DNA of 64,000 bases, taken from Centipeda infelix ATCC 43532 (GTDB lineage: Bacteria; Bacillota; Negativicutes; Selenomonadales; Selenomonadaceae). Within the stretch, counting starts at the first letter, position 1, and each line of letters starts with the position of its first letter. The notes beneath the pieces were generated by a model. That model saw nothing but the letters and a program-made list of their open reading frames with translations, did not search any database and was not told where the DNA came from. The stretch lies in the NCBI RefSeq assembly GCF_000234095.1, contig NZ_JH376797.1, forward strand, positions 198,493-262,492, written 5' to 3'. Below are positions 1 to 64,000 of the stretch, in pieces. The position numbers were made by a program, and so were the translations under genes.

Positions 1-2
1 CT

Positions 3-251
3 GCAGGGCGTGTGCAGGGCGTAGGATTTCGCATGTTCGTGCGCCAACAAGCGGTGATGAATGACATCACGGGGTGGGTGATGAATATGTCCGACGGTAC
101 GGTGACGATGGAGCTGCAGGGCGATGCCAATGCCGTCGAGGCTGCCTTTACCGCGATGCGTGCGGGCAATTATTTCATTCATGTGGAGCGTCTGGATATT
201 GAGGAGCGTGAACCTGTGGACGGAGAGCGGGATTTCACCATCAAATATTAG
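3..251 (+). CDS. acyP: Acylphosphatase, 5' end outside window
   Basis: Small enzyme that hydrolyses the carboxyl-phosphate bond of acyl phosphates. The reading frame is open to the window edge and reads AGRVQGVGFRMFV, the acylphosphatase signature with its phosphate-binding loop and catalytic Arg. The second signature, GWVMNMSDGTV, supplies the catalytic Asn. A GTG at position 12 falls inside the first motif, so it is not the true start; roughly the first ten codons lie upstream of the window. The gene is followed 9 bases later by aroQ, suggesting cotranscription. Family assignment is firm; the physiological substrate cannot be read from sequence. Confidence 0.9.
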   Translation, partial: AGRVQGVGFRMFVRQQAVMNDITGWVMNMSDGTVTMELQGDANAVEAAFTAMRAGNYFIHVERLDIEEREPVDGERDFTIKY

Positions 252-260
252 GAGTGTATC

Positions 261-704
261 ATGGGGAAAATACTCGTAATGAATGGACCGAACCTCAATC
301 TGCTCGGTACGCGCGAGCCTGAAATCTATGGCTCTCTGACGCTTGCAGACATCCATGAGCGTCTGCGCTGCCGTGCCAATGAGGCAGGGCTGGAGATTGA
401 ATTCATGCAGTCGAATCATGAGGGGGTGCTTGTGGATGCGATTCAGCGTGCACGCAGGACGGTGGACTACATCATCCTGAATGCCGCTGCACTCACACAC
501 TACAGTATCGCCCTCCGTGACGCAATTGCGGCGGTTGATGTGCCCGTCATCGAGGTGCATCTCTCGAATATCCACAAGAGAGAGGAATTCCGTCACAAAT
601 CTGTGATCGCCCCCGTTGTGGTCGGGCAGATTGCGGGGTTCGGTGCGGAGAGCTATCTGGCGGCACTTGAGATCATTATCTGGCGGATGGGAGACATGCG
701 ATGA
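261..704 (+). CDS. aroQ: 3-dehydroquinate dehydratase, type II
   Basis: Converts 3-dehydroquinate to 3-dehydroshikimate in the cytoplasm (shikimate pathway). The 147 residues match the usual length of the type II family. The N-terminus carries NGPNLNLLGTREPEIYG, containing the catalytic loop Arg and Tyr. The Asn/His motif LNAAALTHYS and the late motif EVHLSNIHKREEFR, with its active-site His, are in their expected places. An AGGAGTG Shine-Dalgarno lies just before the ATG. The stop overlaps the next gene by an ATGA junction, implying translational coupling. The later shikimate gene aroA is also in this window but 33 kb away. Confidence 0.97.
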   Translation: MGKILVMNGPNLNLLGTREPEIYGSLTLADIHERLRCRANEAGLEIEFMQSNHEGVLVDAIQRARRTVDYIILNAAALTHYSIALRDAIAAVDVPVIEVHLSNIHKREEFRHKSVIAPVVVGQIAGFGAESYLAALEIIIWRMGDMR

Positions 705-1777
705 ACATGGAAGCGCGTATTGCGCGTTTACGTGCACTGCTCACTGAAAAGATTGTGGACGCAGTGCTCATAACAAAGGAGGAGAACGTTCACTACTTCA
801 GTGGATTTCGCGGAGATTCAACGGTGCTCCTCGTGACGCATGAACGCCTTCTGCTCGTGACGGACAGCCGCTATACGGAGCAGGCTGCGGTACAGGCACC
901 CCTCTATGAGGTTGTCGAGCAGCGGGACGGTCTGTATGGGAAAGCTGCGGAGCTTGCGGCGGACGCCGGTGTTGTCTCCCTTGCCTTCGAGGGCGGAGCA
1001 CTCGTCTACATCAAGGTGATATGGCTGCGCGAACGGCTCGGTGAAATTTCCTTCGATACGCCGCTGAATCTCGATCTGCTGCGGCAGGTGAAGGATGCGG
1101 ATGAGATTGCGCTCATCCGCCGTGCGTGCAAAATTGCGGACGAGGGCTTTGCCCATATCCTTTCATACATTCAGCCGGGTATGACGGAGATGGAGGTCGC
1201 TGCGGAGCTTGAGCATCACATGCGTATGCTTGGCTCGGAGCGTCCCGCGTTTCAGACCATCATCGCATCGGGGATACGCGGAAGTTTGCCGCACGGTGTC
1301 GCAAGCGATAAGACGATTGCACGTGGGGATCTTGTGACAATGGACTTTGGTGCGGTCTGCGCGGGTTATCATTCGGATATCACACGCACCATCTGTGTGG
1401 GGCACGCGGACGCGCGGCAGCGCGAACTCTATGATGCGGTTCTCACGGCACAGAAGCGTGCACTGACGGCATTGCGCCCCGGCGTTACGGGCATTGAGGT
1501 CGATCGCGTGGCGCGGGATTATCTCGCGGAGCACAATCTCAATCAGTATTTCGGGCACGGGCTTGGGCACAGCCTCGGACTTGAGATCCACGAGGAGCCG
1601 CGTCTCTCGAAGGCGGGCAAGGATGTTTTGCAGCCGAATATGCTCATTACGGATGAGCCCGGCGTCTACATCCCGAGCTGGGGCGGCATTCGCATCGAGG
1701 ATACCGTCCTCATCACGGCAGATGGCTCGGAGGCACTGACGCATGCGTCAAAAGAATTTATTGAAATCTGCACATAA
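701..1777 (+). CDS. Xaa-Pro peptidase, M24 family
   Basis: Predicted cytoplasmic aminopeptidase that removes an N-terminal residue preceding proline. The 358-residue protein has a creatinase-type N-terminal domain over about the first 125 residues and a pita-bread M24 domain after it. The metal ligands are visible: the Asp of MDFGAV, the Asp of HSDITRT, the His of HGLGHSLGLEIHE, and the Glu residues of TDEPGVYIP and RIEDTVLI. It overlaps aroQ by four bases and precedes efp, an order seen in many Firmicutes. The efp promoter lies in its last codons. It could equally be called PepQ or PepP-like, so no symbol is given. Confidence 0.93.
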   Translation: MNMEARIARLRALLTEKIVDAVLITKEENVHYFSGFRGDSTVLLVTHERLLLVTDSRYTEQAAVQAPLYEVVEQRDGLYGKAAELAADAGVVSLAFEGGALVYIKVIWLRERLGEISFDTPLNLDLLRQVKDADEIALIRRACKIADEGFAHILSYIQPGMTEMEVAAELEHHMRMLGSERPAFQTIIASGIRGSLPHGVASDKTIARGDLVTMDFGAVCAGYHSDITRTICVGHADARQRELYDAVLTAQKRALTALRPGVTGIEVDRVARDYLAEHNLNQYFGHGLGHSLGLEIHEEPRLSKAGKDVLQPNMLITDEPGVYIPSWGGIRIEDTVLITADGSEALTHASKEFIEICT

Positions 1778-1789
1778 AACCGCTATAAT
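1761..1789 (+). promoter_or_regulatory. Predicted sigma-A promoter for efp
   Basis: TTGAAA at 1761-1766 and TATAAT at 1784-1789 are separated by exactly 17 bases. The -35 box lies inside the last codons of the upstream peptidase gene. Initiation about 7 bases downstream would give a leader of roughly 30 bases to the efp ATG. This suggests efp and the genes behind it can be transcribed independently of aroQ. Confidence 0.7.
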
Positions 1790-1825
1790 ATGCAGAGATG
1801 ATTACTATATGGAGGAACGAATAAT

Positions 1826-2383
1826 ATGATTAACAGCACCGATTTTCGCACCGGCCTTACCATTGAGTACGATGGGGGTGTCTGGCAGATTGTCGATTTC
1901 CAGCATGTAAAGCCGGGGAAGGGTGCCGCGTTCGTCCGTACGAAGATCAAGAACGTCGAGACGGGTGCCGTGGTTGAGCGTACGTTCAACCCGAACGAGA
2001 AGATGCCTGCTGCGCACCTTGAGACGCACACAATGCAGTTCCTCTACGAGGCGGACGGTGTCTATACGTTTATGAACACGGAGACTTACGAGCAGTCCGA
2101 GCTCTCGCGCGAGCAGCTCGGCGATGCGCTGAACTACCTCATGGAGAACATGGAGGTTGCGATGCAGCAGTTCAAGGGGCGTATCATCGGCATTCAGCTC
2201 CCGAACTCGGTCAGTCTCAAGGTTGTCGAGTGCGAGCCGAGTGTCAAGGGAAATACGGCGACGGGCGCAACGAAGATGGCAAAGGTTGAGACCGGCTACG
2301 AGGTGCGCGTACCGCTCTTCATCAACGAGGGGGATGTGCTTCGCATTGACACGCGCACGGGCAACTACATCGAGCGTGCATAA
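1826..2383 (+). CDS. efp: Translation elongation factor P
   Basis: EF-P enters the ribosome between the P and E sites and rescues stalling at consecutive prolines. The 185-residue length is standard. The N-terminal KOW-like domain carries the loop HVKPGKGAAFVRTK, whose lysine is the residue modified in many bacteria. The two OB-type domains follow, and the C-terminal region has the conserved GDVLRIDTRTGNYIER signature. A GGAGGAACG Shine-Dalgarno precedes the ATG. Its own promoter is at 1761-1789. No EF-P modification gene (epmA/epmB or a rhamnosyltransferase) was recognised nearby, so the modification chemistry is unknown. Confidence 0.98.
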   Translation: MINSTDFRTGLTIEYDGGVWQIVDFQHVKPGKGAAFVRTKIKNVETGAVVERTFNPNEKMPAAHLETHTMQFLYEADGVYTFMNTETYEQSELSREQLGDALNYLMENMEVAMQQFKGRIIGIQLPNSVSLKVVECEPSVKGNTATGATKMAKVETGYEVRVPLFINEGDVLRIDTRTGNYIERA

Positions 2384-2398
2384 GTACAGAACGGAGGC

Positions 2399-2806
2399 AT
2401 GGACATGGAAAATGACAAGAACGCAGTGAAGAAGGAGACGGGGCTCGGCACGATCCGCGTTGCGGACGAGGTCGTCAGCATCATCGCGGGGCTCGCCACG
2501 ACAGAGGTCGAGGGCGTTGCAGGCATGAGCGGCGGCATCGCGGGCGGCATTGCGGAGATCCTCGGACGTAAGAATTTCTCCAAGGGCGTCAAGGTCGAGG
2601 TCGGGGAGAAGGAGGCTGCCGTCGATCTTTACATCATCGTGAAGTACGGCATCCGCATCCCAGAGGTTGCACTTGCAGCACAGGAGAATGTCAAGCGTGC
2701 GATTGAGACGATGACAGGGCTCTCCGTGATCGAGGTCAACGTGCACGTGCAGGGCGTCGGATTCCCCGAAGAGGAGCCGAAACCTGAGGAATCGCGTGTC
2801 CGCTAA
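2399..2806 (+). CDS. Asp23/Gls24 family envelope stress protein
   Basis: The 135-residue protein has the Asp23 core: GTIRVADEVVSIIAGLATTEVEGVAGM followed in separate segments by a GVKVEVGEKEAAVDLYIIV strand and an IPEVALAAQENVKRAIE helix. Family members are abundant, membrane-associated through AmaP, and linked to cell-envelope homeostasis. Here it lies directly upstream of an AmaP-like protein and a DUF2273 protein, the classical trio. Two closely spaced ATG codons (2399 and 2405) follow a GGAGG; either could be used. The acidic, Glu/Pro-rich tail is typical. It sits between efp and nusB in a run of same-strand genes. Confidence 0.92.
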   Translation: MDMENDKNAVKKETGLGTIRVADEVVSIIAGLATTEVEGVAGMSGGIAGGIAEILGRKNFSKGVKVEVGEKEAAVDLYIIVKYGIRIPEVALAAQENVKRAIETMTGLSVIEVNVHVQGVGFPEEEPKPEESRVR

Positions 2807-2826
2807 ATGCAGCTGAGGGGGAAGCG

Positions 2827-3405
2827 ATGGGTATTATAAATCGTCTGCTGCTCCTGCCCTACACGCTGTGTATCATCGCGCTCACCATTGCCGTGGTCGC
2901 CGCAGCTCTGCGGATTGTGCCGGAGAGTATCTGGATGAACGAGTTGCGCTATGCGCTGTCTCGCCAGGAGTTGCTCGCAGCGTGCGGAGTATTCTTCCTC
3001 GTCAGTCTCAAGCTGTTTTTTGCGGTGTTTTCGCATACATCGAGTACAGCGCGGACACATGGTGAATTCATGGTGGTCGATACGCCGGCGGGCGCGGTTC
3101 AGGTGGCGCTCTCCGCTGTGCGCGGCATTGTGGAGCGTGCAACACTCTCCATGCAGGGAGTTCGGACGGCAACTGCCGTGATTTCTGTGCATGACGCACC
3201 AAAGGACACTGTGGCAACACCGATGCAGGTGGAGCTGAAGATCACACTCGCGGATCATACAAGTCTGAATTCGGTATCAGAAGAGTTGACTGCAAAGATT
3301 CGTCAGGAACTCCACAATGTACTCGGCATTGCAGATGTACCCGTGGCGCTGCGCGTAACGGAGATCTCGAACAACGCGGGTGATGCGAAGCGGGCACTGG
3401 CTTAG
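2827..3405 (+). CDS. amaP: AmaP-like membrane anchor of Asp23
   Basis: The 192-residue protein begins with a hydrophobic segment at about residues 6-27 and has a second at about 49-65, a hairpin membrane anchor. The C-terminal part resembles the Asp23-like fold found in AmaP, with the stretch AVRGIVERATLSMQGVRT and a later HTSLNSVSEELTAKIRQEL helix. In Staphylococcus, AmaP tethers Asp23 to the membrane. The position between an Asp23 gene and a DUF2273 gene supports the same role. The Shine-Dalgarno is GAGGGGGAAG. Assignment rests on topology and context more than on strong motif identity. Confidence 0.82.
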   Translation: MGIINRLLLLPYTLCIIALTIAVVAAALRIVPESIWMNELRYALSRQELLAACGVFFLVSLKLFFAVFSHTSSTARTHGEFMVVDTPAGAVQVALSAVRGIVERATLSMQGVRTATAVISVHDAPKDTVATPMQVELKITLADHTSLNSVSEELTAKIRQELHNVLGIADVPVALRVTEISNNAGDAKRALA

Positions 3406-3417
3406 CGGGAGGACGGT

Positions 3418-3663
3418 ATGAAAGAAAAATTTCTGCTCCTCCTTCAGGATCAATGGGAACATCATCGCGGGCGGACGGCGGGACTGCTGGTCGGTACGCT
3501 ATTCGGCGTGCTCGTTCTACTGTTTGGCTTTTGGCATATCGTATTCATTCTCCTCTGTGCAGGAGTAGGGATGTATATTGGGCTGCGCGCAGAGCGCAGT
3601 GGTGGTTTGGCGGAGCTGATTGATACGAGTGCCCTGAGCCGCCTGTTTCGGAGGATGTCATGA
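3418..3663 (+). CDS. DUF2273 small membrane protein
   Basis: An 81-residue protein with two hydrophobic stretches, around GLLVGTLFGVLVLLFGFWHI and FILLCAGVGMYIGL. This is the pattern of DUF2273 proteins, which are encoded with Asp23 and AmaP in many Firmicutes. The N-terminus is amphipathic and basic. The exact role is unknown; by context it probably belongs to the Asp23-AmaP membrane assembly. Its last codons overlap the nusB start (ATGA), so translation of nusB is likely coupled to it. Confidence 0.85.
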   Translation: MKEKFLLLLQDQWEHHRGRTAGLLVGTLFGVLVLLFGFWHIVFILLCAGVGMYIGLRAERSGGLAELIDTSALSRLFRRMS

Positions 3664-4076
3664 GCCGCAGACACGCGCGGGAAGCCGCTCTCCTGACGCT
3701 CTTTCAGTTGGAGTTTGATGCGGGTGAGGCATCGGAGGAGAAGGCAAGCGAACTCGCGATTGACGAGGTGGAGGGCATCAAGGAGAACGACCTGTCCTAC
3801 GCGCATGCACTTGTGCAGGGGACGCGCACGCATTTGGCGGAGATCGATGCGGAGATTGCTCGTCTCGCGAAGGAGTGGAAACTCCACCGCATGGCCGCTG
3901 TCGACCGCAACCTGATCCGTATGGCGTATTATGAAATGCGCTATCAGGAGGAACCTATCGATCCTCCGGTCGCCATCAATGAGGCGGTAGAGCTTGCAAA
4001 AAAATATGGCTCGGATGACGCGAGCCGCTATGTAAACGGGATACTTGCTGCAATGCAAAAATCTGTTCAAGTCTAA
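3660..4076 (+). CDS. nusB: Transcription antitermination factor NusB
   Basis: NusB binds NusE and boxA RNA to form the rRNA antitermination complex. The 138-residue protein has the expected N-terminal SRRHAREAALLTLFQLEF motif (Arg/Ala-rich helix with LFQ) and the C-terminal signature INEAVELAKKYGSDDASRYVNGIL. It overlaps the DUF2273 gene by four bases and ends just before a strong intrinsic terminator, so it closes this operon. In many Firmicutes the asp23-nusB-xseA order is conserved, as here. Confidence 0.97.
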   Translation: MSRRHAREAALLTLFQLEFDAGEASEEKASELAIDEVEGIKENDLSYAHALVQGTRTHLAEIDAEIARLAKEWKLHRMAAVDRNLIRMAYYEMRYQEEPIDPPVAINEAVELAKKYGSDDASRYVNGILAAMQKSVQV

Positions 4077-4092
4077 GGACACACCGATGAAG

Positions 4093-4137
4093 AAAGAATC
4101 CGTTGCACGAGAGTTTCGTGCAATGGTTCTTTTTTTA
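4093..4137 (+). terminator. Intrinsic terminator after nusB
   Basis: TTGCACGA (4103-4110) and TCGTGCAA (4116-4123) form a perfect 8-bp stem with a 5-base loop. It is extended by CC/GG and AAAGAA/TTCTTT pairs with one bulged T, and runs into a T-tract at 4129-4136. No convincing promoter was seen between it and xseA 20 bases later, so xseA may depend on partial read-through. Confidence 0.85.
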
Positions 4138-4157
4138 TCAACGTGGAAAGGCATTTT

Positions 4158-5381
4158 ATGACCGTTCATTCTGTCAGTGATGTGACACGCTATATCAAAG
4201 GAATATTCGAGGGAGAGGAGATCCTCTCGGATATCTTGATTCGCGGCGAGGTTTCAAATTTCAAACGCTACCCCTCAGGACACTGCTATTTTACACTCAA
4301 GGATGCAGATGCGAGCATGAAATGCGTCATGTTCAACGGGTACGTGCGGAATCTGCGCTTCAGCCCTGAGAATGGGATGCAGGTGATTGCGGGCGGCAGT
4401 GTGTCCGTCTACGAGCGTGACGGTGTGTATCAACTCTATGTAAATACTCTGACACCGGAGGGGGCGGGCTCGCTTGCCCTTGCCTTTGAACAGCTGAAGG
4501 AGAAACTGTATGCAGAGGGGCTTTTCGACGAAGCGCACAAGCAGCCCCTGCCGCGCTTTCCGCGTCGTATCGGGATTGTCACCTCATCCGCCGGAGCTGT
4601 TCTGCGAGACATTCACAAGGTTGCAAAGCGTCGCTGGCCGGCGGTGCAGCTGATCCTTCATCCCGTACTTGTGCAGGGGACGGAGGCGGCGGAGCAGATC
4701 GCCGAGGCAATCCGCTTTTTCAACGAGAAATATTCCGTGGATGTACTCATCGTCGGACGCGGCGGCGGTTCGACAGAAGATCTTTGGGCATTTAACGAAG
4801 AGCCCGTTGTGCGCGCGATCTATGCCTCGCGGATTCCCGTGATCTCTGCCGTCGGACATGAGACGGATACGACACTCGCGGATTTTGTCAGTGACCGCCG
4901 TGCGGCGACACCGTCACAGGCGGCGGAGTTTGCTGTGCCCGATGCGGCAGAGCTGCGGAAGTATATGGAGGGACTGCTTCTGCGTCTCCATGCGGGGCGC
5001 ATGCGTCAGATGGAGCAACGCAGAGAACGTCTCCGGACACTGATCGATCGTCCGTGGTACCGGAATCCAAAACTCCTGCTTGCAGGCCCGATGCAGCACG
5101 CGGATCGCGTTGTGGAACGTCTCCACCGCGTGGCGAAGGACAGGCGTACGAATGCGCGACAGCGTCTTGAGCTCGTACTGAAACGTCTCGAACTCCTGAA
5201 CCCTGTGCAGATTCTCTATCGTGGATTCAGCGTGGTGGAGAAGGACGGGAAAACAGTGACCCGGTCAAAGAATCTTGCGGCCGGCGATCATCTGAGCATT
5301 ACATTTGCGGATGGAAAAATATCTGCCGTGGTTGCGGCAAAGGAGAAGCAGCATGGCGCGAAAAAAAGAGATGGCATTTGA
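4158..5381 (+). CDS. xseA: Exodeoxyribonuclease VII large subunit
   Basis: Catalytic subunit of exonuclease VII, which degrades single-stranded DNA from either end. An N-terminal OB-fold region (VSDVTRYIKGIFEGEEILSD onward) is followed by the catalytic domain with RGGGSTEDLWAFNEE and SAVGHETDTTLADFVSD. A long basic coiled-coil region follows, and the C-terminus carries the PVQILYRGFSVV motif. An in-frame GTG lies at 4143, but the ATG at 4158 after GAAAGG gives the expected MTVHSVSDVT start, so 407 residues are annotated. The 3' end overlaps xseB by 29 bases, consistent with coupled production of the subunits. Confidence 0.96.
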   Translation: MTVHSVSDVTRYIKGIFEGEEILSDILIRGEVSNFKRYPSGHCYFTLKDADASMKCVMFNGYVRNLRFSPENGMQVIAGGSVSVYERDGVYQLYVNTLTPEGAGSLALAFEQLKEKLYAEGLFDEAHKQPLPRFPRRIGIVTSSAGAVLRDIHKVAKRRWPAVQLILHPVLVQGTEAAEQIAEAIRFFNEKYSVDVLIVGRGGGSTEDLWAFNEEPVVRAIYASRIPVISAVGHETDTTLADFVSDRRAATPSQAAEFAVPDAAELRKYMEGLLLRLHAGRMRQMEQRRERLRTLIDRPWYRNPKLLLAGPMQHADRVVERLHRVAKDRRTNARQRLELVLKRLELLNPVQILYRGFSVVEKDGKTVTRSKNLAAGDHLSITFADGKISAVVAAKEKQHGAKKRDGI

Positions 5382-5589
5382 GGAAGCTCTCGGTGCACTG
5401 GAGCAGATTGTCGCGGAGATCGAGACGGGAGAGCTGTCCCTTGCCGATCTCATGGCAAAGTATTCAGAGGGGATCAAGCTGTCGGATGTCTGTATGACCT
5501 CCCTCAAACGTGCTGAGGAGACGATGGATCTTTTGGTAAAGGAGACGGCGGCGGGCATCGCGGAAGAAAAGCTGCAGATCGGAGGGTGA
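5353..5589 (+). CDS. xseB: Exodeoxyribonuclease VII small subunit
   Basis: Small helical subunit that multimerises on XseA. The 78-residue product contains the conserved core FEEALGALEQIVAEIETGEL followed by SLADLMAKYSEGIKL, typical of XseB. The frame opens earlier (5305), but the ATG at 5353 is preceded by AAGGAGAAGC and gives the usual family length. It overlaps the end of xseA and is followed one base later by ispA. The xseA-xseB-ispA-tlyA-nadK-argR-recN order is a well-known Firmicute cluster. Confidence 0.95.
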   Translation: MARKKEMAFEEALGALEQIVAEIETGELSLADLMAKYSEGIKLSDVCMTSLKRAEETMDLLVKETAAGIAEEKLQIGG

Positions 5590-5590
5590 G

Positions 5591-6466
5591 ATGAAGGAGC
5601 TCTGGAAGAAACGGCAGGAACTTGTCGAGTGTGCATTGAAAGATGAGCTGGCAAAGACACCAGTACTTGACCCAATTCTGCGGGAGTCGATGGAGTACAG
5701 CCTCATGGCGGGCGGGAAGCGTCTGCGCCCGATCCTCCTGATGGCGGCAGCGGATGCTGTGGGCGCGGATGGAACGAAATTCCTCCCTGTCGCCTGTGCA
5801 CTTGAGATGATCCATACTTACTCGCTCATTCATGACGATCTGCCCGCAATGGATGATGACGACTACCGCCGCGGCAAGCTGACCAATCATATGGTGTACG
5901 GGGACGCTGTTGCAATCCTTGCGGGGGATGCGCTCCTCACACTTGCATTTACAGTGATTTTGCGGCAAAAGGACGTGTCTGCAGAAGCTCTCCTGCGCGT
6001 GGTTGATGAGATCAGCCGAGCGGCGGGGGCTGAGGGCATGGTCGGCGGACAGGTGCTCGATCTCAGAGCGGAGGGAGGGCACATCTCGATGGAGGAGCTG
6101 CGCCGTGTTCACATGGGCAAGACAGGTGCGCTCTTTCACGCAGCGCTGCGCAGTGGCGCGATCCTCGCGGACGCGACGGAGGAGCAGCTTGCGGCACTTA
6201 CATCGTATGCTGATCATTTCGGGCTGGCGTTCCAGATCACGGACGATATCCTCGATGTCATCGGAACCTCCGAGGAGATCGGCAAGCCCGTCGGCAGCGA
6301 TGAGAAGAATCACAAGTCGACCTATGTGTCGCTGACCTCTCTTACCGAGGCGCAGGAGCTTGCGCGCCATACGGCAGAAGAGGCAGAGACGGCACTCTCA
6401 ATTTTCGGTACAGAGGCAGATTTCCTGCGTGATCTTGTCGCGCATCTGGTGAATCGGAAGCAATAG
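5591..6466 (+). CDS. ispA: Geranyl/farnesyl diphosphate synthase
   Basis: Head-to-tail prenyltransferase condensing isopentenyl diphosphate with allylic diphosphates to give C15 farnesyl diphosphate. The 291-residue protein has the first Asp-rich motif DDLPAMDDDD and the second motif ITDDILDVIG. The upstream MAGGKRLRPILLMAA motif binds diphosphate. Farnesyl diphosphate feeds undecaprenyl phosphate synthesis, which links it functionally to uppP elsewhere in this window. Chain-length specificity is inferred from length and synteny with xseB. Confidence 0.94.
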   Translation: MKELWKKRQELVECALKDELAKTPVLDPILRESMEYSLMAGGKRLRPILLMAAADAVGADGTKFLPVACALEMIHTYSLIHDDLPAMDDDDYRRGKLTNHMVYGDAVAILAGDALLTLAFTVILRQKDVSAEALLRVVDEISRAAGAEGMVGGQVLDLRAEGGHISMEELRRVHMGKTGALFHAALRSGAILADATEEQLAALTSYADHFGLAFQITDDILDVIGTSEEIGKPVGSDEKNHKSTYVSLTSLTEAQELARHTAEEAETALSIFGTEADFLRDLVAHLVNRKQ

Positions 6467-6471
6467 GGCAT

Positions 6472-7278
6472 ATGAAGAAAGAGCGGTTGGATGTTCTGCT
6501 CGTTGAGCAGGGATTTGCCCCCAGTCGGGAGCGTGCAAAGCGGCTCATCATGGCGGGACAGGTGCTCGCAGATGAGCAGCGCATCGACAAGGCGGGGACG
6601 ACGGTATCCGTGGATGCAGTGCTGCGCGTTGTGGGGGAGGATCTGCCCTACGTCAGCCGTGGCGGGCTGAAACTGGAAAAAGGAATGGCTGTCTTCGGTG
6701 CTGTCCTTACAGGGAAAACGGCAGCGGATATCGGCGCATCGACGGGCGGATTTACGGACTGTATGCTCCAAAACGGTGCAGCAAAGGTGTTTGCGATCGA
6801 TGTCGGCTACGGTCAGCTCGATTGGAAGCTGCGTACAGATGAGCGCGTCGTCAATATGGAGCGAACAAATATCCGCAATGTGACATTGGAGATGTTAGGC
6901 ACACCTCTGGATTTTGCCTCTATTGACGTGGCGTTTATCTCACTCGATAAGGTCCTGCCCGTCGTCCGTACATTGCTTTCTGAGCATGGCGAGGTCATTG
7001 CTCTGATTAAGCCGCAGTTTGAGGCGGGCAGGGAGCGCGTGGGCAAGAATGGTGTCGTCCGCGATCCCGCCGTACATGAGGATGTGATTCAAGCGGTTCT
7101 TTCCGTGGCTGAGGTGCAGGGATTTTTCTCTGCGGGACTTACGTTTTCCCCCGTGAAAGGACCGAAGGGGAATATCGAATACCTTCTGTATCTCAAGGTG
7201 CGGGAGGGGGAGCAGAGGATTGATGCGGCATTGGTGCACGATATCGTGTCAGAGGCGCATCGTACACTGGATGGATGA
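6472..7278 (+). CDS. tlyA: TlyA-family rRNA 2'-O-methyltransferase
   Basis: The 268-residue protein starts with an S4 RNA-binding domain (RLDVLLVEQGFAPSRERAKR) and continues with an FtsJ-type methyltransferase domain. The SAM-binding region reads AADIGASTGGFTDCMLQNGA. The later KPQFEAGRE motif is typical of TlyA/YqxC proteins. Characterised relatives methylate 16S and 23S rRNA and have also been called haemolysins. It is located between ispA and nadK as in other Firmicutes. The exact rRNA targets are inferred from the family. Confidence 0.93.
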   Translation: MKKERLDVLLVEQGFAPSRERAKRLIMAGQVLADEQRIDKAGTTVSVDAVLRVVGEDLPYVSRGGLKLEKGMAVFGAVLTGKTAADIGASTGGFTDCMLQNGAAKVFAIDVGYGQLDWKLRTDERVVNMERTNIRNVTLEMLGTPLDFASIDVAFISLDKVLPVVRTLLSEHGEVIALIKPQFEAGRERVGKNGVVRDPAVHEDVIQAVLSVAEVQGFFSAGLTFSPVKGPKGNIEYLLYLKVREGEQRIDAALVHDIVSEAHRTLDG

Positions 7279-7293
7279 GGTGTTGATATATTT

Positions 7294-8148
7294 ATGAGGA
7301 CGGTTGCAGTTTTCCCCAATCTGATGAAACCGGAGACACGCGACATCTTGCTGCGGATTCGCGATTTTTTCGCCAAACAGGGGGCGCGTATCATTTTGCC
7401 GCGCGTGCGTGCGGTGGAGTTCGGTATGGAGGACTGCGGTGTCGATGACATCGAGAATCAGCCGGCAGATTTTGCACTCAGTCTCGGCGGAGATGGAACT
7501 CTGCTCGGTATCTGCCGCAGATATGCAGAGAATCCTGTGCCCGTCTGCGGCATCAACATGGGAACGCTTGGCTTCATGGCAGACATCGAGCAGAACGAGC
7601 TCGAATCACGGTTGCAACGGCTTTGTGCGGGAGACTATAACATCGAATGGCGATGTTTCCTTGCGGGATTTGTGACAAAGCCGGACGGTGCGGAGCATTT
7701 CCTTGGATATGCCATCAATGATATCGTTGTGATGAAGGGCGATCCGGCGCGTATCATCTCACTTGGTCTTGCGGTCAACGAGACCCCGCTCGTCGAGTGC
7801 AAGGCGGACGGATTCATTGTCGCATCGCCGACCGGCTCCACGGCGTATTCGCTCTCGGCGGGCGGCCCTATCATGAATCCCATGGTGAAGGGGATTGTCC
7901 TTACGCCGATCTGTCCCCATACGCTGAACATTCGTCCGCTTATCATCCGTGAGGAGGATGTCGTACACATTCATCTGGTCGACATGCGGCAGAGTATCAT
8001 CGTCACACTGGACGGACAGGAGACGACCAAGATTCATCCGGATGACATCGTTACTGTCAAATGTTCGGATGTTCGCGCGGGTATCATCAAATTTGCGGAC
8101 AAGGACTACTATCAGACCCTGCGCACGAAGCTTTGGAGAAACTGCTAG
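7294..8148 (+). CDS. nadK: NAD kinase
   Basis: Phosphorylates NAD to NADP. The 284-residue protein contains the catalytic GGDGTLLG motif, the CGINMGTLGFMADIE segment, and the conserved SPTGSTAYSLSAGGPI motif that contacts NAD. The C-terminal domain carries the usual glycine-rich strands (VTLDGQETTKI). It starts 15 bases after tlyA and ends 11 bases before argR. Assignment is firm. Confidence 0.97.
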   Translation: MRTVAVFPNLMKPETRDILLRIRDFFAKQGARIILPRVRAVEFGMEDCGVDDIENQPADFALSLGGDGTLLGICRRYAENPVPVCGINMGTLGFMADIEQNELESRLQRLCAGDYNIEWRCFLAGFVTKPDGAEHFLGYAINDIVVMKGDPARIISLGLAVNETPLVECKADGFIVASPTGSTAYSLSAGGPIMNPMVKGIVLTPICPHTLNIRPLIIREEDVVHIHLVDMRQSIIVTLDGQETTKIHPDDIVTVKCSDVRAGIIKFADKDYYQTLRTKLWRNC

Positions 8149-8159
8149 GAGAGAGTGGA

Positions 8160-8612
8160 ATGAAAAGTCGGCGTCACGAACTCATCAAGAAGATCATTGG
8201 GGAAGAGATCATCGAGACGCAGGAGGCACTTGCTGAGGCTCTGCGGGTACGTCATATGCGCGTCACGCAGGCGACCATCTCGCGGGATATCAAGGAACTC
8301 TTTTTAATCAAAGTGCCTGCGGGCGGCGGTCGCTATCGCTATGCCGTATCACCGCAGGAGAGGGTGCATTTCTCCGAAGGACGGATGAAGCGTCTCTTCA
8401 AGGACAATGTGACACGTTGTGATTTCAGTGAGAACATCGTTGTTGTCAAAACGCTTCCGGGAGCAGCTGCGACGGTTGCCGCCGCACTCGATGCCTCGGA
8501 TTGGCAGGAGGTCATCGGTACGGTTGCAGGTGACGACAGCATCTTTGTCCTCGTCAAGCCGATGGATGCGGCAGAGGGGCTTGTCATGCGCATTCAGGAA
8601 CTCATTCGCTGA
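8160..8612 (+). CDS. argR: Arginine repressor ArgR/AhrC family
   Basis: The 150-residue protein has the N-terminal winged helix (RRHELIKKIIGEEIIETQEA, then MRVTQATISRDIKEL) and the C-terminal arginine-binding hexamerisation domain with GTVAGDDSIFVLVK. The frame is open from 8061, inside nadK, but the ATG at 8160 after GGAGAGAG gives the normal family start. ArgR proteins repress arginine biosynthesis and may activate catabolism when bound to arginine. No arg genes are in this window; the placement between nadK and recN is conserved in Firmicutes, so its position does not identify targets. Confidence 0.95.
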   Translation: MKSRRHELIKKIIGEEIIETQEALAEALRVRHMRVTQATISRDIKELFLIKVPAGGGRYRYAVSPQERVHFSEGRMKRLFKDNVTRCDFSENIVVVKTLPGAAATVAAALDASDWQEVIGTVAGDDSIFVLVKPMDAAEGLVMRIQELIR

Positions 8613-8626
8613 GGGGAGGAAACGCT

Positions 8627-10351
8627 ATGCTGCAAAGCCTTCGTGTCTGGAATTTTGCGCTGCTTGAGGAGGTTGCCGTTGAGTTCGGCGCAGGGCTCAA
8701 CATCCTCACCGGTGAGACTGGTGCGGGTAAATCCATCCTGATTGACGCACTCGGCGCGATCCTCGGTCAGCGAATATCTGCCGACGCGATTCGGAGCGGC
8801 TGCGATGCTCTCCGTGTTGAGGCGGTATTTTCGCTCGATGAGAGCGATGCGGAACTGTGTGCTCTGCTCGCGGAGCAGGAAATCGAATGTGAAGATGAGC
8901 TCATCATTCTGCGTAAGGTGGCGCGCACGGGCAAGGGCTCGATCCTTGTCAACGGATGCCATGTCACGCTGACCTTTCTCAAAAAAATCGCGCCGTATCT
9001 CGTAGACATCCATGGGCAGAACGAGAACCTTGCCCTCCTGCACGAGGACGCACAGCGTAATCTGCTCGAAGGAGGGGACAGCAACCTGCGTGCGCATCTC
9101 ACGGCATATGCAGCGGTCTATGCAGATTGGAAGGAGAAGACGCGCCTCAGAGAGGAACGTGCGGAGGAGATCGATGACATTGGCGAACGTCTGGATCTCC
9201 TGCGTTGGCAGGAGAAGGAGATTGCAGAGGCGGAGCCGGTAGAGGGCGAGGATGAGGAACTCGAGGCGGAGATTCGTCGTCTCTCCCATTCGGAACGCTT
9301 GGTTGAGAATGCTGCCGAGGCAGTGAATCTCCTCAGCGAGGATGGGGAGGAGGGGATCGCAGTCCTGTCCGCGCTCGCACATGTCACCCATGCACTCGAT
9401 GAGATTGCACGCTATGACGATGGACTCACAAACGCACAGACAATGATCGAGGAGGCATACATCTCCCTCCAGGAGGCATCCTACGAGGTGCGCGACTATC
9501 TGGACAGCATCGATGTAGATCCCTCACGCCTCGATCAGATGCAGATGCGCATGGACGTGCTCGACCGGCTCAAAAAGAAGTACGGCGGGTCAATTCCCGC
9601 CGTACTGGAGCGTCTTTCCTGCATTCGGAGAGAACTTGAAAGCATCGACAACTACGATGTCGATATGGAGCAGCTCGACAAGGAGATTGCTGTCCTGCAT
9701 GACCAGCTTAAAACCTGCGCAGCAGAGCTCACCGCACGCAGACAGGAGGTTGGCGCGGTACTTTCCACTGATATTGCGCGCGAACTGCAGGGGCTCGGCA
9801 TGGCAAAGGCGCGTTTCCGCATTGTCGTTACACCCGAGGAGAAATATACAAGTCGTGGTGCGGACAGTCTCGCCATGCTCTTTTCCGCAAACGTGGGCGA
9901 GGAGGAGAAGCCCCTTGAAAAGATCGCCTCGGGCGGCGAGCTCGCACGCATTGCGCTCGCGATCAAATCCATCGTTGCCGCACGCGATACGGGCGGCACG
10001 AGTATGGTGTTCGATGAGATCGACACGGGCATCGGCGGGCGCACCGCCCAGATGGTCGCCGAGCGTATTGCCTTCGTCGCGCACTACAAGCAGGTGCTCT
10101 GTATCACGCATCTGCCGCAGATCGCTTGTATGGCGGACGAGCACCTCTACATTGCGAAATCCGTCAAGGGGGATACGACCGTAACGCAGGTGACGGCACT
10201 CTCCGACGAGGAGCGTGTACGTGAGATCGCACGGATGGCCTCCGGCGATGATGTCACCGAGGCGGCGCTGGCAAACGCACGCGAAATGCTTGCGGGTGCG
10301 GGAAAGAAAAAGGCGGCATTTCAGAAGAAGAAAAAAGCAGCAAAGAAATGA
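8627..10351 (+). CDS. recN: DNA repair protein RecN
   Basis: SMC-like ATPase acting early in double-strand-break repair. The 574-residue protein has Walker A GETGAGKS near the N-terminus, a central coiled coil (about residues 160-380, rich in Glu, Arg and Leu), the ABC signature region IASGGELARIALAIK, and Walker B SMVFDEIDTGIGG. The lysine-rich tail KKKAAFQKKKKAAKK is unusual for its density but short tails of this kind occur in the family. The stop overlaps the next frame's first ATG. It ends the conserved xseA-to-recN block. Confidence 0.96.
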   Translation: MLQSLRVWNFALLEEVAVEFGAGLNILTGETGAGKSILIDALGAILGQRISADAIRSGCDALRVEAVFSLDESDAELCALLAEQEIECEDELIILRKVARTGKGSILVNGCHVTLTFLKKIAPYLVDIHGQNENLALLHEDAQRNLLEGGDSNLRAHLTAYAAVYADWKEKTRLREERAEEIDDIGERLDLLRWQEKEIAEAEPVEGEDEELEAEIRRLSHSERLVENAAEAVNLLSEDGEEGIAVLSALAHVTHALDEIARYDDGLTNAQTMIEEAYISLQEASYEVRDYLDSIDVDPSRLDQMQMRMDVLDRLKKKYGGSIPAVLERLSCIRRELESIDNYDVDMEQLDKEIAVLHDQLKTCAAELTARRQEVGAVLSTDIARELQGLGMAKARFRIVVTPEEKYTSRGADSLAMLFSANVGEEEKPLEKIASGGELARIALAIKSIVAARDTGGTSMVFDEIDTGIGGRTAQMVAERIAFVAHYKQVLCITHLPQIACMADEHLYIAKSVKGDTTVTQVTALSDEERVREIARMASGDDVTEAALANAREMLAGAGKKKAAFQKKKKAAKK

Positions 10352-10362
10352 GAGGTGTGCCA

Positions 10363-10857
10363 ATGACAATATATGGAATGAAACGCATTTTGCTTGCGGG
10401 GCTCGCGACATCGGCACTCTGTATGGGCAGCGTCCACGCAGAACAACCGATACAGCAAATTCCTTCGCCGCTCGTCTCATATACAAGTGTGCGCGACGCA
10501 TGGGCAGTGGCAGGCCTTCCTGTCTACACGCCGACACTCCTGCCCGTCGGCTATGCGCAGAAGGATATCATCGTTATCGACAGGAGCATCGCCGAGATCT
10601 TCTACCGCAATGACGCGGGTAAGGAAATTTTATTCCGTATGGCGAAGGGCGATGCGGATATCAGCGGAGACAGCACTGTCTACGAGGTCAATCAGGTTGT
10701 GCAGATCGGCCGCCAGTACATCCGTGTCAAGGGCACGGAGAAGCTCGTCAGGCTCGCCCTTTGGTCGCGCGGCGGCTATACTTTCTCCCTCTCGTTTGAG
10801 GAGCCTGTCCCCGTTGAAGCAGTACAGGCTATCGTCAGCACGCTTCCTTGGAACTGA
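10363..10857 (+). CDS. Exported DUF4367-like protein
   Basis: Predicted secreted or envelope protein of about 164 residues. A signal peptide is visible (MKRILLAGLATSALCMG with cleavage after VHA). The mature part has the motif VYTPTLLPVGYAQKDI and the later pattern ARG-W-S-R-G-G-Y-T-F-S-L, which resemble DUF4367 domains found in anti-sigma-factor and outer-membrane-associated proteins. Possible starts are 10348, 10363 and 10378; the ATG at 10363 is best placed behind GAGAGGTG. Function is unknown. It follows recN directly, and an IS remnant begins 44 bases after its stop. Confidence 0.7.
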   Translation: MTIYGMKRILLAGLATSALCMGSVHAEQPIQQIPSPLVSYTSVRDAWAVAGLPVYTPTLLPVGYAQKDIIVIDRSIAEIFYRNDAGKEILFRMAKGDADISGDSTVYEVNQVVQIGRQYIRVKGTEKLVRLALWSRGGYTFSLSFEEPVPVEAVQAIVSTLPWN

Positions 10858-10901
10858 TCCATATTCGACAAAAAGAGAGATTCCATTCGTCATACCGAAC
10901 G

Positions 10902-10990
10902 TGAACTGACCCCCAACAGTTAGACTTAACAAATCTAACTCTTGGGGGTATTGTTATGGCAAAATACGGGAGGGAATGCAAGCTGAGAAA
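10902..10990 (+). mobile_element. IS3-family left-end remnant
   Basis: The sequence TGAACTGACCCCCAACAG begins a terminal repeat that closely matches the left end of the remnant at 20590. It is followed by an inverted copy (TCTAACTCTTGGGGG), forming a hairpin just ahead of a start codon at 10956. The first codons there read MAKYGRECKLR, matching the orfA start at 20643, after which homology is lost. The remaining sequence to 11087 is AT-rich and shows no gene. Only the first ~90 bases of the element survive. Confidence 0.75.
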
Positions 10991-11087
10991 CACATTTCGT
11001 TCGTATCATTCGTGCTTCGTTGGAAGAAATGGATTTTCTTGCATTATTGAAATAGATATTATATAACAGAATACAAGATATGATCTT

Positions 11088-11253
11088 TAAGGAAGCACTG
11101 ATAAATTCAGCCATGTCATCTTGACGCATCTTTTTTGCCCGCACTGTGTCGACAAATCCTCCACATAGCCCTTGCTATGCGTCTGGTTTGTCTCCTTGTT
11201 CGGACGAAAAAATCTACGCCAATCTGAGTGTCTGTTTTATCAGCGATTCCTTG
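11088..11253. repeat. Palindromic repeat, long form (copy 1)
   Basis: This 166-base element has inverted ends: TAAGGAAGCACTGATAAATT at the left and TTTTATCAGCGATTCCTT at the right. Internal segments also pair, for example CATAGC with GCTATG at 11163-11180 and GACAAA with TTTGTC, so the whole element can fold into one long imperfect hairpin. The arm GTCAAGATG next to GGCTGAATTTAT (read on the minus strand) is shared with the copy at 54718. The right end lies immediately before the manA Shine-Dalgarno. No coding potential was seen. Confidence 0.75.
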
Positions 11254-11269
11254 AGAAGGAGCGTAATAT

Positions 11270-12235
11270 ATGAAATATCCTATGAAACTCATTGCACCGC
11301 TCAAGGATTATCTCTGGGGTGGAACGCGACTGAAGTACGAATACGGTAAGGAAACTCAGCTGACGAAGGTTGCCGAGAGCTGGGAACTCTCCTGCCATAA
11401 GGATGGCAAAAGCGTGATCGCAAACGGCGCAGCGGCGGGGCAGACACTTGCGGGATGGTTTGCGGCGGAGGGAGCAGATGCTCTTGGGACGAATGCCGCG
11501 AAGTTTCCCTTCTTTCCTCTTCTCATCAAACTGATCGACGCACATGACAATCTCTCCGTACAGGTACATCCCGACGACGACTATGCTTTGCGGGTCGAGG
11601 GGGAGTATGGAAAGACGGAAATGTGGTATATCGTCGACTGCGAGGACGGGGCAGAGCTGCTCTACGGCTTTGCACAGGAGATTTCAAAGGACGAGTTTCG
11701 GCGGCGTGTCGAGAACAATACCCTGCTCGATGTTGTACGGCACGTGCCGGTCAAGAAGGGGGATGTATTCTTCATTCCCGCAGGTACCCTCCACGCAATC
11801 GGCAAAGGCATCCTCATCTGCGAAATTCAGCAGAACTCGAATACGACGTATCGTATCTATGACTACGGCCGCGTCGGCGCAGATGGGAAACCGCGTGATC
11901 TCCATATCGAAAAGGCATTGGAGGTGACGCATCTCAGCTTCTCTGCAAGTTCGGAGAAAAAGCCGCAGGTGTGCAACATATTTGCAGGCACTGAGGCACG
12001 TCTCCTTGCCGCATGTGACTATTTTACCGTCTATCATCTTGCGGTAAAGGGGCAAACTGCACTTTATGCTGGGGCAGACTCCTTTCAGTGTTTGACCGTC
12101 TTGTCCGGCAACTTGACGCTGCACTCCGAGGAGGAGGCTCTAAATGTGCAGCAGGGCGAGAGCATTTTTTTGCCGGCAGGGCTTGGTCGCTATGTACTGA
12201 ATGGATATGGAGAGCTGATTCTCAGTAAGGTCTGA
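11270..12235 (+). CDS. manA: Mannose-6-phosphate isomerase, class I
   Basis: Zinc enzyme interconverting mannose 6-phosphate and fructose 6-phosphate. The 321-residue protein has the expected PLKDYLWGGTRL start, the zinc-ligand motif LSVQVHPDDDYA, the KTEMWYIVD segment, and the second motif PAGTLHAIGKGILICEIQQ. The length matches the short Firmicute type. The AGAAGGAGCG Shine-Dalgarno directly follows the right arm of repeat copy 1, so any promoter would lie in or before the repeat. The gene converges with an aldo/keto reductase across repeat copy 2. Confidence 0.95.
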   Translation: MKYPMKLIAPLKDYLWGGTRLKYEYGKETQLTKVAESWELSCHKDGKSVIANGAAAGQTLAGWFAAEGADALGTNAAKFPFFPLLIKLIDAHDNLSVQVHPDDDYALRVEGEYGKTEMWYIVDCEDGAELLYGFAQEISKDEFRRRVENNTLLDVVRHVPVKKGDVFFIPAGTLHAIGKGILICEIQQNSNTTYRIYDYGRVGADGKPRDLHIEKALEVTHLSFSASSEKKPQVCNIFAGTEARLLAACDYFTVYHLAVKGQTALYAGADSFQCLTVLSGNLTLHSEEEALNVQQGESIFLPAGLGRYVLNGYGELILSKV

Positions 12236-12262
12236 CACTTCATTGGTTCCGATTGGCAGCCC

Positions 12263-12323
12263 CTAGGGAATCGCTGATAAAATAGACCCTATAATGCGGC
12301 TGAATTTATCAGTGCTTCCCTAG
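12263..12323. repeat. Palindromic repeat, short form (copy 2)
   Basis: A 61-base element with CTAGGGAATCGCTGATAAAA at the left and TTTATCAGTGCTTCCCTAG at the right; the two arms pair with two or three mismatches. It lies between convergent manA and the aldo/keto reductase, where it could act as a bidirectional terminator. The reductase stop codon (minus-strand TAG at 12320-12322) is formed by the repeat terminus. Relative to copy 1 it lacks about 100 internal bases. Confidence 0.8.
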
Positions 12324-13255
12324 ATCATCTCTTTTTCCCATAAGCGGATGGTGTTGAAGTTGAGTTTGTCCGCCGTGCTCTCGAGCAGGGAGATCTCCTC
12401 GGAGGTGAGCGTTATCTTCATTGCCTGCACGGCATCTGTGACATGGTGTTCTTTTGTCACGCCGATGATGGGCAGCGTGCCCTTGCTGATCGCCCATGCG
12501 AGGGGGATCTGTGCGATGCTGACCTTGTACTTGTCTGCGAGCAGTTTGAGAGAAGTGTTCATTATCTCGATCTTGTCCATGATCGGATTGTAGACAGCTG
12601 CACGCGCTGCGTTATCCGGCATTGGGTGATGTGTGTCGTATTGCCCCGAGAGCGCACCCTGCTCAAGTACCATATACGAGAAAAATCGGATGTCGTTTGC
12701 ATGGCAGTAATCGAGGATGCCGGATTCCTCGGAGGTGCGGTTCATGAGACTGTAGTGGTTCTGTACCGCACCGAGTTTTTGCCCGTGCGAACGAAGGATT
12801 TCGTCCGCCTCCTTGATCTCTGCGAGGTTGTGGTTTGAGACACCGATCATCGGTGCATCGTCTTTGCCCGCAAAGAATTTTGCCACGCGTTCGATCCAGT
12901 GCGGAGCCTCGGTCGGGTTATGAAGCCAGTAGATGTCCATGCGATCTACGCCGAGCAGCTTCCGCTGCATTTCCCACATATCCGCTACGGGGGTGTCCGA
13001 GGACGGATCCACACACTGCGGCGTGAGCTTGTCCGCGATGAGGTAGGTGTCGCGTGCACGCCCCTTGAGGAATGTGCCGAGCATCTGCTCCGATGTACCC
13101 ATGCCGTATGCGTATGCCGTGTCCCAGAGGTTCAGCCCATGTGCCATCGCAGCATCAAAGACAGGGCACAGCTGCTCCTCTGTGTAGTTTGTACCGAATG
13201 TGCCGTCGTTGCCCCATGCCCATGCACCGAGCGCAATCTTTGGCAGATCTGTCAT
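12320..13255 (-). CDS. Aldo/keto reductase
   Basis: NAD(P)H-dependent oxidoreductase with a TIM-barrel fold, 311 residues. The family motifs are visible: the catalytic Asp/Tyr in LNLWDTAYAYGMGTSE, the catalytic Lys in LIADKLTPQ, the His in DIYWLHNPTE, and the NADPH-binding late motif LAWAISKGTLPIIGVTK. The frame opens at 13270, but GGAGGA before the ATG at 13255 sets the start as MTDLPKIALGAWAWG. Its stop codon is supplied by palindromic repeat copy 2, so the last few residues may differ from the ancestral C-terminus. The substrate is not predictable. Confidence 0.93.
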   Translation of the reverse strand: MTDLPKIALGAWAWGNDGTFGTNYTEEQLCPVFDAAMAHGLNLWDTAYAYGMGTSEQMLGTFLKGRARDTYLIADKLTPQCVDPSSDTPVADMWEMQRKLLGVDRMDIYWLHNPTEAPHWIERVAKFFAGKDDAPMIGVSNHNLAEIKEADEILRSHGQKLGAVQNHYSLMNRTSEESGILDYCHANDIRFFSYMVLEQGALSGQYDTHHPMPDNAARAAVYNPIMDKIEIMNTSLKLLADKYKVSIAQIPLAWAISKGTLPIIGVTKEHHVTDAVQAMKITLTSEEISLLESTADKLNFNTIRLWEKEMI

Positions 13256-13341
13256 TGTGATTCCTCCCATTTCTTGTAAAAACTATTCCTATCGTAGTAT
13301 TCGGTGCATCAGCGGCGTTTTCCTTTGTCGATGTTTTTTTC

Positions 13342-13370
13342 TTGTCTTACGTGGAGAAACGTCGTACAAT
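13342..13370 (+). promoter_or_regulatory. Predicted promoter for Dyp peroxidase
   Basis: TTGTCT at 13342-13347 and TACAAT at 13365-13370 are 17 bases apart. The peroxidase ATG is 44 bases downstream, behind AGGAGGGAG. The promoter lies in the gap between the divergent aldo/keto reductase and the peroxidase. Confidence 0.5.
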
Positions 13371-13414
13371 AAAACTGGAAGTTGGATGTATGATAGGGTA
13401 TAGGAGGGAGACCT

Positions 13415-14359
13415 ATGGAGGTCAATGCAAATCTGGCGCAGGATGTCTTCAAGGATGCGGGGGAGAGTGTCATCTTTGTCATGCTCTCACTGAAGCGTGA
13501 GGACATTGAGAAGGAGCGGGAGATCATCGCCGACATGGCGGATCGGATGGAGGCGATTCAGCGCTCGATGAACATCCGCGTCGCACCGGAGACGGTGAAG
13601 CTCTCGTTTGGGTTCAGCAACCGTGCGTGGGAATATCTCTTTCCCACGGCAAAGAAGCCGAAGGAACTCGAGGATTTCCAGGGGGTAAACGGCGAACACC
13701 ACACAGCACCGGCGACATCTGCTGATCTCTTCCTCCATGTGCGTGCGGGTCAGGCGGCGACAAGCTATCTCGTCGTCGATCAGATCATGGGCTTCCTGCG
13801 TCCTGTCGTAGACGTAGTGGATGAGACCCACGGTTTTCACTATCTTGAGGGTCGTGCAATCATTGACTTCATTGACGGAACGGAGAATCCCGTCGGTGAG
13901 GAGGCAAAGGAGTGGGCGATCATCGGCGCGGAGGATCCGGAGTTCATCAACGGTTCCTATGCCTTCGCGCAGAAGTATGTTCACGACCTCGACGCATGGA
14001 GGGCACTCCCGACCGAGGTGCAGGAGAAGTACGTCGGCCGCAGGAAATACAGTGATCTCGAACTCTCCGACGAGGAGAAGGATCCGCGTGCGCACAACGT
14101 CATCTCGCAGGACAACCGCGACGGCGAGGAGCACAAGATTGTGCGTATGAACGTCGTCTTTGCAAATCCGGGTGAGGGGGTGCGCGGCACCTATTTCATC
14201 GGCTACGCGCGTCACTGGGATGTGACACGGCAGATGGTTACCAATATGTTCACGCAGGATGACCGTCTGCTCGAGTATTCGACCGCCGAAAAGGGGCAGC
14301 TCTTCTTCATCCCGTCGAAGGAGCTCCTCGGACGTATCGCCGAGGGGGAATTGTTCTAG
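13415..14359 (+). CDS. Dye-decolorising (Dyp-type) haem peroxidase
   Basis: Haem peroxidase of 314 residues. The family signature FIDGTENP (GxxDG-type motif with the distal Asp) is present at about residue 150, and the proximal His region EEHKIVRMNVVF lies about 90 residues later, followed by GTYFIGYAR. There is no signal peptide or Tat motif, so it is cytoplasmic or carried in an encapsulin; no encapsulin gene was seen here. It is transcribed divergently from the aldo/keto reductase. Roles in peroxide detoxification or haem handling are family-level suggestions only. Confidence 0.92.
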   Translation: MEVNANLAQDVFKDAGESVIFVMLSLKREDIEKEREIIADMADRMEAIQRSMNIRVAPETVKLSFGFSNRAWEYLFPTAKKPKELEDFQGVNGEHHTAPATSADLFLHVRAGQAATSYLVVDQIMGFLRPVVDVVDETHGFHYLEGRAIIDFIDGTENPVGEEAKEWAIIGAEDPEFINGSYAFAQKYVHDLDAWRALPTEVQEKYVGRRKYSDLELSDEEKDPRAHNVISQDNRDGEEHKIVRMNVVFANPGEGVRGTYFIGYARHWDVTRQMVTNMFTQDDRLLEYSTAEKGQLFFIPSKELLGRIAEGELF

Positions 14360-14554
14360 GGAGCATTGAGTAGATCGGTATACACTTGGGAATATATATC
14401 AATTGAGATGTTTGTGGTACAATAGTGGGGGGAAGTTTTATTGACCTTTTTGGGGGAGGACACCATATGGAAGAAGTATTGAAAAAAGCAGAAGCTGAGG
14501 CGGGCATCTGGAAAAGGAGACTGTGCAGCTTGGGGAGAAAGCCGAAAAAACAAG

Positions 14555-14784
14555 ATGAAAATTGTTGGCGTGATTGCCTCCGGTCTGTCCATCTGTATGT
14601 ACGTTTCCTATATTCCGCAGATTCTTGGAAATCTGTCCGGTCATCAGGGGGACTGGATTCAGCCTTCGTCGCATTCATCAACTGCACGATGTGGGTTGGA
14701 TATGGATTTTTCAAAGAGCATCGCGACTGGCCGCTTGTAATCGCCAATTCGCCAGGCATCATCTTTGGTCTGACGGCTGCATGA
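14555..14784 (+). pseudogene. SemiSWEET-like transporter, frameshifted
   Basis: Two frames together encode a PQ-loop SemiSWEET-type membrane protein. The first reads MKIVGVIASGLSICMYVSYIPQILG...GDWIQP. The second continues with FVAFINCTMWVGYGFFKEHRDW...IIFGLTAA to a stop at 14782. The switch falls at CAGCCTTCGTC (about 14660-14670), where one inserted base would restore a single ~76-residue frame. SemiSWEETs form dimeric sugar transporters. Upstream at 14467 an ATG behind GGGGGAGGA starts MEEVLKKAEAEA, which may be the original N-terminus or a small coupled gene, but it also needs a frame change to join. Either a decayed gene or a sequencing error. Confidence 0.65.
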
Positions 14785-14834
14785 GAAATGAAAAGATGAC
14801 TTTTACGCTTGTTGTGAGAAAGGAGTCCCACACT

Positions 14835-15758
14835 ATGCAAAAGTCACCAGACAAAAAATTGATTCATCGTATTTTATCCGCGCTCACGTGCGGTGGTCTC
14901 GCCCTGTCGGCTGCAGCCGCATCGGCTGCGCCCGTTGTTGTTACGGAACCGGTCACGGAGGATATGGTCACCACGACAGAGGGGATCGCCGCAAATATTA
15001 CGGGCGGTGTCGGAAACATCGTCGTTGGAACGCCAAATGCTGCCGACGAGACGAAGCCGGTCATCGGAGATCCATCTTCTTCCTCCTACTACAAATACTG
15101 CCGTGTCGCCGGCTCCTGGCTTGGCTCAGACGAGGTGAAGACGCTTGTCCTCAAGGGCGGTACGGCGATCATCTATAGCGGTACAATGGGGGATGTCACG
15201 GGAGCATCCATCTATCTAAAAAATGGAGGCATGGCAACTGTAACAGGTGCCTCGGTTGTGTTTAATGGCGGCAATACCCAGCAGAGTGAGTATGGTGGGC
15301 TCTTTGGTGCGCTTGCCAGTGTCAACGCGGAGGCATCGGCTCCCTATGCGCGGGCATACACCTCCGGTAATACCCTGACGATCAACGATGGTGACATCGA
15401 CGGCCCTTCGGCAGGTGCGACAAGCTATGCAAACTCCAACACTGGGCAGAGCGAAGTCATTGCCTCCGCAAATAAGAACACCGTCACAGTGAATGGCGGC
15501 GAGGTCATGCGAACTGTGCGCTGTGGATACGGCTATGCCTTCTCCACAGCGGGGACGGAGCATGTTACGGCGGAGACGAATGAAAACAACGTACTCATCA
15601 ATCATTCGGAGATCACGGGCAATGTTGAGGGAGGATATGCAACGGCAACAACGGAGAACGGCGCTGCCATTGCAAGAGCAAAAGATCTAACACTTACCCT
15701 GAATATGCGAGATTTCATCCGTCATACTTTGCCGTATATGATGCCCCCAAAAAGTTAG
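14835..15758 (+). pseudogene. Secreted adhesin-like protein, truncated at an IS end
   Basis: The N-terminus is an extended signal peptide (basic start, hydrophobic LTCGGLALSAAAAS, cleavage near ASA-AP). The mature part is rich in Gly, Thr, Asn and Ala. It has repeating strand-like units (GGTAIIYSGTMGDVTGA, NTLTINDGDIDGPSAGA, NTVTVNGGEVMRTV), the look of a beta-helix passenger domain of a large autotransporter-like surface protein. The ATG at 14835 is behind AAGGAG. From 15739 the frame runs into the inverted end of an IS3-family remnant and stops at 15758, so any C-terminal anchor is missing. It is probably non-functional. Confidence 0.7.
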
Positions 15759-15990
15759 ACCTGAAAGCGTAGGAAAGTAATTTCCTGCGCTTTTTGCTAT
15801 GCAGTTTGATGTTTGCTACGGTGCTGCGCAGGACTTAGCCGGCCAAAAGACCTGTTTAATATGGTGCTTGTTATAGTGGACGATGTTATTCCTCGATCGC
15901 TGTCTTGCGTCCCTCGCAGCTATGTAAATACGTTCATAGCTTTAATTGTCTAAAGAAATTCTCCATTGACAGTTCCCCTTACGAGACATG
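15739..15990 (-). mobile_element. IS3-family right-end remnant
   Basis: Read on the minus strand, this region ends in a terminal repeat (GTCTAACTTTTTGGGGGC) at 15739 and encodes a decayed orfB C-terminus. MENFFRQLK, then VHYNKHHIK and stops can be read, and the DNA aligns base by base with 20921-21030 of the second remnant. It contains frameshifts and stops, so no transposase is made. Its end coincides with the loss of the adhesin reading frame. Homology fades near 15990; the following AT-rich stretch to 16109 shows no gene. Confidence 0.75.
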
Positions 15991-16109
15991 CAATGAAGTG
16001 AATTTTTGATGATAATAAAAGTGTACTCCATCCTGTTGAGGATTTATTTCCTCGGCAGAAGAAAACACATAAAATTATTTGATTTCATTTTATTACTAAT
16101 TTTTGTTTA

Positions 16110-16138
16110 TTGACATATAATTTTGGATATGATACCAT
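16110..16138 (+). promoter_or_regulatory. Predicted promoter of the cobalamin-regulated operon
   Basis: TTGACA at 16110-16115 (perfect consensus) and TACCAT at 16133-16138 are separated by 17 bases. Initiation about 7 bases downstream would place the riboswitch aptamer some 35 bases into the transcript. Confidence 0.65.
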
Positions 16139-16179
16139 ACATGTGATTCTTAAGAGTCGAATTATAATTAAATATTTTG

Positions 16180-16330
16180 CCGATCGGGTGCGCATTGCGC
16201 TCAATAGAGAAGCAGGTGAGAAACCTGCGCTGTCCCGCAGCTGTAATGCGGAGTCGACCCCATGATGCCACTGGGAAACCGGGAAGGCGGGGAAGATGAT
16301 GATGCAGAGCCAGAAGAACTGCCCGATCGG
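16180..16330 (+). promoter_or_regulatory. Cobalamin riboswitch
   Basis: The outer stem is formed by CCGATCGGG (16180-16188) and CCCGATCGG (16322-16330). Inside are the conserved blocks AGCAGGTGAGAAACCTGC, GTCCCGCAGCTGTAATGCGG, GCCACTGGGAAACCGGGAAG, and the B12-box-like GAGCCAGAAGAACTGCC. Block order and spacing match the cobalamin (AdoCbl-type) aptamer. A hairpin and T-run at 16339-16375 follow as a candidate expression platform. It should lower expression of the binding protein and TonB-dependent receptor downstream when cobalamin is plentiful. Confidence 0.92.
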
Positions 16331-16338
16331 AACGCTGT

Positions 16339-16375
16339 ATCGTCCCTGCGAGAGACAGGAAGGCGCGATTTTTTT
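16339..16375 (+). terminator. Candidate riboswitch expression-platform terminator
   Basis: ATCG...CCCTG (from 16339) can pair with CAGG...CGAT ahead of seven Ts at 16369-16375. It lies directly after the aptamer's outer stem, where a ligand-dependent terminator is expected. The stem has internal mismatches, so the exact switch is an inference. Confidence 0.5.
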
Positions 16376-16506
16376 GTGTATTACATATGCCTTTTTGCCG
16401 GAGAGCAAGAAGGTTTTTTCATTCTATAATACATGCAATTTTTGTTGTGAAGCACATCGAGAAAAAGGGGGCTCTGGACCAGGCAGAGGGAGGGGGAGAT
16501 GATCTG

Positions 16507-17580
16507 ATGTGTCAACGTCGCAGATGCAAGCATATATCGGATATAAGGATAGTTTTTTCTCTTCTCGCTGTGATATTTTGCACGATTTTAATTTTACGTC
16601 AATTTACAGCAACATCCTTATCAATTCATGATGTTCTGCCGGAGATGCAGACGGCAGCACGCTGTGTGCAGACCTATAACTCACATGGACAGCAGGAAAT
16701 GTTGATCATCACGAGTGAACCGCAACGGGTTGTGGTAATGGATTGGAACAACATTGAAATCCTCTTGGCTTTGGGATTGGCTGATCGAATTGTACTAGCC
16801 TGTATGGAGCCTCCACACACGGTTGATTTACAGGAGCGGTATCCGGAGGAATTTGCCAAGATAAAGGAAATTGCTCCTGAGCGTGTAAGTTTGGAAATGA
16901 TTCTGGCAACGGAACCAGATCTGATTTTTGCACGTCAATCCGCATTTTCTGAGCGGAGACTCCAGTCTACAGAATGGTGGCATCAACGAGGTGTAAATAC
17001 CTATATTCCTATAACATCAAATACCAGAGAGAAACAGACTATCGAAAAAGAACTCCGATACATACGTGATGTTGGTATCGTGTTTGGCTGTCCGGAAAAA
17101 GCTGAGGCAATTGCAGCAGACATTTCCGCTCAGATTGGGCAGATACAAGAACAAACAGCGGGGAAGAGACAGGATCGGGTAATCGTTCTGGAGGGGGCTC
17201 CGTCAAAATATGTGATCAACTATAATGCGCATTGGCTCGTTGGTGATTTTCTGAGCACACTTGGCGCTCGTATGGTGACAGATATGCAGTTTCGTGATGC
17301 GGAGACTTTATTGATCTTAGATCCAGATATTATCTTTGTGGAATATTTTGATGATCATACGGCTTCTTTTGCAGATCAGTTGATGCATCATCCGGAATAC
17401 CGTTCGCTCAAAGCCGTGCAGGGAAATCGCGTCTACCCGATTCCTGTGGAGTTTATGTATATGCCTGGGCTACGCACTGCAAAGGGGCTTTTCCTATTTG
17501 CAAAAGGCCTGTATCCGGACATTGAATGCGATATGGAAACCAAAGGGGGCGTTTCAAAGGCCGTATCAAATCGAGAATAA
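16507..17580 (+). CDS. ABC-type periplasmic binding protein, B12/siderophore class
   Basis: A 357-residue BtuF/FhuD-type solute-binding protein. Residues about 15-33 form one hydrophobic segment (IVFSLLAVIFCTILIL) that may be a signal anchor; no clear lipobox is present. The binding fold begins at PQRVVVMDWNNIEILLALGLADRIV and includes the typical motifs APERVSLEMILATEPDLIFA and LLILDPDIIFVEYFDD. The frame opens at 16387, but the ATG at 16507 after AGGGGGAG is chosen because the extra N-terminus overlaps leader RNA. It lies between the cobalamin riboswitch and a TonB-dependent receptor, so it probably binds a cobamide or related chelate. No permease or ATPase genes are adjacent. Confidence 0.82.
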   Translation: MCQRRRCKHISDIRIVFSLLAVIFCTILILRQFTATSLSIHDVLPEMQTAARCVQTYNSHGQQEMLIITSEPQRVVVMDWNNIEILLALGLADRIVLACMEPPHTVDLQERYPEEFAKIKEIAPERVSLEMILATEPDLIFARQSAFSERRLQSTEWWHQRGVNTYIPITSNTREKQTIEKELRYIRDVGIVFGCPEKAEAIAADISAQIGQIQEQTAGKRQDRVIVLEGAPSKYVINYNAHWLVGDFLSTLGARMVTDMQFRDAETLLILDPDIIFVEYFDDHTASFADQLMHHPEYRSLKAVQGNRVYPIPVEFMYMPGLRTAKGLFLFAKGLYPDIECDMETKGGVSKAVSNRE

Positions 17581-17616
17581 CATGTATCTACATGAATGTT
17601 AGAAAGGATGATTCCT

Positions 17617-19734
17617 ATGAAAAAAAGAGTTGCTCTTCTCAGTATTCTGCTTGCTGGGGCTGTCCATCTGCCGACCGTATATGGCGCAGCCTCTGAAAGC
17701 ACGTATTCGTATTCTCTGCCGGATGTTTTTGTGTATGGCAATTATAAGGACAAAATTTTCCATGGCGGGCAAATTGTACGTAAGAACAGTTTAGGCATTA
17801 TGGGCAATACAGACTTTATGGATGTACCGTTTAATGTGATGAGCCTCTCGCAAAAATCCATTGATATGAATCGATCTTCTGGAAATACACTCCTTGAGGT
17901 GCTTACATTGGATCCCACGGTGACCTCTGATGGCGACAATACCTATAATGATGTGCATATTCGCGGCTATCGTCTGCGTTCGCAGCATTATTATATCAAT
18001 GGTGTACCGGGGATGCTCTCCCCTTCGTCTGTTCCAACCAATTTTGTAGACAGGGTGGAAATCATTTCCGGGCCCAATACGTTGGTGAATGGGATAGGGG
18101 GGTACTTTGCCAGTGCGGCCGGCGCCGTGAATCTCGTTCCGAAGGTTGCGGAAGATGAGACAAAGATATCCTTCCGGGAAACTTTTTCCGGGAAGAGCCA
18201 TTTTGTTCATGAACTAGATCTTGGAACACGCTTCGGGAAGAATAAGGAGTGGGGTGTTAGAGCAAATATTGGACTCGAGGACGGAACAACGCGATTCCGA
18301 AATGAAAAATATAAGGAAAACAATGGCTTTGTCAACATTGATTATCGGGGAGAAAAAACATCTGCACAGCTGTTGCTTGGTCATCGGGAAGTGCACCACA
18401 AAGGATGTCAGACGGGAATCCGACTGAATAAACATTCTCTGCCAAAACCGCCGCAGGGGGATGTAAACTTTCAGCCTTCGTGGGGAGAATACAGTCATGC
18501 CAATGATATTGTGACATTTTCTTTGGAGCAGCAGCTCAATCCATCGACAGAACTGTTTTTTAAGTTCGGGCATCATACAGATGAGTGGGATCCAGTGACC
18601 GTTCTGTACTATCCCAAGCTGACCGATGAAAAAGGAAATTTTACGGTCGGTGTGGAGATGTTTCGGGAGAATAATACCTTTCGTGGATATGCCGGTGGCG
18701 TTCGTCTGAAAGCAAATACCGGTCAGATGCGTCACGATATTGCGCTGAGCGCGGACCGGTTGGAGGGTGAGGGATGGATTGAGTATGATACAGATTACTA
18801 CGATGACCTGATTCCTCCCTATACGGGGAATATTTACGATAAATCCTCTTTTGATAAAATGCTCCCGCCTAAGTCACCGAATTGGGGGTATCATGATGAT
18901 GGCAGTCTCGATTTTGTCATGAAGGGAATTAGTTTTGTCGATCGTATGGTCACTGCTGATGAGAAATGGTCTTTTTTGCTCGGACTTCGTCATCAAAATG
19001 TTTCGGAGGCGAACAAGGACAGTTCCAAGTTCAGTCCGAATCTCGGATTGATGTACGCCTTAAATCCCCATGTGAAGGTTTATGCCAACTATATGGAAAG
19101 CCTTGGCAGGGGAAGAAAGGTGGGCAGACGATATGCCAACAAGGGAGAATATCTGCCGCCACAGACCACCGAGCAATACGAGCTTGGCGTGAAATGGGAC
19201 GCCAAGCGTCTGGGAGGAAGTTTTAGCATTTTTTCCGTGGAACAGGAAAATCTCCATGTGGATGCGAACAATCGGTATGGTTATAATGGACGGCAAAAAA
19301 ATCAAGGGGGACAAGTAACGGTATTCGGACAGGTAATGCCAAAGCTCAGTCTTCTTGGTGGTGTCATGTATCTGAATGCCAAGCAAAAAGGAGGGGCAGA
19401 TGACGGTAGAACGATTGCGGGGATTCCAAAATGGAATTTCACACTCTCTACCCAATATCAGATGAACGAGGAATGGGCATTGACGGGGCGTATGGTGGCG
19501 AATAGTAAGGCTCCTATGAATCCGCTTGCCAGCAAGCATGTACCGGGGTGGTGGCGACTGGATCTCGGGGCGCAGTACAAGCGTACATTTGCGAATGGAG
19601 ATGCACTGCGCGTGGGACTCAATGTGTTTAATGTGTTGAACAGGGAGTATTGGGTTGTTCAGGATGCCGTTGCGGAATCTGTCTCGATGCATGGTCCGCG
19701 CAGTCTGGTGCTGTCTATGTCGTATGATTTCTAA
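17617..19734 (+). CDS. TonB-dependent outer-membrane receptor
   Basis: A 705-residue outer-membrane receptor with a signal peptide (MKKRVALLSILLAGAVHLPTVYG-A; hydrophobic core visible). A TonB-box-like DVFVYG follows at about residue 28. The plug domain contains DVPFNVMSLSQKSI, VHIRGYRLRSQHYYINGVP and RVEIISGPNTLVNG. The rest is a 22-strand-type barrel that ends in the terminal-aromatic signal SMSYDF. The plug resembles siderophore-receptor families, yet the upstream cobalamin riboswitch points to a cobamide or a metal chelate. The ATG at 17617 after AGAAAGGATG is used rather than 17596. It requires TonB-ExbBD, not present in this window. Confidence 0.9.
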   Translation: MKKRVALLSILLAGAVHLPTVYGAASESTYSYSLPDVFVYGNYKDKIFHGGQIVRKNSLGIMGNTDFMDVPFNVMSLSQKSIDMNRSSGNTLLEVLTLDPTVTSDGDNTYNDVHIRGYRLRSQHYYINGVPGMLSPSSVPTNFVDRVEIISGPNTLVNGIGGYFASAAGAVNLVPKVAEDETKISFRETFSGKSHFVHELDLGTRFGKNKEWGVRANIGLEDGTTRFRNEKYKENNGFVNIDYRGEKTSAQLLLGHREVHHKGCQTGIRLNKHSLPKPPQGDVNFQPSWGEYSHANDIVTFSLEQQLNPSTELFFKFGHHTDEWDPVTVLYYPKLTDEKGNFTVGVEMFRENNTFRGYAGGVRLKANTGQMRHDIALSADRLEGEGWIEYDTDYYDDLIPPYTGNIYDKSSFDKMLPPKSPNWGYHDDGSLDFVMKGISFVDRMVTADEKWSFLLGLRHQNVSEANKDSSKFSPNLGLMYALNPHVKVYANYMESLGRGRKVGRRYANKGEYLPPQTTEQYELGVKWDAKRLGGSFSIFSVEQENLHVDANNRYGYNGRQKNQGGQVTVFGQVMPKLSLLGGVMYLNAKQKGGADDGRTIAGIPKWNFTLSTQYQMNEEWALTGRMVANSKAPMNPLASKHVPGWWRLDLGAQYKRTFANGDALRVGLNVFNVLNREYWVVQDAVAESVSMHGPRSLVLSMSYDF

Positions 19735-19842
19735 GAAGTGCCGTCATTATGGAAACAGAATGTAAGTGCAGGTAGGTTCTCGTACTTGGACATTGTTTCT
19801 ATAGATTCACTGGTTGTTATTTCGTCAAAGGAGAATCAGCAA

Positions 19843-20367
19843 ATGAGAAAGAAAATTCGTGAGGGTGCAGTGCTTGGTGTTCTCTTATCATCTGTCCTGT
19901 ATGGGGGGGATGTTCATGCACAAGAGATTTCTTCGCGTGAATCTATCGAGGAGAATGATCCGTCAACTTTATATGCGACGAAGGATATTGAGGTCACCGG
20001 TGAGCTCAAAGATCCGTTTGGCAATGCTATAACGGAGCAGTCCTACTATCGCACGGGCGGTGATGTGAATATCATTGATCGGGATATGCTTGAGAAACGT
20101 CATTATGATCAGCTCAGCGATGCACTGCGGCAGATTCCGGGGATACAGATCAAGACGCCGGGGTATCGCGGAGGAGAATTTGAGTATACACAAACCCACA
20201 GCATTGTGACAATCAATGGCGATGATCGTGTAGTTGTGCTCATGGATGGGCGTCGCATGGATAACTCTGTGGGCAGTGTCGTTTCGGGACAATCGTCAAG
20301 TGCATCGAAGGCGGTCATATCTGCCGTTCTTGAAGATTGCCTCCGATTCACATCTCTCGAGAGATGA
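19843..20367 (+). pseudogene. TonB-dependent receptor, N-terminal fragment
   Basis: The product starts with a signal peptide (MRKKIREGAVLGVLLSSVLYG, cleavage near VHA). A plug domain follows, with the strand EVTGELKDPFG, the segment DMLEKRHYDQLSDALRQIPGIQI, and VVVLMDGRRMDNSVG. The frame then breaks off after SSASKAVISAV and stops at 20367, so the remainder of the plug and the whole barrel are absent. The ATG at 19843 lies behind AAAGGAGAA. It sits 108 bases behind the intact receptor. It appears to be a deletion remnant. Confidence 0.75.
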
Positions 20368-20368
20368 T

Positions 20369-20548
20369 ATGGGGCAAAGGCTCATCTTCGGCGATGAGCA
20401 TATTATCTGCACGAACGATTCGTATTTGCGGAGGAAAAATGAGAATGATGAAGTCATTGATACAATTCATATTAAGCAGGACGACGATGGTATTGATATC
20501 GAAGACAGGATCATACGGTTAAAGGAATACATTAAAGCAAATTCTTAA
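20369..20548 (+). CDS. Unrecognised 59-residue ORF or gene tail
   Basis: The frame starts with ATG at 20369 (MGQRLIFGDEHIICTND) and ends in an acidic/basic helix (DRIIRLKEYIKANS). It begins right where the truncated receptor stops and has no strong Shine-Dalgarno. It may be the C-terminal end of a gene whose 5' part was deleted in the same event. No family was recognised. Confidence 0.3.
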   Translation: MGQRLIFGDEHIICTNDSYLRRKNENDEVIDTIHIKQDDDGIDIEDRIIRLKEYIKANS

Positions 20549-20589
20549 TTGATAACGTAGTCACTTTTCATATGAAAGAGATTCCATTG

Positions 20590-21062
20590 TGACCTACCCC
20601 CAAAAGTTAGACTTGGCTAATCTAACTTTTGGGGGCATTGTCATGTCAAAATACGGTAGGGCATGTAAGCTGAAGATTATGCAGGAATATCTTGCAGGAT
20701 ACGGAAGCTATGAGGCACTATCGAAGTACTATCACGTTTCTCTCACTCCCATCAGGAGATGGGTAAAGGCTTAAAGTATATACAATTCCTACAAGGGGGT
20801 GGTCGGCAAGGTTGCAGACCGTTCCCAGAGACGAAGATTTAAAACCTTCGATTCAAATCGGAAAATTACGATGGATATGAGTAAGTTCAAATACTGGATG
20901 TAAAATAAGGTGGCGATCGAGAAATAATCGTCTACTATAACGAGTATCGTATCAAAAAGTCTCTTGGTTGGCTCAGTCCTGCTCAGTACCGTTACAAACA
21001 TCAAGCCGCATAGCAAAAAGCACAGAAATTTGCTTTCCTACGCTTTCATGTTTAACTTTAGT
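20590..21062 (+). mobile_element. IS3-family (IS150-like) element, internally deleted
   Basis: The left terminal repeat begins TGACCTACCCCCAAAAGTTA and is followed by a perfect 15-bp inverted copy ending TCTAACTTTTGGGGG, a hairpin ahead of orfA. The start of orfA (20643) is intact. Later sequence encodes DMSKFKYWM and, after stops, IVYYNEYRIKKSLGWLSPAQYRYKHQAA, the classical C-terminus of IS3-family OrfB. The middle of the element, including the DDE catalytic core, is gone. The right end (about 21062) has lost its terminal repeat. It cannot encode a working transposase. Confidence 0.85.
20643..20774 (+). pseudogene. IS3-family OrfA fragment
   Basis: The 43-residue product MSKYGRACKLKIMQEYLAGY... 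carries the helix-turn-helix of IS150-type OrfA (EALSKYYHVSLTPIRRWVKA) and then stops. Full OrfA proteins are about 100-170 residues. It is a truncated remnant inside the element at 20590-21062. Confidence 0.8.
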
Positions 21063-21132
21063 CACTACAATTTGGAATCTCTTTTTTGTTGATTAGAAAA
21101 TGTAGGAGCAAAGGTCGATGTGATTATCCGTT

Positions 21133-21152
21133 ATTTTTCAGCGATTCTCTAG
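21133..21152. repeat. Decayed half-copy of the palindromic repeat (copy 5)
   Basis: On the minus strand it reads CTAGAGAATCGCTGAAAAAT. This matches the left arm of copy 2 (CTAGGGAATCGCTGATAAAA) with one substitution and one missing base. The partner arm is absent. The TGA stop of the NIF3/YqfO-like gene lies inside it, so the repeat contributes that protein's last residues (LENR). Confidence 0.45.
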
Positions 21153-21482
21153 GTTTTCATCCAAGAGGGGGATCGTGAAAATAACCGGTGTCTCATATGG
21201 GTGTACGGCACGGATTGCCGCCATGGTTTCACCTAAATGGCTCTCATCTACACGCACCTCAACCTTGAGCTCGGAAGCCTCATAGAGCTCACCAATTGTC
21301 CCCTCATACGGCGAAGCTCCCTCAAGTGGACGCCATGAGCCAATGACATGCGAATAGGCGAGACAGCTGTCATAGTTTCCACTCTGCCCTGCTCCCACCG
21401 CCCGCAGTACATTCCGAAGCTGCGAAAAATGTGTCTCCGGAATAAAGATTTCGAGTTTTACATATTTCGTTTGCGTATCCAT
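21138..21482 (-). CDS. NIF3/YqfO C-terminal-domain-like protein
   Basis: A 114-residue protein that looks like the stand-alone CutA-like domain found in the middle of YqfO/NIF3 proteins. It shows YVKLEIFIPETHFSQLRNVLRAVGAG, then YDSCLAYSHVIGSWRPLEGASP and AAIRAVHPYETPVIFTIPLL. It has no visible catalytic residues, and its function is unknown. The minus-strand ATG at 21482 lies behind GGAGTGTATATA; the GTG at 21491 is inside that Shine-Dalgarno. The C-terminus runs into a decayed palindromic-repeat arm. It follows the ComM-like gene by 22 bases on the same strand. Confidence 0.72.
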   Translation of the reverse strand: MDTQTKYVKLEIFIPETHFSQLRNVLRAVGAGQSGNYDSCLAYSHVIGSWRPLEGASPYEGTIGELYEASELKVEVRVDESHLGETMAAIRAVHPYETPVIFTIPLLDENLENR

Positions 21483-21504
21483 TATATACACTCCATCTGT
21501 AACA

Positions 21505-23034
21505 TCACTCGATATTCACCCCAATATCGGAGCGCAGCTGGATTGCCTCCGCAATATGCGCCGCCGTGATGACGGGACTTTGCCCGAGATCAGCAATCGT
21601 CCGTGCTACCTTGATGATACGGTCGTGAGAACGCGCCGATAGGTTGATACGGTGAAATGCCGCCTCAAGCAAACGCTCTGCCTCCTGCTCAAGCCGACAA
21701 TATTTCTTTATCATGCTGTGATTCATCTGTGCATTACAAAAGAGGCCGTGTCTCTGCAATCGCTTGCACTGAATGATGCGCGCCGCCACAACGCGCTGCT
21801 GAATTGATTCGGAGGATTCCGCCTTACGCGTAGCATGAAGATCCGCATAGGTCACACGCGACACACGGATATGAAGATCGATACGGTCAAGCAAAGGTCC
21901 TGATAATTTTCGTGTATATCGCTTGATCTCGCCCGCAGAGCACTCACATATATGATCCTTATCTCCGTGAAAACCGCAGGGGCATGGATTCATTGCCGCT
22001 ACCAAAATGATACTAGAGGGAAACGTCAGTGTTGCGTTCGCACGCGACACTGTAATCTGGCGATCCTCAATCGGCTCGCGCAGGACCTCAAGCGTCTTCT
22101 TGCTGAACTCCGGCAGCTCATCGAGAAAGAGCACGCCGTGATGGGCAAGCGTCACCTCGCCCGGGCGCGGGATGCTCCCACCGCCGATCATCGCCACCGT
22201 CGAGGATGTATGATGCGGACTGCGGAAGGGGCGCGTGGTCACAAGCCCCGTATCCTTGCCGAGCAGCCCAGAGATACTGTAAATCTTCGTGATCTCGATG
22301 GCTTCTTCCTTCGTCAGCTCCGGCAGAATCGAAGGCATTCGACGTGCCAGCATCGTCTTGCCCGAACCGGGTACGCCAACCATCAAGACATTATGCCCGC
22401 CAGCCGCTGCAATCTCAAGTGCACGCTTCGCCTGATACTGCCCCTGCACATCGGCAAAGTCATCGGTGAAGGTGGCATCCTTTTTCTGCTCTGTGGGGTG
22501 TGGCGCAGAAGGAGTTAGTGTTTCCGCACCCGTCAGATGACGCACAAGCTGCGCCAGATTTTCGACCGCATAGACCTTTATTCCGTCAATGAGGAGTGCC
22601 TCGTCTGCATTGGAGGGAGCAACATAGAACTCCCTCAGACCGTGCTCACGCGCCGTGATTGCCATTGGGAGAATGCCGCTGATCGGACGGCAGTTTCCAT
22701 CGAGAGAAAGCTCCGCTGAGAAAAGTGCGCTCTGTATCGCCGCCTCGGGAAGCATACCGTAGGATGCCAGGAGTCCGACGGCAATTGGCAGATCAAGCCC
22801 CGAACTGTCCTTTCGCACGTCCGCAGGCGCAAGATTCACCGTCACCCGCTCCTGCCGCAGCTGAATGCCGGAGTTGCGAATGGCAGTCCGCACACGCTCC
22901 TTCGACTCCTTCACCGACGTATCGGGAAGCCCCACCAGCTCAAAGCCCGGCAGACCGGACGACACATCCACCTCAACGTCGATAATCCGTCCGTCAATCC
23001 CGAGGGTCGTCGCACCATAGGTCTTTGCAAACAA
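21505..23034 (-). CDS. comM: ComM/YifB-family AAA ATPase (Mg-chelatase-like)
   Basis: A 509-residue protein with the full YifB architecture. An N-terminal ChlI-related domain (IDVEVDVSSGLPGFELVGLPD) is followed by an AAA+ domain with Walker A VGVPGSGKTML, Walker B GVLFLDELPEF, and the sensor region VAAMNPCPCGFHGD. A C-terminal Mg-chelatase-type domain closes with LSARSHDRIIKVARTIADL. In naturally competent bacteria ComM is a helicase that promotes branch migration during transformation. A TTG start at 23034 follows GGAGGGAAGG. A -10-like TATAAT lies upstream on the minus strand at 23068-23073. Confidence 0.93.
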   Translation of the reverse strand: MFAKTYGATTLGIDGRIIDVEVDVSSGLPGFELVGLPDTSVKESKERVRTAIRNSGIQLRQERVTVNLAPADVRKDSSGLDLPIAVGLLASYGMLPEAAIQSALFSAELSLDGNCRPISGILPMAITAREHGLREFYVAPSNADEALLIDGIKVYAVENLAQLVRHLTGAETLTPSAPHPTEQKKDATFTDDFADVQGQYQAKRALEIAAAGGHNVLMVGVPGSGKTMLARRMPSILPELTKEEAIEITKIYSISGLLGKDTGLVTTRPFRSPHHTSSTVAMIGGGSIPRPGEVTLAHHGVLFLDELPEFSKKTLEVLREPIEDRQITVSRANATLTFPSSIILVAAMNPCPCGFHGDKDHICECSAGEIKRYTRKLSGPLLDRIDLHIRVSRVTYADLHATRKAESSESIQQRVVAARIIQCKRLQRHGLFCNAQMNHSMIKKYCRLEQEAERLLEAAFHRINLSARSHDRIIKVARTIADLGQSPVITAAHIAEAIQLRSDIGVNIE

Positions 23035-23114
23035 CGGCCTTCCCTCCTACGTTTCAAATATAAGAAAATTATAACACAGGATAGGGGTTGTTGCCTAATG
23101 ATTCTTTGCAAAAG

Positions 23115-23158
23115 AAAAGAGATTCCAAACGCTGGGTAGGGCGAATGGAATCTCTTTT
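23115..23158 (-). terminator. Intrinsic terminator of the metallo-hydrolase gene
   Basis: AAAAGAGATTCCA (23115-23127) and TGGAATCTCTTTT (23146-23158) form a perfect 13-bp stem with an 18-base loop. On the minus strand the stem is followed by a T-rich tract, so it terminates the gene at 23187-23999. The same arm sequence is found beside all three IS remnants. Confidence 0.8.
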
Positions 23159-23186
23159 GTGTGCGGAATGTACCGTATGACAGGAA

Positions 23187-23999
23187 TTAAGCTCCGACTG
23201 TTGCGGCTTTATATTCAACCGACGCACCATCGGACGGCATATCATAATTCACCACGCCGCGACGTGCCAAACATCCTCGCAGTGTATGCCTCGTAAGCGC
23301 AGCATGTGCGACATTGTCCAAGTGCGTCAGATAAAGACGGGCGTTAGGCGCAGTCATTGCAACGCAGTGAACATCCTCATCATTCATGATGAGGCGTCCG
23401 TTTTCCACGGTCTCTGCGGCACAACAGTTCAGGGCAATCACCTCAGGCTGATAGTTCCGCAGTGTCTCAGCTACGCCAGAATACCAGACCGTATCCCCTG
23501 TCAAATAGAAGGTGTTCTCCTCCGGTGCCTCAAACACAATCCCCATCGCGTCACCACACGGAACAACGGTGCCGTGCAGGGCAGGGACGCGGGTCAGTCT
23601 CGCCGCACCGAACTCCATACCGCTTGTCGGCAGGACGAGTACCTCTGAAAACCCGGAACTCCGCAGAACAGAGGCATCCTCCTCCGACTGACAGATGACT
23701 GGCACCGCCTTATCAAGCGGCGCACCGACCGTCCCGTCCGGTGCCATATCAATATGATCGGGATGCAGATGCGTAACGATGTAGTAGTCGACACCGCTCA
23801 AAATCTGCCCCATATCCATCGGCAAATCATAGAACGGCATCGGGAGATGCTCCTTCATCGGATCGGGGACATGGAACGGCATGTCTGGAATATCGACAAA
23901 TGACAGCTGATGTTTCGGCGCAAGCCACGGGTCAATCAGAAATACCTTCCCCGCATAATCCAAACGGTTCGTTGCATTGCGAATCTGTGTGAGTTTCAT
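23187..23999 (-). CDS. UlaG-like metallo-beta-lactamase-fold hydrolase
   Basis: The 270-residue protein has the MBL-fold metal motif TIVTHLHPDHIDMAP-like (read here as YIVTHLHPDHID) at about residue 77, FYLTGDTVWYSG at about 165, and a late His in LYLTHLDNVAHA. The N-terminal KLTQIRNATNRLDYAGKVFLIDPW is typical of UlaG-type lactonase-like members, in which a substrate-binding His is replaced by Asn or Arg. Substrate unknown. It is divergent from a LysR regulator across a 20-bp perfect palindrome, so it is the likely target of that regulator. Confidence 0.85.
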   Translation of the reverse strand: MKLTQIRNATNRLDYAGKVFLIDPWLAPKHQLSFVDIPDMPFHVPDPMKEHLPMPFYDLPMDMGQILSGVDYYIVTHLHPDHIDMAPDGTVGAPLDKAVPVICQSEEDASVLRSSGFSEVLVLPTSGMEFGAARLTRVPALHGTVVPCGDAMGIVFEAPEENTFYLTGDTVWYSGVAETLRNYQPEVIALNCCAAETVENGRLIMNDEDVHCVAMTAPNARLYLTHLDNVAHAALTRHTLRGCLARRGVVNYDMPSDGASVEYKAATVGA

Positions 24000-24085
24000 A
24001 AGTGTTTCTCCTGTTCATTATTTGGTTGATCTGTTCATAGTATAGTGTACTTCACAAATGACGGCAAGAAAAACAATGGGACTTG

Positions 24086-24105
24086 CCGCAACAATATTGT
24101 TGCGG
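24086..24105. promoter_or_regulatory. Perfect 20-bp palindrome, candidate LysR operator
   Basis: CCGCAACAATATTGTTGCGG is a perfect palindrome between the divergent metallo-hydrolase and LysR genes. A looser inverted repeat (CGGCAAG at 24062-24068 and CTTGCCG at 24082-24088) overlaps it. LysR-type proteins usually bind dyads with a T-N11-A core in such divergent gaps. No Rho-independent T-run follows, so an operator is more likely than a terminator. Confidence 0.7.
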
Positions 24106-24143
24106 TAGAATAGATACCGATGAAAGAGACGGGAGGTATGAAG

Positions 24144-25058
24144 ATGAATCGAAAGCAGATGGAGTATTTTATTGAGGTCTATCGCTGCGGCAATATCCAG
24201 ACGGCGGCGGATCATCTTTATGTTGCAAGGCAGGGTCTCAGCAGAGCGATGCGGTCACTCGAGGAGGAGCTTGGACAGCCGCTTTTCATCCGTACCCCGC
24301 GCGGAATCATTCCGACCGATTATGCAGCAGCGCTACTGCCCCACGTTCAACGTATGCTGGATGAATATCAATCCATCGAAAGCATGAAATCCCTCGCCAC
24401 CCATTCAAAAAGTGTCGTTACCATTTTTGCACTGGATCACGTCTTTTCTTATCTCGGAGCGCAATTTCTACAGGATTTTCATACTACTCATCAGAGCATT
24501 ATTTTGAGCATTGTCGATACAACGGACGACGATGCAATGGAGGGACTTCTGACAAAGCGATGTCATTTTGCCATCGTCACCGCCCCTTTTGATCAGACCC
24601 GCTTTCAAGGGGACGCACTCTTTTTCTCGCGCTACTGTGCACGTCTCTCTGCGCATCATCCCTTGGCAGAAAAAAGCCGTATCACCTACACAGATCTCGA
24701 CGGGCAAATGATCATCAGTAAAGGACGCGCCTATCACTGTTTCCGTCACAATATCGACAAACACATCCTCCTGCCCGGTCTCAAAATCGAGATTCTAGCC
24801 GAAACCGCCGATGAATCTCTCATTGTTGATCTGCTGCGTCATAATCCTGCGATCAATCTTGGTTATGACTATGCAGCCGTCATGAACAGACAGCCGGACA
24901 TTGTCATGCGGGAACTCGGTGACGGAAAAGATACGGGACAGGTGGTCTGCCTCATACAGGACAAGACCGTCATCCTCACCGAAGCGGCGCGTACATTCCG
25001 TCAATTCCTCTTGGATTGGCTGAAAAAAACGAGAAAGGATCGTATCATATCTCCTTGA
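24144..25058 (+). CDS. LysR-family transcriptional regulator
   Basis: A 304-residue regulator with an N-terminal winged helix (MEYFIEVYRCGNIQTAADHL, then VARQGLSRAMRSLEEELGQP with LFIRTPRGIIPT) and a periplasmic-binding-protein-like effector domain. GGGAGG at 24130-24135 is too close to the ATG at 24138, so the ATG at 24144 is preferred. It is divergent from the UlaG-like hydrolase and probably controls it and itself. The inducer cannot be predicted. Confidence 0.92.
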   Translation: MNRKQMEYFIEVYRCGNIQTAADHLYVARQGLSRAMRSLEEELGQPLFIRTPRGIIPTDYAAALLPHVQRMLDEYQSIESMKSLATHSKSVVTIFALDHVFSYLGAQFLQDFHTTHQSIILSIVDTTDDDAMEGLLTKRCHFAIVTAPFDQTRFQGDALFFSRYCARLSAHHPLAEKSRITYTDLDGQMIISKGRAYHCFRHNIDKHILLPGLKIEILAETADESLIVDLLRHNPAINLGYDYAAVMNRQPDIVMRELGDGKDTGQVVCLIQDKTVILTEAARTFRQFLLDWLKKTRKDRIISP

Positions 25059-25170
25059 CGATCTCACTCTCGGCATGGATGATGCGGAACGTCAGTTCCT
25101 TTTCCTTCATCCCGGACTCCAATGCCCCGAATGCCCTCAGCGCACCGACCCATGGATGAAAAAGAGGCAT
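25045..25170 (-). CDS. Short ORF, probably a gene remnant
   Basis: A 41-codon frame with coding-like composition (MPLFHPWVGALRAFGALESG... ending HAESEIVKEI) on the minus strand, overlapping the 3' end of the LysR gene by 14 bases. The frame stays open upstream of the ATG to about 25220, where it meets the promoter region of the next plus-strand gene. There is no clear Shine-Dalgarno. It may be the C-terminal end of a lost gene. No family was recognised. Confidence 0.3.
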   Translation of the reverse strand: MPLFHPWVGALRAFGALESGMKEKELTFRIIHAESEIVKEI

Positions 25171-25196
25171 AGGGACTGCAAGCTCTTTACAGATTG

Positions 25197-25205
25197 TGAT
25201 ATAAT
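25197..25205 (+). promoter_or_regulatory. Extended -10 promoter of the glycosylation cluster
   Basis: TGATATAAT (TG, one base, TATAAT) is an extended -10 element without a good -35 box. It lies about 50 bases before the methyltransferase-like gene. Similar TGnTATAMT elements precede gdhA, uppP and the threonine/serine exporter. Confidence 0.55.
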
Positions 25206-25258
25206 AGGAAAGTCTATGTTTCCAGAGTCACGATTATTGTGAAATGGAGGAGCACCGC

Positions 25259-26200
25259 TTGGCTGAGAAAATTCGACCGGAACTGCTCTCTTTTCTGCAG
25301 CCAAATGCTGCTTTGCTGCGTGTACTGGTCGTAGAGAGTCTGAGCTATCTGCCGGAGCTGCGCAGAATGTTTCCGCGGGCGGAGCTCTATGCTGTTACAG
25401 CTGATATGGATGCGATGGAGATGGATGTTCCTGCGGGCGTTCATTGGCAGATTCTCGATTATCTGAGTGTTCCGCTTCCATATACACGCGGATATTTTGA
25501 CTATATCATATCTGACCTTACGCTGGAGAAGGCGGACAACCCGCAGGATATTGCTGCGGGATTTTCGATGTTTCTCAAGGAGACAGGGGCATTTTTGACG
25601 AGCTTTCGCAACATACGCCACTGGTCTGTACTGAAAAATTTAATGGAGGGACATTATTATAATATTGTGTCCCGTCTCTATACGAGAGCCGAATTTGAGA
25701 ATCTTCTTTACGCGTCCTTTTACAAAAGCATCCGTGTGCAGCAACAGAAACGGGAGGCTCCGACGGGGCTGATTGAGCGCCTCGTCACTGCCGGTTTTGA
25801 GAATGAGCTTGATGATCTCGAGACAGAGTTTTATTTTGTGCGTGCGGATCGCTCCATGCCGGAGTTGTCGCTCCTCAAATCGATGTATACGAAGGCTGCG
25901 CGTGAGCAGATGGTGCGATTGATTCACCGAATTGAGTACGACGTAGAGCGAGAGTCTTCGGTGCAGTCCTTGTGGGCGTTGCTGGATCGTTTTTCTGTGT
26001 TTCCTGCCTATGCAGCTTCTTTGGTTCGTGAGACTGTTGTCCATACAGAAGCGTTCTATCGTCGTTTGTCAATGAACTATGATGGGCGAGATGCATTTAT
26101 TTATGAGATGTTGGGTGTAAGTGCGATGGAGTGTGTTGATCCTGTGGATCGGGAGTTGTATTACAGCTTGCAGAGAGAATTTGCACATGGGAAAAAATAG
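25259..26200 (+). CDS. Methyltransferase-like protein of a glycosylation cluster
   Basis: The first ~180 residues follow the order of a class I SAM-dependent methyltransferase: a strand LLRVLVVESLSYLPEL, an acidic strand end AELYAVTAD, and the post-motif FDYIISDLTLEKADNPQD, then MFLKETGAFLTSFRN. The glycine-rich SAM loop is degenerate, so activity is uncertain. About 130 further helical residues of unknown type follow. An ATG at 25244 has no Shine-Dalgarno, whereas GGAGGAG at 25247-25253 positions the TTG at 25259. It is followed by a glycosyltransferase (14-base overlap) and an OGT-like enzyme, suggesting a role in the same modification pathway. Confidence 0.6.
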   Translation: MAEKIRPELLSFLQPNAALLRVLVVESLSYLPELRRMFPRAELYAVTADMDAMEMDVPAGVHWQILDYLSVPLPYTRGYFDYIISDLTLEKADNPQDIAAGFSMFLKETGAFLTSFRNIRHWSVLKNLMEGHYYNIVSRLYTRAEFENLLYASFYKSIRVQQQKREAPTGLIERLVTAGFENELDDLETEFYFVRADRSMPELSLLKSMYTKAAREQMVRLIHRIEYDVERESSVQSLWALLDRFSVFPAYAASLVRETVVHTEAFYRRLSMNYDGRDAFIYEMLGVSAMECVDPVDRELYYSLQREFAHGKK

Positions 26201-26894
26201 AGAAATTATGGATATGGATCAGAATAAAGTAGCATTTATTTCTTGCGTCAACGATGAAGATATGTACAGTGAGTGCCTTTTGTACTTGAAATCACTGTAT
26301 ATCCCAGGTGGCATGTCGATCGAATACATTCCTGTACGCAATGCTGCTTCCATGTGTGCGGGTTACAACGAAGGGGCGCGTGCCTCCGACGCAAAATACA
26401 AAATCTATCTGCATCAGGATGTGCTTGTCGTCAATAAGGATATTATTGTCGATCTGCTTTCGATCTTTGAAGATCCGACGATCGGTCTTGTCGGCATGAT
26501 TGGCTGCCGCAGTCTCCCACGTTCCGGTGTCTGGTGGGATGGCCTGCGTACTTACGGGCGCGTCCTGCATCACTGCGAGCCGGAGAGCGTGGTAGACTCG
26601 CACTGCATGGAGCCGGAGGGCAACTATATCGATGTCGAGGCCGTAGATGGGCTCTTCCTCGCGACACAGTATGGTATCCGTTGGCGTGAGGATCTGTTTA
26701 CGGGGTGGCATCTCTATGACACGTCGATGTGTATGGAGATGAAGCGGCATGAGTTTCGCGTGGTTGTTCCGAATCAGGAAGAGGATTTTTGGTGCATTCA
26801 CTGCCCGCGTGAGAAGCCGCTTGCGCCGGAATATAAACGGTATCAGAAGATCTTTCTGCATGAGTATGGTGCAGAGCTGCATCCCGAGGTCTAA
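26187..26894 (+). CDS. Glycosyltransferase-like protein
   Basis: A protein of about 235 residues resembling GT-A-fold family 2 enzymes that act in glycan or flagellin decoration. It begins KVAFISCVNDEDMYSECLLYLKSL, carries AASMCAGYNEGARASDAKYKIYLHQDVLVV (containing the donor-binding DV/DXD-like site), and later VEAVDGLFLATQYGIRWREDLFTGWHLYD, the acceptor-side D-G and W-H-x-Y-D pattern. Two starts are possible, 26187 and 26208; neither has a strong Shine-Dalgarno. It overlaps the preceding gene and lies 32 bases before the OGT-like gene. Confidence 0.7.
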   Translation: MGKNREIMDMDQNKVAFISCVNDEDMYSECLLYLKSLYIPGGMSIEYIPVRNAASMCAGYNEGARASDAKYKIYLHQDVLVVNKDIIVDLLSIFEDPTIGLVGMIGCRSLPRSGVWWDGLRTYGRVLHHCEPESVVDSHCMEPEGNYIDVEAVDGLFLATQYGIRWREDLFTGWHLYDTSMCMEMKRHEFRVVVPNQEEDFWCIHCPREKPLAPEYKRYQKIFLHEYGAELHPEV

Positions 26895-26926
26895 GCAAAA
26901 TATGCGTGGAAAGGAGGTTTTTATCT

Positions 26927-28690
26927 ATGCAGGAGCAGCCGCCAAAGGCAGAGCACACGGCGGAGGAAAAGATCAACTGGCTGAGACTCGCGACAAAATT
27001 TTCTGCGGATGGTGATCTAAAGGGGATGCGTGCCTGTGCCAAAGAGGTGGATCGCCTTGTGGCGGGGGATGTCGACGCAATGGCGGTCAATGCCGAGGTC
27101 GCGCTTTACAGTGGACGCATTGATGAGGCAGAGGAGCTTGCCCGCAAGGTGCTGCGTGTTCAGCCGCGGCATCCGCGTGCGCGCATGGTGCAGGCAGGAC
27201 TTGCCGCGTTGGAGTTCCGTCTGGACGATGAGATCCCCCTGCTTGCCGACCTGATTGAGGAGCTGGCGCATAAGGCAAAGGTGCTGGGGGAGGAGGATCT
27301 CTCCTACACCATCTATCATCAGATGCTGAAACGCGCACGCGGGTGGCTTGCCGATGCACTCTATCTCGCGGGGGAGGCAAAGGGGGCGGCGCATGAGCTC
27401 CTCATGTCCAGCCGTCTTACCGATGAAGCAGATGAGGCAGCGGAGCTCTACAGTAAATATCTCTTCATGCGAAACTACCGCCATCTCGGTGCAAAGGATG
27501 GCCGTCTCAAGGCGGAACATTATGATCGGCTGCTGGATGTGAGCCCTTATGTGCATGGAAATGTTTCCAGATCGGCTCAGAAAAAACTGCGCGTCGGCTA
27601 CATATCGCCTGACTTTCGTGAGCATTCGGTCTCGTACTTTTTGACACCTTTGCTGCGTCATTTTGACGGCGAACAGTTTATGGTGTTCTGCTACGCTACG
27701 GGGCGCAGTGATGCCGTGACGGAGCGGCTTCGCACGCGACGCGTGACATGGCGTGATCTGCGCGGTCGCCCGCCACGCACGGCGGCGCGTCTGATTGCAG
27801 AGGACAAAATCGATATACTGGTCGATCTTTCCGGTCATTCACAGGACAATGCACTGCCAATAATGGCATATCGTCCTGCTCCTGTTCAGATCTCTGGTAT
27901 CGGGTATACGAATACAACGGGGCTTCATGCCATCGACTATTTTCTTTCGGACGAAATCTGTATTCCGAAGGGGGATATTCAGGCGGAGGCTGGGTTTACG
28001 GAGCGCATTCTGAGATTGCCCCATTCACATCTTTGTTATGCCCCCGAGGCAATCCGTGCGATGCCGGAGGCAGGCTATGAGCCGCCCCTTCGTAAAAACG
28101 GATATGTGACGTTTGGCTCATTCAACAATTTCGCGAAGGTTACGGATGAGATCCTGCTCCTATGGCGCGGTATCCTTGAATCTGTGCGCGGCTCGAGACT
28201 TGTTATCAAGGGGAAGATATGCAGTATTGACTCCGGGATCAATTTTGTAAAAAAACGTCTCTCCATGCTGAATTATGACTTGACGCGTGTAGAGTTCCGT
28301 CCGTATAGTCCGGACTATCTGGAGCAGTATCGGAACATTGACATTGCGCTCGACACTGCGCCATACAACGGCGGACTCACAACGTGCGAGGCACTCTACA
28401 TGGGGGTTCCCGTTATTTCGCTGCGTGGGCGCACGCACGGTTCTCGTTTTGGTGCGTCCATTCTGACGAATGCAGGTGTGCGTGAACTCGTTGCCGAAAA
28501 TGACATCAACTATGTGCGGCGTGCCGTCCAGCTTGCCGAGTCTCCGAAGCTGTTGGAGGCGTATCATATGGGACTGCGTGCAAATATGAAGCGATCCCCG
28601 CTCATGAATGTCGAGAACTATATGGAAGAACTTGAGACGGCATATCAGGAGATTTGGGAAGACTTTTGCAAAAACACTACACGCGCGTAA
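26927..28690 (+). CDS. O-GlcNAc transferase (OGT/SPINDLY)-like protein
   Basis: A 587-residue protein. Residues ~20-200 are helical repeats of TPR type (for example VNAEVALYSGRIDEAEELARKVLRVQPRHP). From about residue 225 the GT41 catalytic region follows: LRVGYISPDFREHSVSYFLTPLLRHF, DILVDLSGHSQDN, PVQISGIGYTNTTGL, the C-terminal YVTFGSFNNFAKVTDEIL and the donor-site DTAPYNGGLTTCEALYMGVPVISL. GGAGG at 26911-26920 sets the ATG at 26927. OGT-like enzymes transfer GlcNAc or another sugar to Ser/Thr of proteins. With a methyltransferase-like and a GT2-like gene upstream, a protein O-glycosylation locus (flagellin or surface protein) is likely. Confidence 0.85.
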   Translation: MQEQPPKAEHTAEEKINWLRLATKFSADGDLKGMRACAKEVDRLVAGDVDAMAVNAEVALYSGRIDEAEELARKVLRVQPRHPRARMVQAGLAALEFRLDDEIPLLADLIEELAHKAKVLGEEDLSYTIYHQMLKRARGWLADALYLAGEAKGAAHELLMSSRLTDEADEAAELYSKYLFMRNYRHLGAKDGRLKAEHYDRLLDVSPYVHGNVSRSAQKKLRVGYISPDFREHSVSYFLTPLLRHFDGEQFMVFCYATGRSDAVTERLRTRRVTWRDLRGRPPRTAARLIAEDKIDILVDLSGHSQDNALPIMAYRPAPVQISGIGYTNTTGLHAIDYFLSDEICIPKGDIQAEAGFTERILRLPHSHLCYAPEAIRAMPEAGYEPPLRKNGYVTFGSFNNFAKVTDEILLLWRGILESVRGSRLVIKGKICSIDSGINFVKKRLSMLNYDLTRVEFRPYSPDYLEQYRNIDIALDTAPYNGGLTTCEALYMGVPVISLRGRTHGSRFGASILTNAGVRELVAENDINYVRRAVQLAESPKLLEAYHMGLRANMKRSPLMNVENYMEELETAYQEIWEDFCKNTTRA

Positions 28691-28712
28691 TGCATAAGAA
28701 AGGAGGAACAGA

Positions 28713-31700
28713 ATGTCCTTTGCCCATCTGCATGTGCATACGGAATACAGTCTGCTTGACGGCGCGAGCCGTGTCAAGGAGCTGATCCGACGCACAAAGG
28801 AACTCGGAATGGATTCGGTTGCCATTACTGACCATGGTGTCATGTACGGTGCTGTCCGGTTCTATAAGGAGGCAAAGGCGCAGGGGATTCACCCTGTCAT
28901 CGGCTGTGAGGTCTATCTGGCACCGGGCATGCGACAGGAACGTGCGGAGGTAGACGGAACTCGATACTATCATCTGATTCTTCTTGCTGAAAACGAAACA
29001 GGCTATCGCAATCTGGTTGAACTAATATCCCTCGCAAATATCGAGGGATATTATTATAAGCCGCGTATTGACAAAGAACTTCTTCGTCAATACCATGAGG
29101 GCGTTATCGCACTCTCTGCATGTGTGGCAGGGGAGATTCCACAGGCAATCCTGCGCGGGAACAATGAGCGGGCAGAGGCTCTGGTCGCAGAGTATGTGGA
29201 GATCTTTGGGCAGGATAATTTTTTCTTGGAGATTCAGGATCACGGTCTGCCCGAGGAAAAGACAGTCAACCGTGCTCTGCGTGAGCTTGCAAAAAAATAC
29301 GATATCGGACTTGTTGCTACAAATGATGTGCACTATGTCCATGCGGATGACAGCGAATTTCATGACATTCTTCTCTGTGTGCAGACGGGGCGGACGATCA
29401 ATGATCCCGATCGTATGCGCTTTTCCGGTCCCGACTACTATCTGAAATCAGAGGAGGAGATGGCAGCTCTCTTTGCGGACTACCCCGAGGCACTTGAGAA
29501 TACGGCGAAGATTGCCGCACGCTGTCAAGTGGACTTCACCTTTGGGGAGCTGCAGCTGCCGTTTTATCCATTGCCTGAGCACTTTGAGAGCGACGATGCC
29601 TATCTGCGTGCACTCTGCGAGGAGCGTCTTTCCTCACGCTATGCGGATGTTACGGACGAGATTCGCACGCGTCTGGACTATGAGCTGGACGTAATTCACG
29701 GCATGGGATATGCCAGCTATTTTTTAATTGTCTGGGACTTTATTGTCTATGCGCGTGGACACGGTGTAGAAGTCGGCCCCGGGCGCGGTTCTGCGGCGGG
29801 CAGTATTGTCGCCTATCTGTTGGGGATCACGAATATTGACCCGCTGCGCTATGCGCTCCTCTTTGAGCGATTCCTCAATCCCGAACGCGTATCCATGCCG
29901 GATATTGATATCGATTTTGATGATATCAATCGCGGTCGGGTTATTTCGTATGTCAAGGAGCGTTACGGCGAGGATCATGTCGCGCAGATCGCCACGTTCG
30001 GAACGATGGGGGCAAAGGGCGCAATTCGCGATGTCGGGCGCGTGCTTGAAATGTCGTTCAGCGAAGTATCTGCCATTACCAAGCTTGTTCCTGCGGAACT
30101 AAACATCACGTTGGAGCGCGCCCTCAAAGAGTCGTCGGACTTCCGTCGTCTCTATGACGAGGACGAGAGTGTTCGTAGGGTGATCGACCTTGCGCGAAGG
30201 ATCGAGGGGCTGCCGCGCAATATCTCCATTCATGCGGCAGGTGTTGTGATTGCGAAGGAGCCGCTTGCGAGCCAGGTGCCCGTCTGGGTCTCGGAGGGGA
30301 CGCTCGTTACGGAGTTCGACAAGGACGATGTGGAGGCACTCGGTCTGCTCAAGATGGACTTTCTGGGGCTGCGTACCCTCACCATTATTGCAGATACAGT
30401 GCGTCATGTACGTGCATCGCATGGGATTGAACTGGATGTTGATGCGATACCGCTTGTCGATGAGAAAACATCACAAATGCTGTGTGATGGAGATACAGGA
30501 GCAGTCTTTCAGATGGAGTCGGCGGGCATGACGAATCTTGTCAAGGATCTGCAGCCGAAGGGCTTTGTCGATCTTATTCCGACGGTGGCACTCTACCGAC
30601 CGGGACCACTCGGCAGCGGCATGGTGACGGACTTCATCGACGGTCTGCATGGAAAAAAAGAGGTTGTCTATATGCATCCTCTCCTTGAGTCGATCCTAAA
30701 GGAGACGTTCGGCGTTGTGCTCTATCAGGAGCAGGTCATGCAGATTGTGCAGGTACTTGCGGGGTTCAGTCTCGGACAGGCGGATCTGCTGCGCCGTGCG
30801 ATGGGGAAGAAGAAACATGAGCTCCTGATGGCACAGAAGGAAATCTTTTTACAGGGCTGTGCGAAGAACGGGCTTGAGACATCGCTGGCGAATCATATCT
30901 TTGATCTCTTGACGCACTTTGCGGACTATGGGTTCAACAAGTCCCACAGTGCCGCCTACGGTCTGCTTGCATGGCAGACGGCATATCTCAAGGCACATTA
31001 TCCCGTGGAGTTTATGGCGGGTGTACTGACGAGCATTATGGACAAGACGGACAAGATCCCCGTCTACATTCAGCTCTGCCGCCAGATGGGGATCAAGATC
31101 CTGCCGCCCGATATCAACTCAAGTGCGGCGACGTTCGGCATCGAGGATGGCGCTATTCGCTTCGGGCTTGCTGCTGTCCGCAACGTCGGCGAGAATGCGA
31201 TTGTAAGCATGGAGCGTGTACGAGCAGAGGGCGGGAAGTTTCGCTCGCTTGTCGATTTCTGTGCGCGTGTTGATATGCGTGCGGTCAATAAACGTGCGCT
31301 TGAAAGCCTCATCAAATGCGGCGCGTTTGACAGCATCGGTACGGAGCGCAACCAACTCCTTGCATCCCTCGATGCTGCGATGCAGGACGCAGCTCGTCGT
31401 CAGCGCGATGTGCTGAGTGGGCAGGGTGGTCTCTTTGGCGAGGAAACGATGGAGGAGGTTCAGCAGATTGCCGTCTCCGCAGATGTTCCGCCGAGTACGG
31501 CACGCGAGCGTTTGACCTGGGAAAAGGAAGCGACGGGCTTTTACATCACGGGGCATCCGCTGGACGATTACAGTGATACGCTCTCCGCCCTGCTCTCCAT
31601 CGGTGAGATCCCGAATACCGTGCGCAAGGATCGCCAGCTTGTACGCATCGGCGGCATACTGACGAGTACGAAACGCTTTACAACGAAGAAGGGCGACACG

Positions 31701-32105
31701 ATGCTCTTTGCGGAGTTGGAGGATTTCAGCGGCAAGATTGAGGTGACGGTGTTTCCGCGTGTGTTCTATGCACATGTCTCCGCTCTGGAGCTGGATGCGA
31801 TCATCGTTGTGGAGGGGCGCGTCGATACAACGGGCGAGGAGCCAAAGCTGCTTGCCGAGGAGATCTGGGGGATGAATGAGTATCGCTCTTCTTTCTACCT
31901 GATTCCGCAGACAAATGTTGATCGCCGTACGCTATGGACGGCGATGCAGGAGATTTTCGCTGCGCATCCGGGAGATCATCCCGTCTATGTGCAAAGTGAG
32001 GGACGATGGCGCAGGCTGGGAGAGACGTATTGGATTGACGGCTCGAAAGAAGCGCAGAGCGCACTCACTCGTCTGATGGGCGAAAGTGCTGTCAAAATGC
32101 GATAG
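28713..32105 (+). CDS. dnaE: DNA polymerase III subunit alpha
   Basis: Replicative C-family polymerase of 1130 residues. The N-terminal PHP domain reads HLHVHTEYSLLDGASRV. The palm carries the catalytic PDIDIDFDD at about residue 395 and the GPGRGSAAGSIVAYLLGI block just before it. The finger/thumb region has YRPGPLGSGM and GVVLYQEQVMQI. A helix-hairpin-helix region and an OB fold (LVRIGGILTSTKRFTTKKGDTM) close the protein. This is the DnaE1-type layout. AAGGAGGA precedes the ATG. It is followed nine bases later by an RluB-type gene. Confidence 0.98.
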   Translation: MSFAHLHVHTEYSLLDGASRVKELIRRTKELGMDSVAITDHGVMYGAVRFYKEAKAQGIHPVIGCEVYLAPGMRQERAEVDGTRYYHLILLAENETGYRNLVELISLANIEGYYYKPRIDKELLRQYHEGVIALSACVAGEIPQAILRGNNERAEALVAEYVEIFGQDNFFLEIQDHGLPEEKTVNRALRELAKKYDIGLVATNDVHYVHADDSEFHDILLCVQTGRTINDPDRMRFSGPDYYLKSEEEMAALFADYPEALENTAKIAARCQVDFTFGELQLPFYPLPEHFESDDAYLRALCEERLSSRYADVTDEIRTRLDYELDVIHGMGYASYFLIVWDFIVYARGHGVEVGPGRGSAAGSIVAYLLGITNIDPLRYALLFERFLNPERVSMPDIDIDFDDINRGRVISYVKERYGEDHVAQIATFGTMGAKGAIRDVGRVLEMSFSEVSAITKLVPAELNITLERALKESSDFRRLYDEDESVRRVIDLARRIEGLPRNISIHAAGVVIAKEPLASQVPVWVSEGTLVTEFDKDDVEALGLLKMDFLGLRTLTIIADTVRHVRASHGIELDVDAIPLVDEKTSQMLCDGDTGAVFQMESAGMTNLVKDLQPKGFVDLIPTVALYRPGPLGSGMVTDFIDGLHGKKEVVYMHPLLESILKETFGVVLYQEQVMQIVQVLAGFSLGQADLLRRAMGKKKHELLMAQKEIFLQGCAKNGLETSLANHIFDLLTHFADYGFNKSHSAAYGLLAWQTAYLKAHYPVEFMAGVLTSIMDKTDKIPVYIQLCRQMGIKILPPDINSSAATFGIEDGAIRFGLAAVRNVGENAIVSMERVRAEGGKFRSLVDFCARVDMRAVNKRALESLIKCGAFDSIGTERNQLLASLDAAMQDAARRQRDVLSGQGGLFGEETMEEVQQIAVSADVPPSTARERLTWEKEATGFYITGHPLDDYSDTLSALLSIGEIPNTVRKDRQLVRIGGILTSTKRFTTKKGDTMLFAELEDFSGKIEVTVFPRVFYAHVSALELDAIIVVEGRVDTTGEEPKLLAEEIWGMNEYRSSFYLIPQTNVDRRTLWTAMQEIFAAHPGDHPVYVQSEGRWRRLGETYWIDGSKEAQSALTRLMGESAVKMR

Positions 32106-32113
32106 GAAGCGAA

Positions 32114-33004
32114 ATGGAAGAACGATTGCAGAAAATCCTCAGCAATGCGGGTGTGGCGTCACGCCGTGCGGCAGAGGAGATGATTCGTGCGGGGCAGGTC
32201 AGTGTGGATGGTGCTGTCGTGACGGAGCTCGGCTCGAAATATGACGCGGCACATCACGTGATTGCCGTCGATGGCAACCGTATTCAGCCAGAGGAAAAGC
32301 GATTTTATATTCTCCTCAACAAGCCGCGCGGATATCTCTCGACGGTGCGGGACGATCGGGGGCGCAAAACGGTGCTCGATCTCCTGCCCGATCTCCCTGC
32401 GCGGCTCTATCCCGTGGGGCGGCTCGATGCCGATACGGAGGGGCTGCTCCTCATCACGAACGATGGAGCACTGACGCAGGGGCTGCTCCATCCACGCTAT
32501 GAGATCAACAAGGTCTACCATGCAGAGGTAGTGGGAGAGGTCACGGCAGAGGGGCTGGAACAGCTGCGCCGTGGAATCCTGCTCGAAGACGGCAGAACTG
32601 CTCCCGCACGTCTGCGCGTATTGCGCGTGGAGGATGGGCATACCGTGGTCGAAACGATCATCCATGAGGGGCGCAACCGACAGGTGCGCCGTATGTTTGC
32701 CGCGATTGGCTGCCGTGTCGCGGCACTTAGGCGCGTGCGATTTGCACGACTGACACTGCGCGGACTTGCCTGCGGTGCATACAGGCATCTGACGGCAGAG
32801 GAGATTCGGGAGCTTCGTGAAATTGCGGGGGTGACAGAGCGTGAAAAGAATCATTGTGGTGGGGGCGGGACCTGCGGGCATGATGGCGGCGGCGGCAGCG
32901 GCAGAGTGCGGCGGGAGCGTTCTGCTGCTCGAGAAGATGCCGCGTGTCGGCCGCAAAATGATGATTACGGGAAAAGGACGCTGCAACGTCACAAGCGCCG
33001 ATGA
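32114..33004 (+). CDS. rluB: RluB/RsuA-family rRNA pseudouridine synthase
   Basis: Isomerises a uridine in 23S (or 16S) rRNA. An N-terminal S4 domain (RLQKILSNAGVASRRAAEEMI) precedes the catalytic domain with NKPRGYLSTVRD, the catalytic Asp motif VGRLDADTEGLLLIT, and HEGRNRQVRRMFAAIG. Normal family members end near residue 240 (here EIRELREIAG), but this frame runs on for about 57 residues to 33004, overlapping the next gene by 164 bases. That tail has no family resemblance. A run of five Gs at 32827-32831 is the probable cause: one G fewer would place a TGA directly after REIAG. Confidence 0.9.
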   Translation: MEERLQKILSNAGVASRRAAEEMIRAGQVSVDGAVVTELGSKYDAAHHVIAVDGNRIQPEEKRFYILLNKPRGYLSTVRDDRGRKTVLDLLPDLPARLYPVGRLDADTEGLLLITNDGALTQGLLHPRYEINKVYHAEVVGEVTAEGLEQLRRGILLEDGRTAPARLRVLRVEDGHTVVETIIHEGRNRQVRRMFAAIGCRVAALRRVRFARLTLRGLACGAYRHLTAEEIRELREIAGVTEREKNHCGGGGTCGHDGGGGSGRVRRERSAAREDAACRPQNDDYGKRTLQRHKRR

Positions 33005-34094
33005 TGTTCCCGATATCATCAAAAATATTGTCGGGAACGGCAGATTCCTCAACAGCAGTATACGTGCCTTTGACAATGCGGATGTGATGGCATTCTTTGA
33101 GGGACTCGGCGTTCCACTCAAGACCGAGCGCGGCAACCGTGTCTTTCCGACGAGTGATCGTGCCGCCGATGTCGTGGATGCCATGCTGAAATACCTGCGT
33201 GATCAAAAGGTCGAGATTCAGACGAATGCGGCAGTCAGTGCGCTCATCATCGAGCATGGAGAATTATGCGGTGTGCGTCTCGCGGATGGTGAGAGGGTCG
33301 AAGCAGATGCTGTGATTCTCGCGACGGGTGGCGCATCCTATCCTGCGACGGGTTCGACGGGGGACGGCTACGCTCTCGCAGACGCGGCAGGACATACGAT
33401 TGTGCCGATTTTTCCCGCACTTGTCCCTCTTGTGACGCAGGAAATGTGGGTGAAGGACGTTCAGGGGCTGTCCCTACGGAACGTGCGAGCGACCTTGTAT
33501 CATGCGGGGAAGAAAGAGCAGGACTTCTTCGGAGAGATGCTCTTTACGCATTTTGGCGTAACGGGACCGATCATCCTTCAACTGAGCCGTCGCGCTTCCG
33601 AGCTGCTCATGTCAGGGGCAAAGGAGCTTTCGCTTCGCCTGAATTTGAAGCCTGCGCTGACGCATGAGAAATTGCGGGAGCGTGTGGATCGGGACTTTAC
33701 GGCGTACGAACAGAAGCAGCTTCACAACGGCATGATCGACCTTCTGCCCAAGCGGCTGATTGCCCCCGTTCTTCGTGCAGCAGAGCTTTCACCCGAGCGC
33801 GTCGTCGGACAGATTTCGTCAAAGGAGCGGGAACGACTCGTGCGTACATTACAGGCACTCCCACTCACGATCATAGGGACACGTCCCATTGCCGAAGCGA
33901 TTGTGACGGCGGGCGGTGTCACGACGCCTGAGATCGACCCGCGCACGATGGAATCCAAACTTGTGAAGCATCTCTATTTCGTCGGTGAACTGGTCGATGT
34001 GGATGCCTATACGGGCGGCTACAATTTGCAGGCAGCGTTTTCGATGGGACATGCCGCCGGCTGCCACAGTGTATGGGATTTGGAAGGGGCATAA
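32841..34094 (+). CDS. HI0933/YhiN-family flavoprotein
   Basis: NAD(P)/FAD-dependent oxidoreductase of unknown physiological role, 417 residues. It opens with the dinucleotide-binding motif RIIVVGAGPAGMMAAAAAAECGG and continues with the family signatures KMMITGKGRCNVTSADD, DAVILATGGASYPATGSTGDGY, FGVTGPIILQLSR, and, at the C-terminus, TAGGVTTPEIDPRTMESKL plus GGYNLQAAFSMG. A GTG start at 32841 follows GGGGGTGAC. Its first 164 bases overlap the extended rluB frame. It is followed by aroA after 4 bases. Confidence 0.92.
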   Translation: MKRIIVVGAGPAGMMAAAAAAECGGSVLLLEKMPRVGRKMMITGKGRCNVTSADDVPDIIKNIVGNGRFLNSSIRAFDNADVMAFFEGLGVPLKTERGNRVFPTSDRAADVVDAMLKYLRDQKVEIQTNAAVSALIIEHGELCGVRLADGERVEADAVILATGGASYPATGSTGDGYALADAAGHTIVPIFPALVPLVTQEMWVKDVQGLSLRNVRATLYHAGKKEQDFFGEMLFTHFGVTGPIILQLSRRASELLMSGAKELSLRLNLKPALTHEKLRERVDRDFTAYEQKQLHNGMIDLLPKRLIAPVLRAAELSPERVVGQISSKERERLVRTLQALPLTIIGTRPIAEAIVTAGGVTTPEIDPRTMESKLVKHLYFVGELVDVDAYTGGYNLQAAFSMGHAAGCHSVWDLEGA

Positions 34095-34098
34095 GTGA

Positions 34099-35403
34099 AT
34101 GGCTGAGATGAAAATGATTGAAGCCGCGCAGCATGGATGGCGGGGCGCGGTTGATATCCCTGGGGACAAGTCCATCTCGCACCGCAGCGTCATGTTTGCG
34201 GGGCTCGGGGATACGCCTGTGCATATCCGCAACTTCCTCCATGCGGCGGATTGTCTCTCGACGGTTCATGTGATGCGTGCGCTCGGCAGCACGGTCGAAT
34301 TTCTGAACGAAAACGAACTGATTGTTACGGGAAAAGGACTGCATGGACTGACAGAACCGATGACCGTACTGGATGCAGGAAACTCGGGGACGACGCTGCG
34401 CCTCATGATGGGGCTGCTCGCGCCGCAGCCGTTCCTCTCGGTGTTCTGCGGTGACGCATCGCTGACGCGCCGCCCAATGGGGCGCGTGCTCCTGCCGCTC
34501 TCTGCGATGGGCGCACGAATCTACGGGCGAAATACAAACAACAACCTCCCGCTTACGATTGTACCGACGGGAGAGAAGCTGCGCGGCATCCACTATGAGA
34601 GCCCCGTTGCGAGCGCACAGGTCAAGTCTGCGATCCTGCTTGCAGGGCTCTATGCGGATGCATCGACCACCGTGACAGAGCCATATGTATCGCGTGACCA
34701 TACGGAGCAGATGCTCGCGGGCTTTGGCGTGCGTTTGGAGCGCACGGGGACGAGTGTCACCGTTTTCCCAGTGGAGGATGGGGCTTATCGTGCACCGGAG
34801 GAAATCACCGTGCCCGGGGATATCAGCTCGGCAGCATACTTCCTCGTCGCGGGCAGTATCATTGAGGACAGCAGTCTTTTGCTGCGGAATGTGGGCATCA
34901 ATCCGACGCGCACGGGCATTCTGGATGTGCTTACAGAGATGGGAGCGTATATCACGCTCCAAAATGAGCGCACGAGCGGCGGCGAGCGCGTGGCGGATCT
35001 CACAGTCGAGACAGCCCCCCTGCGCGGTGTGTCTTTTGGTGCGGAGATCATGCCGCGCCTCATCGACGAGATTCCGATTATCGCCGTCGCAGCACTCTTT
35101 GCCGAGGGCGATACCGTCATTACAGGTGCTGGTGAGCTGCGTGTGAAGGAGACGGATCGTCTTCATGCGATTGCGACGGAGTTCCAAAAGCTTGCTCCCG
35201 GCAGCATCGAGGAGCGCGAGGATGGGCTTATCATTCATGGAAAAACAGAGATCCAAAGGGCGCAGGCGAGCAGTTACGGCGATCATCGCATGGCAATGTC
35301 GCTTGCTGTTCTCGGTGCGGCGGCGAAGGGCGTCATCATCGAGGAGCCGGATAGCGTGAATATTTCCTATCCGACGTTTTTTTCCGAAATCGAGCGGCTG
35401 TGA
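34099..35403 (+). CDS. aroA: 3-phosphoshikimate 1-carboxyvinyltransferase (EPSP synthase)
   Basis: Transfers enolpyruvyl from PEP to shikimate 3-phosphate. The 434-residue protein has the conserved DIPGDKSISHRSVMFAGLG near the N-terminus, the LDAGNSGTTLRLMMGLLAPQ motif, and the C-terminal KETDRLHAIATEF and SYGDHRMAMSLAVL motifs. The second domain contains the Glu/Asp of IDEIPIIAVAA. It overlaps the upstream edge of cmk's open frame by four bases. Placement with cmk and plsC is common in Firmicutes. Confidence 0.97.
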   Translation: MAEMKMIEAAQHGWRGAVDIPGDKSISHRSVMFAGLGDTPVHIRNFLHAADCLSTVHVMRALGSTVEFLNENELIVTGKGLHGLTEPMTVLDAGNSGTTLRLMMGLLAPQPFLSVFCGDASLTRRPMGRVLLPLSAMGARIYGRNTNNNLPLTIVPTGEKLRGIHYESPVASAQVKSAILLAGLYADASTTVTEPYVSRDHTEQMLAGFGVRLERTGTSVTVFPVEDGAYRAPEEITVPGDISSAAYFLVAGSIIEDSSLLLRNVGINPTRTGILDVLTEMGAYITLQNERTSGGERVADLTVETAPLRGVSFGAEIMPRLIDEIPIIAVAALFAEGDTVITGAGELRVKETDRLHAIATEFQKLAPGSIEEREDGLIIHGKTEIQRAQASSYGDHRMAMSLAVLGAAAKGVIIEEPDSVNISYPTFFSEIERL

Positions 35404-35420
35404 ATGAGGAGGATTTTGAT

Positions 35421-36074
35421 ATGAAACGTGTGATAGCGATTGATGGACCTGCCGGTGCGGGCAAGAGCACCGTTGCAAAGATTGTGGCGGAAAAACTCGG
35501 TTATACCTACATCGACACGGGGGCAATGTACCGCGGTGTCGCGTGGAAGACGCTGCAGCAGTCACAGGAGGCGCGTGATGAGGATATTCTGCGTGCTGTC
35601 CAGGACATCGACGTGCGTCTTGCCTGTACGGAGAGCGGCACACGCGTCACGGTTGACGGCACGGATGTGACGCGTGAGATCCGCACGCCCGAGGTCACGC
35701 ATATCGTGTCGCGTGTCGCAGCACTTGGTTCTGTGCGTGAGAAGATGGTGGAACTGCAGCGTGCGATGGCGGCGGACGGCGCAGTCGTCATGGACGGGCG
35801 TGACATCGGGACGAATGTGCTTCCGAATGCCGACGTAAAGATATTTCTGACGGCATCCGTCGAAGAGCGTGCACGTCGTCGGTATGACGAGATGAAGGAA
35901 AAGGGCTATGCGGTCGATTTCGACGAACTGAAACACGAGATTGCCTCACGCGACAAGCAGGACAGCGAGCGTGCGATCTCCCCACTGCGTCAGGCGGAGG
36001 ATGCCGTTCTACTCGATTCGACCTCGCTCACGATTGATGAGGTTGTCGCTCGTATCTTGAAGCTCTCGGAATAG
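35421..36074 (+). CDS. cmk: Cytidylate kinase
   Basis: Phosphorylates CMP and dCMP. The 217-residue protein has P-loop IDGPAGAGKSTVAK, the NMP-binding helix YIDTGAMYRGVAWKTL, DGRDIGTNVLPNADVKIFLTA, and the lid SVEERARRRYDEM. The frame is open from 35400, but GAGGAGG at 35405-35411 positions the ATG at 35421. It lies between aroA and plsC. Confidence 0.96.
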   Translation: MKRVIAIDGPAGAGKSTVAKIVAEKLGYTYIDTGAMYRGVAWKTLQQSQEARDEDILRAVQDIDVRLACTESGTRVTVDGTDVTREIRTPEVTHIVSRVAALGSVREKMVELQRAMAADGAVVMDGRDIGTNVLPNADVKIFLTASVEERARRRYDEMKEKGYAVDFDELKHEIASRDKQDSERAISPLRQAEDAVLLDSTSLTIDEVVARILKLSE

Positions 36075-36083
36075 GCGGTCACT

Positions 36084-36686
36084 ATGCTGTACGGATTTTT
36101 ACAGATTGTATTTCGGCTTTTTTTTTACATCGTCTTCCGCACGCGTGTCTACGGACGTGAGAACATTCCTGCAGAGGGCGCGGTGATTCTCGCCGCGAAC
36201 CATGCGAGCAACATTGATCCGCCGCTTATGGCGAGCCTCATCGACCGCCCCGTCAGCTATATGGCGAAGATCGAACTGTTCGAGAACCCGATCTTTGGTG
36301 CGGCGATCCGCCGTTGTCATGCGTTTCCCGTGAAGCGCGGCGAATCCGACCGCGGTGCGATCAAGGCGGCGGTTACCGTGCTCAAGGAGGGGCGTGTGCT
36401 CGGACTTTTCCCGGAGGGGACGCGCAGCAAGACGGGGGAACTGCAAAAGGCGGAGGCAGGCGTCGCCCTGATTGCAGCCATGACAGGTGCCCCGATTGTG
36501 CCTGTCGCCATCCTCAACACACACCGCATCTTCTCCAATGGCGGATTTATCCCGCAGCTGCGCATCATGTACGGAGAGCCGATCACGTTCGACGGCGACC
36601 GCAAGAGCAAGGAGACGCTGGATGCGTTCTCTGCTGATATCATGGCACACATTGCACGAATGAAGGATGAGCTGAGCAAAAAATAG
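36084..36686 (+). CDS. plsC: 1-acylglycerol-3-phosphate acyltransferase
   Basis: Membrane-associated acyltransferase making phosphatidic acid. An N-terminal hydrophobic stretch (FLQIVFRLFFYIVFRT) precedes the catalytic HX4D motif AANHASNIDPPLMA, the FPVKRGESDRGAIKA segment and the glycerol-phosphate-binding motif GLFPEGTRSKTGE. Length 200 residues is standard for bacterial PlsC. It ends before a long inverted repeat that probably terminates the aroA-cmk-plsC group. Confidence 0.95.
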   Translation: MLYGFLQIVFRLFFYIVFRTRVYGRENIPAEGAVILAANHASNIDPPLMASLIDRPVSYMAKIELFENPIFGAAIRRCHAFPVKRGESDRGAIKAAVTVLKEGRVLGLFPEGTRSKTGELQKAEAGVALIAAMTGAPIVPVAILNTHRIFSNGGFIPQLRIMYGEPITFDGDRKSKETLDAFSADIMAHIARMKDELSKK

Positions 36687-36692
36687 GTCAGA

Positions 36693-36758
36693 GCCGTTGA
36701 TCGCGTTCTTTTGGACAATGTCATTTCCCGAAAGAATGCGATCAGCGGCCTATTTATA
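36693..36758 (+). terminator. Long-stem terminator-like hairpin after plsC
   Basis: GCCGTTGATCGCGTTCTTT (36693-36711) pairs with AAAGAATGCGATCAGCGGC (36731-36749) apart from two mismatch/wobble positions, with a 19-base loop. CTATTTAT follows. The T-tract is weak, so it may be a terminator or a transcript-stabilising hairpin. Confidence 0.6.
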
Positions 36759-36845
36759 TGGATGCCTTAAGGTTCTCCATAGAATCCATGCAGAAAATTT
36801 ACAGAAAAAAGGGATAATATGTGGAGCAGAGAGGAGGACTGTTCG

Positions 36846-37601
36846 TTGCAGGTATCCATACTTGCGAGTGGAAGTAAGGGAAACTCGGTCTATGTTGAGC
36901 TGGACGGTGTGCGGATCTTAGTGGATGCGGGCATCAGTGCGGCACGGATCACGAAAGGCTTGCGTGCACGCGGCGTAGAGCCGCAGAGTCTCGATGCCGT
37001 ACTCGTCACGCATGAGCACATCGACCATGTGCGCGGGCTGAAGGCGCTGGCAAAGCAATATCATCTGCCGATCTTGGCGACGCGCGGGACGCTTGCGGGC
37101 ATTGACGGTGGCGCGACGTTCGAGGACGATATGCGGGGGATTACGGGAGATTTCAAGATTGGCGAGGTTGCGGTGCACCCCTTTGCCATCTCCCATGACG
37201 CAGCAGAGCCCTGCGGATTCCGCATCGAAGGCTCGCACTGCTGCACGATTGCGACCGACCTCGGCGTTGTCACCGATACGGTGCAGGAGGCGATGGAGGG
37301 GGCGGATGTCCTCGTACTTGAGGCAAACCACGATGCCGATCTCCTGCGTCGGGGCAGCTATCCGTGGCCGCTGAAACGGCGCATTCTCTCGAATCGCGGG
37401 CATCTCGCAAACGGAGAGGCGGCATGGGCACTCACGCGCATGAAGAAACACCCGCGTAAGGTCTACCTCGCGCACCTCTCGGAGGAGAACAACCGCCCCG
37501 CTCTTGCGTGCGATACCGTGCAGGATATCCTTTCCTCACGCGGCATGACGCTCGACGTGGAGAGTTGTCTGCCGGAGGGCGGGGCAGAGATCATTCTATA
37601 A
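36846..37601 (+). CDS. YycJ/WalJ-like MBL-fold hydrolase
   Basis: MBL-fold protein of about 251 residues with SILASGSKGNSVYVELDGVRILVDAG at the start, the metal motif VLVTHEHIDHVRGLK, DVLVLEANHDADLLRRG, and the late KVYLAHLSEENNRP. This is the YycJ/WalJ family, linked in Firmicutes to DNA repair and cell-wall signalling, with a 5'-nuclease activity in some members. GAGGAGG at 36831-36837 lies 8 bases before a TTG at 36846, which matches the usual family start; an upstream ATG at 36819 is the alternative. No walRK genes are nearby. Confidence 0.88.
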   Translation: MQVSILASGSKGNSVYVELDGVRILVDAGISAARITKGLRARGVEPQSLDAVLVTHEHIDHVRGLKALAKQYHLPILATRGTLAGIDGGATFEDDMRGITGDFKIGEVAVHPFAISHDAAEPCGFRIEGSHCCTIATDLGVVTDTVQEAMEGADVLVLEANHDADLLRRGSYPWPLKRRILSNRGHLANGEAAWALTRMKKHPRKVYLAHLSEENNRPALACDTVQDILSSRGMTLDVESCLPEGGAEIIL

Positions 37602-37614
37602 AGGAGATGTCATA

Positions 37615-38718
37615 ATGAACATCCGATTTCACAAGAAAAAGGGGGCTGCACTCGCTGCGGCGGCAGTTTTTGCATCCTTTGTCATATTCGGCGGCTGCTC
37701 GATGGGGACAGCTGCCGACAACTCTGTCGGCGGTCTGAAGCCCGCACAGGCAGTCGATGTATCAGGCCTATCGGAGGCGCGCAATACCCCCGTCGTCCGC
37801 GCGGCAAAGGCGGTCGGCCCTGCTGTCGTCGGCATCACGAACAAGGCGGTCGCCCGTGACTGGTTCAACAACCCTGTCGAGACGGAGGGCGTCGGCTCCG
37901 GCGTGATCTTCCGCAGTGACGGCTACATCGTGACCAACAATCATGTGATTGACGGAGCGAAGGAGATCATTGTCTCGCTCTCCGATGGACGCAGTCTCAA
38001 GGGGAAACTCATCGGAAAGGATGAGTTCACCGACCTCGCCGTTGTGAAGGTGGATGAAAGCAATCTGCCGACAGCGACCTTCGGCAATTCGGATACGGTC
38101 GTGGTCGGTGAGCCTGCGATTGCGATCGGCAACCCGCTCGGGCTTGAGTTTCAGGGCAGTGTTACCGTTGGGGTCATCAGCGCACTGAACCGCACGCTCG
38201 ATGTCAGCGACAAGCGTGTAAAGCTGCTGCAGACCGATGCGGCAATCAGCCCCGGTAACTCGGGCGGTGCGCTTGTAAATGCGGATGGTGAAGTCATCGG
38301 CATCAACAGTGCAAAGGTGGCTGCTGCTGCCGTCGAGGGGATGGGCTTCTCCATCCCGATCAACACGGTGCAGACCATCGTGAACGAACTGATCGAAAAG
38401 GGCTATGTGGCTCGTCCGTACCTCGGTGTATCCGTCTTTGATCCGGCGACGGCGGCACGCTACGGCTATCAGCTGAATATCGACAAGGGCGTCTACATTT
38501 TCCGTCTGACCCTCGATGGGCCGTGCGGCAAGGCGGGTTTCCAACGTGGTGACATTATCCTTGAAATCAACGGCGAGGAGGTCAACAGCGTTGCGGAACT
38601 TCGGAATAAGATTGCCTCGTACAAGGTCGGCGATAAGGTAACGGTGACGTATGACCGTAATGACACGAAGCGCAAGGCAGAGGTCACTCTCGAAGAGATG
38701 CCACAGGAGGATCGTTGA
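37615..38718 (+). CDS. HtrA/DegP-like serine protease with PDZ domain
   Basis: Envelope S1C protease of 367 residues. The N-terminus is a lipoprotein-type signal (LAAAAVFASFVIFGGCSMG), so it is probably anchored by Cys. The catalytic triad can be seen: His in YIVTNNHVIDGAK, Asp in FTDLAVVKVDE, Ser in SPGNSGGALVNADG. A single PDZ domain occupies the last ~100 residues (GPCGKAGFQRGDIILEINGEEV). It degrades or refolds damaged envelope proteins in family members. The stop overlaps the rlmH start codon. Confidence 0.94.
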   Translation: MNIRFHKKKGAALAAAAVFASFVIFGGCSMGTAADNSVGGLKPAQAVDVSGLSEARNTPVVRAAKAVGPAVVGITNKAVARDWFNNPVETEGVGSGVIFRSDGYIVTNNHVIDGAKEIIVSLSDGRSLKGKLIGKDEFTDLAVVKVDESNLPTATFGNSDTVVVGEPAIAIGNPLGLEFQGSVTVGVISALNRTLDVSDKRVKLLQTDAAISPGNSGGALVNADGEVIGINSAKVAAAAVEGMGFSIPINTVQTIVNELIEKGYVARPYLGVSVFDPATAARYGYQLNIDKGVYIFRLTLDGPCGKAGFQRGDIILEINGEEVNSVAELRNKIASYKVGDKVTVTYDRNDTKRKAEVTLEEMPQEDR

Positions 38719-39194
38719 AGATCACGATTGTCTGCGCGGGCAAGATCAAGGAAAAGTACCTGCGCGACGGGATCGCCGAGTATGAGAAGCGCCTGCGTCC
38801 CTATGCGGATGTACGTACGCACGAAATCGCAGAAGAGCGTATGAAGGAGAAGCCCTCTGCGGCGGAAAAGGCGGAGACTATTCGTCGTGAGGGGGAACGG
38901 CTTTTGGCGCAGGTGCCGCAGGGGGCACATCTCATTGTGCTCGATGTGGGCGGCGCAGAACTGTCCTCGGAGGAACTTGCGGCAAAGATTGACCACCTTG
39001 TAGTCACAGGCGAGAGCCATATTGCTTTTCTCATCGGAGGACCCTTTGGCCTTGCGGATGAATTGCGCCGCCGTGCCGATCTGCGGCTTTCCTTCTCGCG
39101 TTTCACATTCCCACATCAGCTTATTCGCCTCTTTCTGGTAGAGCAGATTTACCGTACATTTAAGATCAGCAGAGGAGAGCCCTACCATCTGTAA
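38715..39194 (+). CDS. rlmH: 23S rRNA pseudouridine-1915 N3-methyltransferase
   Basis: SPOUT-family methyltransferase acting on helix 69 of 23S rRNA. The 159-residue protein shows KITIVCAGKIKEKYLRDGI, the SAM-binding knot IAFLIGGPFGLADELR, and the C-terminal LPHQLIRLFLVEQIYRTFKI-like motif (FTFPHQLIRLFLVEQIYR) with GEPYHL at the end. A TTG start at 38715 after CAGGAGG overlaps the htrA stop codon, implying coupling. The pairing with an HtrA protease is common in Firmicutes. Confidence 0.96.
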   Translation: MKITIVCAGKIKEKYLRDGIAEYEKRLRPYADVRTHEIAEERMKEKPSAAEKAETIRREGERLLAQVPQGAHLIVLDVGGAELSSEELAAKIDHLVVTGESHIAFLIGGPFGLADELRRRADLRLSFSRFTFPHQLIRLFLVEQIYRTFKISRGEPYHL

Positions 39195-39202
39195 ATTTTG
39201 GA

Positions 39203-39230
39203 GAAGTGCCGATTTTGGCACTTCTTTTTT
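39203..39230 (+). terminator. Intrinsic terminator after rlmH
   Basis: GAAGTGCC (39203-39210) and GGCACTTC (39217-39224) form a perfect 8-bp stem with loop GATTTT, followed by six Ts. Confidence 0.92.
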
Positions 39231-39289
39231 GTATTTCCAGTGCATATTGTATTCATACCGGCAATCCCTATACAAACCTTTGCGCCGTG

Positions 39290-39298
39290 TGCTATACT
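39290..39298 (+). promoter_or_regulatory. Extended -10 promoter of gdhA
   Basis: TGCTATACT is an extended -10 element (TG, one base, TATACT) with no clear -35 hexamer at the expected distance. The gdhA ATG is 50 bases downstream behind GAGGGAGGAA. Confidence 0.5.
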
Positions 39299-39347
39299 CA
39301 GTCACGTTCGATGAAGGGCACCGAGCAAGCAAGAGGGAGGAATTATA

Positions 39348-40697
39348 ATGTCTGACATGAAACAGTATGTAAATGATATTCTGGATCTGGTATCGAAGCG
39401 CGATCCCGATCAAACGCATTTCAAAAACACGGTCGCCGAGGTTCTGACATCGGTCGTCCCCCTTTTGGAGAAGCATCCAGAGTACAAGAAGCACAAGATC
39501 CTTGAGCGCATGATTGAGGCAGACCGCATCATCACGTTCCGTGTGCCGTGGGTGGATGACAAAGGCGAGATTCAGGTCAATCGCGGCTATCGCGTGCAGA
39601 TGTCGAGTACGCTTGGCCCGTATAAGGGAGGTCTGCGTTTTCATCCGAGTGTCACGCTCGACATCCTGAAGTTCCTTGCCTTTGAGCAGGTGTTCAAGAA
39701 TGCGCTGACGGGGCTGCCGATCGGCGGAGGCAAGGGCGGATCGGATTTTGACCCGCATGGACGCAGCGATAACGAGGTCATGAACTTCTGTCAGAGCTTT
39801 ATGACGGAGCTCTATCGCCACATTGGGCCGAACGTGGATGTCCCTGCGGGCGATATCGGTGTCGGCGGGCGTGAGATTGGCTATCTCTTCGGTCAGTACA
39901 AGCGCATCCGTGACTCGTATGATGCAGGTGTTCTGACGGGCAAGCGTACGGACTACTGGGGCAGCCTTGCGCGTACGGAGGCAACGGGGTACGGTCTGCT
40001 GTACTTCGTGCAGGATATGCTTGCGGCGAAGGGCATCGACCTCGCGGGCAAGACGGTCGTCGTCTCTGGTGCGGGCAACGTTGCGATCTATGCGATTGAG
40101 AAGGCACAGGAGTTTGGGGCGAAGGTCGTGACCTGCTCCGACTCGAATGGCTACATCTACGATCCGGACGGCATTGATCTCGCAGCGGTCAAGGACATCA
40201 AGGAAGTCCGCCGTGCACGCATCAAGGAGTATGCAGCGACCCATCCGAACGCAGAATACCATGAGGGCTGCAGCGGTGTCTGGTCGGTGAAGTGCGATAT
40301 TGCACTGCCGTGTGCGACGCAGGGTGAGATTGATCTGGAGTCGGCAAAGCTGCTCGTTGCAAATGGCGTACAGGCGGTCGGTGAGGGGGCGAATATGCCG
40401 TCGACTCTCGATGCGATTGCATACTTCCAGAGCCACAAGGTGCTCTTTGCACCGGCAAAGGCGGCGAATGCGGGCGGTGTTGCGACCTCCGCGCTCGAAA
40501 TGTCGCAGAACTCCGAGCGTCGTCAGTGGACGTTTGAGAAGGTGGACAAGCGTCTCCGCAAGATCATGTCACACATCTACCGCGACGCAAAGAAGAACGC
40601 GGAACTGTATGCCGACCCCGACGATCTTGTCGCAGGTGCAAACATCACGGCATTCGCAAAGGTTGCGGATGTTATGCTCGCACATGGGCTTGTGTAA
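39348..40697 (+). CDS. gdhA: Glutamate dehydrogenase, hexameric class I
   Basis: Reversibly aminates 2-oxoglutarate to glutamate. The 449-residue length fits the NADP-type hexameric enzymes. Motifs: ITFRVPWVDDKGEIQVNRGYRVQ, the catalytic Lys in SSTLGPYKGGLRFHP, LPIGGGKGGSDFDP, DVPAGDIGVGGREIGYLFG, and the Rossmann motif VVVSGAGNVAIYA. A dedicated promoter and flanking terminators show that it is transcribed alone. It is a major ammonia-assimilation enzyme in rumen and oral Negativicutes. Confidence 0.97.
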   Translation: MSDMKQYVNDILDLVSKRDPDQTHFKNTVAEVLTSVVPLLEKHPEYKKHKILERMIEADRIITFRVPWVDDKGEIQVNRGYRVQMSSTLGPYKGGLRFHPSVTLDILKFLAFEQVFKNALTGLPIGGGKGGSDFDPHGRSDNEVMNFCQSFMTELYRHIGPNVDVPAGDIGVGGREIGYLFGQYKRIRDSYDAGVLTGKRTDYWGSLARTEATGYGLLYFVQDMLAAKGIDLAGKTVVVSGAGNVAIYAIEKAQEFGAKVVTCSDSNGYIYDPDGIDLAAVKDIKEVRRARIKEYAATHPNAEYHEGCSGVWSVKCDIALPCATQGEIDLESAKLLVANGVQAVGEGANMPSTLDAIAYFQSHKVLFAPAKAANAGGVATSALEMSQNSERRQWTFEKVDKRLRKIMSHIYRDAKKNAELYADPDDLVAGANITAFAKVADVMLAHGLV

Positions 40698-40715
40698 GTG
40701 TAGAACCGTATAGAG

Positions 40716-40742
40716 AAGGGCTGCTTCGGCAGCTCTTTTTCT
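40716..40742 (+). terminator. Intrinsic terminator after gdhA
   Basis: GGGCTGC (40718-40724) and GCAGCTC (40729-40735) pair, with one G-U, around a TTCG tetraloop. A-T pairs and a T-run to 40742 follow. Confidence 0.88.
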
Positions 40743-40772
40743 TTGAACACTCGTGCAGAAATGCGGGAACTG

Positions 40773-40781
40773 TGCTATAAT
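40773..40781 (+). promoter_or_regulatory. Extended -10 promoter of uppP
   Basis: TGCTATAAT is a perfect extended -10 element. TTGAAC at 40743-40748 is too far upstream (27 bases) to be its -35. The uppP start is 45 bases downstream, behind GAGGAGGAG. Confidence 0.6.
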
Positions 40782-40826
40782 AGGCGGGATTTTAGAGATC
40801 CTTGTTAGAGGAGGAGTATATTTACA

Positions 40827-41672
40827 GTGGATATTTCATTGATGGAACTGGTGAAGGTTGTCATTCTGGGTATTGTGGAGGGACTGACGGAGTGGCTGCC
40901 CGTCTCAAGTACGGGGCATATGATCCTCGTCGATGAGTTCATCCGGCTCGATGTGTCGACGGCATTCATGGATATGTTCCTCGTTGTGATCCAGCTTGGC
41001 GCGATTCTTGCCGTCGTCGTGCTGAACCTCGAAAAACTTAACCCGTTCCTTAAGAGCAAGTCGGAGGCAGAACGGCGTGCGACATTCGATCTCTGGGGCA
41101 AGGTCATCATCGCCTGCCTGCCCGCCGCCGTGATCGGGCTTGCCTTCAATAAATATATGGAAGAGCATTTCATGAATGCACCTGTCGTTGCTGCAATGCT
41201 GATTCTCTACGGTGTGCTCTTCATCGTGGTGGAACGCTTCAACAAGCGGCGCACACCGCGCGTCGAGAGCCTCGCAAAACTGGACTACCGCACGGCGTTC
41301 ATCATCGGCATGTTTCAGGTGCTCTCGCTCGTCCCTGGGACGAGCCGCTCGGGTGCGACGATCCTCGGTGGTATCATCTTCGGTGCGAGCCGTTATGTTG
41401 CGACGGAGTTCACGTTTTTCCTCGCGATTCCCGTCATGTTCGGCGCGTCCTTTCTGAAGCTCGTAAAGTTTGGATGGAACTACACGGGGACAGAGCTTGT
41501 AATTCTCGCGGTTGGTATGGTGACGGCATTCATCGTCTCCATTCTCTCGATCCGCTTCCTCCTGCGCTACATCAAGCGCAATGATTTCACAGCGTTCGGC
41601 TGGTACCGCATCGCACTCGGCATCGTCGTACTCGCCTATCTCTTTGTGATTGGCGATCCGACGAAGGAGTAA
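40827..41672 (+). CDS. uppP: Undecaprenyl-diphosphatase (BacA family)
   Basis: Integral membrane enzyme recycling undecaprenyl diphosphate to the monophosphate carrier for peptidoglycan and other envelope glycans. The 281-residue protein has several hydrophobic helices and the two family motifs, [24 protein letters not shown] (with the catalytic Glu) and [20 protein letters not shown] start follows GAGGAGGAG. High-level activity is associated with bacitracin tolerance in family members. It is followed 3 bases later by pth. Confidence 0.97.
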
Positions 41673-41675
41673 CAC

Positions 41676-42302
41676 ATGAAAATTATTGCAGGACTGGGCA
41701 ATCCCGGCACGGAGTATGCACAGACGAAGCACAATGTCGGCTTTATGCTGCTCGAGTCGCTTGCGGTGCGTCTGAATGCACCCGCATGGAAGGAGGATTT
41801 TTTCTCTGCCATCACCGAGGTGCGCATTGGCGGAGAGAAAGTATTTCTCGTCAAGCCCTTAACCTATATGAATAACAGCGGCGAAGCGCTCGGTCCGATG
41901 CTTTCCTACTATAAAATAGATGCGGATGAGCTCGTCGTTGTTCACGATGATATGGATATCCCTGCAGGGACGGTGCGTATACGGAAAAAAGGCGGTTCGG
42001 GCGGCCATAACGGCATCAAGTCCATCCTCGCCCATGTGGGCAGTGAGGACTTTGCACGCGTGCGCATTGGCATCGGAAGACCGCCCGCAGGATGGACGGT
42101 TATCAACCATGTCCTTGCGCCGTTTGCGGCGGAGGACGTTTCGAAGATCCGCACAGCAATCGACTATCTCCTCCCTGCGGTGGAGTGTATCGTGACGGAC
42201 GGTGTAGACCTTGCAATGAACAAGTACAATCCGCACAAGAAAAAAGCGAAGAAGCAAGAGGGAAGTCATGAAGCCCAAGAATCAGGCGGCACGTCCGCAT
42301 AG
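41676..42302 (+). CDS. pth: Peptidyl-tRNA hydrolase
   Basis: Releases tRNA from prematurely dropped peptidyl-tRNA. The 208-residue protein has KIIAGLGNPGTEYAQTKHNVGFMLLE with the catalytic His, VFLVKPLTYMNNSGEALGPM, VVHDDMDIPAGTVRIRKKGGSGGHNGIKSI and FARVRIGIGRP. It has a basic C-terminal tail (NPHKKKAKKQEGSH) about 15 residues longer than the minimal family, which overlaps the start of the radical SAM gene. Confidence 0.97.
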   Translation: MKIIAGLGNPGTEYAQTKHNVGFMLLESLAVRLNAPAWKEDFFSAITEVRIGGEKVFLVKPLTYMNNSGEALGPMLSYYKIDADELVVVHDDMDIPAGTVRIRKKGGSGGHNGIKSILAHVGSEDFARVRIGIGRPPAGWTVINHVLAPFAAEDVSKIRTAIDYLLPAVECIVTDGVDLAMNKYNPHKKKAKKQEGSHEAQESGGTSA

Positions 42303-43545
42303 ACATAGTGACGAGATCACAACGGTCTATGCCGACAAGCACGGAAATATTCGCACGGCGGAGGGTGTGCGTGCAATGGGGCGTATCGGCGCAGAGAATG
42401 TTCCGCTTACGTCTGCGGATGTCATTCCGCTGCCCGAGAGTGCCGATCTCATGTTTATGCCTGAACACACTGCTGTGGGACAGACGGCAGACGGAGTGGA
42501 GAAGTGCATTGCGGGAACGGCGGTTGCAGCGATTCTGCCGCAGGGTTATACGCGCACGCATCTGCCCTCCTTTGTTCGCGCCGATGGTGCTGCACCGCTG
42601 CCGCTCTACGGATATACGGCGGTCGTTTCCCACCGTGGTGAGCTGTGCGTCGCCGCCGTCTATACGGATGAAAACGAGAAGTGGGACCCCGCCAACTACA
42701 ACGGCAAGGAACTGAAGAAGCTCGTGCGGCGGACGATGAAGGAGCTCCCGAACAACCGCATTGTGGAGCAGGTGGGAAACTGCTCACTGAACTATCACTG
42801 TCTGACGGCGCAGAATCTGTTTTATCGGCGTTGGGAGTGTGGGGTTCCGACATCGCCCGTCTGCAATGCAAACTGCCTCGGCTGTATCTCTCTGCAGAGT
42901 TCGGAGTGCTGCCCCTCACCACAGGAGCGCATCACATTTTCGCCGACGGCAGAGGAGATTGCCGAGGTCGGTATCTACCATCTCTCGCTTGCGCCCGATG
43001 GCATCATCAGCTTCGGGCAAGGCTGCGAGGGCGAACCGTCGCTTGCTGCTGATCGCATTGCTGAGGGAATCCGCAAGATTCGTGCCGTCACCGCGCGTGG
43101 TCAGATCAATATGAACTCGAATGCGGGCTTTCCCGCAGGGATGAAGAAAATCGTGGACGCAGGGCTGGACTCGCTGCGCGTCTCCATCATCAGTGCACGC
43201 GATGAAAGTTATAATGCATATTACCGTGCGAGCTACCCGCTGGACAATGTCAAGGAATCCCTGCGCTATGCGCTCGATCACGGTGTCTATGTGTCGTTGA
43301 ATCTGCTCCATTTCCCGGGCTTTACCGACCGCGCGGAGGAACTGGCAGCTTGGCAGGAGTTCTTCCGTGCACTGCCCGTGCAGATGATTCAGATGCGGAA
43401 TCTGAACATCGATCCGACGCTCTTTCTGCGAACGATGCCGGAGGCGGTCGGTGCGCCTGTCGGGACGCGCGTGTTCATGGACGAGCTTCATGCGGAGTTT
43501 CCGCAGCTCGTCATCGGCAGTTTTAGTCATTATGTCACTGCATGA
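42268..43545 (+). CDS. Radical SAM protein of unknown function
   Basis: A 425-residue protein with a radical SAM cluster motif CNANCLGC (CX3CX2C) at about residue 199-206, followed by more cysteines (SSECCPSPQE). The barrel is recognisable through SFGQGCEGEPSLAADRI, INMNSNAGFPAGMKKIVDAGLDSLRVSIISA and VSLNLLHFPGFTDR. The first ~190 residues form an unfamiliar N-terminal domain. It overlaps pth by 35 bases, so the two are cotranscribed. The reaction is unknown. The promoter and terminator at 43550-43604 lie directly behind it. Confidence 0.8.
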   Translation: MKPKNQAARPHRHSDEITTVYADKHGNIRTAEGVRAMGRIGAENVPLTSADVIPLPESADLMFMPEHTAVGQTADGVEKCIAGTAVAAILPQGYTRTHLPSFVRADGAAPLPLYGYTAVVSHRGELCVAAVYTDENEKWDPANYNGKELKKLVRRTMKELPNNRIVEQVGNCSLNYHCLTAQNLFYRRWECGVPTSPVCNANCLGCISLQSSECCPSPQERITFSPTAEEIAEVGIYHLSLAPDGIISFGQGCEGEPSLAADRIAEGIRKIRAVTARGQINMNSNAGFPAGMKKIVDAGLDSLRVSIISARDESYNAYYRASYPLDNVKESLRYALDHGVYVSLNLLHFPGFTDRAEELAAWQEFFRALPVQMIQMRNLNIDPTLFLRTMPEAVGAPVGTRVFMDELHAEFPQLVIGSFSHYVTA

Positions 43546-43549
43546 CCAA

Positions 43550-43578
43550 TTGACTTCTCGCGCAATATCGGATAGAAT
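43550..43578 (+). promoter_or_regulatory. Predicted glmS promoter
   Basis: TTGACT (43550-43555) and TAGAAT (43573-43578) are separated by 17 bases. The promoter sits only 2 bases before the terminator hairpin of the upstream gene. Initiation near 43585 would fall inside that hairpin's left arm. The resulting glmS leader would be about 265 bases and include a palindromic repeat and the ribozyme. Confidence 0.7.
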
Positions 43579-43580
43579 GA

Positions 43581-43615
43581 CCCCATGCACGTTGGTGCAT
43601 GGGGATTTCTTTTAT
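43581..43615 (+). terminator. Intrinsic terminator after the radical SAM gene
   Basis: CCCCATGCAC (43581-43590) and GTGCATGGGG (43595-43604) form a perfect 10-bp stem with loop GTTG, followed by the T-rich ATTTCTTTTA. Confidence 0.88.
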
Positions 43616-43628
43616 GAAAAAGATATCG

Positions 43629-43655
43629 GGAATCACTGAATTTATCAGTGATTCC
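43629..43655. repeat. Palindromic repeat, minimal form (copy 3)
   Basis: GGAATCACTGA and TCAGTGATTCC form a perfect 11-bp stem with loop ATTTA. The sequence matches the fused arms of copies 1, 2 and 4 with no internal segment. It lies between the glmS promoter and the ribozyme, so it is transcribed as part of the glmS leader. Confidence 0.75.
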
Positions 43656-43663
43656 TAATTCTT

Positions 43664-43830
43664 AGCGCTGGCTCTGAAAACGGATTGTGTTTCCAGAGGA
43701 CGAGGAGAAGGTTGTCGAGTCATCAGCGGATGCCTTCCGGCACGCTCTGTCGAGAGTCTGCGGTCAAAGCGCAGGGGCGACCCTGCGGACAAAGCTGCAG
43801 ATGGAGTGAAATCCCTGAGAGAAGTGTTTT
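43664..43830 (+). ncRNA. glmS ribozyme (GlcN6P-activated)
   Basis: Conserved blocks are in order: the cleavage site A/GCGC at 43664/43665 with GCGCTGGCTCTG, then CCAGAGGACGAGGAGAAGG, GTTGTCGAG, CAGCGGATGCCTTCCGGCA, and the downstream pseudoknot/P3-P4 region (GGTCAAAGCGCAGGGGCGA, then GTGAAATCC). It lies directly upstream of glmS. In this class glucosamine 6-phosphate is the cofactor for self-cleavage, after which the mRNA is degraded, giving feedback control of GlmS. The 3' boundary is approximate. Confidence 0.9.
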
Positions 43831-43848
43831 CTGTCAGGAGGTATTTTT

Positions 43849-45678
43849 ATGTGTGGAATCGTGGGTTATGTGGGGGATCGTCAGGCGGCGGAGTTCCTGC
43901 TCGACGGTCTGTCGAAGCTCGAGTATCGCGGCTATGACTCGGCAGGTATCGCCGTCTATGATGGAGAGAACATCCGCGTGGAGAAGAGTGTCGGCAGACT
44001 TGCCGCACTGCGCGACAAGATCAAGGGGAATGTGCCCATGGGCAGCCTCGGCATCGGTCATACGCGTTGGGCGACGCACGGCCGTCCGTCGGATGTAAAC
44101 TCGCATCCGCATACGGACTGCCATGGCGACTTTGCCATCGTGCACAACGGCATCATTGAGAATTATCTTTCGCTGAAGGAAGAGCTGATTGCCAAGGGGC
44201 ACGTCTTCAAGTCCGAGACGGATACGGAGGTTGTCGTGCACCTCTTGGAAGAGGTCTACAGTGGGGACTTTGTTGCCGCCGTGCGTGCGGTTCTGGAGCG
44301 GATTGAAGGCTCGTATGCGCTTGTATTTATGAGCCGTCGGCATCCCGATCTGCTCGTCTGCACGAAGCAGGACAATCCGCTCATCATTGGACTTGGCGAA
44401 GGCGAGAACTTTATCGCTTCGGACATTCCCGCCATTATTTCCAAGACGCGCCGTACCTATATTCTGGCGGACGGGGAAGTTGCCATTGTCCGCAAGGACG
44501 CAGTCGAGGTGACAAACCATCTCGGTGCCCCCGTGCCGAAGAAGGTGTTCGAGGTGACATGGAATGCCGAGGCGGCGGAAAAGGGCGGCTACGAGCACTT
44601 CATGCTCAAGGAGATTCACGAGCAGCCGAAGGCGGTGCGCGACACAATGAGTCAGCGCATCACGTCAGATAAAAATGCTGTCTCCTTTGAAGAACTTGCG
44701 TGGGATGCGGACTATCTGAATTCGTTTAACAAGATCTACATCGTCGCATGCGGTACCGCGTACCATGCGGGACTTGTGGGCAAATACTACATCGAAAAGC
44801 TTGCGCGCGTTCTTGTTGAGGTGGATGTCGCCTCGGAGTTCCGCTATCGCGATCCGATTGTCGATGCGCATACGCTTCTGATTGTGGTTTCGCAGTCGGG
44901 GGAGACGAGCGACACACTCGCCGCGCTCAAGGAGTCAAAGCGACGTGGAGCAAAGACCCTTGCCATCACAAATGTAGTTGGATCGTCGATTGCGCGCGAG
45001 GCGGATCAGGTTGTCTACACATGGGCGGGCCCTGAGATCGCGGTCGCATCGACGAAGGCATATACGACGCAGCTCGTGCTCTTCTTTATGCTCGCGCTCT
45101 ACATGGCGGAGATCAAAAAGTCGATTGCGGCGGAGCGTACGGCGGAGTTGGTTGCGCAGCTGCATGAGATCCCCGCACAGGTCTCCGAGATCCTGTCCGA
45201 TGTCGACCCAATCAAGACCTTTGCGAAACAGTACGGTTTCAACGAGGATGTGTTCTACATCGGGCGTGGTCTGGACTACGCCGTGTCACTTGAGGGGGCG
45301 CTCAAGCTCAAGGAGATCTCCTACATTCATGCAGAGGCGTATGCGGCGGGTGAGCTCAAGCACGGGACGCTTGCCTTGATTGTTGAGGGTGTTCCCGTGA
45401 TCGCGCTCGCGACGCAGCGCAATGTCTATGAAAAGACCCTCTCGAACATTAAGGAGGTCAAGGCGCGCGATGCAGTTGTCATCGGTATCGCGGCAGAGGG
45501 GGACACGGAGCTCGAGAAGTATGTTGATCACGTTATGCACGTTCCGGCATCGGATGAGTTCATCATGCCGATTCTCTCGGTGATTCCACTTCAGCTGCTC
45601 GCCTACTACGCTGCAATCACGCGTGGCTGCGATGTGGACAAGCCGCGCAATCTGGCGAAGTCTGTTACAGTCGAATAA
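43849..45678 (+). CDS. glmS: Glutamine-fructose-6-phosphate aminotransferase
   Basis: Makes glucosamine 6-phosphate, the entry point to peptidoglycan and other amino-sugar polymers. The 609-residue protein starts with the Ntn-type glutaminase (MCGIVGYVG, with Cys as nucleophile after Met removal, and GIGHTRWATHG). Two SIS domains follow: IVACGTAYHAGLVGKYYIE, VVSQSGETSDTLAALKE, and ASTKAYTTQL. The C-terminus DKPRNLAKSVTVE is conserved. It is controlled by the ribozyme and promoter immediately upstream. A terminator follows at 45691. Confidence 0.98.
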   Translation: MCGIVGYVGDRQAAEFLLDGLSKLEYRGYDSAGIAVYDGENIRVEKSVGRLAALRDKIKGNVPMGSLGIGHTRWATHGRPSDVNSHPHTDCHGDFAIVHNGIIENYLSLKEELIAKGHVFKSETDTEVVVHLLEEVYSGDFVAAVRAVLERIEGSYALVFMSRRHPDLLVCTKQDNPLIIGLGEGENFIASDIPAIISKTRRTYILADGEVAIVRKDAVEVTNHLGAPVPKKVFEVTWNAEAAEKGGYEHFMLKEIHEQPKAVRDTMSQRITSDKNAVSFEELAWDADYLNSFNKIYIVACGTAYHAGLVGKYYIEKLARVLVEVDVASEFRYRDPIVDAHTLLIVVSQSGETSDTLAALKESKRRGAKTLAITNVVGSSIAREADQVVYTWAGPEIAVASTKAYTTQLVLFFMLALYMAEIKKSIAAERTAELVAQLHEIPAQVSEILSDVDPIKTFAKQYGFNEDVFYIGRGLDYAVSLEGALKLKEISYIHAEAYAAGELKHGTLALIVEGVPVIALATQRNVYEKTLSNIKEVKARDAVVIGIAAEGDTELEKYVDHVMHVPASDEFIMPILSVIPLQLLAYYAAITRGCDVDKPRNLAKSVTVE

Positions 45679-45690
45679 TATCATTTGCAA

Positions 45691-45734
45691 AAAAGATGGC
45701 AGAATCGCAGCAATGCGGTTCTGTTATCTTTTCT
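45691..45734 (+). terminator. Intrinsic terminator after glmS
   Basis: CAGAATCGC (45700-45708) pairs with GCGGTTCTG (45715-45723), extended by two G-U pairs and AAAAGAT/ATCTTTT. The stem is about 18 bp with a 6-base loop and ends in Ts. Confidence 0.85.
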
Positions 45735-45759
45735 AATGTTTTGTGCAGGAGGTCTTTTT

Positions 45760-46404
45760 ATGGATCTGGCAAAGTATATCGATCATACTCTTTTGAAGAC
45801 GGATGCCCGAAAAGCAGATATGGACAAGCTTTTGAGTGAAGCGAAGGCGTATGGTTTTTCCTCCGTCTGCGTCAGCCCCATATGGGTTTCCTATGCGGTC
45901 GAATGGCTCAAGGGGTGCGGCGTAAAAACCTGTACCGTCATCGGTTTCCCGCAAGGGGCTACACCCACGGAGGTCAAGGTGTTTGAGGCGAAAAAGGCGA
46001 TCGCGGACGGGGCAGAGGAAGTCGATATGGTGATTCCAGTGGGTCGCCTCAAAGACAAAGATCTTGACTATGTGCGGAACGATATTCGCGCTGTTGCAGA
46101 GGAGGTCAAAGGACAAGCACTTACAAAAGTTATCATTGAAACATGTCTTTTGACCGATGAAGAGAAACGACTTGCCTGCCGCCTTGCCAAAGAGGCAGGC
46201 GCGGATTTTGTCAAAACCTCGACAGGGTTTTCGACCGGCGGTGCTACCGTTGAGGATGTGAAACTCATGCGAGAGACCGTCGGTTCGGATCTGGGGGTAA
46301 AGGCATCCGGCGGCGTGCGATCACGGGCAGATGCCGAAGCAATGATTGCCGCCGGAGCATCGCGTCTTGGCACAAGCAGTGGTGTGAAAATCATTGAGGG
46401 ATAA
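45760..46404 (+). CDS. deoC: Deoxyribose-phosphate aldolase
   Basis: Cleaves deoxyribose 5-phosphate to acetaldehyde and glyceraldehyde 3-phosphate (nucleoside salvage). The 214-residue class I aldolase has [24 protein letters not shown], the segment [20 protein letters not shown] with Asp, the Schiff-base motif [14 protein letters not shown] and the active Lys of [16 protein letters not shown]. The last conserved block is [18 protein letters not shown]. The frame opens at 45685, but AGGAGG before the ATG at 45760 sets the start. Confidence 0.97.
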
Positions 46405-46412
46405 AAGGATGA

Positions 46413-46445
46413 GCAGAACCTCGGCGTGGGGTTCTGCTTTTTCTT
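46413..46445 (+). terminator. Intrinsic terminator after deoC
   Basis: GCAGAACC (46413-46420) and GGTTCTGC (46430-46437) form a perfect 8-bp stem, followed by TTTTTCTT. Confidence 0.9.
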
Positions 46446-46455
46446 GTGAAAAGAC

Positions 46456-46484
46456 GTGACAAAGACCGCATAGTCTGCTATAAC
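46456..46484 (+). promoter_or_regulatory. Promoter of the threonine/serine exporter gene
   Basis: GTGACA (46456-46461) and TATAAC (46479-46484) are 17 bases apart, with the extended -10 TG at 46476-46477. Initiation near 46490 would leave almost no 5' leader before the ATG at 46495. Confidence 0.6.
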
Positions 46485-46494
46485 TATGTTCATT

Positions 46495-47763
46495 ATGGTA
46501 AATGAAACAGCACGTATCAACATCAATAATATCCTTGAACGCGCCATCGACATCGGCCAACGTATGCTTGTGACGGGCGCGGAGGTCAGCCGCGTGGAGC
46601 GCACGATCAACTTCATCTGCCGCGCCTACGGCGTGCGCCATGTGGACGTGATGGTCATTACGACCAGCATTGTTGTGACGCTGCGTGGGGAGGACATCGG
46701 CGTGCTTACGCAGATGCGCCGTGTCCCCGGGCAGAACTTCGACTTTCAGCGGCTCAAGGCTCTGAATCAGCTTTCACGCGAGATTTGCGCCCATCCCATG
46801 ACCTCGGACGAGATCAAAAAACGCATTCGGGAGATCGACACGATGGAGGTGATCTCACTCAAGGCATCCCTGTTCTATTGGGCTCTGATTGCCGCGAGCT
46901 TCTCTGCGTTCTTTGGCGGGCGTTTCGATGATGCCGTCTGTGCGGGCATTGTGGGCGTGCTCTTGCGTCTCTTGCAATATCTCCTCGGTCAGACGAAGTT
47001 GAACCCGTATTTTGCCCTTGTCCTGCTCAGCTTTGTCGGGGGGATGCTCGCGAACTCGTTCATGTATTTTGGTCTGGACATTCATCCCGCCGCAATCAAC
47101 ATGGGCAATATCATGCCTGTCATCCCAGGGCTTGCCCTCATGAACTCAATCCGCGATATGTTCAACCAGGAGACGATATCAGGGCTCATCAAGAGTGCCG
47201 AGGCGTTTATTCTGAGCCTCCTCATTGCAACGGGGTTTGCATTCAGTGCGACGGGGACACTCATCGCCTTTGAGACGGCGGGATGGGTTTATCTCCTGAC
47301 CTCGTTTGTCGGCGGCTTTTGCTTTCATCTGCTCTGGCACGGTCACTTCAAGGACGCTGTCATGGGAGCGGTGGTCTGCATGGGTGCGTGGGGATTCACG
47401 ATGCTCTTTGTGGCAATGGGATGGAACGAGTTTGCAGGCTACTTTGCGGGGGCGGTCTTTGCAACGATCGCTGCGGAAATTTTGGCGCGCATCTACAAAT
47501 CGCCCGCGACGATCTTCCTCATCATCGGTGTGATTGCGATGGTGCCGGGCGGCTCGCTCTACCGTACGATGTTCTACGCCGTCGCTGCCGACTGGGAGAA
47601 ATTTGGAACGCAGGGGATCAAGACGTTCCTCTATGCCGTTTCGATTGCAGCGGGGATCGTCATCGCAACGGCGATCTGGGAGACGGTCAAGGCATGGCTG
47701 ATGAAGCGCAAGAAAAAAGATGGTATATCCTGTACGGAGGAATGCTGCGAAGGAAAATCGTAA
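46495..47763 (+). CDS. Threonine/serine exporter family protein
   Basis: Membrane protein of about 422 residues combining a ThrE domain (the N-terminal AIDIGQRMLVTGAEVSRVERTINFI and TTSIVVTLRGED) with a second ThrE-like half, as in the PF06738/PF12821 fusion. About ten hydrophobic helices are seen, for example SLFYWALIAASFSAFFGG and TIFLIIGVIAMVPGGSLYR. These proteins export threonine and serine. An ATG at 46486 overlaps the promoter's start region, so the ATG at 46495 is used. The mRNA may be leaderless. It has a Cys-rich tail (SCTEECCEG). Confidence 0.85.
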   Translation: MVNETARININNILERAIDIGQRMLVTGAEVSRVERTINFICRAYGVRHVDVMVITTSIVVTLRGEDIGVLTQMRRVPGQNFDFQRLKALNQLSREICAHPMTSDEIKKRIREIDTMEVISLKASLFYWALIAASFSAFFGGRFDDAVCAGIVGVLLRLLQYLLGQTKLNPYFALVLLSFVGGMLANSFMYFGLDIHPAAINMGNIMPVIPGLALMNSIRDMFNQETISGLIKSAEAFILSLLIATGFAFSATGTLIAFETAGWVYLLTSFVGGFCFHLLWHGHFKDAVMGAVVCMGAWGFTMLFVAMGWNEFAGYFAGAVFATIAAEILARIYKSPATIFLIIGVIAMVPGGSLYRTMFYAVAADWEKFGTQGIKTFLYAVSIAAGIVIATAIWETVKAWLMKRKKKDGISCTEECCEGKS

Positions 47764-47776
47764 ACAGGGGGATTTT

Positions 47777-48967
47777 ATGGCAATGACACGGCGCACGCGG
47801 CTCTGGCTGACGATCTTTCTCGGCGTGATGACGGCAATTGCGCCGCTCTCGACGGATATGTATCTGCCGGCATTGCCCGAGGTGCAGACGGATTTTGGTG
47901 TCTCGACATCGCTCGTCCAGCTGACACTGACGATGACGACGCTCGGCATGGCACTCGGTCAGATTCTCGCAGGGCCTCTGAGCGATCTCCACGGGCGGCG
48001 GATTCCGCTCTTCATCGGGATGCTCGTGTTCATCGGTGCGACACTCGGCTGTGTACTCGCCGAGGATATTTATCTCTTCCTTTTCTTCCGCTTCTGCGCG
48101 GGCTTTGCGGGAGCGAGCGGCATTGTCATTGCGCGTGCGATTGCGCGCGATGTCTGCGAGGGGGCGGAGCTGACACGATTTTTCGCGATTCTCATGATGG
48201 TGAACGGCTTTGCGCCCATCATCGCACCTGTCATCGGTGGGCAGATCCTGCTCTTTGCCGATTGGCGCACGACCTTTGTGCTCCTCACGGTCATCGGCGT
48301 ATTCCTTGCAGGTGCGACACTCATCTATCAGGAGACACTGCCGCGTGAGCAGCGCAGTGCGAACGTGACGGATTCATTGAAAAAGTTCCCGACGCTTCTG
48401 CACGACCGCTATTTTCTCGGGCACTGTCTCCTCCAATGCTTCGTGTTCGGGGCATTCTTTTCCTATCTCTCGGGTTCCTCGTTTGTTTTTCAAAATATCT
48501 ATGCCGTCTCGCCGCAGGGATACAGCATGATCTTTGCCGTGATTGGCGCGGGACTGCTGCTCGCCGGGGTTCTTCCCGCACGTCTTGCGGGGCGTGTACC
48601 GGATATCACCATGTTGAAATATGCGGTGTTCGTACCGCTGATTGGGAGTACGCTGCTGCTCGCAGGATTTTATTTCTCTGCACCGCTCGCCGTCATCGTC
48701 CTCCTGCTCTTTCTTACGGTTGTTCCGCTCTCTGTGATGGGGGCGGCGAGCTTTTCGCTTGCGCTTTCGCGGCAGGGAAAGAACGCCGGCAGTGCATCGG
48801 CACTCATTGGCTGCTTTTCCATGCTGCTCGGCGCGTGCATGATGCCTCTGGTCGGCATTGCGGGTGACCATACGGCGATTCCGATGGGGATTATCATGCT
48901 GGCAGGCTACAGTCTGGGGTGGCTGGTTTTTCGCCGCATGATTGCGGTCGACCATATACGAGCATAG
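47777..48967 (+). CDS. Bcr/CflA-type multidrug efflux MFS transporter
   Basis: A 396-residue twelve-helix transporter. The N-terminal signature TAIAPLSTDMYLPALPEVQ and the first-loop motif GPLSDLHGRRIPLF are those of the Bcr/CflA drug-resistance group. A conserved FLRFCAGFAGASGIVIARAIARD-like motif (FRFCAGFAGASGIVIARA) follows. The frame opens at 47720, but the ATG at 47777 behind AGGGGGA gives the family's start. It is followed by a HAD hydrolase 16 bases later. Substrates in relatives include bicyclomycin and sulfonamides; this one's are unknown. Confidence 0.92.
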   Translation: MAMTRRTRLWLTIFLGVMTAIAPLSTDMYLPALPEVQTDFGVSTSLVQLTLTMTTLGMALGQILAGPLSDLHGRRIPLFIGMLVFIGATLGCVLAEDIYLFLFFRFCAGFAGASGIVIARAIARDVCEGAELTRFFAILMMVNGFAPIIAPVIGGQILLFADWRTTFVLLTVIGVFLAGATLIYQETLPREQRSANVTDSLKKFPTLLHDRYFLGHCLLQCFVFGAFFSYLSGSSFVFQNIYAVSPQGYSMIFAVIGAGLLLAGVLPARLAGRVPDITMLKYAVFVPLIGSTLLLAGFYFSAPLAVIVLLLFLTVVPLSVMGAASFSLALSRQGKNAGSASALIGCFSMLLGACMMPLVGIAGDHTAIPMGIIMLAGYSLGWLVFRRMIAVDHIRA

Positions 48968-48983
48968 GAGGTAAAGACAGCTG

Positions 48984-49640
48984 ATGAAAGCGTTGATCTA
49001 CGATATGGACGGTGTGATCGTCGACAGCGAGATCATACACATGAAGGCGGAGACCATCCTGCTTGCGCGCTATGGGATCACGGCGAATGAGGCACTGCTG
49101 ATGCCCTACCGTGGGACGAGCGACAAAACAATGTTCGAGGATATCAAGGAAAAATACGATGCTGCCTATGACGTGGCGGGCATTGTTGCGGAGAAGGACG
49201 ACCTCATGCGCGAGCTCCTGCGTACGGAGGAGCTTGTACCGATTGCGGGGGCGCTCGAACTCATTGCGGCGACGGATGCACTGCGGCCGCGCGGCATTCG
49301 CACGGCAATTGCGAGTTCCAGCCCGCATGAGACCATTGCGCATGTGACGCAGACGTTTGGCATCACGAACAAATTTGATGTGATCGAGTCGGGAGCGGAG
49401 CTGCCCATGTCGAAGCCCGACCCAACGATCTATCTGAAGACGGCGGAGCTGCTCGGTGTCGCCCCTGCGGACTGCCTCGTCATCGAGGATGCGGCGGTGG
49501 GTGCACAGGCAGCACTGCGCGCGGGCATGACCTGCATTGGCTTCTGCAGTCCGCACAGCGGAATTCAGGATTTTACGGGCTGCGCACGCATCGTACAGAG
49601 CCTTTCGGAAATTGATTTGCATGTGTATTTTGGCGGATAG
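48984..49640 (+). CDS. HAD-superfamily phosphatase, beta-phosphoglucomutase-like
   Basis: A 218-residue HAD hydrolase. The catalytic motif I is LIYDMDGVIVDSE, motif II is AIASSSPHET, and motif III/IV is KPDPTIYLK and VIEDAAVGAQAALRAG. Residues ~15-80 form the helical cap. The DxD, EDA and cap type fit the beta-phosphoglucomutase subgroup, but several such enzymes are simple sugar-phosphate phosphatases. It starts 16 bases after the transporter gene and is probably coexpressed. Confidence 0.9.
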   Translation: MKALIYDMDGVIVDSEIIHMKAETILLARYGITANEALLMPYRGTSDKTMFEDIKEKYDAAYDVAGIVAEKDDLMRELLRTEELVPIAGALELIAATDALRPRGIRTAIASSSPHETIAHVTQTFGITNKFDVIESGAELPMSKPDPTIYLKTAELLGVAPADCLVIEDAAVGAQAALRAGMTCIGFCSPHSGIQDFTGCARIVQSLSEIDLHVYFGG

Positions 49641-49713
49641 AAAACGCGGATTTTCAGCTATCTTTCACCCCATTTTCCTATAATTCTCGTAATAAAAATC
49701 GGGAGATGATACG

Positions 49714-50391
49714 ATGCGTGTGCTTTTGGCGGAAGATGATCTGCGCCTCGGGAAGCTCATTCAATATATGCTCGAACAAAACGATATCTCGGTCGAGTGG
49801 GTGACGGACGGCAGTGACATCTATGAGTATGCGACCTATGCGGAGTACGATATTCTGATCCTGGATTGGATGATGCCCGGGGAGACGGGCGTCGAGGCCT
49901 GTGCGCGTCTGCGCCGCAGCGGCTATGATCGTGCGATTCTGATGCTGACGGCACGTGACTCGGTGGAGGATCGCGTGACGGGACTTGACGCGGGGGCGGA
50001 TGACTATCTCGTGAAACCGTTTGAGTTCTCGGAGCTGCTCGCGCGTCTGCGTGCACTCGGACGGCGTGCGACACAGCGCATTCAGCATGAGGTGGATGAG
50101 ATTGGCGGATTCAAATTGAACCGTACGGCGAACATCCTTGAGAAGAACGGTAAGACGATCCAACTTTCACCGCGCGAGTTTCAGCTCTTTGACCTGCTCG
50201 CACAGAACATCGGCATCGTTGTGCCGCGCGACATCATCCTCGACCGTATCTGGGGTCTTGAGGCAGATGTCAGCTCGAACAACATTGACTCCTACATGAA
50301 GATGCTGCGGAAAAAACTGGATGCAGCAGGAGAGGGCGACGCAATCAAGACGGTTCGTGGGGTTGGTTACAAACTGGAGACGTCGCGTTGA
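49714..50391 (+). CDS. OmpR-family response regulator
   Basis: A 225-residue regulator. The receiver domain has the acidic pair ED at residues 7-8 and the phosphoacceptor Asp51 in ILILDWMMPGETG, followed by the conserved Thr of MLTARDS and Lys in YLVKPF. The C-terminal winged helix carries REFQLFDLLAQNIGIVV and NNIDSYMKMLRKKL, VRGVGYKL. The last codon region overlaps the kinase start. A TATAAT lies at 49679-49684 without a good -35. The signal and targets are unknown. Confidence 0.95.
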   Translation: MRVLLAEDDLRLGKLIQYMLEQNDISVEWVTDGSDIYEYATYAEYDILILDWMMPGETGVEACARLRRSGYDRAILMLTARDSVEDRVTGLDAGADDYLVKPFEFSELLARLRALGRRATQRIQHEVDEIGGFKLNRTANILEKNGKTIQLSPREFQLFDLLAQNIGIVVPRDIILDRIWGLEADVSSNNIDSYMKMLRKKLDAAGEGDAIKTVRGVGYKLETSR

Positions 50392-51689
50392 ACGAGCAGA
50401 ATGTATTTGGGCGCAGCCGCTTGCGGCTTATGCTCCGTTACGCGCTTGTTATGGGAGGACTGGTCATCGTCCTCCTCTTTGCCATGCACAAGACGATGGA
50501 ATGGGCGATCACGTCCGAACAGGCGCGTGAACTCTTAGACACGGCGGATAGTGTGGCGGAGGCACAGGCATATGCTGTGCTTCACGCCGGCATGGATACG
50601 GACGAGGCACAGCTCTACCGCAGTACGAACGATCGTCTCTTCTACTATGTCTTCGACGGCGAGGGAAGGCTCGTCAGCTTTTCGCGCGCGTCTCTCCGCA
50701 TCGAGTCCTTTGTGTTGGACATCGTGACTGCGTGGGACGCGCCCGAGCGGGAAGTACGCGTCTTTACGAAGACGAACGAGCGCGGTGCATCGACGAAGGT
50801 GATGATGACAGCGCAGACGGTGTTCAGCCCCCCGCTGCCGATCCAGACAGTTTACGTCGGCAAAGATGTCACCGCCATGTATAACGGCATGGAAAAGGCG
50901 ACGTGGGCACTTGCGATTCTCGGCGGGCTGGCACTCATATTTGCTGCCGCTATCGGCTATGTGCTTTCGGGTGGTGCAATGAAGCCCGTGCGCGAGGCAT
51001 ATGAAAAACAGCGGCAATTTGCCGCAGATGCCTCGCATGAGCTGCGGACGCCGCTCGCCGTCGTACTCGCCTCGGCAGATCTTCTGCGGAGTGATCCATC
51101 GATCACGTCGCCCTTTTTGAAGCAGGTTGTTGAGGATGTGCGTGATGAGGTAAAGAAGATGACGAAGCTCGTCAGCGATCTCCTCACTGTCGCGCGCAGC
51201 GATGCGAAGGCAAATCAGGTGAAACCTGTACGGATGGATCTCGTCGCTGCCGCGCAGCAAACTGTGCGCATCATGCGCCCCTTTGCCGAGAAGAAGGATA
51301 TTGTCATCGCGGAAGAACTGCCGAGACGTGCGGAGATTCATGCGGACGAACAGAAGATACGTCAGCTGATTCTGATTTTGGTCGATAACGCAGTAAAGTA
51401 CACACCCGAACACGGACGCATTTTCGTTCGCATACAAGAGGAGAAGGGCGGTGTGGAGCTTTCCGTTTCCGATACGGGTATCGGTATTGCACCAGAACAT
51501 CAGGAGCGCATCTTTGATCGCTTCTACCGTGTGGACAAGGCACGCTCGCGCCGTATGGGCGGCAATGGTCTTGGACTTGCCATCGCGCGCGAGATTGCCG
51601 AGGCGCACGGGGGAACGATTGCAGTCGAGAGCGAGATGGGCAAGGGGACGACGTTCCGCGTCCACCTAAAGACGAGAACAAAGAATTAG
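50388..51689 (+). CDS. Sensor histidine kinase
   Basis: A 433-residue kinase partnering the regulator. Two membrane helices flank an extracytoplasmic domain of about 140 residues (about 20-36 MGGLVIVLLFAMHKTM and about 172-195 WALAILGGLALIFAAAIG). The dimerisation domain contains the H-box AADASHELRTPLAVV (His ~217). The ATPase domain has DNAVKYTPEHG (N box), VSDTGIGIAPEHQERIFDRFYRVD (G1/F), and GGNGLGLAIAREI (G2). There is no HAMP evident. The TTG start overlaps the regulator's stop. Confidence 0.94.
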   Translation: MNEQNVFGRSRLRLMLRYALVMGGLVIVLLFAMHKTMEWAITSEQARELLDTADSVAEAQAYAVLHAGMDTDEAQLYRSTNDRLFYYVFDGEGRLVSFSRASLRIESFVLDIVTAWDAPEREVRVFTKTNERGASTKVMMTAQTVFSPPLPIQTVYVGKDVTAMYNGMEKATWALAILGGLALIFAAAIGYVLSGGAMKPVREAYEKQRQFAADASHELRTPLAVVLASADLLRSDPSITSPFLKQVVEDVRDEVKKMTKLVSDLLTVARSDAKANQVKPVRMDLVAAAQQTVRIMRPFAEKKDIVIAEELPRRAEIHADEQKIRQLILILVDNAVKYTPEHGRIFVRIQEEKGGVELSVSDTGIGIAPEHQERIFDRFYRVDKARSRRMGGNGLGLAIAREIAEAHGGTIAVESEMGKGTTFRVHLKTRTKN

Positions 51690-51700
51690 AGAGAGCGCAA

Positions 51701-52537
51701 ATGACAGAGAATTTTTTTGAACTCGATCATGTCACCCATGTCTACCAAAGCGGAGAGGGGGAGGGGCATGAGGCACTGTGCGGTATCACCCTCTCCATTG
51801 CAGCGGGCGAATTCGTGGCGGTGCTCGGGGCAAACGGTTCGGGCAAGTCGACCCTTGCACGGCATCTGAACGCCCTTCTCCTCCCGAGCGAGGGAACGTG
51901 TCGGGTGCGCGGATGGGATACGAAGGACGAGACGCGGCGATGGGACATCCGTCAAGAGGTCAGCATGGTGTTCCAGAACCCCGACAATCAGCTCATTGCA
52001 GCGGTGGTTGCGGATGATGTCGCATTCGGCCCTGAAAACCTTGGGGTTCCACCTGCAGAGATCCGTGCGCGCGTGCAGTCTGCGCTTGTACTCGTCGGTA
52101 TGGAGGCATACGCGCAGACTGCACCGCATCTGCTCTCAGGCGGGCAGAAGCAGCGCATCGCCATCGCAGGAGCAATCTCCATGCAGACGCATTGTCTCGT
52201 CCTTGACGAGCCGACGGCGATGCTCGACCCGCGCGGCAGGGCGGAGGTTCTCCGTGCGGTCAAAAAACTTCACGACGAGCAGGGCATGACGATCGTCTAC
52301 ATCACGCATTTCATGGAAGAGGCGATTGCGGCAGACCGCATTGTGCTGATGGATGCGGGGCAGGTTGTCATGGACGGAACGCCGCGCGAAGTGTTTTCCA
52401 AAGCGGAGCAGGTGCGTGCACTTGGGCTGGACATCCCACTCGCAGCCGATCTGGCCGAGCATTTGCGGCGCGGTGGACGTGATCTACCGCAAGATATCAT
52501 AACGGATGAGGAGCTGCTGCATTGTCTATCGAGATAG
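51701..52537 (+). CDS. ecfA1: ECF transporter ATPase A1
   Basis: Energy-coupling-factor ABC ATPase of 278 residues. Walker A VLGANGSGKSTLARHLNALL, the Q-loop VSMVFQNPDNQLIAAVV (typical EcfA QNPDNQ), signature HLLSGGQKQRIAIAGA, and Walker B CLVLDEPTAMLDPRGR are all visible. It overlaps ecfA2 by 16 bases. In ECF transporters, A1/A2 energise a shared EcfT and various vitamin- or metal-binding S components. No EcfT or S gene lies next to the pair here, which is unusual; in most Firmicutes ecfT follows ecfA2. Confidence 0.95.
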   Translation: MTENFFELDHVTHVYQSGEGEGHEALCGITLSIAAGEFVAVLGANGSGKSTLARHLNALLLPSEGTCRVRGWDTKDETRRWDIRQEVSMVFQNPDNQLIAAVVADDVAFGPENLGVPPAEIRARVQSALVLVGMEAYAQTAPHLLSGGQKQRIAIAGAISMQTHCLVLDEPTAMLDPRGRAEVLRAVKKLHDEQGMTIVYITHFMEEAIAADRIVLMDAGQVVMDGTPREVFSKAEQVRALGLDIPLAADLAEHLRRGGRDLPQDIITDEELLHCLSR

Positions 52538-53376
52538 AATCCCTTTCGTACATATACATGGAGAAGACACCGCTCTCACACACTGCCCTACATGATGTTA
52601 CGCTGACAATTCATGAGGGTTCGTTTACCGCGATCGCGGGTGAGACGGGCGCGGGAAAGTCGACACTGATGCAGCTGATCGGCGGTCTGCTCGTTCCGAC
52701 TGCGGGCCGCGTGCTCGTGGATGGTGTGTCTCTCCATGGAAAAAGCAAAGCGGAAAAAGAGGCGGCGCGAACGGCGCGTTTCCGCGTTGGCATGGTCTTT
52801 CAGTATCCGGAGCACCAACTCTTTGAGGAGACGGTCTGCGCGGATATTGCATTTGGCCCGCGCAATCAGGGGCTCTCAGACGCCGATGTCGAAAGTCGTG
52901 TGCGCGAGGCGATGGAGCTTGTCCGTTTGCCCGACAGCTATCGCGAGCGCTCGCCATTTGCCCTCTCGGGCGGGGAGCGCAGACGCGTTGCCATTGCAGG
53001 TGTGCTTGCGCTTGCGCCGCGTTATCTCGTGCTCGACGAGCCTGCAGCAGGACTTGATCCACGCGGACGCGAGGAACTGCTCTCCATGCTCACGATGTTC
53101 CACCGTGAGCGCGGTGTCAGCATCGTCCTCGTCTCCCACAGCATGGAGGACATCCTGCGCGTTGCCGATCACATGGTAATCCTCGCGGGTGGGCAGGTCA
53201 TCGGTGAGGGAACGCCGTACGACCTCTTTCAGCGGGATGATCTTCTCGCGCGAGCCTCGCTCGCCGCTCCGCATCTCCTGTGCCTCGGACGGAAACTCGA
53301 GGCGGCGGGCTATCCCGTCGGGGACTGCATGACGGTTGTGGATATGGCGGAAAAGATTTTGGCGAGCGGAAGATAA
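52522..53376 (+). CDS. ecfA2: ECF transporter ATPase A2
   Basis: Second ECF ATPase, 284 residues. Walker A IAGETGAGKSTLMQLIGGLL, Q-loop GMVFQYPEHQLFEETV (the EcfA2-type QYPEHQLFEET), signature FALSGGERRRVAIAGV and Walker B YLVLDEPAAGLDPRGR identify it. The TTG start overlaps ecfA1. A terminator at 53384 ends the unit directly after it, so the expected ecfT is not cotranscribed in this arrangement. Confidence 0.95.
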   Translation: MSIEIESLSYIYMEKTPLSHTALHDVTLTIHEGSFTAIAGETGAGKSTLMQLIGGLLVPTAGRVLVDGVSLHGKSKAEKEAARTARFRVGMVFQYPEHQLFEETVCADIAFGPRNQGLSDADVESRVREAMELVRLPDSYRERSPFALSGGERRRVAIAGVLALAPRYLVLDEPAAGLDPRGREELLSMLTMFHRERGVSIVLVSHSMEDILRVADHMVILAGGQVIGEGTPYDLFQRDDLLARASLAAPHLLCLGRKLEAAGYPVGDCMTVVDMAEKILASGR

Positions 53377-53383
53377 GGCGCAC

Positions 53384-53414
53384 AAAAAAACGGACAATAT
53401 CGTCCGTTTTTTTT
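53384..53414. terminator. Bidirectional terminator between ecfA2 and the HD-GYP gene
   Basis: ACGGAC with a leading A-run (53384-53395) pairs with GTCCGT and a T-run (53402-53414) around AATATC. The symmetrical A- and T-tracts let it end both convergent genes. Confidence 0.88.
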
Positions 53415-53418
53415 AGAA

Positions 53419-54627
53419 TTACACATTCATGCGCGGCGGTGCAGATACACCCGAGGAGGTAATGCCCGCAGCTTTATCCTTCTCACGCTCTTCTTCGAGG
53501 TAGTAAGAAGGATCAACGCCAAGCTCATGAATGAAGTGGTAGAGGTCATTGCCCGTCGGGACGACCTGTATGGAGGCTGCGCCGTCCTTTTCCTCCGAGA
53601 GGTCGATGACCGTCCGTTGATCGAGCAGCTTTCCGTTGGCGTCGGCGAAGAGAATGATGACGGGGGTCGTCGTCCGTCCAAACTTGCTTTCCTTTACAAC
53701 GGCAAAGCCAAAGGTGGTCTTGAGTACCGCGCCCTCCGGATAGAGAGCGACATTGTTAAAGAAGGTCTCAAGAAGTTTTTGGTCGAACTGCCCTTTGTTG
53801 ATGTTGTGCATGATGTTGTAGGCAATGTTCGGCATATACGCCTTCTTATATGGGCGTTCACTTGTCAACGCGTCGTAGACATCGGCAATCGCCGCGATCT
53901 TGGCGTAACGGTGCATTTCCTCGCCCTTGAGCCCGCGCGGATAGCCCGTACCGTCGATGTGCTCGTGATGCTGTCCTGCAATCGCCGCAAGGATGCTTGC
54001 CTTCGGCAAATCTTTCATCTTCAGGATGCGGCGTGCGCCGTCTGCAGGATGCTTCTTCATGATATCGAACTCGCTCTTCGTCAAGCTGCGGTTCTTCGTG
54101 AGGATGTCCGTGTGCACGTCGATTTTTCCAAGATCGTGCAAGAGACCGCCGAGCGTGATGAGGGACAGCTCCTCCTTCGGCAGGTGACAGAGCATTCCCA
54201 TCATCGCCGAGAGAACAGCGACATTGACACTGTGTGCGAATGTATAGGCATCGTGTGTACGGATGTCCGTGAGCTGTACGAGGTTCGTGTGGTTGTCGAA
54301 GAGATCAAAGACGATGGAATCCGTCACCTTTTGCAGGGCGGGAACGTCCAGTGTTCCGTTTTCTTCGATGGATTGAAACGTGTTGTAGACGGCACTGATT
54401 GCGTTGACGCGCGTCTTTTCCTCGATGACATCCGGCGGCGGTAAAAGTTTGTGGTTCGGATCCATTGATGTCACTGTGATCGACTGGATACCAAGCTTTT
54501 GCATACGGCGGATATAGTCAATCGTGACGGGTTGTCCCTTGACGAGGTAGCTGCCCCCTGCGGTATTGAACAAACTCTGTCCAAGTACCATGCCATCCTT
54601 TAACTTCGAGATAGGAAGTCGTAGCAT
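53419..54627 (-). CDS. HD-GYP domain protein (predicted c-di-GMP phosphodiesterase)
   Basis: A 402-residue protein. The N-terminus (LRLPISKLKDGMVLGQSLFNT) is a DUF3391-like domain. The HD-GYP region has GLLHDLGKIDVHTDIL, MKKHPADGARRI, and HHEHIDGTGYPRGLKGEEMHRYAKIAAIADVYDALTSERPYK, with the metal-binding His/Asp set and the GYP motif intact. Such enzymes hydrolyse c-di-GMP. The frame opens at 54666, but GGGGGAG before the ATG at 54627 sets the start. It converges with ecfA2. Its promoter region toward 54718 contains palindromic repeat copy 4. Confidence 0.9.
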   Translation of the reverse strand: MLRLPISKLKDGMVLGQSLFNTAGGSYLVKGQPVTIDYIRRMQKLGIQSITVTSMDPNHKLLPPPDVIEEKTRVNAISAVYNTFQSIEENGTLDVPALQKVTDSIVFDLFDNHTNLVQLTDIRTHDAYTFAHSVNVAVLSAMMGMLCHLPKEELSLITLGGLLHDLGKIDVHTDILTKNRSLTKSEFDIMKKHPADGARRILKMKDLPKASILAAIAGQHHEHIDGTGYPRGLKGEEMHRYAKIAAIADVYDALTSERPYKKAYMPNIAYNIMHNINKGQFDQKLLETFFNNVALYPEGAVLKTTFGFAVVKESKFGRTTTPVIILFADANGKLLDQRTVIDLSEEKDGAASIQVVPTGNDLYHFIHELGVDPSYYLEEEREKDKAAGITSSGVSAPPRMNV

Positions 54628-54717
54628 TTTCTCCCCCTTGTTGCGTTTCCTTGTGTATCGCCGCATCCTGCGTGATATTGGCGCAGTTTCCCCGACTGCG
54701 GAAGATACAGAGTGTGC

Positions 54718-54784
54718 CTAAGGAATCACTGATAAAATGGAGTCCGTCAAGATGGCGCGGCTGAATTTATTAGTGTTCCCCTAA
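54718..54784. repeat. Palindromic repeat, medium form (copy 4)
   Basis: A 67-base element with CTAAGGAATCACTGATAAAA at the left and TTTATTAGTGTTCCCCTAA at the right. The internal GTCAAGATG followed by GGCTGAATTTAT matches copy 1. It lies in the gap between the divergent HD-GYP and LCP genes, where it could add a hairpin to the 5' region of either transcript. Confidence 0.75.
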
Positions 54785-54860
54785 TATGTATGCGTTTTTA
54801 GTTTACATGAAATACTATTTTTTGTAAAGCTGTATTATGGTGTACGAAGTTCCATTTGAT

Positions 54861-54889
54861 TTGCATGGAACTTTTGTTTTTGTTATACT
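54861..54889 (+). promoter_or_regulatory. Predicted promoter of the LCP gene
   Basis: TTGCAT (54861-54866) and TATACT (54884-54889) are 17 bases apart. AAGTTCCAT (54847-54855) and ATGGAACTT (54865-54873) form a 9-bp inverted repeat that overlaps the -35, a possible operator or terminator of upstream transcription. Confidence 0.6.
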
Positions 54890-54922
54890 GTAGAGAAATC
54901 ATCTGGAAGGACGATATACGGA

Positions 54923-56389
54923 GTGAAACAGGGGAAAACGGCGCATCTGTCAAATGAACAGAATCATGTGTTTCTAAAATATGCAGGAGCGGTCTTTGCA
55001 CTCTCCTTTCTGCTTGTTTGCGCCATTTATTATTACGGAAACCATGTCATGTCAGGATCGCTGCGCGATATGAATGCATTTGCGGATATGGCGGAGAACG
55101 ATCTCGGCTATGTGCTCATCATGGGGATTGACCGCAGGGCTGAGGATATCGGACGCAGTGATACGCTGATGCTTGCGGCGGTCGACGAGAGGCAGGGACG
55201 TGCCGTGCTGCTTTCCATCCCGCGCGATACGCGCATCGAGGTTGGCAGCTACGGGTATGATAAGATCAACCATGCCTATGCGTTTGGTGGGCACGAGATG
55301 ACACTTGCCTCCGTGGAAAAACTCGTGGGCGTTCCCGTGACGCATTACGTTCTGATCGATACGTCGGCATTTGAGCGTATCGTAGATGCCGTCGGAGGCG
55401 TGGACATCAACGTCGAAAAGCGGATGTACTATGAAGATCCGTGGGATGATAATGGCGGTCTTGTCATTGATTTGCAGCCCGGCGAGCAGCATATGAGCGG
55501 CGCACAGGCGATCCAATATGTGCGCTACCGCGACGGCGAGGGGGATATCGGACGCATTGCGCGTCAGCAGCATTTTATGCGCGCGTTGCTCGCACAATTC
55601 ATATCCCCGCAGGTGCTTCCGCGTATTTCCTCTGTGATTGACGAGGTGAAAAACTCTGTCGAAACCGATCTGAGTACGCGTCAGCTCCTGACACTTGCAA
55701 ATCGGATGAAGGACATTGCGTCGGGTGGCATGACGATGCAGATGGTCGCAGGTACGCCTGCCTACCTCGGTGATATCAGCTACTGGATTCCGGATCTCGT
55801 AGAGACACGGAAGGAACTTTTTGCAGCGATGGGCAGGGAACTGCCTGCACGGATGCAGGAGCAGGCGGAACGTGATGCGGCTGCTTACCGCGCAGATATG
55901 CCGGAGCGACTGCGTGTCATGACGGAGCCTGACAAACGGGAACTTCTGCCCTCATCTGACGAACTCTTGGCGGAGGGGGATCGCGTCATCGAGGCACAGC
56001 GCACGGAACGTGGGATTGTGGCGAAGAAGTCCGACGAGAAAGAGAACACGGCAGCACGCAATGAACATGCGGCAAAGGATCATACGAAGGATACGGCGCA
56101 AGACATCTCCGTCATGATTATCAACGCGAGCGGCATTGACGGTGCGGGGGCAGAGATTGCGGATACCCTGCGTGCAAAGGGATTTCGCATCAGCGGTGTG
56201 GAGACGGGCAGTGCTTCGGATCGACCAAAGACCGCTGTGATGACAACGGAGGCTCATGTGAACCTGTTCTATGGGATGCCGTTTCCCTGCGTCATCATGC
56301 CCGTTGACGGAGCGGGCGAGAAGCAGGCAATTGTAATCATTGGGCGTGACTATCGCCCTGATGCCGTGCATGGAGATGGAGACAAGTAA
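54923..56389 (+). CDS. LytR-CpsA-Psr (LCP) family protein
   Basis: A 488-residue membrane protein. One N-terminal helix (YAGAVFALSFLLVCAIYYYG) anchors it. The LCP domain shows GYVLIMGIDRRAEDIGRSDTLMLAAV, VLLSIPRDTRIE, YDKINHAYAFGG and VDAVGGVDINVEK, with the Arg/Asp residues that bind polyprenyl-pyrophosphate. A C-terminal LytR_C-like domain (ISVMIINASGIDGAGAEIADTL) follows a Glu/Lys-rich linker. LCP proteins ligate undecaprenyl-linked glycans onto peptidoglycan or other acceptors. A GTG start follows GGAAGGACG. The next gene begins 1 base after the stop. Confidence 0.92.
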   Translation: MKQGKTAHLSNEQNHVFLKYAGAVFALSFLLVCAIYYYGNHVMSGSLRDMNAFADMAENDLGYVLIMGIDRRAEDIGRSDTLMLAAVDERQGRAVLLSIPRDTRIEVGSYGYDKINHAYAFGGHEMTLASVEKLVGVPVTHYVLIDTSAFERIVDAVGGVDINVEKRMYYEDPWDDNGGLVIDLQPGEQHMSGAQAIQYVRYRDGEGDIGRIARQQHFMRALLAQFISPQVLPRISSVIDEVKNSVETDLSTRQLLTLANRMKDIASGGMTMQMVAGTPAYLGDISYWIPDLVETRKELFAAMGRELPARMQEQAERDAAAYRADMPERLRVMTEPDKRELLPSSDELLAEGDRVIEAQRTERGIVAKKSDEKENTAARNEHAAKDHTKDTAQDISVMIINASGIDGAGAEIADTLRAKGFRISGVETGSASDRPKTAVMTTEAHVNLFYGMPFPCVIMPVDGAGEKQAIVIIGRDYRPDAVHGDGDK

Positions 56390-56390
56390 T

Positions 56391-58313
56391 ATGGGAAGTT
56401 TGAAGGTTATCGGGCTCGAGAAGGCGTTTGGTATACGCACGCTCTTTTCCCATGTGAATTTTGAAGTCATGCGCGGGGACAAGGTGGGTCTCGTCGGGGC
56501 GAACGGCACGGGCAAGACAACACTGATGCGGATTCTTCTCGGCTGCGACGAGAGTGACGGCGGACAGATCGTGATGGATCGCGCCGATACGGTCGGCTAT
56601 GTCGAGCAACAGGCATCGTTCACCCATGATACTCTCTATGAGGAACTGCGCAGTGCCTTCTCGGATCTCATCGCACTGCGTACAGAGAAGGAGCGGATGG
56701 AGGAGGAGATCGCTGCGGGGCGTGCAGGTTCGGAGGAGCTGACTGCCTATGGGAATCTCGTGACACGGTTCGAGGCGATGGATGGCTACGACTTTGAGAG
56801 CCGTATCCGCCGTGTGGCGTTTGGGCTTGGTTTCTCCGAGGTTGACCTTACAAAGGATGTGCGACATTTTTCGGGTGGGCAGACAACGCGCATCTGCCTC
56901 GCAAAAGCCCTTCTGCGTGAGCCGGATTTTCTCTTTTTGGATGAGCCGACAAATCATCTCGATATCGGCATGATCGAGTGGCTTGAGAAATTTCTCCAAT
57001 CCTATCGCGGCGGTGTGCTCCTGATCTCGCATGACCGCTATTTCCTCGACCGTGTGGCAACGCGTATCTTGGAGCTCGACCACGCCGAGGTCACGGCGTA
57101 CACGGGCAACTACACGCACTATATGCGTGTGAAGAACGATCGGCGCGCGGCACTGCAGAGTGCGTATGAGAAACAACAGATGCAGATCAAGAAAACCGAG
57201 GAATATATTGCGCGCTATAAGGCAGGCATCAAGGCGAAACAGGCACGCGGACGGCAGAGTCAGCTGAACCGCCTTGAGCGGATTGTGCTCCCCCCCGAAG
57301 CGGCACGCTTCAAGTACTTTACGTTCGCGAAGCCGACGGAGTGTGCGCAGCGTGTGGCGGAACTCGAGGACATTACATTCGCATATCCCGGCGGGCAACG
57401 TGTGCTTGACCGAATCTCTCTCCTCATCCGCAAGGGGGACGGCGTGGCTCTCATCGGCGAGAACGGTGTCGGCAAGACGACGCTGCTGCAAATCCTTGTT
57501 GGGGAACTTGAGGCGACGGGGCGTGTGAAAATCGGCAGCCGCGTGAAGATCGGCTATTTCTCACAGCAGCATGAGGGGCTTGATCCCACAAAGACCATAT
57601 TGGATGAGATCTGTTACACATACAGTCTGGATGAGGAGACGGCACGCGGCTATCTTGGTGCGTTTCTCTTTCACGGGGACGATGTTCTGCGGCTCATCGG
57701 TGCACTCTCGGGCGGCGAACAGGCGCGTGTGGCATTCCTCAAGCTCATGTTGACGGGCGCAAACTTCCTCGTGCTCGACGAGCCGACGAACCATCTCGAC
57801 ATCCCTGCACGCGAGGCAGTGGAGGAGGCGTTGATGGCATTCCCCGGCACGTTTATCGCCGTGTCGCATGACCGCTATTTTCTCGACAAAACGGCAAACT
57901 GCACTCTTGAGCTAAAGGATGGCAGGATCACGGAGTACCTCGGTAACTACAGCTACTATCTGTTGAAGAAGGAAGCCGAGGGAGAGGCGGCTGCGGATGT
58001 GCCGTGCGCGGAGAAGAAGGCGCAGAGTGCGCCTCTCGTACAAGAGAAAAAAGTCCGCGCGGAGGCACCTGCTGCGCCGAAAGCCGCGGTACACAGTGCC
58101 ATCCCTGCCGCCCGCCGGCAGGAGATGATTGAGCGCACAGAGGCAGAAATCGCAATGGCGGAGGCGGAACTCAAGGGGCTTGAGTACGAGATGAACCGCC
58201 CCGAGACGCAGGCGGATCCGGAGCGCAGTCATGCGATCGCTGAAGCATATGCAGCGAAGGAAATTGAGATCATGCAGCGTTATGAGAAGTGGGAACAGCT
58301 GACGGAGGCGTGA
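56391..58313 (+). CDS. ABC-F family ATPase
   Basis: A 640-residue protein with two ABC domains and no membrane segments. Walker A1 is LVGANGTGKTTLMRI, signature 1 is FSGGQTTRICLAKALL and Walker B1 is FLFLDEPTNHLDIG. Walker A2 is LIGENGVGKTTLLQI, signature 2 ALSGGEQARVAFLKLML, Walker B2 LVLDEPTNHLDIPAREAVEE. The interdomain linker is Arg/Lys rich, as in ABC-F translation factors. The frame opens at 56340 inside the LCP gene, but the ATG at 56391 is used. A long Lys/Ala/Glu-rich C-terminal arm ends in a coiled coil. It may be an YdiF/Uup- or antibiotic-resistance-type factor. Confidence 0.93.
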   Translation: MGSLKVIGLEKAFGIRTLFSHVNFEVMRGDKVGLVGANGTGKTTLMRILLGCDESDGGQIVMDRADTVGYVEQQASFTHDTLYEELRSAFSDLIALRTEKERMEEEIAAGRAGSEELTAYGNLVTRFEAMDGYDFESRIRRVAFGLGFSEVDLTKDVRHFSGGQTTRICLAKALLREPDFLFLDEPTNHLDIGMIEWLEKFLQSYRGGVLLISHDRYFLDRVATRILELDHAEVTAYTGNYTHYMRVKNDRRAALQSAYEKQQMQIKKTEEYIARYKAGIKAKQARGRQSQLNRLERIVLPPEAARFKYFTFAKPTECAQRVAELEDITFAYPGGQRVLDRISLLIRKGDGVALIGENGVGKTTLLQILVGELEATGRVKIGSRVKIGYFSQQHEGLDPTKTILDEICYTYSLDEETARGYLGAFLFHGDDVLRLIGALSGGEQARVAFLKLMLTGANFLVLDEPTNHLDIPAREAVEEALMAFPGTFIAVSHDRYFLDKTANCTLELKDGRITEYLGNYSYYLLKKEAEGEAAADVPCAEKKAQSAPLVQEKKVRAEAPAAPKAAVHSAIPAARRQEMIERTEAEIAMAEAELKGLEYEMNRPETQADPERSHAIAEAYAAKEIEIMQRYEKWEQLTEA

Positions 58314-58314
58314 C

Positions 58315-60483
58315 ATGGAACTCCAACAAAACCTTGGGTTTCACACCGAGGAAGAAGAGCTGACAGGCGTTGTTGATCATGTCATCTTCTCTGCGGGCGA
58401 CGGTGCATTCGCCGTCTTTCGCCTGCGTATGGAGCACGCGGGGAAATGCACGGCGACAACGAAGGGGGGGGCTCCGTTGGTCGGGCAGGAGGTTCGTCTG
58501 ACGGGGAGCTGGATCACGCATCCGCGTTTTGGGCGGCAGTTTCAGGCAGTGCGTATGCGTGTCAGTGCTCCGACGAGTGCGGGCGGAATTGAGCGCTTTC
58601 TCGCATCGGGCACCATCGACGGGATTGGTCCCGCAATGGCACGGCGGATTGTCGAGAAGTTCGGTGCGGAGGCACTTCTCATCATCGAGCGTGCGCCGAG
58701 CCGACTCAAAGAAATTTCGGGCATTGGCCCGAAGACCGTCGAGAAAATCACTGCCTCCTATATGCGCCAGTCCGAGCTGCGCGACATCATGCTCTGGCTT
58801 GAGGAGCACGGTGTGAGCGGCACCTACGCGGCGCGTATTTTCAAGGCATACGGATCGCTTGCGGTCGAGGTGATGGAGAAAGCTCCCTATCGTCTCGCGC
58901 AGGAGATTGACGGGATCGGCTTCATTACAGCGGATACCATTGCCATTGCCGCAGGATGGGAAAAAAACTCCTCTCCGCGCATTGCTGCAGGGCTTTCCTA
59001 TGAGCTTACACAAATCTCCTCGGGCGGACACTGCTGCATTCCCGAATCCATGCTTGCGGAGCAGGCGGCGAAGCGTCTTGGCGTCACGCGCAGTGAGGTC
59101 ATGGAGGTGCTCAGCCGTGAGGTGAAGATGAGCCGTCTCTATGCAGTGGACGAGATGGGGGAGCGTCTCATCTACGCACCGCAGCTCTACAAGGCGGAGG
59201 CGGAGACGGCACGGCTTCTGCGGATGCTGCAGAGAAAGGCGGATCACATCCACGTTCACGATACTGCAGCCCTCGTTACGGCGTGGGAGGCGGAGCATCG
59301 TGTCAGCCTCGCTGCAGCGCAGCGTGAGGCGGTCATTGCCGCGCTCGAACACGGCGTTCTCGTTCTGACGGGAGGCCCGGGCACGGGCAAGACGACCGTC
59401 GTGCGCAGCATGATCGACATCCTCGGGGCGCAGGGGCTTGAGATCCTGCTTGCCGCCCCGACGGGACGCGCGGCAAAGCGTCTCGCGGAGGCGACGGAAT
59501 GTCCTGCAGCGACCGTTCATCGTATGCTTGAGGCGCAAGGCAGGGAGGACGGCGAGATGCGCTTTGGGCGTGACGCAGAGACGCAGCTTGAGGCCGATGT
59601 CATCATTGTGGACGAGGTCTCCATGATGGATATTGTGCTCATGCAGCATCTCCTCACCGCCGTCCTCCCGGGGGCGCATCTCATCCTCGTCGGCGATGTG
59701 GATCAGCTCCCTGCCGTCGGTCCGGGTTCCGTGCTCAAGGACATCCTGCGCTCGGGTGTCATTCCGAGCGTCCGTCTGACCGAGATCTTCCGTCAGAACA
59801 ATACGGGCACGATCGTCCTCAATGCACACGCCATCAACTCCGGCCGCGTGCCATCCTTCACGGAGGCGGATTTTTCATTCGTCACAGCAGTATCGAGCGA
59901 GGATGCTGCCGCGCAGATTGTTTCCATTTGCGCACAGCTCATTCGCACAGGCACTGATCTCATGGATCTGCAGGTGCTCTCGCCCATGCGGCGCGAGGCA
60001 TGCGGTGTGGATCTGCTCAACCGCAGTTTGCAGGCGGCACTGAATCCGCCTGCGGCAGACAAGGCGGAGGCAGTCGGATTCCGCCTCGGCGACAAAGTCA
60101 TGCAGACGCGCAACGACTATATGAAGAATGTGTTCAACGGCGACATCGGACGCATTGTCCAAATCGATTCGGAGCACCTTGTTGTCGCATTTGCGGAGGA
60201 TGTGGAGATTCCCTATACGCGGGACGAGTTCGGTGCGCTCACGCTTGCCTATGCGATGAGCGTGCACAAGAGCCAGGGCAGCGAGTACGACATCATCATC
60301 CTCCCGCTTGTGCGTGCGCATCACATTATGCTGCAGCGCAATCTCCTTTACACTGCCGTCACGCGTGCGAAGAAGGGGGTCATCCTCATCGGCGACCGCA
60401 CGGCACTCTTTTCCGCCGTCAGCAATGACCGCACCCGTCGCCGCTATACCCTGCTCGCGGAACGATTAGCGGAGAAAATCTAA
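58315..60483 (+). CDS. recD2: RecD2 ATP-dependent DNA helicase
   Basis: A 722-residue SF1 helicase. An N-terminal OB-like region (LTGVVDHVIFSAGDGAFAVFRL) and helix-hairpin-helix motifs (GIGPAMARRIVEKFG, ISGIGPKTVEKI) precede the motor. Walker A is GGPGTGKTTVVRSMIDI at about residue 352, motif II is IIVDEVSMMDIVLM, motif III GDVDQLPAVGPGSVL and the final motifs include YAMSVHKSQGSEYD and NLLYTAVTRAKKG. RecD2 acts in DNA repair without RecBC. It is separated from pyrB by the pyr leader. Confidence 0.96.
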   Translation: MELQQNLGFHTEEEELTGVVDHVIFSAGDGAFAVFRLRMEHAGKCTATTKGGAPLVGQEVRLTGSWITHPRFGRQFQAVRMRVSAPTSAGGIERFLASGTIDGIGPAMARRIVEKFGAEALLIIERAPSRLKEISGIGPKTVEKITASYMRQSELRDIMLWLEEHGVSGTYAARIFKAYGSLAVEVMEKAPYRLAQEIDGIGFITADTIAIAAGWEKNSSPRIAAGLSYELTQISSGGHCCIPESMLAEQAAKRLGVTRSEVMEVLSREVKMSRLYAVDEMGERLIYAPQLYKAEAETARLLRMLQRKADHIHVHDTAALVTAWEAEHRVSLAAAQREAVIAALEHGVLVLTGGPGTGKTTVVRSMIDILGAQGLEILLAAPTGRAAKRLAEATECPAATVHRMLEAQGREDGEMRFGRDAETQLEADVIIVDEVSMMDIVLMQHLLTAVLPGAHLILVGDVDQLPAVGPGSVLKDILRSGVIPSVRLTEIFRQNNTGTIVLNAHAINSGRVPSFTEADFSFVTAVSSEDAAAQIVSICAQLIRTGTDLMDLQVLSPMRREACGVDLLNRSLQAALNPPAADKAEAVGFRLGDKVMQTRNDYMKNVFNGDIGRIVQIDSEHLVVAFAEDVEIPYTRDEFGALTLAYAMSVHKSQGSEYDIIILPLVRAHHIMLQRNLLYTAVTRAKKGVILIGDRTALFSAVSNDRTRRRYTLLAERLAEKI

Positions 60484-60505
60484 TGCTGGATCGCCATGCA
60501 AGCGG

Positions 60506-60534
60506 TTGATTTTTGTATTCGAAAACGGTATAAT
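60506..60534 (+). promoter_or_regulatory. Promoter of the pyr operon
   Basis: TTGATT (60506-60511) and TATAAT (60529-60534) are 17 bases apart. Initiation near 60541 places a small hairpin (GGCACTG/CAGTGCT, about 60549-60565) at the 5' end of the transcript, followed by the PyrR-type stem. Confidence 0.8.
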
Positions 60535-60576
60535 GAGAAAAATAAAAGGGCACTGTGGCAGTGCTTCCGAACATAT

Positions 60577-60704
60577 CACCTTTTAAGAGGTCCTGTGAGG
60601 CCTTAAGGGAGTTTTCAATGAAACACACAACACCATCCGTCTATCCAATTTTAGAATGCAAAGCTTTCTTACGCCTTTCTTTTGGCATTGGAAAGCTTTT
60701 TTAG
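60577..60704 (+). promoter_or_regulatory. PyrR-type leader with attenuator
   Basis: The stem-loop at 60579-60608 reads CCTTTTAAGAGGTCC-TGTGAGGCC-TTAAGGG; the loop GTCCTGTGAGGC matches the PyrR-binding consensus. Its right arm contains the AAGGGAG Shine-Dalgarno of a leader ORF. Downstream, AAAGCTTTC (60660-60668) and GAAAGCTTT (60691-60699) form the terminator, followed by Ts. PyrR bound to UMP normally stabilises the binding stem so that the terminator forms. No pyrR gene lies in the window. Confidence 0.8.
60618..60704 (+). CDS. Predicted pyr leader peptide, 28 codons
   Basis: ATG at 60618 lies 6 bases after AAGGGAG. The frame (MKHTTPSVYPIL... ending GIGKLF) runs through the terminator hairpin and stops with TAG at 60702, so ribosomes on the leader would physically disrupt the attenuator. 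There is a cluster of U-rich codons in the second half (TTC, TTA, CTT, TCT, TTT, CTT, TTT). The arrangement recalls the pyrBI leader of E. coli. It is a prediction from position, Shine-Dalgarno and an intact frame, without expression evidence. Confidence 0.6.
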   Translation: MKHTTPSVYPILECKAFLRLSFGIGKLF

Positions 60705-60723
60705 TGCGTGAAAGGGGATGCAC

Positions 60724-61662
60724 ATGAGTCAGGAGTTATCACTCAAGGGACGGGATGTTCTTGCGCTCGAAGATTTTTCGGCGGAGGAGATTCGTCTCGT
60801 TCTGAACACGGCACGCGAGATGAAGAACATTGTCGGCCGCGACATCAAGAAGGTGCCGGCACTGAGGGGAAAGGCGATCGTCACGCTGTTCTACGAGCCG
60901 AGCACACGCACGCGCACGTCGTTTGAACTCGCGGGGAAATATCTCGGTGCGGATGTCGTGAACATCACGGCGAGTGCGTCCAGTATCGTGAAGGGAGAGA
61001 GTCTGCGTGACACGCTCTATACGATTGAGGCGATGGGAACGGACGCAATCGTCATGCGGCACAAGGCGGAGGGCGCTGCCGCGTATGCTGCCGATGCTGT
61101 TTCTCCCGTGATTATCAATGCGGGCGATGGCGCACATGCACATCCCTCACAGGGACTGCTCAACCTCTATACAATCGAGGAGAACAAGGGAAAGCTCGCG
61201 GGGCTGAAGATCGCCATTCTCGGGGATGTGCTGCACAGTCGTGTTGCACGCTCGGATATTCAGGGCATGCGCAAGATGGGCATGGACATACATATTGCGG
61301 GGCCGCGTCCTCTCCTGCCGCGCTTTCTGCATGAGGAGGAGGGCATCACCATCCATGACCGCATCGAGGACGCGGTCGAGGGTGCAGATGTCATTGAGGT
61401 GCTGCGCATCCAACTCGAACGCATGAAGGGCGGACTGTTCCCGTCGACACGTGAGTATGCACGCATCTATGGGCTGAATGAGGAGCGTCTGGCACTGGCA
61501 AACGATGCGCTTGTTCTTCACCCCGGCCCCATGAACAAGGGGTGGGAAATCTCGGAGTCCGTTGCGTACGGCGTGCAGTCACGGATTCAGGAAGAAGTGA
61601 AAAACGGAGTTGCCATCCGCATGGCACTCTTCACATTGGTTCTGATGGGAGGGAAAGCCTGA
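60724..61662 (+). CDS. pyrB: Aspartate carbamoyltransferase catalytic subunit
   Basis: First committed step of pyrimidine synthesis (carbamoyl phosphate + aspartate). The 312-residue protein has the carbamoyl-phosphate motif FYEPSTRTRTSFELAGKYLGADV and the Lys/Ser SSIVKGESLRDT loop, then MRHKAEGAA, NAGDGAHAHPSQGLLNLYTI, and the aspartate-side region DVIEVLRIQLER plus LVLHPGPMNKGWEI. The frame opens at 60718, but AAAGGGG at 60711 is best placed for the ATG at 60724. No pyrI regulatory subunit gene follows. It is directly controlled by the leader above. Confidence 0.96.
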   Translation: MSQELSLKGRDVLALEDFSAEEIRLVLNTAREMKNIVGRDIKKVPALRGKAIVTLFYEPSTRTRTSFELAGKYLGADVVNITASASSIVKGESLRDTLYTIEAMGTDAIVMRHKAEGAAAYAADAVSPVIINAGDGAHAHPSQGLLNLYTIEENKGKLAGLKIAILGDVLHSRVARSDIQGMRKMGMDIHIAGPRPLLPRFLHEEEGITIHDRIEDAVEGADVIEVLRIQLERMKGGLFPSTREYARIYGLNEERLALANDALVLHPGPMNKGWEISESVAYGVQSRIQEEVKNGVAIRMALFTLVLMGGKA

Positions 61663-62954
61663 TGAGCGCATTGATTTTGAAGGGCGGTCGGGTGATTGAC
61701 CCCGCCGCACAGCGAGATGAAATCTGTGATGTCCTCATTGCGGACGGTGTCATCCGTCAGGTTGGGAAAGATCTGGGTGCAGATGGTGCCGAGGTCTATG
61801 ATGCCTCCGGCAAGATTGTCGCACCCGGCTTGATTGATATGCACACGCATCTGCGTGAGCCTGGACAGGAGGCGAAGGAGGACTTTGCCTCCGGTTCACG
61901 TGCAGGTGCGGCGGGCGGCTATACGACGATTGCAACGATGCCGAATACGCGTCCCGTCGTGGATGATGCGGCACTCATTACGAGCCTCATCAAACGCGCG
62001 GAGGATGCTGCCGTCATCCATATCCGCATCATCGGTGCGGTGACGAAGAATCAGGAAGGCAAGGAACTTGCGGAGCTTGGCGATATGGTCGAAGCGGGGG
62101 CGGTTGCGTTCTCGGACGACGGTCATTATGATCCGTCGGCAAAGGTGCTGCTCAGTGCGTATGACTACCTCGTTCCCTTTGACAAGGCCATCATCAATCA
62201 TGAGGAGGACACCTCCCTCGTCGAGGATGGCGCGATGAACGAGGGACATCGCAGTGCGATGCTCGGCATCAAAGGGCGTCCGATTGTGGCGGAGGACATT
62301 GCCGTCGCGCGTGATGTCATGCTCGCGGAGTACGCAGGTGCGCATGTGCACGTTGCACACATCAGCTCGGGGCGCGCCGTGCAGCTTGTCCGCGAGGCAA
62401 AGACGCGCGGTGTGCGTGCGACAACGGAGGTCACACCGCATCATCTGACACTGACGGATGAATGTGTAGACCCACGCGACAGCTCGACGAAGGTGAATCC
62501 ACCGCTGCGCACGGAAAGGGATGTCGAGGCGATGGTCGCAGGGCTGCTCGACGGAACGATTGAAATGGTCGTTACCGACCACTCGCCGCACGCACCCGAG
62601 GAGAAAGATCGTGAGTACATCTATGCGCCAAGTGGATTCCCAGGGCTTGAGACAGCACTTGGCGTACTGCTGACCGACCTCGTTCACACAGGGAAAATCC
62701 CGCTTGAGACACTGATCGAACGCATGACTTACGGCCCCGCGCGCGTCTTCAAGCTGAACGCAGGCACACTCAGTGAGGGTGCGCCTGCCGATGTCACGGT
62801 GATCGATCCCGATCTCCAATGGACAGTTGACGTGAACAAGTTCTATACGCGGGGCAGACACTCTCCGTTCAACGGACGGCAACTCAAGGGAAAAGCGGTG
62901 CTCACCGTGGTTGATGGCAAGATTGTTATGAAGGATGGGGTCATAGTAGTATGA
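61662..62954 (+). CDS. pyrC: Dihydroorotase
   Basis: Cyclises carbamoyl aspartate to dihydroorotate. The 430-residue class I enzyme has the zinc motif GLIDMHTHLREPGQEAKEDF, DDGHYDPSAKVL (the region between metal ligands), VHVAHISSGRAVQL and TDHSPHAPEEK (catalytic Asp). The C-terminal small domain ends with GRQLKGKAVLTVVDGKIVMKDG. The frame opens at 61542 inside pyrB, but the ATG at 61662 (TGATG-type overlap) is used. It overlaps carA by an ATGA junction. Confidence 0.96.
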   Translation: MSALILKGGRVIDPAAQRDEICDVLIADGVIRQVGKDLGADGAEVYDASGKIVAPGLIDMHTHLREPGQEAKEDFASGSRAGAAGGYTTIATMPNTRPVVDDAALITSLIKRAEDAAVIHIRIIGAVTKNQEGKELAELGDMVEAGAVAFSDDGHYDPSAKVLLSAYDYLVPFDKAIINHEEDTSLVEDGAMNEGHRSAMLGIKGRPIVAEDIAVARDVMLAEYAGAHVHVAHISSGRAVQLVREAKTRGVRATTEVTPHHLTLTDECVDPRDSSTKVNPPLRTERDVEAMVAGLLDGTIEMVVTDHSPHAPEEKDREYIYAPSGFPGLETALGVLLTDLVHTGKIPLETLIERMTYGPARVFKLNAGTLSEGAPADVTVIDPDLQWTVDVNKFYTRGRHSPFNGRQLKGKAVLTVVDGKIVMKDGVIVV

Positions 62955-64000
62955 AAGGGAAACTGATACTGGAGGACGGTTCAATCTACACAGGTGAACT
63001 GTTATGCAGTGATACAACAGCCGTGGGTGAGGTTGTGTTTACCACGACGATGACGGGATATCAGGAGAGCCTGACCGATCCTTCGTTCTGCGGACAGATT
63101 CTCACGATGACGTATCCGCTGATCGGTAACTACGGTGCGGCGGCGAAGTTCATGCAGTCGCGCCAGTCTTTTGTACGCGGTTTCGTCATCGGCGAACTCT
63201 GTGACGCGCCGAACAACTGGCAGTCAGAGGAGAGCCTGACGGACTTCCTGACCGAGCACAAGATCCCATGCCTTTACAATGTGGATACGCGTGCCATCAC
63301 GCGTCACATCCGCTCTGCGGGTGCCATGAAGGGCGTAATCGTTCCCGCAGATCTGGGGGAGCGCGAGATTGCAGCATTGCAGACGGAGGAACTTCCGCGC
63401 AACGTCGTGGAAATCGTTACGACCCCCGAGGTCTACACACTTGAGACAGAAATGCCCGATGCACCGCATATTGTGGCAATGGATTTTGGTGTGAAGCGCA
63501 GTATTCTACATAACATCAATCGGATCGGAGCAAAAGTTACGGTTGTACCTGCGCAGACCAGTGCAGAAGAGGTGCTTGCACTGAACCCTGACGGAGTGTT
63601 CCTCTCGAACGGTCCCGGCGACCCGACGGATGTGCCGGAGATTGTGGAGGAAATCCGTAAGCTCGCGGAAAAGAAGCCGATCTTCGGCATCTGTCTCGGA
63701 CATCAGCTGCTCGCGCTTGCGTTTGGTGCTAAGACGTACAAGATGAAGTTCGGACATCGCGGCGGCAATCAGCCCGTCAAGAATCTCAAGATGGGCAAGG
63801 TGCACATCTCTGCACAGAACCACGGCTATGCGGTCGATCCTGCCTCACTTTCGGGCACACCACTTGTTGTTACACATACAAATGTCAACGACGATACGAT
63901 TGAGGGACTGCGTCATACATCGCTGCCGATCTTCTCCGTGCAGTATCATCCGGAAGCTGCGCCGGGACCGGACGACAATATGTATCTCTTTGATGAGTTT
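62951..64000 (+). CDS. carA: Carbamoyl-phosphate synthase small subunit, 3' end outside window
   Basis: Glutaminase subunit supplying ammonia to CarB for carbamoyl phosphate, the substrate of PyrB. The frame begins at ATG 62951 (MKGKLILEDGSIYTGELL) and is open to the window end, about 350 residues. The N-terminal half has VGEVVFTTTMTGYQESLTDPSF and QILTMTYPLIGNYG. The class I glutaminase domain carries SNGPGDPTDVPEIV, the catalytic Cys in GICLGHQLLALAFG, and the His/Glu of FSVQYHPEAAPGP. Only about 10-20 C-terminal residues seem to be missing. Confidence 0.96.
   Translation, partial: MKGKLILEDGSIYTGELLCSDTTAVGEVVFTTTMTGYQESLTDPSFCGQILTMTYPLIGNYGAAAKFMQSRQSFVRGFVIGELCDAPNNWQSEESLTDFLTEHKIPCLYNVDTRAITRHIRSAGAMKGVIVPADLGEREIAALQTEELPRNVVEIVTTPEVYTLETEMPDAPHIVAMDFGVKRSILHNINRIGAKVTVVPAQTSAEEVLALNPDGVFLSNGPGDPTDVPEIVEEIRKLAEKKPIFGICLGHQLLALAFGAKTYKMKFGHRGGNQPVKNLKMGKVHISAQNHGYAVDPASLSGTPLVVTHTNVNDDTIEGLRHTSLPIFSVQYHPEAAPGPDDNMYLFDEF

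Follow-up and report, generated by a model that had tools for sequence, protein, structure and literature searches.

The window, here the whole 64,000-nucleotide stretch of DNA that was analysed, contains pyrB followed by pyrC and carA (order taken from the open reading frames, ORFs). The leader of pyrB combines the hairpins of a PyrR attenuator with a short ORF that starts behind a Shine-Dalgarno (SD)-like sequence. The features are:

60506–60534, + strand: probable promoter, with TTGATT at 60506–60511, a 17-bp spacer and TATAAT at 60529–60534 (sequence)
60548–60566, + strand: hairpin near the 5′ end of the transcript (fold, −9.3 kcal/mol)
60579–60609, + strand: predicted PyrR-binding stem, the anti-antiterminator (Rfam match, fold, covariation)
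60595–60617, + strand: 5′ strand of the antiterminator, overlapping the PyrR stem and the SD-like sequence (fold, arm pairing)
60605–60611, + strand: AAGGGAG, SD-like sequence and antiterminator strand (sequence, fold; also found in leaders without an ORF)
60618–60704, + strand: leader ORF of 28 codons across the terminator (ORF list, inside a longer GTG frame; genus comparison)
60657–60679, + strand: 3′ strand of the antiterminator, overlapping the left arm of the terminator (fold, arm pairing)
60660–60702, + strand: intrinsic terminator hairpin with U run (fold, −17.0 kcal/mol)
60724–61662, + strand: pyrB, aspartate carbamoyltransferase (NF002032, 370.5 bits; ORFs)

Species comparisons refer to the genus, by which we mean oral Selenomonas, sampled as 14 species with one genome each and comprising 12 distinct leaders. 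The pyrB gene of the window is 98% identical to those of S. massiliensis and Selenomonas sp. oral taxon 892 and most likely starts at ATG 60724. In the leader alignment, TATAAT is retained by nearly all 14 genus members. The hairpin at 60548–60566, possibly an mRNA stabiliser, is kept in most of the genus as an inverted repeat whose sequence varies among species, and is missing in S. artemidis and strain F0473.

The PyrR stem is formed by a lower pairing between CCUUU (60579–60583) and AAGGG (60605–60609) and an upper pairing between GAGGUC (60587–60592) and GGCCUU (60599–60604), with an internal bulge, UAA (60584–60586), and a hexaloop, CUGUGA (60593–60598). It carries the GUCC-UGUGAG-GC core, and both the conserved loop and the bulge that mark PyrR-binding stems of the RF00515 type are present. 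A first, sequence-only reading had placed the stem at 60579–60608; fold and Rfam match bear out the stem and move its right end outward by one base. The Rfam PyrR model RF00515 matches 60575–60705 with 37.5 bits (E = 0.0066), which falls short of the gathering score, 54. Among 25 leaders, changes on both sides occur in 15 of the 25 consensus pairs, including most pairs of the upper stem.

The genome contains an intact pyrR in one clear copy (profile search, 253.7 bits against a cut-off of 138). It is located on contig 3 beside genes that read as pseudouridine synthase-like and lspA-like, and the nearest PDB entries to its product are 1ufr and the PyrR chains of B. subtilis and B. caldolyticus. 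One PyrR leader is present in the genome, ahead of pyrB; a search returned no second leader of this type anywhere in the genome, pyrR included. A candidate second site (C2:529550; 23.2 bits, E = 0.675) adjoins a gene for an SLH-domain outer-membrane-type protein and was rejected.

When the transcript is folded without the right arm of the terminator, the right arm of the PyrR stem pairs with the left arm of the terminator to form an antiterminator, a structure that is absent from the sequence-only reading. Its main duplex of 12 bp (60604–60615 with 60660–60671) is extended by 5 bp (60597–60601 with 60673–60677) and 2 bp (60616–60617 with 60657–60658). Before the right arm of the terminator exists, this fold is more stable than the PyrR-stem fold, by 6.2 kcal/mol for the window leader and by 6–9 kcal/mol for nine of the 12 distinct genus leaders, where all energies are those of naked RNA and leave out PyrR, NusA and kinetics. 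The antiterminator excludes both the PyrR stem and the terminator, as is characteristic of RF00515-type leaders. The terminator, which is kept in the aligned relatives, has its pairs within 60660–60699 and its U run at 60697–60702, and the next gene is pyrB. AAGGGAG indeed lies in the right arm of the stem, as had been noted from the letters, and it is covered in both RNA states, by the PyrR stem and by the antiterminator. Since the same strand forms the antiterminator, the ON state needs no ribosome, which points to a classical three-hairpin PyrR attenuator.

We therefore consider it probable that the locus is a classical PyrR attenuator of pyrB-pyrC-carA, overlaid by a genus-specific leader ORF. 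Anatomy and pairing were computed here, while PyrR binding and termination are proposed by analogy with the known family, whose mechanism in Bacillus is summarised in PMC7430163. If UMP is plentiful, PyrR-UMP would hold the stem 60579–60609 and make its right arm unavailable for the antiterminator. The terminator 60660–60702 would then fold and transcription would end. If UMP is low, the right arm (60595–60617) would pair with the left arm of the terminator (60657–60679), allowing readthrough into pyrB. In oral Selenomonas, the right arm would double as the SD of the short ORF. Translation of this ORF would most likely have an auxiliary role and favour expression, as the antiterminator does: it would melt the terminator, bring ribosomes to pyrB, or both, and PyrR binding would block leader translation as well as the antiterminator. 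With the SD also covered by the antiterminator, a ribosome would have to enter before the antiterminator forms, or compete with it.

The window shares with the pyr attenuators of B. subtilis (RF00515) a conserved-loop anti-antiterminator, an overlapping antiterminator, an intrinsic terminator, a pyr gene downstream and a separate pyrR gene. It differs from these in its score below the gathering threshold, in the ORF that runs over antiterminator and terminator, and in a pyrR that is located elsewhere and has no leader of its own. The case against the classical attenuator with an overlaid ORF is this sub-threshold RF00515 match, together with a weak codon signal and the fact that, beyond the genus, presence of the leader does not go with presence of the ORF.

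We derived a covariance model from 25 leaders and searched 381 Negativicutes genomes with it, which recovered the leader in 275 of them, and in 205 of the 235 of good quality. Across 112 distinct class leaders, the pairing between the right arm and the left arm of the terminator has a mean energy of −10.6 kcal/mol, whereas shuffled arms reach −6.4 and arms exchanged among leaders −9.4, and the own arm pair outscores the shuffled one in 91%. Most class leaders keep the stem, the AAGG-type strand and the antiterminator, and lack the ORF. As the arms pair class-wide and the tract is also found in many ORF-less leaders, the purine tract is conserved for pairing, and AAGGGAG is primarily an antiterminator strand. 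PyrR leaders under the Rfam cut-off are common in Negativicutes. With the window leader itself at 37.5 against 54 bits, annotation at the Rfam threshold probably misses many of them. Two PyrR attenuators in tandem, each complete with stem and terminator, precede pyrB in four Negativicutes genomes that belong to different genera and families (L135, at 301–505, L136, L145 and L147).

The leader ORF runs intact from ATG 60618–60620, six bases behind AAGGGAG, to TAG 60702–60704, encodes the peptide MKHTTPSVYPILECKAFLRLSFGIGKLF and reads through the terminator hairpin as originally described. The chance of finding an ORF of this kind in one such leader is ∼0.04–0.09 (linker shuffles); its conservation across 14 species makes it more than chance. 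All 14 have an ATG after the purine tract, one of them by a shifted ATG, and the frame is open into or through the terminator in all 12 distinct leaders. The conservation of start, frame and SD that the sequence-only reading had proposed to look for in Negativicutes thus holds for the start and the open frame within the genus and ends there. Leader ORFs are present in 27 of 139 distinct class leaders, 12 of these being from the genus, where linker shuffling expects 15. Outside the genus, ∼14 are expected and the observed number is at that chance level, so that class-wide conservation of the ORF was rejected. Near-identical leader pairs outside the genus share an ORF by inheritance (e.g. L056/L057), and other ORFs are broken in sister species (e.g. 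L151 versus L131).

Is the ORF then incidental? On this view, the purine-rich right arm looks like an SD because it has to pair with the terminator, and the ATG follows it by chance, with its conservation stemming from RNA constraints or shared ancestry. We regard this as somewhat unlikely. The chance frequency outside the genus and the many leaders that have the SD-like strand and no ORF would agree with it, as would the codon signal among the 14 species, where 19 of 39 changes fall on third positions (p = 0.07) and the synonymous fraction gives p = 0.15. The start codon itself, however, behaves differently from its surroundings. By parsimony on the pyrB tree, the ATG has seen 1 change in 3 sites (0.33 per site), while codons 3–6, beginning two codons later, have seen 35 in 12 sites (2.9 per site), as fast as the third positions of pyrB (2.74). 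This amounts to ∼9-fold fewer changes in the ATG than in the neighbouring codons. In simulations, 13 of 14 species retain the ATG with P ∼0.0007 if sites change at twice the average pyrB rate, and 0.03 if they change at the average rate. The ATG is also unpaired in the antiterminator fold. Finally, F0473, the sole species to have lost it (ATG to ATA), has a second ATG 5 nt further downstream, and translation from there would cross the terminator in the frame used by the sister species S. artemidis. This replacement is only suggestive and not decisive, because the same ATG is also found in S. artemidis. Taken from these comparisons, the start of the leader ORF seems to be kept by selection in the genus, and its conservation could also reflect an unrecognised RNA constraint. 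Some of the downstream block ATTTTAGAA shows conservation at every codon position, as would be expected of an RNA constraint no less than of coding. Most genus members keep the block GTCTATCCAATTTTAGAATGC (60636–60659), in part at all three codon positions, and it possibly has a non-coding function, for instance as a pause site.

Alternatively, the ORF may serve the translation of pyrB and not termination, if ribosomes arriving at its stop reinitiate or keep the pyrB start open. The frame that crosses the terminator differs among lineages of the genus, and despite this most members have the stop ∼10–40 nt ahead of the pyrB start, while in S. artemidis and F0473 the two overlap as ATGA; short distances between leader stop and gene start are enriched in bacteria (PMC4833913). 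Yet AAAGGGG already gives pyrB a good SD, and S. felix and S. flueggei have a shifted frame that ends within the right arm of the terminator, ∼40 nt upstream of the pyrB start. A role in pyrB translation in place of termination is rather unlikely, and being compatible with the classical attenuator carrying an overlaid ORF, it is hard to tell apart from it by sequence.

Improbable for the window is the mechanism first suggested for this leader, with the ribosome as main antitermination device: PyrR-UMP would mask the SD and allow termination, and otherwise a ribosome translating 60660–60701 would keep the terminator open. It would account for an SD within the PyrR stem, an ORF across the terminator and a conserved start codon, but the window's species and most of the genus have a strong antiterminator that provides a ribosome-free ON state and itself hides the SD, and most class leaders retain stem, AAGG-type strand and antiterminator without any ORF.

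This mechanism fits best in S. artemidis and F0473, which have almost no antiterminator left. The duplex and the advantage of the antiterminator fold amount to −5.5 and 0.0 kcal/mol in S. artemidis, −4.0 and 0.4 kcal/mol in F0473, and −5.3 and 1.0 kcal/mol in S. noxia. All three have lost most of the antiterminator and yet keep the ORF, with an SD improved to AAAGGAG, and F0473 has its second ATG with a frame open through the terminator. The ORF-less leaders of the S. ruminantium type also have an advantage near zero, but their antiterminator duplex is strong (∼−14), so that their case differs. Translation-coupled control is plausible in S. artemidis, F0473 and S. noxia, judging from these leaders. 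A further, doubtful proposition is that the pyr attenuator of the genus is shifting from RNA-only to ribosome-mediated antitermination, with PyrR in S. artemidis and F0473, and partly in S. noxia, mainly hiding the ribosome site of the leader.

Coupling of PyrR to leader translation would not be new. In the pyr leader of Thermus strain ZO5, PyrR reportedly was proposed to block translation of a leader peptide and so cause termination, and this leader is said to have no competing antiterminator. The likeness to the window, one of layout, is a PyrR site that overlaps the ribosome site of a leader ORF reaching the terminator; the difference is the competing antiterminator of the window and most genus species. 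In E. coli pyrBI, UTP-sensitive pausing of RNA polymerase is the sensor and PyrR is not involved. Both that leader and the window's have an ORF that runs through an attenuator before pyrB, and the position of the ribosome could decide termination; the window has a PyrR site and an antiterminator. PyrR of Mycobacterium smegmatis represses the translation of its target gene without a terminator; it resembles the window in binding near a ribosome site and differs in that the gene's own translation is the target. With the translation-coupled systems of Thermus and pyrBI, the genus shares a conserved start codon and SD and an ORF that reaches into the terminator or runs through it. The window species departs from them in having another antitermination route, the antiterminator; it is mostly gone in just three species, S. 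artemidis, F0473 and S. noxia. A literature search on PyrR with leader peptides or in Negativicutes found no earlier description, nor one of a leader ORF overlapping a working PyrR antiterminator with antiterminator-less sister species.

If the ORF is used, one RNA strand would bind protein, form the antiterminator and receive the ribosome, and the related species would form a natural series for the change from an RNA-only to a translation-coupled attenuator. If it is not, the leader is a warning that a purine tract resembling an SD may, in an attenuator, be a strand of the antiterminator. A different arrangement is seen in the pyrB leader of a metagenome-assembled genome (L076, 2883–2974), which has an SD and an ATG without a clear PyrR stem; its ORF of 6 codons (MHIEFS) ends just 5′ of the terminator.
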